A DNA stretch of 40,893 nucleotides from Chloroflexota bacterium. Lineage in GTDB: Bacteria; Chloroflexota; UBA6077; FW602-bin22; JAMCYS01. Positions within the stretch are counted from its first letter, which is position 1, and every line of letters starts with the position of its first letter. The stretch lies in NCBI GenBank assembly GCA_023473795.1, contig JAMCYS010000134.1, positions 1-40,893 on the forward strand, written 5' to 3'. Of this stretch, positions 1 to 40,893 are shown piece by piece. The notes beneath the pieces were generated by a model. The model worked only from the letters and a program-made list of their open reading frames with translations. It had not been told where the DNA came from and did no database searches. The translations under genes were made by a program, and so were the position numbers.

Positions 1-127
1 GGCTAAGACCGGACGGCCATAGAGCCCTTCACAGCGGGGGATCGACAGAGTAGGATAACGACAAGCCGCACGCCAGGGTGGGTGAATTGTTTGGCCGAGC
101 CCTGGGTGAATTACGTGGCCGTCGACA
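1..127 (-). mobile_element. Terminus of an IS21-like insertion sequence, left copy
   Basis: This 127-bp stretch is the exact reverse complement of the last 127 bases of the window. Identity stops at position 127/128. Read outward on the minus strand, the element begins TGTCGACGGCC. It contains two 24-bp-spaced copies of AATTCACCC (plus-strand 104-112 and 80-88, as reverse complement), each preceded by CGGCCA. IS21-family elements are known for TG...CA ends and repeated transposase-binding units inside their termini. The family call rests only on that architecture, because no istA or istB reading frame lies in the window. The rest of the element lies beyond the left edge. Confidence 0.6.
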
Positions 128-401
128 GAGCGGTCTTTGGACAACCGCGTCTTCCTCGCCCGCCAGCGGGTACAGGCTTCGAATGACGTCCGGTGGGATC
201 TTCCTATAACCATCAATGAGTGTTTCTAGATCATCGGCCCAGCGCCGGTGGAGGCTTGTGCATTCCTGGCACATAAACTCTCTCTCTGATGGTTACCCTA
301 GCCAGCGTAGGACCTTTGCTAGCGGTCTTTGGCCTACCGCACTCCGGACAACGGGCGAGTCCGTCTGTTTCTCTGAGCACGATTGCCAGTTCAGACGACA
401 T
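128..401 (-). pseudogene. Small zinc-ribbon protein gene, frameshifted and cut by the IS end
   Basis: An ATG at 401 follows a good ribosome site (AAAGGGGAG). The first frame gives MSSELAIVLRETDG and then a CPECG zinc knuckle. It loses its partner knuckle when it leaves frame in an AG dinucleotide tract at about 277-286. The next frame continues FMCQECTSLHRRWADDLET and runs to the IS junction at 128. One more AG unit, or one base fewer, would join the frames into a CxxC...CxxC ribbon with a helical tail. The C-terminus is missing because the IS end replaces it. The function is unknown. The gene is either a real casualty of the IS insertion or, at the AG tract, a sequencing error. Confidence 0.45.
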
Positions 402-452
402 ATTCTCCCCTTTCCTGCCTTATTGGCCAAAAGGCCACTACCAGCGCCGGCG

Positions 453-611
453 CTATTGCCCAAAGGGTAGGGGCACGGTCTCCGCCGCCGCCTTTGCCTT
501 CGGCGCCTTCTTGAACGTAACGCTCACCTGGCCGAGCGGCGGCATGTCGATGCCCTTGCCGGCCAGCAACTTGAGCACGGGCAGTATATGGGCCGCGCCG
601 CAGCTAGTCCT
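453..611 (-). pseudogene. 3' remnant, tail resembling a DNA methyltransferase
   Basis: The minus-strand frame is open from a stop at 612-614 to a TAG at 453-455, giving about 52 codons. It reads AAHILPVLKLLAGKG, then IDMPPLGQVSVTFKKAPKAK, then a short end PLPFGQ. There is no start codon, so it looks like a detached C-terminus. The tail (LLAGKxI.MP...TFKKAPKAK...LPL) resembles the C-terminal end of site-specific DNA methyltransferases as I recall them. A matching N-terminal remnant lies about 1.3 kb upstream on the same strand (1884-1944). The assignment is tentative. Confidence 0.3.
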
Positions 612-628
612 CTACCAGCCCCTCGGTT

Positions 629-1764
629 TCACCGGCAGGGATCGGTGTCAGGCAGCGCCGTCACGAACAGCACTGTCCCGCTGGCTTCATCGCCGAAGAC
701 CACACTTCGCCAGACAGCCGGGGCCATGCAGACATCGAGGCTTCGTGCGCCGCCACTACCCGGATGCTTCCCTTCGGGATCGGAAGTCGTAGTATCGATT
801 CTCCACCCGCCGGCCGGCAGGGTGCGCATGTAGAAAGCGAGTAGGTCCTTCGCGTTGCTTCCAGGAACTAGGTACTGCTCCATGTTGCCGCTTTGTCCGA
901 CCGCAGCCGATGGAACCATGATCCTCGCGTCAACCGCGCTGGGTTTGCCTGCGTCGGGCGCTGGTGTTTGGACAGCGATCCGCGTCGCAGTAGTCTCTGT
1001 GCTCTTAGCCGAAGTAAGCTGAGGGGTTGCCGTTAGCTCGGCAGAGCTGCCGTAACCAACAATAGCACCCGCTATCGCCAGTATCCCAACCATTGCCAGC
1101 GCGCCCCAAAAAGCAAGAGCCTGCCGGCGCTGGCCCGACGCGAGCAGCGGCACCCGTGAACGCAGGCCAAGAAAGTCGGTCAGGGCGGCCGTAGCCACTA
1201 CTACGTCTAGGCCCAGGATGACCCCCCGCGTTTGACGACAAGGCACCGATCAGCAGAAGCAATAAGCCCACCGTGAAGCCGCCCGCCCGCTGAGTCCTAC
1301 GTCGCTCGGCGGTTAGAATCGCTGTCCGCTCGTCCGGCGACATGGCCGCCAGCATCGCCTCTCGGAGGACCAGGGCCTTGGCCTTAGCCGCTTCCCGCTC
1401 AGCCTCCTGTCTGGCGCGCGCCTCCTGTCTGGCTTGTTCCGCGGCGGCTTCCGCCTGTCGTCTCGCCTCTTCGGCCAGGGTGTAAGCAGCCATCCATTCC
1501 GGCGTGCGCACGTAAGTAAGCGTGATCTTTCCCTCGGTCCGCCCGCCAAGGCCCAGGCCAATCAGGCCGATGGGCCCCAATTAGGGCGACCCCGGCTGCG
1601 CCAGCCGCGGCCGAACGGCCGACGTTGGCGTGCCCGCTCGCGGCGTTGCTCCCTTGTAGTGTCCAGCCCTTCTTGAGGGCGCTGTTTGCCTCCTTGGAAG
1701 CCTCCTTGGCGTTCTTGTAGGTAACGATCTGAGTTAGCTTGCTTTCGTCGTCGTACCAGGCCAT
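629..1764 (-). pseudogene. Broken gene for a coiled-coil membrane protein of unknown function
   Basis: A good start (ATG at 1764 after GAGGAGGG) opens MAWYDDESKLTQIVTYKNAK. Three overlapping frames continue one another through two frameshifts. The first is at about 1573-1580 (G4C3 on the minus strand) and the second at about 1222-1227 (G6); deleting one G at each restores a single protein of about 378 residues. Reconstructed order: a basic soluble head, a glycine-rich hydrophobic segment (GLIGLGLGG), a long Ala/Glu/Arg coiled coil (EEARRQAEAAAEQARQE), two hydrophobic spans (GLLLLLIGALSS and ALAMVGILAIAGAIVGYG), and an extracytoplasmic C-terminal part with an LxxFYxxxLPxxGW motif. Both breaks are in G runs, so polymerase slippage, homopolymer read errors and true decay are all possible. 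I do not recognise the family. Confidence 0.5.
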
Positions 1765-1883
1765 TGGTCCCTCCTCGGCCTATGAAAAGCTTATCGCTAT
1801 GCCGCTAACCAACTTCTCGACTGCAAGCCGGTCCGATCTACTGGCGCCATGACGACTTCGACCATCTCCTGAACTGTGGCAAC

Positions 1884-1944
1884 GTCTCGTCCTTGACGTA
1901 GCGGCGCAAGATGTCCAGTTGGCGCCGTAGTAGAGGGCGTTCAC
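1884..1944 (-). pseudogene. 5' remnant, N-terminus resembling a site-specific DNA methyltransferase
   Basis: A GTG at 1944 after AGGTGA opens NALYYGAN. One frame away, with a single base missing, it continues LDILRRYVKDET. Together these look like the conserved start of DNA methyltransferases (LYYGDNLDILRRYIKDESVDLVYLDPPF in typical members). The match ends before the catalytic DPPF motif, and the downstream sequence is unrelated. With the tail fragment at 453-611 it suggests a methyltransferase gene that lost its middle. The gene begins about 100 bp past the tRNA-Lys terminator. Confidence 0.35.
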
Positions 1945-2044
1945 GAGCTTCACCTACCTTCAAGACGCGCCGCAGCTTCGGTTGCGGGGCGTTCTCTTTT
2001 GCTCCGGTTTTGCTCCGATGCGCAACTCCCCGCCGAGCCACCAA

Positions 2045-2072
2045 GAGAAAAAGCCCGATTTCTCGGGCTTTT
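2045..2072 (-). terminator. Intrinsic terminator of tRNA-Lys
   Basis: On the minus strand an 8-bp stem AAGCCCGA / TCGGGCTT with a GAAA loop is followed by TTT. It sits a few bases past the tRNA 3' end. The tRNA-Met gene near the other end uses the same GCCCGA-stem design. Confidence 0.85.
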
Positions 2073-2076
2073 TGGG

Positions 2077-2149
<73 letters not shown>

Positions 2150-2175
2150 TGGCGCGTTCGTCGCCAGCAGTCGGG

Positions 2176-2205
2176 ATTATAACACAATCGGTCTCTTGTC
2201 CGCAA
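2176..2205 (-). promoter_or_regulatory. Promoter of tRNA-Lys
   Basis: On the minus strand TTGCGG (2205-2200) and TATAAT (2181-2176) are 18 bp apart, about 27 bp before the tRNA. From here to the dedA stop at 2443 I see no gene, only a short C/G palindrome near 2285-2300. Confidence 0.7.
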
Positions 2206-2442
2206 ACGCCCCCACCAGGCTAAGGCACGCCCACTTAGACGGCAAGCCTATGGCCGTACGCTGGGACTTCTCGACGCGGCCGATGCCCCCCGGGGGGGCC
2301 GTGCCGCGCGCCGCGGCGGTCAGGTCAAGCCAGCAAACGGGCGAGTGTAGCTTGCACGTGGACTCCGCCGGAGACGGCCCCTGCCGAGCCAACGCCGCTC
2401 CATAAGCCAATTGCTCGTCGTCGATCCGGCAGCGGAGGCGCG

Positions 2443-3078
2443 CTAGTTCGCTTCCTTTTCCGCCGCCGGCGCCCGCCGCAGATGCCGGTAAATGTAGTAG
2501 ACCACGGCCGCCAGCAGAACGGCCAGAATGACGTAGTCGAAGTTGTGCAGGAAGGCGCGAATGCTGGTCCAGTTGTCTCCCGCCAGCTTGCCCGCATAGA
2601 CCAGCAGAATGGTCCACGGCACTGCCCCCAAGATGCTGAACAGCAGGAACTTGGGGAAGCTCATGCGCGCGATGCCGGCCGGCAGCGAAATGAACGTCCG
2701 CACCACGGGCAGCACCCGCGAGAAGAAGACGGCCCATTCGCCGTATTTCGAAAACCAGCGGTCGGCCAGGTCCAGGTCGTGTTCGGAAATGAGCACATAG
2801 CGCCCGTAGTGCCGCAACAGCGGCCTGCCACCATAGGCCCCGACGGCAAAGGCAATGCACGAGCCAAGCGTGTTGCCGGCTACACCCGCCAGAACTGCCA
2901 GCCAGAAGTCCCACACCCCCCGCGCCACCATCCAGCCGGCCATCGGCAGAACGAGTTCGCTGGGCAACGGGATGCAGGCGCTCTCGATGGTCATTGCCAC
3001 GACGACTCCCAAGTAGCCCATGCTGGCGAAGAGGTGCTCGAGGAAAGGGATTACCATTTGCTCTAGCGCGGCGGTCAA
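2443..3078 (-). CDS. DedA-family membrane protein (VTT/SNARE-associated domain)
   Basis: The protein has 211 residues, the normal DedA length, and is predicted to be an inner-membrane protein with four to five hydrophobic spans. Family marks are visible: the acidic residue in the first membrane region (AMTIESACIPLPSELVLP), the glycine-rich GNTLGS stretch, and the conserved FFSRVLPVVRTFISLPAGIA segment that carries the essential arginines. DedA proteins affect envelope integrity and lipid carrier recycling; some members flip undecaprenyl phosphate or other phospholipids. Which lipid applies here cannot be told. It is a single-gene unit on the minus strand, upstream of tRNA-Lys and downstream of the MFS gene. 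Confidence 0.9.
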   Translation of the reverse strand: MTAALEQMVIPFLEHLFASMGYLGVVVAMTIESACIPLPSELVLPMAGWMVARGVWDFWLAVLAGVAGNTLGSCIAFAVGAYGGRPLLRHYGRYVLISEHDLDLADRWFSKYGEWAVFFSRVLPVVRTFISLPAGIARMSFPKFLLFSILGAVPWTILLVYAGKLAGDNWTSIRAFLHNFDYVILAVLLAAVVYYIYRHLRRAPAAEKEAN

Positions 3079-3202
3079 CTCAGTCTCCTCAGAAGTAAGT
3101 GGCAGCCGGCGCTCTCAGCAGCCGCTGCCGGCGCACATTATAGGGGCAAGCACGACACCCCCGCAAGCAGTGCTCCCCGCAGGTTTGCAGGAGCCGCGCC
3201 AG

Positions 3203-4525
3203 TTACAACCTGTGGTCCGCTCGCCACTGTGCTAAGCGGTCGGCGAACCTGTCCGTGCTCACAGCCCAGATCGCCAGCACACCGACCGAGACCAGGATGA
3301 TCACCACGTTGATGCCGACGAGGTCGGCCATGGCGCCGACGAAGACGAGGGGCAAGATGGAGGCGACGTTTCCGAGGACGATTTGCACGGCGAAGATGCG
3401 CCCACGCGTGCTGGCGGGCGCCCTTTCCATCAGTATGGTCTGCGAGGGGATAATCACGAACGATAACGCCAGACCCAGGATCGCGGCGATGACCATCACG
3501 ATCGGCACGACGCTGGCCCCGCCGGGCACGGCCGCCCAGCTCAACGCAGGCGCGATCACGGCATCGCCAAGGTTGCGCACCACGGCCAGCGCATTCAGGA
3601 AGACGGCGATCATTGCCAGTCCCGTTGCTACCAGCCTCTCCTTGCTCAGACGCGCGGTCAGCCTGCCCATTAGACTAGTGCCGATGATCACCCCCAAGCC
3701 CGCCGGGGCAAGCACGTACACGGCGTCGTCGGGACGGATGCCGAGCACGGCGACCACGTAGCGGGGGGCCAGCTCGCTCACGATCAGCATCAGGGCCGAG
3801 GCGGTGGTCAGGTGCAGCATAGCCAGCGAGGTGCGCCTGTCGGAGGTGATGAAGCGCCAGCTATCGATCACGTCGTTCCAGACGTGCTGCACCATGGCGC
3901 TCTTGTCAATGCCCGCCAGGGTCCTCTCGGGCGGTGCCTCGGCGGGCAGCTGCCAGACCAGTATCCCTGCCGCCCCAAAGGCGGCAGCGGCGGCGAAGAA
4001 CAGCACCTGCGGGCCGAAGAACTTGACGAGCGGTGGCCCCAGCAGCACGAGGCCCGCCATCTGGGCGGCGTTGTAGGTCAGGTTGAAGAGCGAATTCGCC
4101 GTTATTAGCTGCCGTTTTGAAACCAGCTGGGGGATTTTTGCCGCCTCCGCCGGCGCGAAGAACTGGGTTACCGTCGAGGAGACGAAGTTGACCGCGAAGA
4201 CGAAGGCCAGGGAGCGGTCGTACAGGAGGTATCCCAGGACGACGAGGGCGCGCAGGAAGTTGGTGCTGACTAGCACCTGCCGCTTGCTCATCCGGTCGAC
4301 TAGCGCTCCCGCCACCATGCCCAGCAGGATGGAGGGTATGATCGTCGTCAGTATCGCCAGGCCCATCTGAGCTGTGGAGTGGGTGTATTCCTCGACTACA
4401 ACCAGCAGGCCGAACCAAATTGCGTTCTGGGCCGTTTGCGACACCGCCTGGGCCAACCAGAGAAACATGAAGTTGCGGTTGCGATATATGGCTATGTCGG
4501 CTGTCTCGGGGTTCACTTGCGCCAT
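3203..4525 (-). CDS. Major facilitator superfamily transporter (MFS_3 / EntS-like exporter)
   Basis: This is a polytopic membrane protein of about 440 residues with the expected 12 hydrophobic spans. The loop between TM2 and TM3 carries the MFS signature GALVDRMSKRQVLV (G-x-x-x-D-R-x-x-K/R-R). TM1 begins with RNFMFLWLAQAVSQ, typical of the EntS/MFS_3 group of small-molecule exporters. I chose ATG 4525 (MAQVNPETADIAIYRN), because the frame open further upstream is Arg-rich and overlaps the DUF951 gene; the ribosome site there is weak. It is the last gene of the group pyrF-DUF951-MFS. The substrate is unknown. Confidence 0.85.
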   Translation of the reverse strand: MAQVNPETADIAIYRNRNFMFLWLAQAVSQTAQNAIWFGLLVVVEEYTHSTAQMGLAILTTIIPSILLGMVAGALVDRMSKRQVLVSTNFLRALVVLGYLLYDRSLAFVFAVNFVSSTVTQFFAPAEAAKIPQLVSKRQLITANSLFNLTYNAAQMAGLVLLGPPLVKFFGPQVLFFAAAAAFGAAGILVWQLPAEAPPERTLAGIDKSAMVQHVWNDVIDSWRFITSDRRTSLAMLHLTTASALMLIVSELAPRYVVAVLGIRPDDAVYVLAPAGLGVIIGTSLMGRLTARLSKERLVATGLAMIAVFLNALAVVRNLGDAVIAPALSWAAVPGGASVVPIVMVIAAILGLALSFVIIPSQTILMERAPASTRGRIFAVQIVLGNVASILPLVFVGAMADLVGINVVIILVSVGVLAIWAVSTDRFADRLAQWRADHRL

Positions 4526-4562
4526 GTGGTCATGGAGCGGACGCTTGCCGGGAGCCAAGTCC

Positions 4563-4817
4563 CTAGGCCTCGTCGCTACCCGGCGCCTCCGCTGCCGGCG
4601 ACGAAGGCGGCCTGAGGGCAGGGGCCGGCTCGCCGCGCGAGATGAATGCCTTGATGCGCCGCTCAAACGTGCTGCGGGGAATCAGCACGCGACGGTTGCA
4701 CTTGAGGCAGCGAATGCCGATGTCCGCGCCCAGCCGCACCACGCGCCACTCGAAGCTGCCACAGGGGTGCTGCTTGCGCATACTAACCACGTCGCCGAGC
4801 CGAATCTCCATTACCAT
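4563..4817 (-). CDS. DUF951 family protein (YyzM-like)
   Basis: This is an 84-residue protein. The first 60 residues match the DUF951 pattern: a start like [19 protein letters not shown], then [18 protein letters not shown], then [18 protein letters not shown]. It has one CLKC pair and an HPCG motif that may bind metal. The last 25 residues are Pro/Ala/Glu-rich and outside the family domain. The ATG lies inside the end of pyrF (ATGGTAATG, with the pyrF TAA embedded), so the two are translationally coupled. Small DUF951 proteins are widespread in Firmicutes and Chloroflexota without a settled function; the C-terminal tail extension here is unusual. Confidence 0.85.
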
Positions 4818-5671
4818 TGGCGATACCTGTTGATCTCTGCCCGCAACGCCGTGGCCGCCCGCCTTGCCGCCGTTGCGAAGTCGTCTCCAGCCGAGGCGTA
4901 GATGATGCCGCGAGAGGAGTTAATGATGGCGAGCTCCCCCTGATCATTTACGCCATAGCGGACGGCCCGCTCCAAATCTCCGGATTGGGCGCCCACGCCT
5001 GGAATGAGCACCGGCAACTCGGGGGCCACCGCCCGCACGCGGCGTATCTCCTCGGGGAACGTTGCTCCGACCACCAGACCCAGATTGCCGTTGGCGTTGG
5101 CCGCGGCGACCCGCCGTGCCACCACGAGATAGAGCGGTAGCGGCTCTTCGCCTGCCCCCGGCGATAGCAGCAAATCCTGGAATTCTCCCGCTCCCGGGTT
5201 TGACGTGCGGCAGAGAACGAATACGCCCCGGTCCACTCGCTGGCTGAAGGGCTGCAGGGCTGCCAGCCCCAGGTAGGGGCTGGCCGTAACCGCGTCACAG
5301 CCCAGCGTTTCGAACAGGGCGCGGGCGTAAGCCTCCATCGTGTGGCCTACGTCGCCGCGCTTGGCGTCGGCGATCACCGGCACGTCGCGGGGAATCAGCT
5401 CCAACGTTCTGGCCAGCAGCTCCCAGCCGGCGACCCCCAGCGCCTCGTAGAAGGCCAGATTGGGCTTGTAGGCGCAGACCAGGTCGGCCGTAGCCTCGAC
5501 GATGGCCCTGTTGAACGCTAGATAGCCGCCAGGCGCATCGCGCACGCCCGGCGGCAGCCGCGACGGCTCGATGTCGAGGCCCACGCAGAGTAGACTGCGG
5601 TTGCGCCGCGCCGACGCCAACAGTTTTTCTACGAAGGTCGTCAGTGCCCCTCCTGTGCCGGCTGCGGCCAA
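4811..5671 (-). CDS. pyrF: Orotidine 5'-phosphate decarboxylase
   Basis: This enzyme decarboxylates OMP to UMP, the last step of de novo pyrimidine synthesis. It is a TIM barrel of about 280 residues of the longer type-2 (mycobacterial/myxococcal) subfamily. The catalytic motif DAKRGD lies at residues 102-107, the N-terminal [14 protein letters not shown] at 27-40, and the phosphate-binding end has [10 protein letters not shown]. The start is uncertain. The frame opens with TTG at 5671 without a ribosome site, while AGGAGG (5654-5649) sits 4 bp before an in-frame CTG at 5644, giving [10 protein letters not shown], which matches usual family starts better. It overlaps DUF951. pyrG, later in the same pathway, is 30 kb away. 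Confidence 0.93.
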
Positions 5672-5790
5672 CTATAGCATATGGTCTGGAGGGTGTACAG
5701 CCAGGCCGCTGGGCTGCCTGGCCCATGGCAAGGTGAAGCTATGGTGATGGATTGCCTGGACTCCTAATAGTCGCAGTTCCAGGTTGGCAG

Positions 5791-5819
5791 TTGACGGCAT
5801 TCTAGGCGCATGGTAGATT
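5791..5819 (+). promoter_or_regulatory. Promoter of the marR-RND efflux genes
   Basis: TTGACG (5791-5796) and TAGATT (5814-5819) are 17 bp apart with a TGG extension before the -10 box. Downstream, TTCG-N6-CGAA (5859-5872) is a small dyad between promoter and start that could be an operator for the MarR product. The operator role is inference. Confidence 0.6.
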
Positions 5820-5889
5820 TGCTTTCACTAGGTCGTACTGTTTGTGTGCCACGAAGTATTCGTTTTGGCGAACGGTTGGAGGGCAAGTA

Positions 5890-6375
5890 ATGGTTGACTC
5901 GTCTTCGGAGACGGAGCGCCGAGGCTTGATCGGCGACGTGATGAGCCTCGAAGGCTGGCTGTACTGGCAGGTTCGCGCCGGCTACTTCGATCAGTGGCTG
6001 AGCATCGAGGTGACTATGCCCCAGCTCAAAACCCTCATCCTGGTCTACGGTAGCGAGCAGCAGTGTCTGCGCATGGGCCAGCTGGCGTCGTCGCTGGGAG
6101 TGGCCTTGTCTACTGCCACCGGCATAGTTGACCGCCTAGTGGAGCAGGGTTTGCTCGTTCGTCAGGAGGACCCGGAAGACCGCCGCCTGGTGGTAGTCCG
6201 CCTCACTGAGAAGGGTCGCGAGACCATCGAACTTCCCCATCGCGTGAGCCAACAAAACATGTTGTCTCTCCTCGAGAAGCTTTCGTTGCCGGAGCTGCGC
6301 ATTCTGGCTCAGGCTCTGGGGGCGCTGCACGACGTGGCCCCCGACCTGATTCCTTCCCACAGGATCTCGGTGTGA
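5890..6375 (+). CDS. MarR-family transcriptional regulator
   Basis: The protein has about 161 residues. I start at ATG 5890 because GGAGGG lies 6 bp upstream; the frame extends to an ATG at 5842 without a ribosome site. The winged helix-turn-helix is clear: LRMGQLASSLGVALSTATGI as helix-turn-helix, then VDRLVEQGLLVRQEDPEDRR as recognition helix and wing with the diagnostic D-x-R-D/R motif, then VVVRLTEKGRE. The gene leads a three-gene unit with an efflux adaptor and RND permease, so it probably represses them and is relieved by a ligand. Binding to the dyad at 5859-5872 is a guess. Confidence 0.9.
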   Translation: MVDSSSETERRGLIGDVMSLEGWLYWQVRAGYFDQWLSIEVTMPQLKTLILVYGSEQQCLRMGQLASSLGVALSTATGIVDRLVEQGLLVRQEDPEDRRLVVVRLTEKGRETIELPHRVSQQNMLSLLEKLSLPELRILAQALGALHDVAPDLIPSHRISV

Positions 6376-6434
6376 ATCGGATCTGTCGTCGAGCGTCTGT
6401 TGGCCTTCAGTGACATAAGGAGATTGCACCGGTT

Positions 6435-7997
6435 ATGAGCAAGAGCGTGCTGACCAAGGTGGTTATTCTGGGTTCGGTGCTGCTGACAATGGCTGGCTGC
6501 ACGAGCAACTCGGCGGCGCCCACTCCCGTGGCCACCCCGCCGCCGACCGCGGTGACCGTGGTGAAGGCGGCGAGGGGCTCGATCGAGGCCAGCCTGGTAT
6601 ACCCCGGCAACGTGCAGACGCGGGCCCAGGTGCCTATCGTGCCGGAGGTTGCCGGCAGACTCAAGCGCCTGGCGGTAGACGTGGGCAGTGAGGTGAAAGC
6701 GGGCGACGTCATAGCCGAGGTCGATGCCTCCGCCTATGACTTGCAGGTGGCCCAGGCGGAAGCGGCCCTGGCGGGCGCCCAGGCCAAGAAGGCTTCGTTG
6801 GAAGCCGGCGCGCGCGACGAGCAGGTAGCGCTGGCCAGCGCGAACCTGAAGGCGGCGCAAGAGAGACTCGCCACCATGAACGATGGAGGTCGAGCCGAGA
6901 CTATCGCCCAGGCCGAGGCCAACCTAGCTGCGGCGCAGGCCCGCCTCGACCAGGCCAAGAAGGGTCCGACGCCCGAGCAGTTGGCTATCGCCGAACAGCA
7001 ACTGAAGATAGCCAAGGATCAGGAATACCTCACCCAACAGAACGTGGAGGAGCTATCGCGTCGCACCAACGATGGCACGAGCCACTCACTCCAAACCCCG
7101 TTATTCTCCAAGGACATTGGCGGAGCGCAGTCCGGCGTCGCCTACGAGAATACCAAACTAGTTGAGGCGCAGATCGCCCAGCTCACCGCCCCGCCCACAC
7201 CGGAGCAGCTGGCTCAGCTGCAGGCGGCGGTGGACGTCGCCAGCCAGCAGCTGGCCCTGGCGAAGGCACCGTATTCTTCTCACGACATAGGCCAGGCCGA
7301 GAGCGCGGTCGCAGCGGCAGAGCAGCAGCTCTCTCTGGCCAAGAACCCCTACACGGCCAACGACCTTAACGCCGCGAAAGCCGCTGTTCAGCAAGCGCAG
7401 GTCGCCGTCGATCTGGCCAAGCTGCAGCGGCAGAAGGCGACCATCATCTCGCCTCTCGAGGGCATCGTGGCCCAGCGGCTGACCGCCGAGGGCTCGATGG
7501 TGGGCCCCACCGGACCGATCCTGGTGATGGTGGCGCGGGATGTGGAGGTCTCAGTGCAGGTCGAGGAGGCCCGGCTGAGCCGGGTGCGAGTAGGCCAGGC
7601 GGCGACGCTCAGCGTGGCAGCCTATCCCGGGGAGAAGTTCCCCGCCGAATTATCGGCGATTGCGCCCTCCATCGACCAGCGCAGTCGCGCTGCCCAGGTT
7701 AAGATCAGGCCCAAGTCGGATCCGCGACTTCTGGACGGCATGTTCGCCCAGGTCTCGATAGTCACCGGGCAGCAGTCGGACGCGCTCCTGGTGCCAGCCA
7801 CGGCCGTAGTAGACCGCGACGGCAAGAAGGTGCTCTTCGTCAGCAACGGGGGCTCCGCCGAACTACGCGAGGTCAAGCTTGGTTTCGTCAACGGCAAGGT
7901 GGTCGAGGTGGTAAAGGGCGTCGCCGAGGGAGAGGATGTCGTCACCAGTGGCGCCGATGGACTGAGCAACGGCCAGCCGATCGCGGTCAACGGCTAA
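6435..7997 (+). CDS. RND efflux periplasmic adaptor lipoprotein (HlyD/MFP family)
   Basis: This 520-residue membrane fusion protein links the RND permease to the outside. A lipoprotein signal is visible (SVLLTMAGC, lipidated Cys at about residue 21). Next come the lipoyl half (VPIVPEVAGRLKRLAVDVGS), a very long coiled-coil hairpin, the second lipoyl half (ATIISPLEGIVAQRLTAEGS), a beta-barrel, and the membrane-proximal domain ending in DGLSNGQPIAVNG. The hairpin is longer than in typical 350-400-residue adaptors and is built from repeats, such as LALAKAPYSSHDIGQAESAV followed by LSLAKNPYTANDLNAAKAAV. Five bases separate its stop codon from the permease start. No TolC-type gene is nearby. Confidence 0.93.
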   Translation: MSKSVLTKVVILGSVLLTMAGCTSNSAAPTPVATPPPTAVTVVKAARGSIEASLVYPGNVQTRAQVPIVPEVAGRLKRLAVDVGSEVKAGDVIAEVDASAYDLQVAQAEAALAGAQAKKASLEAGARDEQVALASANLKAAQERLATMNDGGRAETIAQAEANLAAAQARLDQAKKGPTPEQLAIAEQQLKIAKDQEYLTQQNVEELSRRTNDGTSHSLQTPLFSKDIGGAQSGVAYENTKLVEAQIAQLTAPPTPEQLAQLQAAVDVASQQLALAKAPYSSHDIGQAESAVAAAEQQLSLAKNPYTANDLNAAKAAVQQAQVAVDLAKLQRQKATIISPLEGIVAQRLTAEGSMVGPTGPILVMVARDVEVSVQVEEARLSRVRVGQAATLSVAAYPGEKFPAELSAIAPSIDQRSRAAQVKIRPKSDPRLLDGMFAQVSIVTGQQSDALLVPATAVVDRDGKKVLFVSNGGSAELREVKLGFVNGKVVEVVKGVAEGEDVVTSGADGLSNGQPIAVNG

Positions 7998-8001
7998 GAC
8001 G

Positions 8002-11000
8002 ATGTGGCTTTCTGATCTATCGATCAAGCGGCCGGTCTTCGTCACCATGGTGACGATCGCCCTAATGGTGGTGGGCTGGATCTCCTACACGCGGATGCCC
8101 GTGGACCTCTTCCCAAATTTCTCCGTGCCGGTCGTGGTCGTGCGCACCATCTACCCGGGTGCCACGCCGCAGGAGGTGGAGAGCTCGCTCTCCCAGCCGG
8201 TGGAGCGTGCCGTCAGCTCGCTGAACAGGGTCAAGAACGTGCGCTCCACTTCTAACGAGTCGGTGTCGGTGGTGATGGTGGAGTTCGACACGGACTACGA
8301 CTCCAAGCAGGCCGCCGACGAGGTGCGCCAGCGGGTGGAAAGCATGAAAGGAACACTGCCCGCCGACGCTAACGATCCCGATGTGCTGCGGTACGATCCC
8401 GCGTCGACCCCCATAATGTTACTGGCCGTCTCGGACTCCAGCGGCAGTCTGGATTCCTACCGCCTGCGCACTCTGGTGGAGGATGAGGTCTCGAGCAAGC
8501 TGGAGCGCGTGCCGGGAGTGGCCTCAGTGACGGTCAGTGGCGGTCTGCAGCGCCAGGTTCAGGTCAACCTGCAACTCACCAGGCTGCAGGCCCTAATGCT
8601 GCCCGTACAGCAGGTCATCTCGGCGATCAAACAGGAGAACGTCAACATTCCAGGCGGCCGTCTCAACGAAGGCAGCCAAGAACGTCTAGTCCGCTCCGCG
8701 GGCGAGTTCACCAGCGTCGATCAGCTGGCCTCGGTGCCGATTCAAACGCCGAGCGGCGCCACCGTCTACCTCCGCGACATAGCCGAGGTCAAGGACGGCT
8801 ACATGGAGGTGCGTTCCACCAGCCGCTTCGACGGCAAGGACAGCGTACTCGTCTCTATCCTCAAGCAATCGGGCACCAACACCGTGAGCGTCGCGGATGG
8901 GGTCAAGGCCAAGATGGAGGAAATCAAGGCTAGTCAGCCCCAGCTGAATCTGGCTATTGTGGACGACCAGTCCGTCTTCACCCGCGAGTCAACGGTGGAC
9001 GTGATGGTAACGCTGGTCATCGGTGCCATCCTAGCGGCGCTGGTCGTTCTGGCCTTCTTCCGCAACTTCCGCAACACCCTAGTCACGGTGGCTGGCCTGC
9101 CGGTGATCGTGCTGGGCTCCTTCGTCTTGATGAGCAGTCTCGGCTTTTCGCTGAACATGATCACACTTATGGCCCTCTCTTTGTCGATCGGCATGCTGGT
9201 CGACGACGCCATAGTTGTGCGCGAGAACATCTTCCGGCATACCGAGGAGGGCGAGCACCCGCGCCTTGCCGCCAGCAAAGCGACCGCCGAAATCGCCCTA
9301 GCCGTGCTGGCAACTTCCTTTACCATCGTCGCCGTTTTCGCTCCCATCGCCTTTACCTCGGGCATCGCCGGCCGCTTCTTGCGTGAGTTTGGCCTCACGG
9401 TCGTCATCGCGGTCCTGCTATCGCTCTTCGAGGCCTTCACACTTGCGCCCATGCTCTCGGCGTACTTCTTCCGGCCGAGCCGCAAACCCCGGGAAGAGGC
9501 CACCCACCGCAGCGGCGCCTACGGTCGGCTCGACAGCTATTACCGCCGCGTCCTCGGCTGGGCTCTACGACACCGGCTGGCCATCGTCTTGGTCGGGCTA
9601 GTGTCGCTGGTGGGAAGCGGCATCTTCGCCTCGATCTTGGAGCGATCCTTCATTCGCGACTTCGACCGTGGCGACCTCACGGTTAACCTGGAGATGCCTC
9701 CCGGCACATCGCTCACCGAGATGGACGCTGCCGCTCGGCAGGCGGAGAAGATGGTGATGGCGGTCCCCTACGTCGAGCGTGTCGTCACGTCGGTTGGCTC
9801 CGACGACGGTACGACCGAGACTGGTTGGTTGAAAGTCCACCTGAAAGAAAGGGGGCTGCTCGATCGTTTCCAGAGCGACGTCCGTCCTCAGCTGGCCACG
9901 CTCTCGCGGGTGCGCTTCAACATCGACATGCAAGCCAACAGCCTGGCCGGCATGCTCAGCTCCTCGGCCAGCAACGTGCGCGGCCGCCCCTTGCAGCTGC
10001 AGGTTAGGGGCGACGACCTAGCCAGTATCGACTACGCCTCGCGGCAGGTGTTACAAGCGCTCTCTCGCATCCCGGGTGTGGTCGACATCGACCGCAGCCT
10101 CAAGTCCGGCCGACCGGAGCTGCGGATCGTAATGGACCGGGAACGGGCGGCGGATTTGGGGGTTTCCACCGCCCAGGTCGGCGCCACCGTGCGCGCCCTG
10201 GTCAACGGGGAGGTCGCTTCCACGCTCCGCGGCACGGACAAGGACATAGACATCCTCGTTCGCTTGCAGCAGGCCGACCGTGATAGCGCCGTGGCGATAG
10301 AGCAGCTGCCGCTGCTGACGCCCAAAGGCCGGCTGGTGCCGCTCTCGGCCGTGGCCAATCTCGAACCGGGCTCCGGTCCGGCACAGATCGACCGGCTGAA
10401 TCGGCAGCGCGAGGTCACCGTCGGCGCCAGCTACCTTGGCAGGCAGTTGGGAGAGGTCACGAACGATGCCCACGCTGCCATCGACAAGCTGCCTTTGCCG
10501 AAGGGAGTAACCGTCACCTTCGGAGGTACCACCACCTATATGGAGGAGGCCTTCAGCAGCCTCATTTTCGCCTTGCTTCTGTCTATTCTCTTCGTCTATA
10601 TGATTCTGGCCTCGCAGTTCGGCTCCTTCGTCCACCCATTCACCATCATGCTGGCCTTGCCGCTCTCCTTCCTGGGCGCGTTCTTCAGCCTCTGGGCGAG
10701 CGGCCAGAGCCTGGACATGGTGAGCTTGATCGGCGTGATCCTGTTGATGGGCCTAGTGACGAAGAACTCGATTCTACTCGTCGATTACACCAATACCCTG
10801 CGGGGCCGCGGACTCGCCCGCGACGAGGCGCTACTGACCGCGGGGCCCGTGCGTTTGCGGCCGATCCTCATGACCACAATCGCCATGATCTTCGGCATGG
10901 TGCCGATTGCTCTGGGCTACGGCGCGGGCGCCGAGGTTAGGCAGCCGATGGCCATCGCGGTCATCGGCGGCCTGACGACGAGTACCATCCTCACCCTGGT

Positions 11001-11124
11001 AGTGGTGCCGGTGGCCTACTCCCTGATCGACGATCTCACCGGCGTCTTCCGCCGGCTCTTCGCCAGCCGCCAACCGCTGCCGGCGGCGGGAGGATCGGAC
11101 GGTGACGGGGCAGCGCCGGCCTAA
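8002..11124 (+). CDS. RND-family efflux permease (AcrB/MdtB type)
   Basis: This 1040-residue protein is full length for the AcrB/HAE1 class. It starts with the cytoplasmic helix and TM1 pattern (LSIKRPVFVTMVTIALMVVG) and has two periplasmic porter domains of about 300 residues, each followed by a six-helix bundle. The proton-relay aspartates are in TM4 (GMLVDDAIVVREN). Later RND motifs include GLVTKNSILLVDYTN and RLRPILMTTIAMIFGMVPIA, with the glycine/proline spacing expected. It uses proton influx to drive substrate export with the adaptor encoded just upstream. The substrate is unknown; MarR control suggests drugs, phenolics or lipids. The sixth-frame overlaps in this gene are shadows. Confidence 0.95.
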   Translation: MWLSDLSIKRPVFVTMVTIALMVVGWISYTRMPVDLFPNFSVPVVVVRTIYPGATPQEVESSLSQPVERAVSSLNRVKNVRSTSNESVSVVMVEFDTDYDSKQAADEVRQRVESMKGTLPADANDPDVLRYDPASTPIMLLAVSDSSGSLDSYRLRTLVEDEVSSKLERVPGVASVTVSGGLQRQVQVNLQLTRLQALMLPVQQVISAIKQENVNIPGGRLNEGSQERLVRSAGEFTSVDQLASVPIQTPSGATVYLRDIAEVKDGYMEVRSTSRFDGKDSVLVSILKQSGTNTVSVADGVKAKMEEIKASQPQLNLAIVDDQSVFTRESTVDVMVTLVIGAILAALVVLAFFRNFRNTLVTVAGLPVIVLGSFVLMSSLGFSLNMITLMALSLSIGMLVDDAIVVRENIFRHTEEGEHPRLAASKATAEIALAVLATSFTIVAVFAPIAFTSGIAGRFLREFGLTVVIAVLLSLFEAFTLAPMLSAYFFRPSRKPREEATHRSGAYGRLDSYYRRVLGWALRHRLAIVLVGLVSLVGSGIFASILERSFIRDFDRGDLTVNLEMPPGTSLTEMDAAARQAEKMVMAVPYVERVVTSVGSDDGTTETGWLKVHLKERGLLDRFQSDVRPQLATLSRVRFNIDMQANSLAGMLSSSASNVRGRPLQLQVRGDDLASIDYASRQVLQALSRIPGVVDIDRSLKSGRPELRIVMDRERAADLGVSTAQVGATVRALVNGEVASTLRGTDKDIDILVRLQQADRDSAVAIEQLPLLTPKGRLVPLSAVANLEPGSGPAQIDRLNRQREVTVGASYLGRQLGEVTNDAHAAIDKLPLPKGVTVTFGGTTTYMEEAFSSLIFALLLSILFVYMILASQFGSFVHPFTIMLALPLSFLGAFFSLWASGQSLDMVSLIGVILLMGLVTKNSILLVDYTNTLRGRGLARDEALLTAGPVRLRPILMTTIAMIFGMVPIALGYGAGAEVRQPMAIAVIGGLTTSTILTLVVVPVAYSLIDDLTGVFRRLFASRQPLPAAGGSDGDGAAPA

Positions 11125-11160
11125 CGCCATTTCACCACGCCTCCGCTCTGGTTACTCGCC

Positions 11161-11197
11161 GAGGCCTGGCCGCTGGCTACTCCGCCGGCCGGGCCTC
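11161..11197 (+). terminator. Possible terminator hairpin after the RND operon
   Basis: GAGGCCTGGCCG (11161-11172) pairs with CGGCCGGGCCTC (11186-11197), giving a 12-bp stem with one G-T pair. It sits 37 bp past the permease stop. No T-run follows, so it may stabilise the 3' end rather than terminate. Confidence 0.45.
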
Positions 11198-11305
11198 AGT
11201 CTGGCCGGCGCAGGCTCACCACACCGGTCGCGAGATTGCTGTAATACCCGGCCGGCGAGTGTATAATGCTCCGTCGGACGAGCGATCTGGCCCGTATTCT
11301 TAGTC

Positions 11306-12154
11306 ATGGAGATGGCGGTGGAGATCAATTTCTGCCCCGAGCGGATCGTCGAGTTGCAGGCGGCTCTTACGCGGGAGGAGGTGGAGGAGCGGGCCCTGGC
11401 CAAGCGGGTGGACGTCTTCGGCCAGGTGGCCAAGCTCTTTCAGCGCCCCAAGGCCGAGGACATCACTATCGCCGCTTTGCAGCTGAGATTCGAGCCGTTC
11501 TGGCTGGCGGCAGCCACGGCGCGCTACGTCTATGAACGCCAACACGTCTATCACGTCGAGGTTCCGCCGGAAGTGCAGTCCGTCACCGTCGAGGGGCACG
11601 AGTACTCGGCGGCCGCGGGCAAGAACCCGACCTTCGACCTGCCAGCGCTGGATCACTGCCGCGAGGAGTCCCGCCAGGAGATGTTGGTCGACGCCGTCTC
11701 AGGGCGGGAGGGTGATTTCAAGAAGTTCCTGGCCTACGGCAAGAACGAAGTCCCTGACTTGGCCACCCTAGAAGCGAACGGCGCTGTGGTTCTCCCGCCC
11801 CAAGCGCGCAGCTCAGTGGTGGTCCGCAAGATCGTCACACTGTTGATGAAGTCCTTCGAAGCCGACACCATTCTCGAAGATAGCGTCGACTTTGAGGAAC
11901 TGACTCTGTATTACCGGCCTGTGTACGCCGTCGAGTATCTCTGGGCGGCGAAACAGAAGCGCCAGGTGGTGGAGGTAGACGCCCTCACGGGTGATACTCG
12001 TACCGAGGGCGGCCGGATCGTACAGCACGTCACCCGCGTTCTGCAAAACGACGACCTGTTCGATATTGGCGCCGACACGATCGGAACCATCATGCCGGGC
12101 GCCAACATCGCCATCAAGGTCGGCCGCTTCGCGGCCCGCAAGGTGATCAAGTAG
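11306..12154 (+). CDS. Conserved-looking protein of unknown function
   Basis: This is a soluble protein of about 280 residues that I do not recognise. There is no signal peptide or membrane span. A helical, charged N-terminus (REEVEERALAKRVDVFGQVA) leads into a beta-rich part with IAALQLRFEPFWLAAATARY. Toward the C-terminus lies the segment LTLYYRPVYAVEYLWAAKQK, then VVEVDALTGDT, which reads like a repeat of the first beta unit. It ends with a glycine-rich, basic tail (PGANIAIKVGRFAARKVIK). The start could be ATG 11306, ATG 11312 or GTG 11318; only the last has a GGAG at usable spacing. A TATAAT at 11262-11267 without a good -35 box may be its promoter. A terminator follows at 12210. Confidence 0.75.
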   Translation: MEMAVEINFCPERIVELQAALTREEVEERALAKRVDVFGQVAKLFQRPKAEDITIAALQLRFEPFWLAAATARYVYERQHVYHVEVPPEVQSVTVEGHEYSAAAGKNPTFDLPALDHCREESRQEMLVDAVSGREGDFKKFLAYGKNEVPDLATLEANGAVVLPPQARSSVVVRKIVTLLMKSFEADTILEDSVDFEELTLYYRPVYAVEYLWAAKQKRQVVEVDALTGDTRTEGGRIVQHVTRVLQNDDLFDIGADTIGTIMPGANIAIKVGRFAARKVIK

Positions 12155-12209
12155 CCCGAGCCGCTTCTGCATCGCTCTAGCGCTCGCGACCATACCTTGC
12201 TGCTGCCCT

Positions 12210-12235
12210 GCCTCGCCGCTCGGGCGGGGCTATTT
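12210..12235 (+). terminator. Intrinsic terminator after the unknown gene
   Basis: The stem GCCTCGCC / GGCGGGGC (8 bp, one T-G pair) has a short GC loop and is followed by TATTT. It separates the unknown gene from the phosphate-transport group. Confidence 0.6.
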
Positions 12236-12318
12236 CAGCTTGGACTGCCGACTGTCGGACCCCCGTTCGCCCCCGCCGCCGTTGGATGTTACAATACGCT
12301 CTAGTAGGCAAGCAGAAC

Positions 12319-13308
12319 ATGAACATGGCCGTGACTTGGCAGACGCTAACAGTAATCGTTCTCGCCTTTGGCTTTGCCTACTTGAACGGCGTGCTCGACA
12401 GCGGCAGCCTGGTGGCGACGGCCATCGCCTCGCGCAGCCTGAGCTCACGCTGGGCGCTGGCTTTGGCCAGCCTCGCCGAGTTGGCCGGGCCCTTCCTTTT
12501 TGGCACGGCCGTTGCGACGACGATTGGCACGGGCCTGGTGCAACCCGCAACCGTTAGCGTCCTGCTGGTGGGCTCGGCCCTGCTTGGCGCGCTGGTTTGG
12601 AATGTGTTTTCTGCCTTCGCCGGCCTACCGACAAGTTCGTCGCACGCTCTGGTGGGCGGTCTGGTAGGGGCCGCTTTGGCGGCGGGCGGGACGCAGGCCC
12701 TTCAGGCGGCGGGGCTGCTGCGCATTCTCTTGGCGTTGGTCGTCGGGCCGTTGGCCGGACTGGCCCTTGGTTACCTTGGCCTGCGGCTGCTGCTGGTGGC
12801 TCTGCGCGTGGCTACGCCCGTCGTCAACTACTGGTTCAAGCGGGCGCAGACCGTGACTCTGATCGTGCTGGCCTTGAGCCACGGCACCAACGACGCCCAG
12901 AAGACGATGGGCATGCTCTTACTGGTACTGGCCGCGTCCGGTGTGTCCACCGGAGGACAGGTGCCACTCTGGGTGGTTGCATTTAGCGCGGCAGGCCTGG
13001 CCTTGGGCATTGCGCTGGGAGGGTCGCGGACCCTGCGTACCGTGGGTAGTGGATTCTATAAGATCCGCCCGGTGCACGGCTTCAGCGCCCAAACAGCCGC
13101 GGCGTTGGTGATCTTGGGCGGCACCGCGCTGGGAGCGCCGCTGAGCACCGGTCAGGTGATGAGCAGCGCTATTATTGGCGTCGGCGCGGCCCATCGTCTT
13201 TCGGCCGTGCGTTGGGAACTGGCGCGCAACGTCGTCATCGCCTGGTTGGTGACGATGCCGGTCTCAGGCACGTTGGCCGGCGGCATGTATTGGTTGCTCT
13301 CCCGATAA
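12319..13308 (+). CDS. pit: PiT-family inorganic phosphate transporter
   Basis: This is a polytopic membrane protein of about 330 residues, a low-affinity metal-phosphate:H+ symporter. The C-terminal signature is intact (LALSHGTNDAQKTMGMLLL), as is the GLPTSSSHALVGGLVGAAL motif of the first half. The first-half counterpart of the GxND signature reads LNGVLDSGSLVATAI, so the usual N-D/A-N pattern is altered. I prefer ATG 12319 or 12325 over the upstream ATG 12286, which lies in a TACAAT-like promoter region. A DUF47 gene follows after 12 bp; pairing of Pit with DUF47 is a recurring operon. Confidence 0.88.
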   Translation: MNMAVTWQTLTVIVLAFGFAYLNGVLDSGSLVATAIASRSLSSRWALALASLAELAGPFLFGTAVATTIGTGLVQPATVSVLLVGSALLGALVWNVFSAFAGLPTSSSHALVGGLVGAALAAGGTQALQAAGLLRILLALVVGPLAGLALGYLGLRLLLVALRVATPVVNYWFKRAQTVTLIVLALSHGTNDAQKTMGMLLLVLAASGVSTGGQVPLWVVAFSAAGLALGIALGGSRTLRTVGSGFYKIRPVHGFSAQTAAALVILGGTALGAPLSTGQVMSSAIIGVGAAHRLSAVRWELARNVVIAWLVTMPVSGTLAGGMYWLLSR

Positions 13309-13320
13309 TGAGGCGGCAGA

Positions 13321-13950
13321 ATGGGGCTTAGGGACATCCTCTTCGGGCGCAGGCGAGCGGACTTCTTGGGCATGCTTGAGGAGCAGGCGCTTATCACCTT
13401 GAGGGGGCTGAGAGCACTGGAGACCTTCGCCAACACGGGGAGCAAGGAGGACGCCCAACAGGTTACGGAGCTGGAGAAAGAGGAAGACGACCTGCGCCGA
13501 ATCTTAATCGAGGAATTGAACCGCACGTTCGTCACTCCGATCGACCGCGAAGACATCTTTGCCCTTTCGCGGGCAATCGACGACGTACTCGACTACGCCT
13601 ATACCACTGTGGACGAGATGACGCTTCTCCAGGTGGAGCCCAACGAGCACGTACGCCGGATGGTGTCCGTCTTGCGCGACGCGGGTGAGGAGCTATATCG
13701 CGCGGTTCGCCACCTCAAGAACCACCCCAGGGTGGCCAACGACCACGCCCTGCGCGCCAAGGGGTTGGAGAATCGAGCCGAGTCCATTTACAGAGAGGCG
13801 CTGAGCCAGCTGTTTTCCCTGGCCGGCGACGTCAACGGCATAGTCCACGTGCTCAAGATGCGCGAAGTGTATCGTCACTTGAGCAACGCTGCCGACCGGG
13901 GCGACGAGGCGGCGGACATTATCACCGACATAGTCGTCAAGATGACGTGA
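13321..13950 (+). CDS. DUF47 / PhoU-like Pit accessory protein
   Basis: This 209-residue all-alpha protein matches DUF47 family length. It opens with an FGRRRADFLGMLEEQA segment, then helices with the conserved acidic clusters LEKEEDDLRRILIEELNRTF and PIDREDIFALSRAIDDVLDY, and ends KMREVYRHLSNAADRGDEAADIITDIVVKMT in two parts. PhoU-like helical bundles bind metals through such E/DxxxD motifs. The family sits next to PiT transporters and is thought to gate them. The spacing to the permease (12 bp) supports one transcript. Confidence 0.92.
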   Translation: MGLRDILFGRRRADFLGMLEEQALITLRGLRALETFANTGSKEDAQQVTELEKEEDDLRRILIEELNRTFVTPIDREDIFALSRAIDDVLDYAYTTVDEMTLLQVEPNEHVRRMVSVLRDAGEELYRAVRHLKNHPRVANDHALRAKGLENRAESIYREALSQLFSLAGDVNGIVHVLKMREVYRHLSNAADRGDEAADIITDIVVKMT

Positions 13951-13963
13951 GGGGGTGCCCGTA

Positions 13964-14329
13964 ATGCGCACGTTGATCATTGTCCTCGCGGTAATGGTCG
14001 GACTACTGGCTGTCGTTCCACTGGTGGTCCTGATCGTCGTCTGGGCAGCGCAGGGGTTCACGGCCGCCGCTGCCTGGGCGGCCATTTACCTGCTTCTCTG
14101 GTCCATACTGCTCACTCTGGTGCCGCTGGCGGTCCTGGCGGTGGCGGTGGTCAAAGGCGCGCCTTTTGCACTTGGCAAGATGGGCTCGTTCTTCGGCAGG
14201 TTCCGGCGACTGGCAGAGCGCTTGGACGGTCTGGTGGCTCGCGCCAGCGGCGTGGCGGTGCGCCCAGACATCTGGTTGTACTCGAAGGCCGCCTGGCTGA
14301 GCGGCTACCTGCACGGCGTGCAGCGTTAG
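13964..14329 (+). CDS. Small membrane protein, unknown function
   Basis: The protein has about 121 residues. ATG 13964 has GAGGGGG at good spacing, while an upstream GTG at 13955 lies within that ribosome site. There are two strong hydrophobic spans: the N-terminal one (IIVLAVMVGLLAVVPLVVLI) and one around residues 42-67 (WAAIYLLLWSILLTLVPLAV). A basic amphipathic part (FGRFRRLAERLDGLVARAS) and a short cytoplasmic tail follow. It follows DUF47 after 13 bp and precedes a glycine-zipper protein, so it may be part of the phosphate-transport operon. No family is recognised. Confidence 0.7.
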   Translation: MRTLIIVLAVMVGLLAVVPLVVLIVVWAAQGFTAAAAWAAIYLLLWSILLTLVPLAVLAVAVVKGAPFALGKMGSFFGRFRRLAERLDGLVARASGVAVRPDIWLYSKAAWLSGYLHGVQR

Positions 14330-14378
14330 TTGACCCTCCGCCGTTCGTAGTCTTTATCAAGGTATCGGAGGTGCGGCT

Positions 14379-14657
14379 GTGAAGATGGAGGTCAACAGGA
14401 GCGACCTGGCAGGGGGACTACTGGCAGGTCTCGCGATTGGCTTGGGAGTTGGCTTGTTGCTGGTTCCCAGGCGAGGTCAGGCTCTGGGGGCGTGGCAGAA
14501 CAGCGAGATGGGCCGTCGTCTCGCCGCTTCAGGCCCGTTAATCTTCGAAGCGGGCCTTGTCGTACTCACCCAGCTGCGCCCCACCTTGGGCCGGCTGGCG
14601 TGGGGCCTGGTGCAACTGGCGGGAAGATCCCGACCGCGAGGCGGGGAGAAGAGCTAG
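14379..14657 (+). CDS. YtxH-like small membrane protein
   Basis: This is a 92-residue protein starting at GTG 14379 with GGAG 7-8 bp upstream. A single glycine-rich span (GGLLAGLAIGLGVGLLLVPR, residues 12-31) ends in PRRGQALGAW, the G-zipper plus P-x-x-G pattern of YtxH-type proteins. A hydrophobic helix and an Arg-rich tail follow. YtxH-like proteins are short envelope proteins often linked to stress, without a defined biochemical role. It is the last gene before the 450-bp structured leader of prkA. Confidence 0.6.
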   Translation: MKMEVNRSDLAGGLLAGLAIGLGVGLLLVPRRGQALGAWQNSEMGRRLAASGPLIFEAGLVVLTQLRPTLGRLAWGLVQLAGRSRPRGGEKS

Positions 14658-14699
14658 CCAGTGGCGCTTGGCAGCCGCGGCTGACGCCGTTGCCGACGC

Positions 14700-15043
14700 C
14701 TGGGGTGTAAGCGGAATGGCACAAAAGCTGCGATTCCCCTGGGGTGAGCGGCGGTGCCGAACTATCCCGAAGCAAAGGTAAGGCGAATGACAAAACCACA
14801 GGATGCCAGGGAAGGGAAGCAAAATCGCTTGGTCATCCCGCAGGTTGTTCACCGAAGACCTCCGGGCTGAGAGCTCTGAGCCACCGGCGGCAATGCTGCC
14901 CCGGAACCGCGCAACGTCAACCTGGTTGAGGGGTCAGGCCCTGCGTGCCGGTTAGTTGTACGGCGATGGGGTAAGCGAGAGGCGGATAGCCGGCGAACGG
15001 GCTGGCTCTCACCAAGTCACTTCGGTGAGAGCCAGCTATTTTT
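14700..15043 (+). ncRNA. Structured leader or small RNA upstream of prkA, class unknown
   Basis: The interval 14658-15103 has no credible gene but many nested complementary segments. GGATG(14801-14805)-CCA pairs with TGG-T-CATCC (to 14838), enclosing GAAGC/GCTT. AGGT pairs with ACCT around 14842-14861. CCGGGCT pairs with AGCC-CCGG, and GGCA-ATGC-TGCC is a compact hairpin (about 14890). GCCGGTTA (14948) pairs with TAGCCGGC to about 14994. The series ends in a perfect intrinsic terminator at 15001-15043, 60 bp before prkA. That layout fits a riboswitch-type attenuator or an independent small RNA. I compared it from memory with the cobalamin, TPP, c-di-GMP, c-di-AMP, fluoride and SAM classes and found no match. 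The 5' boundary is approximate. Confidence 0.4.
15001..15043 (+). terminator. Intrinsic terminator in the prkA leader
   Basis: GCTGGCTCTCACC (15001-15013) pairs perfectly with GGTGAGAGCCAGC (15024-15036) around a 10-nt loop. TATTTTT follows. It lies between an unrecognised structured region and prkA, on the coding strand, so prkA transcripts from upstream must read through it. Confidence 0.88.
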
Positions 15044-15103
15044 GTGCCTTTTTGAGGTAGGTCCGAGAGCGCACCGTGCGGACCAGGGAGGAGCGGATCG
15101 AGA

Positions 15104-16999
15104 ATGAACCTAGTCGAGCGTTTGGAGAAGTACCGCGCCGAGGAACGCAAGCTGGGCTGGCAGGGTACTTTCAAGGAATACTTCGATCTAGTCGCCAAGA
15201 ACCCCAGCCTGGCCCGGCTGTCGCATGCCCGGATCTACGACATGATTACCGCGGCTGGTTCCTACGTGGGCGAGGACGGGGTCAAACACTATCGCTTCTT
15301 TGAGGACGATCTGTTTGGCGTGCAGCACAGCCTCGATCAACTGGTTGAGTACTTCCAGTCGTCTGCTGCCAGACTCGAGATCCGCAAGCGCATCCTGCTC
15401 ATGATGGGCCCGGTTGGCGGCGGCAAGTCCACGATCGTCTCCCTGCTCAAGCGGGGCCTGGAGAAGTACACGCGCAGCGACGAGGGTGCCGTCTATGCCA
15501 TCAAGGGTTGCCCGATGCACGAAGAGCCGCTGCACCTCGTCCCGGACACCATGCGCCCAGAAATCGAGCGCGAATACGGCATCTACATCGAGGGCGATCT
15601 CTGTCCCTCCTGCCAGGTGCGGCTACGCGAGATGTATGGCGACCGGGCCGAGGAGATGCCCGTGGAGCGGGTCGTCTTCTCGGAGAAGACCCGAGTCGGC
15701 ATTGGCACTTTCTCGCCCAGCGATCCCAAGTCGCAGGATATCTCTGAACTCACCGGCAGTATCGATCTGGCCACGATTGGCCAGTATGGCAGTGAGTCCG
15801 ACCCGCGAGCCTACCGCTTTGACGGGGAGCTGAACATCGCCAACCGAGGCATGATGGAGTTCATCGAGATGCTCAAGTCGGATGAGCGGTTCCTCTACGG
15901 CCTGCTCACCCTGTCTCAGGAACAGAACATCAAGACCGGTCGTTTCTCGATGATTTACGCCGACGAGGTGATCGTCTCCCATACGAATGAGAACGAGTAC
16001 AACGCTTTCATCGCTAACAAGCGCTCGGAGGCGCTGCAAGACCGCATCATCGTGGTCAAAGTGCCCTACAACCTGCGTGTGTCGGATGAGACGCGCATCT
16101 ACGACAAGCTGATCCGGCAAAGCGGCCTGCGGGACGTGCACATCGCGCCGCACACGCTCGAGGTGGCTAGCACGTTCGCCATCCTTTCTCGTCTGGAGGA
16201 GTCGAAGAAGGCTGGAATGAGCCTTCTGAAGAAGCTCAAGCTCTATGACGGCGAGGAAGTGGATGGCTTCACCGCCAAGGACGTGAAGGAACTGCGGGAA
16301 GAGGCTAGCCGCGAGGGCATGACGGGCATTTCTCCCCGCTATGTGATCAACCGGCTCTCGGCCGCGCTGGTGAAGGACGACGTCAAGTGCATCAACCCGC
16401 TTGATGCCCTGCGGGCCCTGCGCGACGGCATGGACCAGCACACCACTATCGGCCGCGAGGAGCGGGAACGGATCTTGAATCTATTGGCGGAGGCGCGACG
16501 GGAGTACGACGACGTGGCCAAACGAGAAGTGCAGAAGGCTTTCGTCTACTCCTTCGAGGAATCGGCAAAGTCGCTCTTCAACAACTACATGGACAACGTC
16601 GAGTCATACTGCAATCGCACCAAGTTGCGTGATCCAATCACGGATGAAGAGGTAGAGCCGGACGAGCGTCTGATGCGCTCGATCGAAGAACAAATCGGCA
16701 TCACGGAGACGGCCAAGAAGACCTTCCGCGAGGAGCTACTGATCCGTATGTCGGCGGCAACCCGCCATGGGCAGCGGTTCGATTACACGGCGCACGAGCG
16801 GCTACGGGAGGCTATCGAGAAGAAACTCTTCGCGGACCTCAAGGACGTGATCCGGGTGACCACGTCGGTCAAGGCGCCGGACGCGGAGCAGATGCGGCGG
16901 ATCAACGACGTCACCGAGCGCCTGATCACCGATCACGGCTACTGCCGGATCTGTGCGGGAGAGCTCCTGCAGTACGTGGGGACGCTGTTGAACCGGTAA
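15104..16999 (+). CDS. prkA: PrkA AAA+ / serine protein kinase family protein
   Basis: At 631 residues this is the usual PrkA length. The N-terminal AAA domain has a Walker A loop GPVGGGKST (102-110) and the family signature EYFDLVAKNPSLARLSHARI. The C-terminal kinase-like region includes QKAFVYSFEESAKSLFNNYM and DPITDEEVEPDERLMRSIEE. In the middle a CPxH...CPSC cluster (about 139-171) may bind zinc. PrkA proteins have been described as serine kinases and more recently as AAA+ proteases; they act in sporulation, starvation and nitrogen stress. ATG 15104 is preceded by GGAGGAG. It is the first gene of prkA-yeaH-spoVR, a conserved trio, and is read after an attenuator-like leader. Confidence 0.95.
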   Translation: MNLVERLEKYRAEERKLGWQGTFKEYFDLVAKNPSLARLSHARIYDMITAAGSYVGEDGVKHYRFFEDDLFGVQHSLDQLVEYFQSSAARLEIRKRILLMMGPVGGGKSTIVSLLKRGLEKYTRSDEGAVYAIKGCPMHEEPLHLVPDTMRPEIEREYGIYIEGDLCPSCQVRLREMYGDRAEEMPVERVVFSEKTRVGIGTFSPSDPKSQDISELTGSIDLATIGQYGSESDPRAYRFDGELNIANRGMMEFIEMLKSDERFLYGLLTLSQEQNIKTGRFSMIYADEVIVSHTNENEYNAFIANKRSEALQDRIIVVKVPYNLRVSDETRIYDKLIRQSGLRDVHIAPHTLEVASTFAILSRLEESKKAGMSLLKKLKLYDGEEVDGFTAKDVKELREEASREGMTGISPRYVINRLSAALVKDDVKCINPLDALRALRDGMDQHTTIGREERERILNLLAEARREYDDVAKREVQKAFVYSFEESAKSLFNNYMDNVESYCNRTKLRDPITDEEVEPDERLMRSIEEQIGITETAKKTFREELLIRMSAATRHGQRFDYTAHERLREAIEKKLFADLKDVIRVTTSVKAPDAEQMRRINDVTERLITDHGYCRICAGELLQYVGTLLNR

Positions 17000-17145
17000 A
17001 TCAGCCACCGCCCGGACGAGCTGTCCGGGTGAGCACGGAACCCCGGGGACGCGGTTTCGATGAGTCCCCGGGAGGGCGCCGGAGCAGGGCTAGTGGGTAC
17101 GTAGGTGGGGTTTCTCCAGCAGATGGGGAAAGAGGAGGCGCTACA

Positions 17146-18324
17146 GTGGAACGTATTATCAATCTCTCCAAGCGCGACTGGTCGCTCTACCGTAGGGGTC
17201 CGATCGACCAGGCTCGGCACAACGAGAAGGTGAAAGAGGCCATCAAAGCCAACCTGCAGGACATCATTAGCGAGGAGGCCATAATCTCCTCCGATGGCAA
17301 GCGGGTGGTCAAGGTGCCGGTGCGTTCGCTGGAGCTGCCGCACTTCCGGTTCGACCCCAACAAGAGCCGGCAGGCCGGCCAGGGCTCCGGCAAAGGCGAG
17401 CCCGGCGAGCAGGGCTCCGAAGACGGGCAGACCGTGGGCCCGGGTCGGGGCAAGGGAGCCGGCGACCAACCGGGCCTCGACTACTTCGAGGCGGACGTTA
17501 CGGTGGACGAGCTGGCAGATGTCCTCTTCGAGGACTTGAGTCTGCCCTTCATGGAGAACAAAGGTGGCCAGGAGCTGGAGGCGCCTGACATCCAGTTTAC
17601 CGACCTGCGCAAGAGCGGCAGCCTGGCCAATCTGGACAAGAAGCGGACGATCATTCAGAACATCCGCCGCAACGCCATGGGCGGGCACCCAGCCTACGAA
17701 AGCCTGCGCGACGAGGACCTCCGCTACCGGACCTGGCAGAGCGACGTTCGCCGGGAGAGCAATGCCGTGGTCATCGCCATGCGCGACGTTTCGGGCAGCA
17801 TGGGTGAGTTCGAAAAGTACATAACGCGCAGTTTCTATTTCTGGATGGTTCGCTTCCTACGGACCAAGTACAGCAACGTGCAGCTGGTCTTCATCACGCA
17901 CCACACCGAGGCCAAAGAGGTCGACGAGGAAACCTTCTTCAAGTTGGGGGAAAGTGGTGGCACTAAGGTGTCGTCTGCTTACCAGTTGGCGTTGAAGGTC
18001 ATCCGCGAGCGCTACAGCCCGCAACTGTGGAATATCTATCCGATCCATTTCTCGGACGGGGACAACTGGGGTGAGAAGGACAACAATCTCTGCGTCGAGC
18101 TGGTGTACAAACTGATCGATATGTCGAACCTTTTCGGTTACGGCGAGATTCAGGAGGGCGGCTATCGCTCCCTCAGCACGCTGATGTCGGCTTTCCAAAA
18201 CATACGTACCGAGCGCTTCATAGGCGTCACCATCACCGACCGGAAAGACGTCTATCCGGCTCTGAAGAGATTCTTCGCCCGTCGCGAGGCGCCGGCTGAT
18301 TTGGAGGAAAGAGAGGCGGCGTAG
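17146..18324 (+). CDS. yeaH: YeaH/YhbH family protein (DUF444), von Willebrand A-like
   Basis: The protein has 392 residues from GTG 17146, where GAGGAGG lies 7 bp upstream; the frame extends to 17029 but that part is low-complexity and lacks a ribosome site. An N-terminal basic region (IINLSKRDWSLYRRGPIDQA) precedes a Gly/Glu-rich linker. The C-terminal vWA-like domain carries a metal-site motif DVSGSM, a GGTKVSS threonine loop, and HFSDGDNWGEKDN, the expected three MIDAS elements. The family travels with PrkA and SpoVR, and its members are needed for stress persistence in enterobacteria. The gene is 147 bp after prkA and 5 bp before spoVR. Confidence 0.93.
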   Translation: MERIINLSKRDWSLYRRGPIDQARHNEKVKEAIKANLQDIISEEAIISSDGKRVVKVPVRSLELPHFRFDPNKSRQAGQGSGKGEPGEQGSEDGQTVGPGRGKGAGDQPGLDYFEADVTVDELADVLFEDLSLPFMENKGGQELEAPDIQFTDLRKSGSLANLDKKRTIIQNIRRNAMGGHPAYESLRDEDLRYRTWQSDVRRESNAVVIAMRDVSGSMGEFEKYITRSFYFWMVRFLRTKYSNVQLVFITHHTEAKEVDEETFFKLGESGGTKVSSAYQLALKVIRERYSPQLWNIYPIHFSDGDNWGEKDNNLCVELVYKLIDMSNLFGYGEIQEGGYRSLSTLMSAFQNIRTERFIGVTITDRKDVYPALKRFFARREAPADLEEREAA

Positions 18325-18329
18325 TCGAT

Positions 18330-19751
18330 ATGGATCGCGAAGTAACGGAACTGGAGCAAGCCATTGGCCGTGCTTGGGACGTAGCCCGCGGTTTCGGCCT
18401 TGACCCGTTCGACCTCCGCTTCGAACTGGTGCCCGCCAACATAATGTACGAGTTCGGCGCCTACGGACTGCCGACCAGGTTCTCGCACTGGACCTACGGG
18501 CGCACCTACCAAGAAATGAAGACTATGTACGACTATGGGCTCAACAAGATCTACGAGCTCGTGATCAATACGGATCCGTGCTATGCTTTCCTCTTGGACT
18601 CCAATTCGGTCCTGCAGAACAAGTTGGTCGTGGCCCACGTGATCGGCCACTCCGACTTCTTCAAGAACAACGTCTACTTCCAGGAGACTCCGCGCGATAT
18701 GCTGGAAAGCGCTGCCGTCAACGCCGACCGCATCCGCGCCTACGAGTACCGCCACGGCAAACTAGCGGTGGAGCAGTTCCTGGACGCGGTATTGGCCCTC
18801 CAGGAGCACGTGGACCCCAACCAGATCATTCGCCGCCAACAGGAGCGGCAGCGCGGACTGAAGGTGGTGTCACGCCCTCGCCAGCGTCAGGGGCCGTATG
18901 ACGACCTGCTCAGCGTGGGTCTTCTGGAAGAGCAGCATGAGGCGCCACCCGCCCAACAGGCCAAGTTCCCAGTCGAACCGGAAAAGGATCTACTGCTCTT
19001 TCTGATGGAGAACTCCACTGCCCTTAGCGACTGGCAGCGCGACGTCGTGGCGATAGTGCGCGCGGAGATGCTCTATTTTACGCCGCAAATGCGTACCAAG
19101 ATAATGAACGAGGGCTGGGCTAGCTTCTGGCACTCGCGCATAATGCGCGAGCTCGAGCTGACAGACGGCGAAGCCTTTGAGTTTGCCCGCCTGCACGCCG
19201 GCGTGCTTAGCCCTAGCGGCCAGCAGCTCAACCCGTACTATGTGGGCTTCAAGCTCTTCGAAGACCTCGAGCGTCGCTGGGACCATCCTACCACCGCGGA
19301 ACGCGCGCGGTACGGCCGGCAGCCCGGGCAGGGGCGGGCGAAGATCTTCGAGGTCCGCGAGACGGAGAGCGACGTCTCTTTCCTACGCAACTACCTGACT
19401 GAGGAACTGGTTAGGGAGCTGGATCTGCACGTCTACAAGCAAGAAGGAGAAGAAACTAGACAGGACGAAGAGAACTGGGAGGAAGTGCGCGACTTCCTGG
19501 TCAACAGCATGTCCAACTTTGGTCACCCCTACCTGCTGGTCACGGACGGCAACTTCGAGGGCCGGGGAGAGTTGTTGATTGAACACGTCTTCGAGGGACA
19601 GGAGCTGGACCAGAAATACGCCGAGCGTACTCTTCCCTATCTCTACCGACTGTGGGGCCAACCTGTGCACGTGCAGACGGTGATCGATGAGAAACCGCAC
19701 ATGCTCACCTACGCCAATGCCGACGAAGGAATGACCAAACGACGACTGTAA
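18330..19751 (+). CDS. spoVR: SpoVR family protein
   Basis: At 473 residues this matches the length of Bacillus SpoVR. Family segments are visible: GLDPFDLRFELVPANIMYEF near the N-terminus, then LPTRFSHWTYGRTYQEMKT, and the histidine-rich block VVAHVIGHSDFFKNNVYF. The C-terminus has MNEGWASFWHSRIM and a segment YYVGFKLFEDLERRW. SpoVR is needed for spore cortex formation in Bacillus, but homologues are common in non-sporulating bacteria beside prkA and yeaH. No other sporulation gene is in the window, so the stress-response reading is more likely. A strong hairpin follows the stop. Confidence 0.95.
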   Translation: MDREVTELEQAIGRAWDVARGFGLDPFDLRFELVPANIMYEFGAYGLPTRFSHWTYGRTYQEMKTMYDYGLNKIYELVINTDPCYAFLLDSNSVLQNKLVVAHVIGHSDFFKNNVYFQETPRDMLESAAVNADRIRAYEYRHGKLAVEQFLDAVLALQEHVDPNQIIRRQQERQRGLKVVSRPRQRQGPYDDLLSVGLLEEQHEAPPAQQAKFPVEPEKDLLLFLMENSTALSDWQRDVVAIVRAEMLYFTPQMRTKIMNEGWASFWHSRIMRELELTDGEAFEFARLHAGVLSPSGQQLNPYYVGFKLFEDLERRWDHPTTAERARYGRQPGQGRAKIFEVRETESDVSFLRNYLTEELVRELDLHVYKQEGEETRQDEENWEEVRDFLVNSMSNFGHPYLLVTDGNFEGRGELLIEHVFEGQELDQKYAERTLPYLYRLWGQPVHVQTVIDEKPHMLTYANADEGMTKRRL

Positions 19752-19766
19752 CCGTTCGCGGTGCCG

Positions 19767-19811
19767 GCCAACGAAGAAGCGGAGTCGGTTCGACTCCGCT
19801 TCTTCGTTGGC
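19767..19811. terminator. Bidirectional terminator hairpin between spoVR and the convergent pfk gene
   Basis: A perfect 21-bp stem, GCCAACGAAGAAGCGGAGTCG with a GTT loop and its exact complement, lies in the 76-bp gap between two convergent genes. The stem's own A/T segments (GAAGAA / TTCTTC) may supply the weak tract. No separate T-run follows. Confidence 0.75.
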
Positions 19812-19827
19812 GTTGGGGAGAGCCTGT

Positions 19828-20856
19828 CTAGTAGAAGATCCTGGCCAGTTCGTAGAGCCCTTTGTCGACTACTCTGTTAGCCGATACGGCCACTCGCAGT
19901 GACACGGGCACCACTTGGTCGCCCTGCAGTCCGGCCATGTAGCCGAAGCGCCCTTCCTTGACGTAATCCACGGCAGCCACTCCCAGGCGCGTCGCCAGGA
20001 CCCGGTCGAAGACCGTCGGCGAGCCGCCGCGCTGCAGATGGCCCAGCACCGTGACGCGCGTCTCGAAGCCGGTGCGTCTCTGGATTTCCCGCGCCACGGT
20101 CTCGCCGATGGCTCGCTGGTCGAGGCGAACGTGGCCGAAGGCGTCGACTTCGTGAAGTTCGCGTTCCATGGCGCCCCTGACCTTGGCACCCTCGGAGACC
20201 ACGATGATGCTGAAGTCCTTGCCCCGCTGTCGTCGCCCCTCCAGGTGCAGCACGACGTCGTCGAGCTCCGTCTCTTCCTCCGGGATCATTACGTAGTCTG
20301 CCCCGCCAGCCAAACCACCGACGACGGCGACCCAGCCGGCGTCACGGCCCATCACTTCTACCACCAGCACACGGTGGTGGGCACTGGCCGTGGTGTGCAA
20401 CTTGTCCAGAGCATCCGCCACCGTGCTCACGGCCGAGTTGAAGCCGATGCAGTAGTCCGTGCCCGACACGTCGTTGTCCATGGTCTTCGGCACGCCCACC
20501 GTGGGTAGTCCCCGATCGAAGAGGCCGGCTGCCACGCTAAGCGTGTCATCGCCGCCGATGGCGACCAACGCCTCCAGCTTGTGGCGTCGGAAATTGTCGC
20601 TCACCATCTCCATGTCGTCCTCGCGCTTGAGCGGATTGGTGCGCGAGGTGCCGAGCATGGTACCTCCCAGGTGCAGTATCCCGGAGACTGATTCAGCTGT
20701 CAGTGGCCGAATGGTGCCGCCATCCAGCATACCGGCCCAGCCGTTCTGAATGCCTGCCACGTCCCAGCCATAGCTGAGGGCGCGGCGCGCCACGGCCCGA
20801 ATGGCAGCGTTTAGCCCTGGGCAATCCCCGCCGCCCGTTAGAACCCCGATCTTCAT
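19828..20856 (-). CDS. pfp: 6-phosphofructokinase, predicted pyrophosphate-dependent
   Basis: The protein has 342 residues from ATG 20856 (GGAG just upstream); the frame extends to 20949 without support. PFK core motifs are present: IGVLTGGGDCPGLNAAIR, the substrate loop PKTMDND with catalytic Asp, MGRDAGWVA, and GHLQRGG near the C-terminus. The nucleotide-site residues are diagnostic: IGGDDTLS has Asp where ATP enzymes have Gly104, and VPKTMDND has Lys where they have Gly124. In the family Asp104 plus Lys124 marks pyrophosphate use. I therefore predict reversible phosphorylation of fructose 6-phosphate with PPi. It could also be a mixed-substrate member. Confidence 0.9.
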   Translation of the reverse strand: MKIGVLTGGGDCPGLNAAIRAVARRALSYGWDVAGIQNGWAGMLDGGTIRPLTAESVSGILHLGGTMLGTSRTNPLKREDDMEMVSDNFRRHKLEALVAIGGDDTLSVAAGLFDRGLPTVGVPKTMDNDVSGTDYCIGFNSAVSTVADALDKLHTTASAHHRVLVVEVMGRDAGWVAVVGGLAGGADYVMIPEEETELDDVVLHLEGRRQRGKDFSIIVVSEGAKVRGAMERELHEVDAFGHVRLDQRAIGETVAREIQRRTGFETRVTVLGHLQRGGSPTVFDRVLATRLGVAAVDYVKEGRFGYMAGLQGDQVVPVSLRVAVSANRVVDKGLYELARIFY

Positions 20857-21140
20857 CTCTCCATCACCCCTAGGCTTGCGCCCGCCAATTAAGTCTTCCC
20901 GCCAAACGAGCGGAGAGCCGCCGTCCTGCCGGTCTACTGCCAGCGTCAACCGGGTGGCGGTGATGCTTGGGGCGCTGCAGCCTCAATATGAATCAAAGAA
21001 CAGTGCCGCTGCCGCGCGTGCTCGGCTGAATATCAACCAAACCAACGTCGCCAACGCGACTCCGTCAACATAATAGCGGGTGGCGTACCCTGACGTCAAG
21101 GAGTTTGCCGCGGGAAACGCCTGGCCGCTGGGCGACCTTA

Positions 21141-21169
21141 TTGACTTGGCAGCACGTCAGCCGTATATT
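21141..21169 (+). promoter_or_regulatory. Promoter of the ECF sigma factor gene
   Basis: TTGACT (21141-21146) and TATATT (21164-21169) are 17 bp apart, 38 bp before the sigma-factor start. This is a housekeeping-type promoter. I see no GGAAC-type ECF promoter, so self-activation is not supported. The stretch 20857-21140 holds no gene that I can see. Confidence 0.65.
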
Positions 21170-21206
21170 CGTGCCGGCCCACAAGAGCCTTACCAGAAGG
21201 GCAGCA

Positions 21207-21809
21207 ATGGACGAGAGCAGCCTCATCGCCGCCAGCCTGAGAGGCGAGGTCCGGGCCTTCAACCGGCTGGTTGAAGCATACCAGGACCTGGCCTTCAACG
21301 TGGCCTATAGGATGCTGAGCGACCGTGACGCCGCCGCAGACGTGACGCAGGACGCCTTCATCGCTGCCTACAGGGCGTTGCCCCAGTTTCACGGCGGCTC
21401 CTTTCGCTCCTGGCTGCTTCGCATAGTCACCAACGGCTGCTACGACTTCCTCAGGGCACGCCAGCGCCATCAGCAGAGCTCCCTAGAGAGTATGCTCGAG
21501 ACTGGGGATGACCTGGGGCTATCAACTGAGCCCAGCCAGTCCCCCGAGAGTCTGGCGCTTTCGCGCGAAATGCTGGGCGCCATCGCCAAGGGACTAGCCA
21601 AATTGCCCCCGGATCAGCGGGCGGCGGTCGTTCTCTCTGACGTCCAGGGCTTCAGTTACGAAGAGATAGCCGAGGTGATGGAATGCTCGCTCGGCACCGT
21701 CAAGTCCCGTCTTAGCCGCGGCCGTGGCCGCCTGCGCGAGATTCTACTGGCGGAAAGGGAACTTTTGCCGGGGCGCTTCCGTCTTCTCCATGGCGGTGAA
21801 ATGACGTGA
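21207..21809 (+). CDS. ECF-type RNA polymerase sigma factor
   Basis: The protein has 200 residues, from ATG 21207. Sigma region 2 is complete: the -10 recognition and core-binding helix RMLSDRDAAADVTQDAFIAA, then FHGGSFRSWLLRIVTNGCYD. A variable linker (residues 101-125) follows. Region 4 ends it with LPPDQRAAVVLSDVQGFSYE, then EIAEVMECSLGTVKSRLSRG, the helix-turn-helix for -35 contact. There is no region 1 or 3, hence ECF. The stop overlaps the next start (GTGA), and the next gene is a zinc-finger anti-sigma protein, so the pair forms a stress-sensing switch. The target genes are unknown. Confidence 0.95.
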   Translation: MDESSLIAASLRGEVRAFNRLVEAYQDLAFNVAYRMLSDRDAAADVTQDAFIAAYRALPQFHGGSFRSWLLRIVTNGCYDFLRARQRHQQSSLESMLETGDDLGLSTEPSQSPESLALSREMLGAIAKGLAKLPPDQRAAVVLSDVQGFSYEEIAEVMECSLGTVKSRLSRGRGRLREILLAERELLPGRFRLLHGGEMT

Positions 21810-22732
21810 ACATTCTTCGCGGTTGGCAGCACAAGCAGGGTTGCGAAGGTATCGGACCTTTGCTCTCGCCCTACATAGACGGCAGGACCCGGCCCGAGGA
21901 GACTCGGCTGGTGCAACAGCACTTGGCGTCTTGCGCGGACTGCCAGCTGGAGTTGGAGCAGTTGCGACTGGTCGTGCAGGGGCTACAGACCCTGCCACAG
22001 GTTCGCCCTTCTCGCTCATTCGCGCTAGCGGCGCCACCGGCTCGGGTGCAGGTGCCACCAACCGTGAGCAACATCGTCTACCTGCGCCGGCTCGCGGTCT
22101 CGCTGGCGGCTAGCCTGGTCCTTCTCTTCGCCTTCGCTTTGCAGGCCGGCCTGCCCGCGGCGTTCGTGTCGCGGGCCAGCCAGCCGGCCGCTGCTCCCGC
22201 CAAAGTTACCGGCCTGGCCGCCAACGGGGACAGTGGCCGGGCGACGGCCGCTGCCGCCCGCAAAGTGGCGCCGCAGGCAGCCGCCGCTCCCACAGCGGAA
22301 ACGAACACCGCCCCGGCTCAGGCGCTTGCTGCCGCGCCGGCACCGGCGGCGACCGAGCCGGCCGACGCGGCAAAGGCGGCGAGCGCACCCGCCGCCCCGG
22401 CCGCGGGCGCACCGCTTGCGCCGACGCCGGCAGGTGCGATACTGGCTCCGGCCACGGCCGCACAGGTCCCGTCGCCCGTGCCGCCTCAGGTCGCTGGGCA
22501 GTCCCCCGCTCCGGCCGAATCGGCGCCAGCGCCCCTAGCGCGGGCGCCGCAGTCCACAGCCGCCCCCGTGGCGCCACCCGCATCGTCAGCCACGAGCGCC
22601 CCCGACACTCAAGGGGAAGCTGGGGTGCAATCGGTGCGCTCGTTCTTCTGGGAAGCGGAGTTGGCCCTGGCATTGGGCCTGCTTCTTGTTGCGGTCGCCA
22701 TCATCCTCGGCCGCCGCTCTGTCGGTTCCTAG
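21806..22732 (+). CDS. Zinc-finger anti-sigma factor with a Pro/Ala-rich exported part
   Basis: The protein has 308 residues from a GTG that overlaps the sigma-factor stop. The N-terminal ZAS domain has H39-x3-C43-x2-C46 (HLASCADC), the zinc motif that clamps ECF sigma factors. A membrane span follows at about 92-112 (LAVSLAASLVLLFAFALQAG), then about 160 residues of Ala/Pro/Thr low complexity, and a second hydrophobic span at the C-terminus (LALALGLLLVAVAIILG). The low-complexity part probably spans the cell wall. The second membrane anchor is unusual for this family and would make the middle a tethered external loop. It presumably holds the sigma factor inactive until an envelope signal arrives. 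Confidence 0.9.
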   Translation: MNILRGWQHKQGCEGIGPLLSPYIDGRTRPEETRLVQQHLASCADCQLELEQLRLVVQGLQTLPQVRPSRSFALAAPPARVQVPPTVSNIVYLRRLAVSLAASLVLLFAFALQAGLPAAFVSRASQPAAAPAKVTGLAANGDSGRATAAAARKVAPQAAAAPTAETNTAPAQALAAAPAPAATEPADAAKAASAPAAPAAGAPLAPTPAGAILAPATAAQVPSPVPPQVAGQSPAPAESAPAPLARAPQSTAAPVAPPASSATSAPDTQGEAGVQSVRSFFWEAELALALGLLLVAVAIILGRRSVGS

Positions 22733-22847
22733 TCTGGGGTCTGCCAGGCCCGATCAGCGCCGGTTAGCGGGGGCAGAGCGAAACACGGCTGACGCCCGGC
22801 GGACGGGCAAGCTTTGTCAGCGGACAGCCAGCCGGACCCGGAGTGGC

Positions 22848-23039
22848 TGGCATTCGTGCATAACTGGCAGGTATGGCGGTAGGGGCGGGGCTCCGTACCC
22901 GCCCGCCCGTCTAATCCCCACGCCGAGCTGGCAACTACGCCGCTACGGCCGCCGCGGCCGCCCCCTTCGCTACGCTTCGGGGACATGGCTGGCGGGCGGG
23001 CAGAGACGCCCGCCCCTACGGGATTATGCACGAATGCCA
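22848..23039. mobile_element. MITE, 192 bp, with 16-bp terminal inverted repeats and 8-bp target duplication
   Basis: The ends are exact inverted repeats: TGGCATTCGTGCATAA (22848-22863) and its complement (23024-23039). GGAGTGGC occurs directly before (22840-22847) and directly after (23040-23047), as a target duplication would. Inside, GTAGGGGCGGG (about 22879) is mirrored by CCCGCCCCTAC near 23009-23018, so the transcript would fold into one long hairpin. There is no coding capacity. An 8-bp duplication is compatible with several IS families (for example ISL3, IS66 or IS256), and the parent element is unknown. The remaining intergenic sequence 22733-22839 shows nothing else. Confidence 0.8.
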
Positions 23040-23049
23040 GGAGTGGCTG

Positions 23050-23078
23050 TTGACAGTTATTTGACCGGGGCCTATGTT
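23050..23078 (+). promoter_or_regulatory. Promoter of the ferritin-like gene, beside the MITE
   Basis: TTGACA (23050-23055) and TATGTT (23073-23078) are 17 bp apart. The -35 box starts only 3 bp after the MITE target duplication, so the insertion may have displaced upstream control sequence. Confidence 0.65.
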
Positions 23079-23170
23079 TATATGGAGCGTGTGGCGGACG
23101 GCGCCAACCAGGCCCAGCCCCGGGCAGAGAAGAGCCGCTCACATAGGCTAAAGGGAGGACGCAGACGAAC

Positions 23171-23701
23171 ATGGCGTGGGAGACAAAGGACGCACTGGCG
23201 ACGCTGAGTCAGGCTATGAAGTTCGAGTCCGAGGGTAAGGCTTTCTACCTGAAAGCCGCGGAGCGTACTGCCGATAGCAGGGGGCAGACGATGTTTCGCT
23301 CCCTAGCGGAAGACGAGAGCGAGCACTACGACAAACTCAAGAAGGTTCACGATCAGCTGGCCACCGCCGGCACCTGGGCGAAGAAGAGCGAGGTCATCTC
23401 TCGCCAGCCTGCTCGATGGCAACTGCCCTCGGTCTTCGACGCCAACAAGCTGACCAAAACGGTGCCGGCCAGCGCGGACGACGTCGAGGCCCTGAAGCTC
23501 GCGCTCAAGGCCGAGACCGATAGCTACCACACGTACGCCAGCAGTCGCGACAAGGTGGACGATCCCGATGGCAAGGCGTTGTTTGCCTACTTGGCCGCTG
23601 AGGAAATGGGCCACTACAATCTGCTGGACAAGACTCTGGAGTACCTCAACGATACTTCCTCGTTCTTCCTGATTCAAGAGCACGCCATCAACGAGGGCTA
23701 G
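23171..23701 (+). CDS. Ferritin-like / rubrerythrin-type diiron protein
   Basis: This 176-residue protein is a four-helix bundle with two internally similar halves, each supplying an E and an ExxH. The first half has KFESEGKAFYLKAAE and EDESEHYDKL; the second has LKAETDSYHTYASSRD and AAEEMGHYNLLD. These are the iron ligands of the rubrerythrin/ferritin-like (COG1633) group. No C-terminal rubredoxin domain is present, so it is an erythrin-like member, probably handling peroxide or iron. The start ATG 23171 has GGGAGG at a long spacing. A terminator follows. Confidence 0.88.
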   Translation: MAWETKDALATLSQAMKFESEGKAFYLKAAERTADSRGQTMFRSLAEDESEHYDKLKKVHDQLATAGTWAKKSEVISRQPARWQLPSVFDANKLTKTVPASADDVEALKLALKAETDSYHTYASSRDKVDDPDGKALFAYLAAEEMGHYNLLDKTLEYLNDTSSFFLIQEHAINEG

Positions 23702-23731
23702 GCCGCTACGACGGCAAGATAACGGTAACAC

Positions 23732-23764
23732 AAAGACCGGGTTGACAGCGCCAGCCCGGTCTTT
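23732..23764. terminator. Bidirectional terminator between the ferritin-like gene and degV
   Basis: AAAGACCGGG (23732-23741) pairs with CCCGGTCTTT (23755-23764), with inner GTTG/CAGC extension. A-rich on one side and T-rich on the other, it can serve both convergent genes. Confidence 0.8.
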
Positions 23765-23787
23765 GCAGTTCGGAACGTGGTCGTAGC

Positions 23788-24648
23788 TCAGGACTCGCAA
23801 TAGTAGGTGACGCCAAAGACCCCAGGACCAGTATGGGTCGCAATGACCGGACCGACCTCGCCGATGAGTAGCTGGGCGCAGTCGTACTGCTCCTTCAACC
23901 ATCCGAGCAGTAGCGCCGCTTCGTGGTCTCCCTTGCCGTGAATCACAGCGCCGTGAGGGCGCGCGCTCACGGGCAGGTCCTCGGCTATCAGGCCCATCAG
24001 CCGATCCAGGGCTTTCGACTTCGTGCGCACCCGCTCTACAGGCTGAATAATGCCTTCCTTGATCGCCAGAATCGGCTTGAGGTCTAGTAGGCTGCCCAGC
24101 AGGGCCGAGGCCCCGCCGATCCGCCCGCCTTTGTGCAAATACTCGAGCGTGTCGACCACGAACAACACGCGCACGTTCGGCACGAGCCGCTCAATCGTGG
24201 CCACCGTCTGCTCGTGATCTGCCCCCTCCTCTATCTCCTGTACGGCGCGCAAGGCCAACAATCCCAGACCCATCGAGACACTCAGCGTGTCTATGACAGT
24301 GATCTTGGCCTTTGGCATCAAAGCGCGGGCGGCTACCGCGGAAGCGTAGGTGCCGCTGAGGTGATGTGAGATATGCAGCGAGACGATGGAATCCGCGCCT
24401 TCTTTGAGGAGGCGCTCGTAGACGGCGACGAACTCGCCTGCCGACGGCTGAGACGTCGTGGGTAGAGCCTTACAGTGCTTGAGCAGGTCGTAGAACTGGT
24501 CGTTGGTAATGTCGATGCCATCGGCATAGCACTGGCTGTCGATCAGCAACTGCAGCGGTACGACCTCGATCCCTCGGCTGGCCGCGAGCTGCGGCGGCAG
24601 ATTGGCAGTGCTGTCCGTCACCACGCGTATCCTGGCCAACTCGTGCAT
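23788..24648 (-). CDS. DegV family fatty-acid-binding protein
   Basis: The protein has 286 residues, the family norm. It starts RIRVVTDSTANLPPQL, the DegV N-terminus with the DS(T/C)xDL loop. LPTTSQPSAGEFVAVYERLL carries the conserved T-S-Q-P-S, followed by SLHISHHLSGTYASAVAAR. The C-terminal half has GRIGGASALLGSLLDLKPIL and ends GPGVFGVTYYC. DegV proteins (FakB in Firmicutes) bind a fatty acid and present it to the kinase FakA. No fakA gene is in the window, so lipid metabolism is inferred only from the family. GAAGGGGG precedes ATG 24648. Confidence 0.93.
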   Translation of the reverse strand: MHELARIRVVTDSTANLPPQLAASRGIEVVPLQLLIDSQCYADGIDITNDQFYDLLKHCKALPTTSQPSAGEFVAVYERLLKEGADSIVSLHISHHLSGTYASAVAARALMPKAKITVIDTLSVSMGLGLLALRAVQEIEEGADHEQTVATIERLVPNVRVLFVVDTLEYLHKGGRIGGASALLGSLLDLKPILAIKEGIIQPVERVRTKSKALDRLMGLIAEDLPVSARPHGAVIHGKGDHEAALLLGWLKEQYDCAQLLIGEVGPVIATHTGPGVFGVTYYCES

Positions 24649-24693
24649 ACCCCCTTCTGAACGTCTTGCAACCGGGCCGCTGCCCTGGTCTGC

Positions 24694-25509
24694 CTAGGCC
24701 CCGCTCTCGTCCGGTTCGATTTCCACCTCCGGGCTGACTGTCTCCTCTTCGCCGTCCTCGCCAGTGGCCTCGTCCTCCTCTATGCCCTCATCGTCTTCGT
24801 CGTCTTCCTCGAAGTCGTACTGGAGCATGCCGGCCTTGATGTAGGGCCGGACGCCCGTGCCCTCGCTCGGCTTGAACGACGCCCGGCCGGCCTGGCTGGG
24901 GTGGCGCAGAGTCTCACGGACAAAGATGGCGATCTGATTCTCGCCAAGCGTAGAGACCGCTGCTACGTACTTGTTGCCGCCGTGCATCAGGTCGATCAGC
25001 CGTTGGCTAAGTCTGGGCTCGACCTTGCCTAGGTGCTCGCCCTTGGCGTTTTGCACCACCAGTGCTCGTCCCTCTGGCACTAGGAAGACCTCATCGCCAG
25101 CCGCCATGCGGGAGAGAGTCCCCTTCGGCCCGGGCTGGACGAGAGAAGTGAAGCCCGTCTTTCCCGTTTCCTCGATGAACAGGCGAGGGTCAAGCTGGCG
25201 ATGGGCCTTGTCTTTGGTTTCCTTAACGTCGACGTTGACTAAACGAGCCAGGTTCTTTTCCGCGATCCGGTTCATCGGATCCATTTCGAGGGCCTTGCGG
25301 TAGGCGTCCCTAGCTTCGGGATAGTGACCAAGCTCCGTCAGGGCCTTGCCCAGGCGGTTATAGGCGTCGACATCGCCCGAGAAGAGGTCGATGATGCTGC
25401 GGTTGACCTCCGCTGCCTTTTCCCATTGGTTCTCCATGGCAAGCTTGATCGCCTGCTCGACGCGTTGCCGTTTGAGTTTGGCCTTTTCCTCAGCCTGAAA
25501 CCTTACCAT
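24694..25509 (-). CDS. TPR-repeat protein with acidic C-terminal tail
   Basis: This is a soluble protein of about 271 residues. Two to three tetratricopeptide helices are near the N-terminus (WEKAAEVNRSIIDLFSGDVD, then AYNRLGKALTELGHYPEARD), with AYRKALEMDP closing the repeat. A central beta-rich part includes DEVFLVPEGRALVVQNAKGE and EPRLSQRLIDLMHGGNKYVA; it is faintly like a HIRAN fold but not securely so. The tail of about 45 residues is almost all Asp/Glu. I start at ATG 25509 (GGAG 8 bp upstream). The 46-bp gap to degV could allow co-transcription. The gap 25510-25782 holds no gene. The function is unknown. Confidence 0.8.
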   Translation of the reverse strand: MVRFQAEEKAKLKRQRVEQAIKLAMENQWEKAAEVNRSIIDLFSGDVDAYNRLGKALTELGHYPEARDAYRKALEMDPMNRIAEKNLARLVNVDVKETKDKAHRQLDPRLFIEETGKTGFTSLVQPGPKGTLSRMAAGDEVFLVPEGRALVVQNAKGEHLGKVEPRLSQRLIDLMHGGNKYVAAVSTLGENQIAIFVRETLRHPSQAGRASFKPSEGTGVRPYIKAGMLQYDFEEDDEDDEGIEEDEATGEDGEEETVSPEVEIEPDESGA

Positions 25510-25782
25510 GCTCCGCACTCCACCATGCGTACTGCAAACCGACTCTGCTGCCTGATTGGCCGTTACGGTCCGTCAAGCAAGGGGGCTCGCGGTGCCCAAC
25601 GCAAGAGTCGTGCCACGGAACGGCCTGGACGGGGTCCGACCAGGCTCCGGGGCGTCGGGCCGGTATTATACACTATCGCCCAAGGTCCGCAATACGCTGC
25701 TCCTGGTGGCCGAGGCAACGAAAGGCCAGGCCGATAACCGGCCTGGCCAGGCGGTGAGACGACGCAGCCCCGGACGCTACGC

Positions 25783-26085
25783 CTAGGAATGGGCGCGCAT
25801 CTTCTCGTAGCAGCTGGGGCAGTAGACCGGGCGGTCGTTACGCGGCAAGAAGGGGACCGACGTCGGAATGCCGCATTCGGCGCAGACGACTGGATGCATC
25901 TCGCGCGCGCCGGTGCCACCGCGCTCTCTCCGGCGGGTAGCACGACAGGCAGGGCAACGCTGCGGTTCGTTGAGCAGCCCCTTCTCCTTGAAGAAGGCCT
26001 GCTCGCCCGCGGTAAAGACGAACGTCGCGCCGCACTCGCGACACTTCAGGGCCTTGTCTTTGAAGATGGAAGTGGCATCGGTCAT
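25783..26085 (-). CDS. Zinc-ribbon protein with three to four CxxC knuckles
   Basis: The protein has about 100 residues from ATG 26085. The ordered cysteine pairs are CRECG, CPAC, CAECG and CPSC, giving two zinc ribbons. The first unit (LKCRECGATFVFTAGEQAFF then KEKGLLNEPQRCPACRATRR) matches the probable zinc-ribbon family (PF13451-type) common in Chloroflexota and Firmicutes. The second is VVCAECGIPTSVPFLPRNDR with PVYCPSCYEKM. Such proteins may bind nucleic acid or ribosomes, but no role is established. A longer start at 26142 is possible but lacks a ribosome site. Confidence 0.85.
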   Translation of the reverse strand: MTDATSIFKDKALKCRECGATFVFTAGEQAFFKEKGLLNEPQRCPACRATRRRERGGTGAREMHPVVCAECGIPTSVPFLPRNDRPVYCPSCYEKMRAHS

Positions 26086-26525
26086 AGTGGTGCTTGATCC
26101 TTCCTTGGAACTTCCACGAGCGCTAGGCTTCTGCGCCACCATCGGTAGTCGGCACGGCGACCGCCGCGCCCCACCGAGGGTCCTGACACCATCAGTAAGA
26201 CCGCGAGTTCACCACCTCCATACCTCAAGCCCGCCGCGACGACGGGGATCCGCCCGCTGCCGCCCCTGCCGGTGGCGCACACCCGGCGACGAGACGACAC
26301 GGCAGGTCCGCCGCGTTTGGCTTCTGCCGCCCTCGCGACCCAGGCCCGCCGCGGAAGAACCAGCACCTCGCCCAGATTGAACGCAACCCGCCGAAATGCC
26401 GACCGCAGACCCAGATTGTCGAAAAGTGCAAGCCCCCACCGGACTTGGCTGCATTATACCAGAATTCATCCGCTTGTCAAGTTAGCTGCTGAAAAGCGGG
26501 TGAGGTTGGCGGGTTGGCGGCTTGG
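26086..26525. other. Intergenic stretch without recognised genes
   Basis: About 440 bp lie between the divergent zinc-ribbon and protease genes. Reading frames here are arginine/glycine-rich with no ribosome sites, so I reject them. No tRNA, terminator or repeat is evident apart from the promoter at its right edge. Confidence 0.5.
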
Positions 26526-26555
26526 TTGACGATCATTCCTGGCGAAGGATATAAT
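26526..26555 (+). promoter_or_regulatory. Promoter of the M16 protease gene with a hairpin in the leader
   Basis: TTGACG (26526-26531) and TATAAT (26550-26555) are 18 bp apart. The short leader then folds GGGGGCTC (26567-26574) onto GAGCCCCC (26583-26590). No T-run follows, so it is not an obvious terminator. It ends 26 bp before the start codon. Confidence 0.75.
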
Positions 26556-26616
26556 TCCGTATGGAGGGGGGCTCGGCGACCAGAGCCCCCTTCACCGTGG
26601 TGGCTGGAGGTGCCAG

Positions 26617-27882
26617 TTGTACAAGAAAACCGCGCTGCCCAACGGGCTACGCGTGCTCACTTCTGATATGCCGCACGCGCGCTCGGTAAGCTTAGCTTTC
26701 TTCGTGTCCGCCGGCTCTCGCCACGAGGACCCGCGGAGGGCGGGCGTGGCCCATTTTCTCGAGCACATGTTCTTCAAGGGTACCCAGAACCGCCCCAACT
26801 CGCAGGAGATCTCCGAGGCGATCGAGGGCGTGGGCGGTATCATCAATGCCGAAGTGGGCAAAGAGATGGCCGTCTACTGGGCCAAGGTTGCCCAGCAGCA
26901 CACGACAGTTGCCCTCGACATTCTCACCGACGTGCTGCGCCATTCCCTGTTCGACAGAGATGAGATCGAGAAGGAACGGCGGGTCATCCTGGAAGAATTG
27001 AATATGATCGCCGACGACCCGCGAGAGTGGGTGGACGTGATCCTCGACGAAGTCATGTGGGGGGATCAGGCCCTGGGGCGTGACGTGGGCGGCACCAAAG
27101 AGACGGTTAGCGCCATGCGGCGCGAGGATATCCTGGGCTACCTTGCTGCCCGCTACTCTCCCCGCAGCACGGTGATCAGCGTCGCCGGTGCGCTCGAGCA
27201 CGAACGCATCGTCGACGACCTGGCCAGCCGCCTGGGGGATTGGCAGGGACCGCCCCTCACGCCGCCACCGGCTGCCGTGATCGATCAGACGGCGCCTCGC
27301 CTGCGCGTACAGGAGAAGGACACCGAGCAGGCGCACGTCTCGCTCGGGTTGCGAGCGATCTCTTACCTCGACCCCGAGCGCTACGCGCTCGATCTACTGA
27401 ACGTCATCCTGGGCGAGGGCATGAGTTCCCGGCTCTTTCTGGAGATAAGGGAGAAGCGTGGCCTGGCCTACGACGTCCATTCCTACGTCAACCACTACCA
27501 GGACACAGGCGCGATGGTGGCTTACGCCGGGGTCGAGCCTGGCAAAGTCTACCAGACAGTTGCCGCACTGATGGAGCAAATATCTCGCATGAAGGAGCCG
27601 ACGCCCAGCCAGGAACTGGCCAAGGCTAAGGAGTTCTGGAAGGGACGGATGATCCTCCGCCTGGAGGACACCCGGGGCATAGCCTCCTGGGTCGGCTCGC
27701 AGGAGATTCTGCTCGACCAGGTGCTCTCGGTCGACGAGGTTATCGACATAATCGATCGACTCAGCGCCGAAGACGTGCAGCGGGCGGCGCACCGCCTCTT
27801 CACCGACGATCGGCTGAGCCTGGCCGTGGTGGGGCCGGTTGCCGACGGCAACCATCTCTCCAGCCTGCTGCATTTCCAGTAG
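26617..27882 (+). CDS. M16 family zinc metallopeptidase (pitrilysin/processing-peptidase type)
   Basis: This 421-residue protein starts at TTG 26617, with GGAGG 7 bp upstream. The inverted zinc motif HFLEH is at 46-50 and the third ligand is E126 (VILEEL), exactly 76 residues later, so the subunit is catalytically complete. Other family marks are GVGGIINAEVGKEMAVYWAK and the C-terminal substrate-binding R/Y motif GMSSRLFLEIREKRGLAYDV. It resembles the YmxG/MPP-beta single-domain proteases that cleave short peptides or leader sequences. The downstream mutM gene converges. Confidence 0.93.
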   Translation: MYKKTALPNGLRVLTSDMPHARSVSLAFFVSAGSRHEDPRRAGVAHFLEHMFFKGTQNRPNSQEISEAIEGVGGIINAEVGKEMAVYWAKVAQQHTTVALDILTDVLRHSLFDRDEIEKERRVILEELNMIADDPREWVDVILDEVMWGDQALGRDVGGTKETVSAMRREDILGYLAARYSPRSTVISVAGALEHERIVDDLASRLGDWQGPPLTPPPAAVIDQTAPRLRVQEKDTEQAHVSLGLRAISYLDPERYALDLLNVILGEGMSSRLFLEIREKRGLAYDVHSYVNHYQDTGAMVAYAGVEPGKVYQTVAALMEQISRMKEPTPSQELAKAKEFWKGRMILRLEDTRGIASWVGSQEILLDQVLSVDEVIDIIDRLSAEDVQRAAHRLFTDDRLSLAVVGPVADGNHLSSLLHFQ

Positions 27883-27892
27883 GGGTCGCTCG

Positions 27893-28711
27893 TTAGACCT
27901 GGCAACTCGGGCAGAAGTGAGTGCCGCGACCGCTGATCACGGTTCTCGCGATGGTGCCGCCGCAGCGGGGACAGGCCTGGCCCGTGCGCCGGTAGACGCT
28001 GAGGCTGTCCTGGTGGTTGCCTGGACGGCCCCGCCCGTCGCGGAAATCGCTGAAGGTGGTGCCCCGGTCTTCGATCCCGGCCTGCAGGGCGCGGCGGATG
28101 CCGGCGTGCAGGCCCTGCCACTCCACTTCGGACAGACTCCGCGGCCGTCGCTGCGGATTGAGTCCCGCCAGGAACAGCGCCTCGTCGGCGTAGATGTTGC
28201 CTACCCCTGCCAGCAGGGTCTGGTTCAGGAGCAGCGACTTCAGCGGCGCCTTGCGCTTGCCCAGCGCCCGTTTCAGTTCGGCCACGCCGAATTCCTCGGC
28301 CAGCGGCTCTGGCCCCAGGCTACCCAACAGATCCACAACTTCCTCGGCGGTAGCCAACTGCAAGCGCCCGAACTTGCGGATATCGGTGAAGCGCAGCTCC
28401 TCATCCCCCTCCAGCCCGATGATAACTTTGGCGAAGCGCTCTTCCGCGGCCCCTCGCGAGCGCAGCACCAGCCGGCCGGTCATCCGCAGGTGAACGAGCA
28501 AGACATCGCCGCCGGTCAGGTGGAAGAGGAGGAACTTGGCTCGCCGCGTTAGCCCGTCGATCGTCCGGCCTACCAAACGAGCGGCGAACTCCTCGGGCGT
28601 CGCGCCGGCTATGCTCCCCGGCCACAGGACCTCGATGTCGGTTATCCCTCTGCCCACTGTGAGCGGGCAAAGTTCACAGACAATCGTTTCCACCTCGGGC
28701 AGTTCAGGCAT
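27893..28711 (-). CDS. mutM: Formamidopyrimidine-DNA glycosylase
   Basis: This 272-residue protein is full length. The catalytic N-terminus PELPEVETI is intact (Pro1 as nucleophile after Met removal, Glu2 as catalyst). The lysine of RRAKFLLFHL is in place, HLRMTGRL follows, and the helix-two-turn-helix LNQTLLAGVGNIYADEALF is clear. The C-terminal zinc finger has CPRCGG and CPSC with the conserved R in GRGTHFC. The enzyme removes 8-oxoguanine and ring-opened purines and nicks the DNA. Its ATG overlaps the polA stop (ATGCCTGA), so the two repair genes are coupled; this order is common. Confidence 0.96.
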   Translation of the reverse strand: MPELPEVETIVCELCPLTVGRGITDIEVLWPGSIAGATPEEFAARLVGRTIDGLTRRAKFLLFHLTGGDVLLVHLRMTGRLVLRSRGAAEERFAKVIIGLEGDEELRFTDIRKFGRLQLATAEEVVDLLGSLGPEPLAEEFGVAELKRALGKRKAPLKSLLLNQTLLAGVGNIYADEALFLAGLNPQRRPRSLSEVEWQGLHAGIRRALQAGIEDRGTTFSDFRDGRGRPGNHQDSLSVYRRTGQACPRCGGTIARTVISGRGTHFCPSCQV

Positions 28712-31511
28712 CGAGGCTCCGCATGTCGTCCCAGTTTGGCCCCGCGCTCACGTCCACTTTCAAGGGCACGCTCAATGGGAAAGCTTCCGACATTACCTCT
28801 CGGGTCAAAATGGCTATCTCCACCAGACGCTCGCCGGGCACTTCCAGAACTAGCTCGTCGTGCACCTGCAGCAGCAGCGCGTCCGGCAGGCCGCGCTCCG
28901 CCAGAGCCTTCTCCAGCCTGATCATGGCTATCTTGATGATGTCCGCGGCCGTGCCCTGAATGGGGGCGTTGATGGCCATGCGCTCCGCGCCCTGGCGCAC
29001 AGGATAGGCGGGGGAGTTGACCTCGGGAATCTGGCGGCGCCGCCCAAGCAGTGTGGTGACGTAACCCTCGCGCCGCACCTGCGCCAGCGTGTGGTCGATA
29101 TAGCCCTGTACGCCCTTGTACTTGCTCAAGTAGCGGCGAATGTACTCGGTCGCGTCCTCTATGGAGAGGTCCGCCCGTTGAGATAGCCCGTACTCCCGCA
29201 TCCCGTAGAGCACGCCGAAATTGATGGTCTTGGCGAAGCGGCGCATCTCAGAGGTGACGCCGCCGAGCGGCACGCCGAAGAGCTCCGAGGCGGTGGCCGC
29301 GTGAATATCCTCGTCGGCGGCGAAGGCGCTCACCAGGCGTTCGTCCTGGGTGATGTGGGCGAGGATGCGCAGCTCGACCTGCGAGTAGTCGGCTGAGATA
29401 AGAAGATGACCGGGCTTGCCGGCGATGAAGGCCCGTCGCACCCGCCGCCCCAGCTCCGTGCGGACAGGGATGTTCTGGAGGTTCGGGTCGCTAGAGCTGA
29501 GCCGCCCGGTGGAAACCGAGGCCTGGTTGAACGAGGTGTGCACCCGTCCGGTGCGAGGATTGACCAGCGCGGGCAGAGCGTCGACGTAGGTGGATTTCAA
29601 CTTCACCAGCTGGCGATACTCCAGGATCATGTCCAGCACCGGGTGCTGGCCGCGCAGCCTGTCCAGGATGGCCGCTTCCGTGGAGTAGCCGGTCTTGGTT
29701 CTCCTCTCGCCCTTCAGCCCCAGCTCCTCGAAGAGCACGCTGCCCAGTTGCTGCGGGCTGTTGAGGTTGAACTGGTAGCCGACCTCGGCGTAGATGCGCC
29801 GTTCCAGCTCCTTGATGCGCTGGTAGAGCTCGGCCGACATCGCCTGCAAGTAGGCAACGTCCAGGGCGATGCCCGTTTGCTCCATCTTCGCGAGCACGGG
29901 CACGAGCGGCATCTCCACCTCCACGAAGAGCTGCCACAACCCCTGCTGGCGCAGTTCGGGCTCCAGCTGCTCGCGCAGGCGCAGGCTGACGTCGGCGTCG
30001 GCCGCGGCGTAGTTGGCGGCCGCTGCCACCGGCACCTGGGCCATCGTTACCTGGTTGCGCCCCCGCCCGATCAGCTCCTGGATCGGCGTCAGCTCCAGCC
30101 CCAGCCGCGAAAAGGCCAGGTCCTTCAGGCCCAGAGGGCGCTGAGCCGCCTCCACCAGGTAGGCCGCGAGCATCGTGTCAAAGTAGATGCCCTTCAGCTC
30201 GGCTCCGGCTCCGGCCAGCACCAGCAAGTCGTACTTGATGTTGTGGCCCACCATGGGAGTGGCCCGATCGGCGAGCAGAGGGCCCAGCCGGGAGAAGACT
30301 TGCTCTGGCGCCAGCTGCCCCGTCGCGGCGGCGGCCTCTGGCGTGTGCCCCACAGGGACGTAGTAGGCCCGGCCCGGCTCCACGGCGAAAGAGAGGCCAA
30401 CCAGCTCGGCACGCATCGCGTCGAGGGAGGTAGACTCCACGTCGACTGCCACCTCGGGCGCGCGGCCCAGCGCGGCCGCCAGCTCCTCCAGGGCGGCGGG
30501 TGTGCTGACTACTTGGTAGTTCCCCAGGGCGGGCGGTGGTGCCACCTGCACCGACGCCGGCCCCTTGGCAGATTCGCTGGCGAAGAGTTCCATTTGCTGC
30601 GCGGTCTCGGGCACGGCCGGGGCCGCCAGGGGCTCGCCGGCAGCCGCGGCGGCGCCGGGCAGGCGTGGTAGCAGGCTGCGGAACTCCAGCTCGCGCAGCA
30701 GCTCGACTAGTCTGGCGCGGTCGAAACGTCCGCCCTGCCAGCGCTCGAGGTTCAGCTCGAGCGGCACGTCCCGCACTATGGCCGCCAGGCGCCGGCTCTG
30801 CCGGGCGATGGCCTCGTTGGCGGCCAGCAGGGTTCGTTGCTTTTCCGGCAGACGGTCCAAGTTGGCGTAGAGGCTGTCTAGGTCGCCGAACCCCTGCAGC
30901 AGCTTCTGGGCGGTCTTCTCGCCCACACCGGGCACGCCGGGGATGTTATCCGTGGCGTCGCCCTTCAACGCCTTGAAATCGATCAGCTGCCTTGGTTCCA
31001 GGCCATAGCGCTGGCGTACCGCCTCCTCGTCGTAGATCGTCGTCTCGGAGAAGATGCGTTGTGGGGTTAGCACCTTGGTGGCAGGTGAAACCAGCTGCAG
31101 GGCATCCGTGTCGCCGGTGACGATGAGCACGGCCAGACCCCGTTCCTCTGCCTGCCGGGAGAGCGTGCCGAGCACGTCGTCAGCCTCAAAGCCGTCGATT
31201 TCGAAGATGGGGATGCCCAGGGCCTCAACCAGCTGGCGCACGCGCGTGAATTGCTCCGGCAGGCCCTCGGGTGTCTTGGGGCGATGCGCTTTGTAGGCCT
31301 CGTATTCGGCGTGCCGGAAGGTTGGTGCCGCGCGGTCGAAGGCCACGGCCACGTATTCGGGGCGGACCTCGTTCAGCACTTTGAGTAACGTGGAGGCGAA
31401 GCCGTATACCGCATTGACCAGCTCGCCCTTGCCGGTGGTGAGCGGCGGCAGGGCGTGGAAGGCGCGGTGAACCAGGGCGTTGCCGTCGATGAGTACTAGT
31501 GTAGCCGACAC
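28704..31511 (-). CDS. polA: DNA polymerase I
   Basis: This 935-residue protein has three domains. The 5'-nuclease (residues 1-290) has DGNALVHRAFHALPPL and GEKTAQKLLQGFGD. The 3'-5' exonuclease has all ligand motifs: VDVES (DxE), GHNIKYD, and YAAADAD, so proofreading should work. Polymerase motif A is ISADYSQVELRILAHI, motif B RRFAKTINFGVLYGM, and motif C LLQVHDELVLEVP. It starts at GTG 31511. The roles are Okazaki maturation and repair gap filling. It lies 7 bp after rimI and overlaps mutM. Long plus-strand reading frames across it are shadows. Confidence 0.97.
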   Translation of the reverse strand: MSATLVLIDGNALVHRAFHALPPLTTGKGELVNAVYGFASTLLKVLNEVRPEYVAVAFDRAAPTFRHAEYEAYKAHRPKTPEGLPEQFTRVRQLVEALGIPIFEIDGFEADDVLGTLSRQAEERGLAVLIVTGDTDALQLVSPATKVLTPQRIFSETTIYDEEAVRQRYGLEPRQLIDFKALKGDATDNIPGVPGVGEKTAQKLLQGFGDLDSLYANLDRLPEKQRTLLAANEAIARQSRRLAAIVRDVPLELNLERWQGGRFDRARLVELLRELEFRSLLPRLPGAAAAAGEPLAAPAVPETAQQMELFASESAKGPASVQVAPPPALGNYQVVSTPAALEELAAALGRAPEVAVDVESTSLDAMRAELVGLSFAVEPGRAYYVPVGHTPEAAAATGQLAPEQVFSRLGPLLADRATPMVGHNIKYDLLVLAGAGAELKGIYFDTMLAAYLVEAAQRPLGLKDLAFSRLGLELTPIQELIGRGRNQVTMAQVPVAAAANYAAADADVSLRLREQLEPELRQQGLWQLFVEVEMPLVPVLAKMEQTGIALDVAYLQAMSAELYQRIKELERRIYAEVGYQFNLNSPQQLGSVLFEELGLKGERRTKTGYSTEAAILDRLRGQHPVLDMILEYRQLVKLKSTYVDALPALVNPRTGRVHTSFNQASVSTGRLSSSDPNLQNIPVRTELGRRVRRAFIAGKPGHLLISADYSQVELRILAHITQDERLVSAFAADEDIHAATASELFGVPLGGVTSEMRRFAKTINFGVLYGMREYGLSQRADLSIEDATEYIRRYLSKYKGVQGYIDHTLAQVRREGYVTTLLGRRRQIPEVNSPAYPVRQGAERMAINAPIQGTAADIIKIAMIRLEKALAERGLPDALLLQVHDELVLEVPGERLVEIAILTREVMSEAFPLSVPLKVDVSAGPNWDDMRSLDA

Positions 31512-31518
31512 GGGAGCT

Positions 31519-32151
31519 TTAGGAGTCCTCCAGACGACGCCGCTCGAACTCGCTTTTCAGCGCCCGGAACTTGGTCTGGAACTCGGGCGTGCGGATGTCG
31601 TCGCTCCACATTATAACGGCGTCCTCGTTGTTGTCGCTATAGTAGCCCTTGCGGACGCCCTCGGCGTGGAAGGTGTACTTGCGATACAGATTCTGTGCTA
31701 CCGTGTTGGAGGCCCGCACCTCCAGCGTGACCCAGCGGGCGCCTACTTCCGTCGCCTTCTCGATGAGCCCGATCATGAGCATCTCGCCGAAGCCCCGGCC
31801 GCGGTACTCCGGGCGCACGGCGATGGTCGTGATGTGGGCCTCGTCCAGCATCAGCCAGGTGCCGGCATAGCCGACGAGATGGGGCTGGTCGGCGCGGAGC
31901 AGTTCGCCGCGTTTGCTCACCAGCCCTTCCAGCCAGCGGCGCACTCGCCCGTCATGGGTAGGCGCCCGCGGCGGCTCGGGCGGCCGGTTATCGGCCCCCA
32001 ACCGCTCGATGACGACGTAGCTGGCCATGCGATTGTCGCGTATCTCACGCCGGTAGGCGGACGCCGGCCAGGCCAGAGAGAACGATTGGTGCTCGATCTG
32101 GACGACCTCGTCCACGTCCTCCACGCGCATCGCTCGTATGTGGTACGGCAA
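31519..32151 (-). CDS. rimI: Ribosomal protein S18 alanine N-acetyltransferase, with insertion
   Basis: This 210-residue GNAT enzyme is longer than the usual 150. The N-terminus fits RimI (IRAMRVEDVDEVVQIEHQSF). The acetyl-CoA loop is IAVRPEYRGRGFGEMLM, and ASNTVAQNLYRKYTFHAEGV is the C-terminal core. The extra length is an insertion of about 40 residues (GADNRPPEPPRAPTHDGRVR region) between beta strands 2 and 4, plus a basic tail. The insertion is known in some RimI relatives of Chloroflexota-type bacteria only by my recollection. It starts at TTG 32151 after GAGGGAG. It stands between tsaB and polA, the common tsaE-tsaB-rimI order. Confidence 0.88.
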   Translation of the reverse strand: MPYHIRAMRVEDVDEVVQIEHQSFSLAWPASAYRREIRDNRMASYVVIERLGADNRPPEPPRAPTHDGRVRRWLEGLVSKRGELLRADQPHLVGYAGTWLMLDEAHITTIAVRPEYRGRGFGEMLMIGLIEKATEVGARWVTLEVRASNTVAQNLYRKYTFHAEGVRKGYYSDNNEDAVIMWSDDIRTPEFQTKFRALKSEFERRRLEDS

Positions 32152-32187
32152 CTTAGTCGGCTCCCTCGATCGACATGTGGACCCTAG

Positions 32188-32871
32188 TCACGCTGGGCTA
32201 GCCGGCGACGGCAGAGGTGGGCGCTGCACGTAGATCGCCTGGGCCGTCGCCGGGTCGGCGACCTCTCCGTCCTGCCAACGCCGCCAGCCAAGCTCGGCCA
32301 GGCAGGCGGCCCGGCGCAGTCCGGCTCCCAGCCCGGCGACTGCCGCTGCCCTGCCCAGACTCTCCGTCACCAGCGCCGCTCCCGCCGCGCCCAGCTCGCC
32401 ACAGAAGATGGTCGGCCCATCCAGCGACGCCAGCAGTTCGGGCAGCGGCCGGACGCCACTGATCCCCGTCGCCGGCCAGGTCTCGCCCCGAGGGTCGAAG
32501 AGCGCCCCGTAAAGCTGGCCGCGCCCGGCGTCCACCGTCGCGCAGATGGGCACTCCCCCCAGGCGCTGGGCGAAGGCGGTCGCCGCCAGCGTGCCAACAG
32601 TCACGAGCGGCACGCCCAGGCCCAGGCAAAGGCCCTTGGCCGTGCTCAGGGCCACGCGCAGACCGTTGAAACTGCCCGGCCCCAGCGCCACGGCCACCAC
32701 TCGCAAATCCTGCACGGTCGCGCCCTGTGCCCGCAAGAGACTTTCCAGATTCGGCAGCAACTGGCGCGTGTGATTGCTGCCCGCCAGCCAGTTCAGTTCG
32801 GCCAGCGGCCCACGCTCGTCGTAAAGAGCGACGCCCGCGTACTTGGTTGACGTATCCAGCGCGGCCAGCAT
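32188..32871 (-). CDS. tsaB: tRNA threonylcarbamoyladenosine biosynthesis protein TsaB
   Basis: This 227-residue protein has the ASKHA fold. The N-terminus ALDTSTKYAGVALYDERG has the phosphate-1 motif, and NHTRQLLPNLESLL and GPGSFNGLRVALSTAKGL are the interface segments bound by TsaD. ATVDAGRGQLYGALFD is the second half. TsaB forms the TsaD-TsaB-TsaE complex that makes t6A37 in ANN-decoding tRNAs. TsaD is not in the window. Its ATG follows the tsaE stop directly (TAGATG), so translation is coupled. Confidence 0.95.
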   Translation of the reverse strand: MLAALDTSTKYAGVALYDERGPLAELNWLAGSNHTRQLLPNLESLLRAQGATVQDLRVVAVALGPGSFNGLRVALSTAKGLCLGLGVPLVTVGTLAATAFAQRLGGVPICATVDAGRGQLYGALFDPRGETWPATGISGVRPLPELLASLDGPTIFCGELGAAGAALVTESLGRAAAVAGLGAGLRRAACLAELGWRRWQDGEVADPATAQAIYVQRPPLPSPASPA

Positions 32872-33366
32872 CTACAGCCCCGCCCCAGCCGCGGCGAAAC
32901 GGCCGAGCAACCCCGAGTGGCGCGGCCCTTTGGCCTCGAAATGGAGAGAGCGCCTGTTGATGCCCATTACACTCAACCTGGCCAGGAGGTACTCATCGCC
33001 TACCAGATCCCGCACGCGCTCGGCCCATTCGACCAAACACACACCCTCTCCAGCCAGAACATCTAGCAAACCGAGGTCCACGGCCTCCCGCGGGTCCTCC
33101 AAGCGGTAGAGGTCGATGTGGTAGACCGTCACTCCGCCCCTGCCCCGGTGCTCGTTGACCAGAGTGAAACTGGGGCTGGTGACGTACTCCGTCACCCCGA
33201 GACCGCGGGCTATCCCTTGGGCGAAGACCGTCTTGCCGGCGCCGAACTCACCCTCGAGCAGCACCACGTCCCCCGGCTGCAACAGCTCGCCCAGCCGTTC
33301 CCCGAGACGGCGGGTCTGCGCCGCGCTGCGGCTCGTCAAATCCAGACTGCCCTCTGCCTCAGTCAC
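32872..33366 (-). CDS. tsaE: tRNA threonylcarbamoyladenosine biosynthesis ATPase TsaE
   Basis: This 164-residue protein is a small P-loop ATPase. The Walker A motif is EGEFGAGKTVFAQGIARGL. The conserved VTSPSFTLVNEH and YHIDLYRLEDPREAVDLGL follow, then VCLVEWAERV, the TsaE Walker B and W-A-E signature. It regulates or resets the TsaBD complex. It starts at GTG 33366 inside the thiL stop (GTGACTGA). A tail of about 25 residues past the domain (GPRHSGLLGRFAAAGAGL) is unremarkable. Confidence 0.95.
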   Translation of the reverse strand: MTEAEGSLDLTSRSAAQTRRLGERLGELLQPGDVVLLEGEFGAGKTVFAQGIARGLGVTEYVTSPSFTLVNEHRGRGGVTVYHIDLYRLEDPREAVDLGLLDVLAGEGVCLVEWAERVRDLVGDEYLLARLSVMGINRRSLHFEAKGPRHSGLLGRFAAAGAGL

Positions 33367-34360
33367 GGAAGTGGTCGAACCCTCCCTTGCCGACTATCTC
33401 CTCTCGGCCGTTCGGCCAGAGCAAGTAGACCTTGCCCGGATGGTTCGCCACCACTTCGCCGACCACCGTGACCGGCGTGCCCAAGCGGCCGATCTCGGCC
33501 GCCGCGCGGGCCGTCACCGCGGGTGGAGCGGCGAAGGCCAGTTCGTATTCCTCGCCGCCATACAGCGCCAGGGTTAGAGCGTCGGCGGGAAAGACCCGGC
33601 TGACTTGAGGGCTCACCGGCAGGAGCTCCGCCCGCAGGCGCACGCCCAAGCCGCTCATTTCGGCAATGTGGCCGACGTCGGCAGCCAGGCCGTCGCTAAT
33701 GTCAATGCAGGCCTGTACCCCGGCTGCCCGCAGGGCCTGTCCCTCTCGCAGGCGCGGCCACGGTCTATTGTGCGCCCGGCGCAGCTCGGCCAGCGCCGCG
33801 GCGGGGTCTGAAACGGTCTCGTTTAGCGCTCTGAATCCCGCCGCCGAGCGGCCCAGCCAGCCGGTGACGGCCACCTGGTCGCCGACGCGGGCGGCGGAAC
33901 GGGTCAGGGGCGGACCCAAACCATCGTCTGGCACGTGGCCATAGAGGGCCACGGTGACGAAGAAGGCTTTCGGGGAAGAGACGATGTCGCCGCCGATCAC
34001 GGCCGTGCCGAACTCCCGCCCGCAGTCGGCCAGCGAACGCGCCATTTGCAGCAGGTCCGGGACGCTGGCGGCTTCGCTGAGGCCCAGGGTGAGCAGAGCG
34101 TAGTCCGCGCTGCCGCCCATGGAGGCGATATCGCTGATGTTGACCGCCAGGGCCTTCCAGCCCAGCTCGTCCCAGGTGATAGTGCGAAAGCGGAAGTGAA
34201 CATCCTCGACCATTGTGTCGGTCGTGGCGAGAGCCGTGCCGGCGGTGCGCCAGGCGGCGCAGTCGTCGCCGTTTTGTACGGTGACCCCAGGGGCAGTGGC
34301 GCCGAATTCCTTCCGCAGAAGGTCGATCAGCCCGAACTCCCCCACTTCGCTAACCTTCAC
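33359..34360 (-). CDS. thiL: Thiamine-monophosphate kinase, probably leaderless
   Basis: The protein has about 333 residues and phosphorylates thiamine monophosphate to the diphosphate cofactor. Metal and ATP motifs are in order: VQNGDDCAAW, TTDTMVEDVHF, KALAVNISDIASMGG, GGDIVSSP, and CIDISDGLAADVGHI. An ATG at 34369 lies inside a good -10 hexamer (TATAAT 34373-34368), so it would not be on the transcript. The next in-frame start, GTG 34360, is 7 nt past that hexamer, where transcription should begin. I therefore place the start there, as a leaderless mRNA. It heads thiL-tsaE-tsaB-rimI-polA-mutM. No other thi gene is nearby. Confidence 0.85.
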   Translation of the reverse strand: MKVSEVGEFGLIDLLRKEFGATAPGVTVQNGDDCAAWRTAGTALATTDTMVEDVHFRFRTITWDELGWKALAVNISDIASMGGSADYALLTLGLSEAASVPDLLQMARSLADCGREFGTAVIGGDIVSSPKAFFVTVALYGHVPDDGLGPPLTRSAARVGDQVAVTGWLGRSAAGFRALNETVSDPAAALAELRRAHNRPWPRLREGQALRAAGVQACIDISDGLAADVGHIAEMSGLGVRLRAELLPVSPQVSRVFPADALTLALYGGEEYELAFAAPPAVTARAAAEIGRLGTPVTVVGEVVANHPGKVYLLWPNGREEIVGKGGFDHFRD

Positions 34361-34367
34361 GCCGAGC

Positions 34368-34396
34368 ATTATACACCGGGGCTCGCCTTGTCGCCA
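34368..34396 (-). promoter_or_regulatory. Promoter of the thiL-tsaE-tsaB-rimI-polA-mutM cluster
   Basis: On the minus strand TATAAT (34373-34368) has TGGCGA (34396-34391) 17 bp upstream. The -35 box is poor, so an activator or extended contacts may matter. Its -35 region overlaps that of the divergent promoter at 34388. Confidence 0.6.
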
Positions 34397-34416
34397 CGCC
34401 GCCCGTGTGCTATACT
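34388..34416 (+). promoter_or_regulatory. Promoter of the metallophosphoesterase gene
   Basis: TTGTCG (34388-34393) and TATACT (34411-34416) are 17 bp apart, about 36 bp before the GTG start. It overlaps the divergent thiL promoter. Confidence 0.65.
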
Positions 34417-34451
34417 CGTTGGGTGCTCTGGACGGGAGAAAAGCGCAAGCC

Positions 34452-35180
34452 GTGCGAGTAGCCATCCTCTCCGACATCCACAGCAATCTCGCCGCCCTCC
34501 AGGCGGTGCTGGCTGAACTGCCCCCCTTTGACGAGGTCTGGTGCCTCGGCGATATTGTGGGCTACGGCCCTGACCCCAACGAGTGCGTAGAGGCGGTGTT
34601 CTCTCTGCCTCACCTGGCGATCGCCGGCAACCACGACTGGGCGGCGGTCGGCAAGGTCGACACAGCGGAGTTCAATACCGACGCTCGCCGCGCCGCCGAG
34701 TGGACAGGGCAGCGTCTCACCCCCGCCAACCGCAATCTGCTGGCCGCTCTGCCCACGGAGTCGGTCGTGGGCGATTTCACGCTGGCGCACGGCAGCCCCC
34801 GCGAGCCCATCTGGGAGTACATCCTGGGGGCGGGGCAGGCCGCCGCCAACTTGCCCTACTTCGCTACTCCTTATTGTCTGGTCGGGCACACGCACGTCCC
34901 TGCCATCTTTCTTGCCCCGACGGCCGGAGAGCGAGCTGCCGCGCGGCGGCCGCAACCAGGAGACCGGCTGGAATATGGCGACCGGCGGTTCATCGCCAAT
35001 CCCGGCGGCGTGGGGCAGCCGCGGGACGGCGACCCGCGCGCCGCCTACGGGTTCCTAGACACCGTGGAGCGCACCCTGACCTTCCGGCGGGTGGCTTACC
35101 CAGTCGAGGTCACCCAGGAGAAGATGCGGCAGGTGGGGTTGCCGAACAGCCTGTGGCAGCGCTTGTCGTTTGGGTGGTAA
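34452..35180 (+). CDS. Metallophosphoesterase (YfcE/MJ0936-like calcineurin fold)
   Basis: The protein has 242 residues from GTG 34452; the open frame upstream of that overlaps thiL antisense and is rejected. The two-metal motifs are in order: AILSDIHSNLAALQAVL (DxH), CLGDIVGYGPDPNECV (GDxxxxG), IAGNHDWAAV (GNHD), FTLAHGSP and LVGHTHVP (GHTH). It resembles phosphodiesterases of unassigned substrate, commonly found as single housekeeping genes. It precedes pyrG by 81 bp and may share its transcript. Confidence 0.9.
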   Translation: MRVAILSDIHSNLAALQAVLAELPPFDEVWCLGDIVGYGPDPNECVEAVFSLPHLAIAGNHDWAAVGKVDTAEFNTDARRAAEWTGQRLTPANRNLLAALPTESVVGDFTLAHGSPREPIWEYILGAGQAAANLPYFATPYCLVGHTHVPAIFLAPTAGERAAARRPQPGDRLEYGDRRFIANPGGVGQPRDGDPRAAYGFLDTVERTLTFRRVAYPVEVTQEKMRQVGLPNSLWQRLSFGW

Positions 35181-35201
35181 CGAGCGGGGCCGTTTTGGTA
35201 G

Positions 35202-36905
<1,704 letters not shown>

Positions 36906-37022
36906 CCCCGGACGTTGACCGCCGCCAGCGTCGGGCGCTGTCCGACGAAGCGCTTGGGGACCCTATCGTCGCCGGTTGCCACAAGCGCTCGTAAACAGAG
37001 ATTGGGAGGTTGGGACACAGCC

Positions 37023-37667
37023 ATGCGTATCTTTCTCGACACAGCCAACTTGGAGGAGATTCGCCAGGCCGCGGCCTGGGGAGTAGTCAGCGGTGTGACG
37101 ACCAATCCCAGCCTGATGGCCAAGGAGAAAGGCGCCGACTTCCAGGAGACGATCAGAGAGATTTGTTCCTTGATAGACGGGCCGATCAGCGCCGAGGTAA
37201 CGGCTCTGGATACGGAGGGGATGATCGCGCAGGCGCGCGACCAGGCCAAATGGCACCGGAACGTCGTCATCAAAGTACCCATCACGCCGGCCGGTCTGGG
37301 CGCCACCAAGGTGCTCAGCGCCGAGGGCATTAGCACCAACCTCACGCTCTGCTTCTCCACCAACCAGGCCTTGCTGGCCGCGGCGGCCGGCGCCACCTAC
37401 GTCAGCCCCTTCCTTGGGCGCCTGGACGACATCGGCCACGACGGCATCGCCGTAGTGGCCGAGATAGTCAGCGTCTACAAGAACTATGGACTGCGCACGC
37501 AGGTGATCGCCGCCAGCATCCGCCACCCCTTGCACGTCGTAGCGGCGGCGAAGGCGGGGGCGCACATCGCCACCATACCTTACAAGGTGCTGACTCAAAT
37601 GGTGGAGCACCCCCTGACCAAGAACGGCCTGGACCGCTTCATGGCCGACTGGGCGAGCCGGAAGTAG
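37023..37667 (+). CDS. tal: Transaldolase / fructose-6-phosphate aldolase, TalC type
   Basis: This 214-residue protein belongs to the short TIM-barrel class. It begins [20 protein letters not shown], and [12 protein letters not shown] is the family signature. The Schiff-base lysine is K84 ([12 protein letters not shown]). [20 protein letters not shown] and [13 protein letters not shown] follow. The family includes transaldolases and F6P aldolases, which single residues separate, so I leave the reaction open between the two. ATG 37023 has GGGAGG 13 bp upstream. The gene is downstream of pyrG and before tRNA-Met. Confidence 0.92.
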
Positions 37668-37684
37668 GGGAGACGCAGCAGAGA

Positions 37685-37718
37685 GGCTGCCCGGGAGAGG
37701 ATCCGCTCCTGGGCAGCC
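37685..37718 (+). terminator. Hairpin after the transaldolase gene
   Basis: GGCTGCCC (37685-37692) pairs with GGGCAGCC (37711-37718), with GAG/CTC extending the stem. It sits 18 bp past the stop. No T-run follows; it may be a factor-dependent or weak terminator. Confidence 0.5.
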
Positions 37719-37802
37719 GACAGGCTAGTACGCAGGATGTTGCTTCCGTGGCGGACTGCCCGCGGCGACCTTCCCTGGCGACGGACGCCGTTGCCGTCTG
37801 CC

Positions 37803-37832
37803 TTGACACTAGAGAGCGTGCCCTAGTATAAT
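37803..37832 (+). promoter_or_regulatory. Promoter of tRNA-Met
   Basis: A perfect TTGACA (37803-37808) and TATAAT (37827-37832) are 18 bp apart, about 20 bp before the tRNA. It is the closest to consensus in the window. Confidence 0.9.
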
Positions 37833-37852
37833 CCTCGATGCCCAATGAGCCT

Positions 37853-37927
37853 GGCAGGGTAGCTCAGTGGTAGAGCAGGGGACTCATAAGCCCTTGGTCG
37901 GCAGTTCAAATCTGCCCCCTGCCACCA
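37853..37927 (+). tRNA. tRNA-Met (anticodon CAT)
   Basis: The cloverleaf has acceptor GGCAGGG/CCCTGCC, D arm GCTC/GAGC, anticodon stem GGGGA/GCCCT (one A-G mismatch next to the loop) with loop CTCATAA, and T arm GGCAG-TTCAAAT-CTGCC. CCA is encoded. The acceptor pairs at position 1-72, so it is elongator rather than initiator; a tRNA-Ile2 with modified C34 cannot be excluded. Integrase remnants and a repeat follow, so the gene was probably used as an integration site. Confidence 0.95.
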
Positions 37928-37934
37928 AAGCCAA

Positions 37935-37959
37935 GAAGCCCGATATATCGGGCTTCTTT
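37935..37959 (+). terminator. Intrinsic terminator of tRNA-Met
   Basis: GAAGCCCGAT (37935-37944) pairs with ATCGGGCTTC (37947-37956), followed by TTT. The tRNA-Lys terminator has the same GCCCGA stem. Confidence 0.85.
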
Positions 37960-37985
37960 GTTGCCCAGGGGCATTTCCTGCAATA

Positions 37986-38076
37986 GTGCGGTTTTGCGGA
38001 CAAGGGCTTTTGGGTCTGTGAGACACTCGTGAAATCGTGCGGTCCTGTGGACAAGGGCTTTTGAGCTAGTGAGACA
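37986..38076. repeat. Tandem 51-bp repeat (two copies) echoing the tRNA-Met anticodon arm
   Basis: Two 40-bp copies (37986-38025 and 38037-38076) repeat with a 51-bp period and agree at 33 of 40 positions. Each contains AAGGGCTTTTG(A/G)G. The reverse complement of the tRNA anticodon loop region (37883-37895) reads AAGGGCTTATGAG, so copy 2 matches it at 12 of 13 bases, in inverted orientation. They lie between the tRNA and an integrase remnant, where recombinase-binding or attachment sites would be expected. That role is inference. Confidence 0.6.
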
Positions 38077-38087
38077 AAGGTACTTCT

Positions 38088-38183
38088 TCATGCCGACGCG
38101 TACTTGGGCATCATGCTGGCAGCGGTTTGTTGCCTCACCGCGCCGGCATATCGCCTGCTCATGGCATCAGTCTCATGCCCCAG
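38088..38183 (-). pseudogene. Tyrosine recombinase C-terminal remnant next to tRNA-Met
   Basis: The minus-strand frame ends LGHETDAMSRRYAG, then AVRQQTAASMMPKYASA and a TGA at 38088. This is the box II of tyrosine recombinases, with the His of LGH exactly nine residues before the nucleophilic Tyr, and the R-Y-A-G...MPKY ending common to phage and island integrases. Upstream in frame the sequence (VLRLAVYRLRSD) loses similarity, and no arginine box is visible. Its 3' end faces the tRNA. A plus-strand promoter (38257) and gene now run over its upstream part. It is a relic of the element that used tRNA-Met. Confidence 0.65.
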
Positions 38184-38256
38184 ATCAGATCTGAGACGGT
38201 AAACGGCTAAGCGTAGAACACTTGTCTGGCCCATCGCTAGATTGCTTCGCATCTTC

Positions 38257-38285
38257 TTGACGGCCATCTGATGCGGAGTTATAAT
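38257..38285 (+). promoter_or_regulatory. Promoter of the MazE/MazF-like pair
   Basis: TTGACG (38257-38262) and TATAAT (38280-38285) are 17 bp apart, with a GATATATAAA tract just downstream (38288-38297) that could be a binding site. The start codon lies 33 bp past the -10 box. Confidence 0.8.
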
Positions 38286-38318
38286 GCGGATATATAAAGC
38301 AGAAACGAGGCCACAGAG

Positions 38319-38693
38319 ATGCGAACGTTTACCACCCTTGCTCGCGAGCGGGGAGTGACCACGATTCCAGTGGATCTGCGCCAGACGGCGGACGTGCAAC
38401 CAGAGGCCGAACTCACCTGGGTGGAGATCAGCCCCTGCTTCTGGCTGGTGGGGCCCGCGCGCTGTCACCCTGAGGAGGTGGCACCACTGGTAGCCGGGGC
38501 TCTGCTCAGTGGACGCTCGGCGTTCCCCAAGTTGATGAGTCGCCTGCTTTCGGGCGAGGTACCTCAGCGAGTCGGGCGCGGACACAAGCGCCAGCGCCGG
38601 CTGCCTCCCCAAGCATCCCCCATGACCGAGGAGCAGATGGTCACCCTGGGCGCGACCTCACCCAGCGTGCGCCACCGCCGGGGGCGCGAGTAG
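38319..38693 (+). CDS. AbrB/MazE-like DNA-binding protein, putative antitoxin
   Basis: This is a 124-residue protein. Residues 8-50 fit the swapped-hairpin AbrB fold: GVTTIPVDLRQTADVQPEAE then LTWVEISPCFWLVGPA, compared with the typical pattern (GRVTIPKELRExLGLKPGDELEWVE). The remainder is a helical part (EEVAPLVAGALLSGRSAFPK) and a very basic tail (HKRQRRLPP, RHRRGRE). The next gene starts 3 bp after its stop and has PemK/MazF-like traits, as in mazEF pairs where the AbrB-type antitoxin comes first. It probably represses its own strong promoter. It could also be a plain regulator. Confidence 0.6.
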   Translation: MRTFTTLARERGVTTIPVDLRQTADVQPEAELTWVEISPCFWLVGPARCHPEEVAPLVAGALLSGRSAFPKLMSRLLSGEVPQRVGRGHKRQRRLPPQASPMTEEQMVTLGATSPSVRHRRGRE

Positions 38694-38696
38694 CGT

Positions 38697-39488
38697 ATGG
38701 GGGTGCTCGACGACCCTGCCTTGTATTACGCCCCGCCACAGGACGACTGGGCGCAAGGTGACATCGTAGTCGTGCCCACCGTCGTCCTGCGGGCTAGAGG
38801 CGAGCGAACGGCAGCCGTCTACCCGCAACCTGCCCCGCCGCCGGATGGCAGCTCAAGCGTGGTCTATGACCTGTGGGCAGGTGATGGCCCGTTGCCCGCG
38901 TCGGCGGCGGAGTGCTGGCTTGGACCAGCGGTGGTGGTGAGTGACGACTGCGCAATCGACAAGGAGTTCAACGCCAGGGTAGACGAGTTGCTGGCGGCAG
39001 GGTGCGCTGAGGCCGAGGCAATCGAAGTAGCCCGGCAGGACGAGAGCCTTGATCGCACCCTTCTCGTGGCCCCGGTTCTACCTTACGGTCAGTTGCGCTT
39101 CACGAGGGAAGACGCGGTAAGAACCGCCCAGGCCGTAGGCTACTTCCCGGTGGTAGATGGGCCGGAGATGGACGAGGGCTACGTCGATCTGGGACGCATT
39201 GTGCCGGTCAGCAGGCATCTACTCTTCGGACCTGTCGCCTGCTTAAGCGAGGGGGCGAGAAGCATTCTGCGCTGGAAGGTTGCCCAGTACTGTGCGGCGC
39301 GTAACCTCTCGGTCGATGCCCAGATCGCCGCTGCCGTGGGGAGGACGATCACACGAATGCAGGCCGTCGAAGACAGCAAGCGTCGGCTAGTGGTTGATCT
39401 GGAATTAGATGGAGGGGCGGCGAGGCTACGGTTGCGACAGGAGCCGCGCAAGGAAGAGGCGCCACCCGCTCGTGGCCGCGGTCGTTAA
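38697..39488 (+). CDS. Unknown protein with PemK/MazF-like core motifs, putative toxin partner
   Basis: This is a soluble protein of 263 residues. Three segments in order recall PemK/MazF: WAQGDIVVVPTVVLR (RGDIVxVDFP), WLGPAVVVSDDCAID (RPAVVVSDD), and DRTLLVAPVLPYGQL (VLLAPI). It is twice the usual size: an insertion with Glu/Ala helices (ELLAAGCAEAEAIEVARQD) sits between the last two, and a helical C-terminal part with ACLSEGARSILRWKVAQYC and a Lys/Arg-rich end follows. DDC-I replaces the usual Asp-Asp-Asn. It may equally belong to a separate family with S(H/D)DC(D/A)I motifs that I recall only vaguely. The function is not established; pairing with the AbrB-like gene is the main clue. Confidence 0.5.
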   Translation: MGVLDDPALYYAPPQDDWAQGDIVVVPTVVLRARGERTAAVYPQPAPPPDGSSSVVYDLWAGDGPLPASAAECWLGPAVVVSDDCAIDKEFNARVDELLAAGCAEAEAIEVARQDESLDRTLLVAPVLPYGQLRFTREDAVRTAQAVGYFPVVDGPEMDEGYVDLGRIVPVSRHLLFGPVACLSEGARSILRWKVAQYCAARNLSVDAQIAAAVGRTITRMQAVEDSKRRLVVDLELDGGAARLRLRQEPRKEEAPPARGRGR

Positions 39489-39795
39489 GCTGAGCCCATT
39501 ATGATCGACCGCGTGCTTGTGACTGTCTTCGTAGGTCCAGATGGTGGCGGGAAGGGTATTCGATCATCCGGCCCCGGCTCCGATACCTGGACATTAGCCC
39601 TCATTCGCCAGATAATGCGCTTGGCGGGCCCTCTGGTACGCTTCCGGGCCAGAGGTCACTCAGCGGCTGCACGTATACAGCGGATCGGTGCTGAGCAGTT
39701 GAGCCACCCGTGCTGAAGGTAGGTGCCCTTGCTTGCTCGGCCAAAGTGGTTGCAGCCGTTTTCGGAATAGTCGCTGGGAGCAGTTGGGAACTTAA
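39489..39795. other. Intergenic stretch with no supported gene
   Basis: About 300 bp. A 71-codon frame at 39501 starts MIDRVLVTVFVGPDGGGKG, but it has no ribosome site and becomes low-quality after 25 residues, so it is at most a remnant. No promoter of note is seen. Confidence 0.4.
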
Positions 39796-40314
39796 GTGGA
39801 CCACGCGATACAGAATAGAATGGCTCTGCTAGTGGAGCGAGGCAACGCGCTTCTAAACGGCCTGCAATCAGAGCTGCAAGCACTCAATGCCCCGAGGGCT
39901 GATCTTGCTAGAAGTCTGCTATCTGAGGGCGCCGGGGAGATCGCTTTAGAACTTCTTGGCAGCCGACGGGCCAGGGGATACGGGAGAGAACTCGCCCACA
40001 CCTTGCTACGCCAGGAGAAGAACAGGTCGCAGCAGCAGATTCTGGCTAGGTACGAAGTTCTCTACCGCAATTGGTTGAGTGAGGTCATCGGCCTTCTGCG
40101 GCAGGTTTCCATGGTGAGACCTAAGCTCGTGGCTCCCGGCAACAGCAACAGCCTCGTTAGCCGAGTAAGTAAGGCCGAGAGTCTCAAGAACTTGGATGCG
40201 CGTGTACGATATGTTCTTAGACAACTTGAATACCTGCGCATTCAGGACCTCGTATGGAACTCATCGTTGCCCAAAGATGTCCCCAAGATAAGACAATCAA
40301 CCAAGTTGAGCTAG
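39796..40314 (+). CDS. Helical protein of unknown function
   Basis: The protein has up to 172 residues from GTG 39796 (or ATG 39820), without a clear ribosome site. It is predicted mostly helical and charged: RMALLVERGNALLNGLQSEL, SRRARGYGRELAHTLLRQEK, ARYEVLYRNWLSEVIGLLRQ, and a C-terminal SRVSKAESLKNLDARVRYVL. No membrane span or catalytic motif is visible. Codon use is visibly less GC-rich than the core genes, suggesting transfer. Its end overlaps the next frame by about 60 bp; a single frameshift there would fuse it to the HEPN-like segment, so the two may be one broken gene. Confidence 0.5.
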   Translation: MDHAIQNRMALLVERGNALLNGLQSELQALNAPRADLARSLLSEGAGEIALELLGSRRARGYGRELAHTLLRQEKNRSQQQILARYEVLYRNWLSEVIGLLRQVSMVRPKLVAPGNSNSLVSRVSKAESLKNLDARVRYVLRQLEYLRIQDLVWNSSLPKDVPKIRQSTKLS

Positions 40315-40505
40315 ACCCTCAGGAGACTCTTCGTGATATTGAGCACCTCCTCCGTCGCTGCATAGAGTGCGAGCTGAAGAAGACTTCTCACCAGTGGTGG
40401 GAACAACGCATCCTCCTGGAGGTGAGACGAAGAGCTGAAGGTCGGATGGCGCGAAGAGAGCGGGTATGGCCCTGGTATCCACCAACGTCCCCAAGTGTCG
40501 TGCTC
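40254..40505 (+). pseudogene. Swt1-like HEPN domain fragment, 3'-truncated
   Basis: The frame reads LRDIEHLLRRCIECELKKTS, then HQWWEQRILLEVRRRAEGRM and ARRERVWPWYPP. This matches, as I recall it, the Swt1-like HEPN pattern (xLRxxIxxEL...WWxxRIPxxVRxRAExR...PWY). Intact members continue with YLDFSDYxxII; here the similarity stops at about 40485-40500, and the next sequence is the 3' end of the integrase on the other strand. HEPN proteins are often RNases in toxin-antitoxin or anti-phage systems. The fragment lacks the rest of its fold and is probably dead. Confidence 0.45.
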
Positions 40506-40766
40506 TTAGAACCTCTCCACGTACGTGGCTGCCACCGGCTCGGGTGGGTTGGTTTAACGGTGGATGGATGTAGCGCTGCGAGCGGTGGCCCAGCCGACGC
40601 TCCAGCTCGTAGGCGTCGGACAACAGTCGAACGGTCGTACGAGCGAAGTCTGGGTATACCCACTCACCTTTCGTGAAGTGAACTGGCGAGAATATGCCCC
40701 CTGGGGGAGATCTCTCGGGAACTCGCCGGTCAACTACACTACGCGGAAGGGGCTAAGGGAGGAGGG
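40506..40766 (-). pseudogene. Tyrosine recombinase pseudogene with catalytic Tyr replaced by a stop
   Basis: The minus-strand frame HFTKGEWVYPDFARTTVRLL then SDAYELERRLGHRSQRYI carries box II. A tandem ATCC-ATCC (about 40549-40556) shifts the frame. Removing one ATCC gives RYIHR-stop-TNPPEPVAATYVERF and a TAA at 40506-40508. The in-frame stop (TAA) falls exactly nine residues after the His of LGH, where the nucleophilic Tyr belongs (TAC/TAT). The N-terminal part is lost at the IS junction (40766). The RLGHRSxRYIxRYTNPPE ending is typical of a group of recombinases that I recall from Chloroflexota. It is inactive by several lesions. Confidence 0.6.
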
Positions 40767-40893
40767 TGTCGACGGCCACGTAATTCACCCAGGGCTCGGC
40801 CAAACAATTCACCCACCCTGGCGTGCGGCTTGTCGTTATCCTACTCTGTCGATCCCCCGCTGTGAAGGGCTCTATGGCCGTCCGGTCTTAGCC
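40767..40893 (+). mobile_element. Terminus of an IS21-like insertion sequence, right copy
   Basis: This is the exact inverted copy of bases 1-127. It begins TGTCGACGGCC at 40767. CGGCCA-N3-AATTCACCC occurs twice, 24 bp apart (AATTCACCC at 40782-40790 and 40806-40814), as in the repeated terminal units of IS21-family elements. The element extends beyond the right edge. The flanking bases differ from those of the left copy, so these are two separate insertions, or the same repeat collapsed by assembly. Confidence 0.6.

Follow-up and report, generated by a model that had tools for sequence, protein, structure and literature searches.

What controls the prkA-yeaH-spoVR operon of a Chloroflexota bacterium, and is the DNA directly ahead of prkA a riboswitch, an attenuator, or the end of something else? 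We addressed this in a 40,893-nt stretch of DNA (the window; metagenome-assembled genome G000, contig C71, with its prkA locus coded L003). A sequence-only reading of its intergenic region, 14658-15103, which begins directly after the stop of a 92-aa membrane-type ORF and ends at prkA, had described several nested stems followed by a perfect 13-bp terminator and had proposed an attenuator or riboswitch of a starvation-response operon. Our analysis indicates that the terminator is probably a brake on the prkA operon, not a riboswitch. The genes preceding the 92-aa ORF match PHO4 and PhoU_div (Pfam); the ORF itself has no Pfam match and, judged by eye, is presumably YtxH-like. The window's own family is represented by one genome in our comparison set, and, by PrkA comparison, most of its closest named relatives are Chloroflexi metagenome-assembled genomes. 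Coordinates of the features discussed are collected in Table 1.

Table 1 Features of the prkA locus and other hairpins in the window
Feature	Position	Strand	Evidence
Upstream gene, 92-aa glycine-rich membrane-type ORF, ending phosphate-transporter / DUF47 cluster	14379..14657	+	ORF list
Perfect 12-bp palindrome CAGCCGCGGCTG, 45 bp 5′ of -24 element; candidate activator site	14672..14683	.	sequence
Putative sigma-54 (-24/-12) promoter TGGCACAAAAGCTGCG, GG-N10-GC; predicted transcription start near 14743	14717..14732	+	consensus match, rpoN in genome
Predicted 5′ leader, conserved structure not detected	14743..14999	+	fold z +0.71; antiterminator, Rfam, and DNA searches null
Predicted intrinsic terminator, proposed attenuator	15000..15043	+	fold z -7.85; strict terminator search of window
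Candidate small hairpin GGTCCG...CGGACC, immediately 5′ of ribosome-binding site	15060..15084	+	sequence reading
prkA ribosome-binding site AGGGAGGAG	15085..15093	+	sequence reading
prkA (yeaG homologue)	15104..16999	+	PF08298, PF06798; AAA_PrkA E 7.8e-131
yeaH (DUF444)	17029..18324	+	PF04285
spoVR	18330..19751	+	PF04293
Bidirectional terminator-like hairpin, operon end, between spoVR and convergent pfkA	19778..19800	.	terminator search
tRNA-trailing terminator-like hairpin	2050-2071	-	
tRNA-trailing terminator-like hairpin	37935-37956	+	

A strong predicted terminator precedes prkA

The terminator has the form GCTGGCTCTCACC-(AAGTCACTTC)-GGTGAGAGCCAGC, a perfect 13-bp stem (15001-15013 paired with 15024-15036) around a 10-nt loop, and a G-T pair at 15000/15037, after which ATTTTTGTGCCTTTTT follows, lengthens the stem. 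The U-tract lies directly 3′ of the hairpin (TATTTTTGTGCCTTTTT, with the T-run at 15039-15043), and 60 nt separate the end of the T-run from the prkA ATG, so that the stem and spacing given in the sequence-only reading are exact. Folded alone, the element reaches -29.5 kcal/mol (shuffles: -11.9 ± 2.2 kcal/mol, z = -7.85). By hairpin stability and U-tract, it is an intrinsic (Rho-independent) terminator at which termination is predicted, and its U-tract is the clearest among the terminator-like hairpins of the window. The terminator is unidirectional, towards prkA only, and stands 343 nt past the last upstream gene, whereas the window's other clear gene-end terminators stand 6-30 nt past theirs. 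A simple scan with a loop limit of 8 nt did not report it, because its loop exceeds that limit.

A putative sigma-54 promoter lies ahead of the terminator

We compared the 500-900 nt 5′ of prkA at about 100 loci. In the window, the candidate sigma-54 site at 14717-14732 is the sole recognizable promoter ahead of the terminator: a search of 14000-15700 returned no sigma-70 promoter, and the 60 nt between terminator and prkA hold no recognizable promoter. Measured against GG-N10-GC in a TGGCAC / TTGC context, the site has exact spacing, a perfect -24 element, and an imperfect -12 element (CTGCG), and was evaluated with a simple consensus score devised for this analysis and tested against shuffles only (P = 0.023). 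High-scoring GG-N10-GC sites, evaluated in the same way, lie 5′ of prkA in L004, L005, L008, L009, L010, L015, L026, L027, L028, and L041 (shuffle P ≤ 0.007 each). The genome of the window encodes rpoN (Sigma54_DBD, E = 3.7e-38), as do those searched relatives that have prkA sigma-54 sites. We did not find rpoN in two hairpin-bearing lineages, G004 (L007) and G269 (L105), and its absence there is probable, not certain, because the two draft assemblies reach 88% and 95% completeness; in both, a TTGACA-N17 promoter likewise lies 5′ of the hairpin. The palindrome upstream of the window's -24 element is not common to other lineages, and no common activator site was found 5′ of the relatives' sigma-54 promoters.

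Neither hairpin nor sigma-54 site is universal at this operon. The related lineages L005, L010, and L015 have a sigma-54 promoter near prkA and no hairpin, and the terminator is therefore not essential to prkA control. A promoter-like motif TGAATCnTTT...GCATCTAA stands directly 5′ of prkA, 59-109 nt before the gene, in L012, L013, L014, L016, L017, and L023, and an ECF-sigma-like gene lies just 5′ in L011, L012, L014, L016, and L017; to judge from this arrangement, prkA there seems to be under the adjacent ECF sigma factor in place of sigma-54.

The leader upstream of the terminator folds like random sequence

The nested stems described earlier did not survive comparison with shuffles. The whole intergenic region folds at z = -2.3, because the terminator is included; the remainder (14745-14995) gives z = +0.71, and 148 of 200 shuffles matched or surpassed its stability. 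The absence of a recognizable riboswitch core, already remarked in the sequence-only reading, was borne out by a scan of 14658-15103 against Rfam, which returned nothing at the gathering score; with the cutoff relaxed to E = 10, no riboswitch class appeared, only chance-level non-riboswitch matches. A DNA search of 101 genomes with the leader matched its own genome only, and no alignable leader was found in the relatives. Duplex energies between leader and terminator 5′ arm were similar to those of shuffled leaders in the window and eight relatives, and hairpins with the ANTAR hexaloop ANNGNN were absent from the window and, but for a single match in L007 that looks like chance, from the relatives. 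The leader, having no excess folding, Rfam match, conservation, or 5′-arm pairing, thus gives no sign of an aptamer or a switching antiterminator. A ligand-binding riboswitch is unlikely, as neither an aptamer nor a switching structure is visible.

Two specific candidates were rejected. A classical switching attenuator was set aside because the terminator 5′ arm has no excess pairing in any of the nine lineages. Pairing of a UCGACU loop motif with the start of prkA was dropped because AGTCGAG, found in codons 3-5 in the window, is absent from the relatives with the loop motif.

A hairpin is conserved ahead of prkA in relatives

In L003 (the window), L004, L008, L026, L027, and L028, a sigma-54 site is followed after 100-270 nt by a terminator or hairpin, and this after a further 60-140 nt by prkA. 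A hairpin, often a terminator, is kept in the promoter-to-prkA interval in many lineages. In L004, L007, L008, L027, L028, L034, and L105 it combines a GGGC stem with a loop region in which UCGACU is invariant, and a promoter was recognized 5′ of it in L004, L007, L008, L027, L028, and L105. Ktedonobacteria (Thermogemmatispora, Ktedonobacter, and kin) have a related hairpin (GGAAAGGGCUGGUUCUC...) ~265-330 nt ahead of prkA. We defined this Chloroflexota prkA leader hairpin, which is not in Rfam 15, from 18 sequences and represented it by two models, R1 and R2; an Rfam scan of the hairpin region at 12 of the loci returned no match.

Stem covariation exceeds that of shuffles both in the 18 sequences (0.245 vs. 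0.176 ± 0.019) and in a set of seven (0.255 vs. 0.124 ± 0.030), the score being reached by 0 of 500 shuffles in each case, under a shuffle control that leaves the relatedness of the sequences in; covariation was lower in all slid controls. When R2 was run over 400 Chloroflexota genomes, the five known prkA copies came out on top, followed by four weaker, shorter matches. A search with the loop pattern gave ten matches, three of which are prkA leaders, the others being, by inspection, in or resembling coding sequence; on the same grounds we rejected TCGACTCTAT as a genome-wide element. From these searches, the leader hairpin appears to be essentially prkA-specific. The genes annotated upstream of prkA in L008 and L026 (AAA, HD domain) are divergent from it; the hairpin is therefore not their terminator, and only prkA-directed transcripts carry it.

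The window hairpin occupies the family position (sigma-54 site at 14717, hairpin at 15000-15037, prkA at 15104), and its 5′ arm starts with GGGCUGG as in the family, some members of which also have a U-tract. Its loop, however, is AAGUCACUUC, and the invariant UCGACU is absent. R1 scores it at 10 bits (E = 0.011 within 511 nt) and does not find it at whole-window or genome scale, and R2 has zero matches in the whole window. Because the loop differs, the R1 match is weak, and both models are silent at larger scale, we class the window hairpin as an ordinary intrinsic terminator at the corresponding site, an analogue or possibly a highly diverged member of the family. Covariation among relatives, proposed earlier as a check on the leader, is found in the hairpin of other lineages, but the models do not recognize the window copy as a member of that family, and the leader aligns with nothing.

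Two observations accompany the relatives' hairpins. In the Ktedonobacteria L051, L116, L129, L130, L133, and L140, another block, AAGGAyr..TTGAAACATTGCAGGAGCATC-N4-6-GATGCATC, is conserved 5′ of the hairpin and resembles a small hairpin or start site; a leader peptide (TTG/GTG start after AAGGA) was considered and rejected, as the reading frame is not kept. In L034, a metagenome-assembled genome labeled Armatimonadetes with a PrkA that shares 72% identity with the window's, positions 3420-3466 (-), 5′ of the prkA region, match the Acido-Lenti-1 RNA (RF01687) just at the gathering score.

Possible roles of the terminator

The best explanation, to which we give somewhat better than even credence, is a sigma-54-driven prkA 5′ leader with an intrinsic attenuator; we infer promoter use, termination, and regulation from the sequence. 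The sigma-54 promoter would transcribe leader and operon when its enhancer-binding activator is on, RNA polymerase would reach the strong terminator about 260 nt downstream of the start, and most transcripts would end there. Full operon expression would then need read-through, either constant at a low fraction or increased by a trans-acting antiterminator, whose target might be the hairpin or the polymerase. An attenuator in a sigma-54-driven 5′ UTR is the simplest reading because the terminator lies downstream of the sole recognizable promoter and far past the upstream gene, is followed by 60 nt with no recognizable promoter, and has counterparts in L008 and L026 behind divergent genes. Of the original proposal, then, the attenuator part is upheld by the order promoter, terminator, prkA and by the like arrangement in relatives, and the riboswitch part falls for want of fold, pairing, Rfam class, and conservation. 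A more specific and rather tentative proposal is that Chloroflexota possess an uncatalogued cis-regulatory hairpin in the prkA-yeaH-spoVR leader (GGGCUGG stem, UCGACU(CUAU) loop region), kept through sigma-54/sigma-70 promoter swaps and read by an RNA-binding antiterminator; the window copy of this hairpin would then have diverged strongly, with little left but a strong terminator.

The same promoter and terminator would also bound a discrete unit of about 300 nt, which might be a trans-acting small RNA ending at 15043, with prkA expressed by incidental read-through or from an unrecognized promoter. In its favor, the UCGACU(CUAU) segment conserved in the loops of other lineages could serve for trans base pairing or protein binding; against it, the leader sequence is unconserved between lineages and folds like random sequence, and in L105 and the window too little DNA separates the hairpin from prkA to hold a clear promoter. 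We regard a small RNA as doubtful. We likewise find it improbable that the hairpin belongs to the upstream phosphate-transporter cluster as its normal 3′ terminator, or serves as an insulator, with the prkA promoter in the last 60 nt. In the window, the genes of that cluster share the strand of prkA, and the ECF-dependent lineages do have a promoter directly 5′ of prkA; yet the distance from the last gene is out of keeping with the window's other clear terminators, no promoter motif was seen in 15044-15095, the sigma-54 site sits between upstream gene and terminator, and the upstream gene is divergent in L008 and L026. A long leader followed by a terminator ahead of a metabolic-stress operon is what an undescribed class of riboswitch, or another ligand-sensing leader, might look like, but with leader structure not beyond chance, antiterminator excess in 0 of 9 lineages, no Rfam class or conserved leader sequence, and no ANTAR-type hexaloop pair, we hold such control of the terminator to be very improbable.

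Comparison with known systems

The Klebsiella nasF operon combines an Ntr/sigma-54 promoter with a leader terminator and NasR antitermination (PMC5424462). It offers a possible parallel to the window, in that Ntr-type control of initiation is joined there to a leader hairpin stopping transcription early ahead of a nitrogen-related operon (PMC5424462); the window differs in its operon and in having no ANTAR hexaloop (ANNGNN) hairpins. A second comparison is the homologous yeaGH operon of E. coli, for which passages of PMC4664914 and PMC10954441 describe NtrC-activated, RpoN- and RpoS-dependent promoters, so that a sigma-54 input to the Chloroflexota operon is not unexpected. The same passages place the sRNA SdsR at UTR -31 to -22, acting post-transcriptionally, and make no mention of a leader terminator. 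According to PMC10954441, PrkA/YeaG-YeaH is in E. coli a metabolic brake during starvation under NtrC/sigma-54 control.

The sigma-54 sites in Chloroflexota, together with the sigma-70-type promoters of the two lineages probably lacking rpoN, suggest a regulatory link that is very old or was repeatedly reached. The leader terminator, if it acts as proposed, would be a second layer of control on the prkA operon, and the relatives' conserved hairpin offers a defined starting point in the search for the factor that recognizes it.

Other features of the window

At 21105-22732, 1.3 kb past spoVR, an ECF sigma factor gene overlaps a gene of anti-sigma type (zf-HC2); given the ECF-prkA linkage in relatives, this proximity may not be accidental. 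Both tRNA genes of the window are followed within ~10 nt 3′ by a similar 9-bp terminator-like hairpin (AAAGCCCGAGAAATCGGGCTTT and GAAGCCCGATATATCGGGCTTC).
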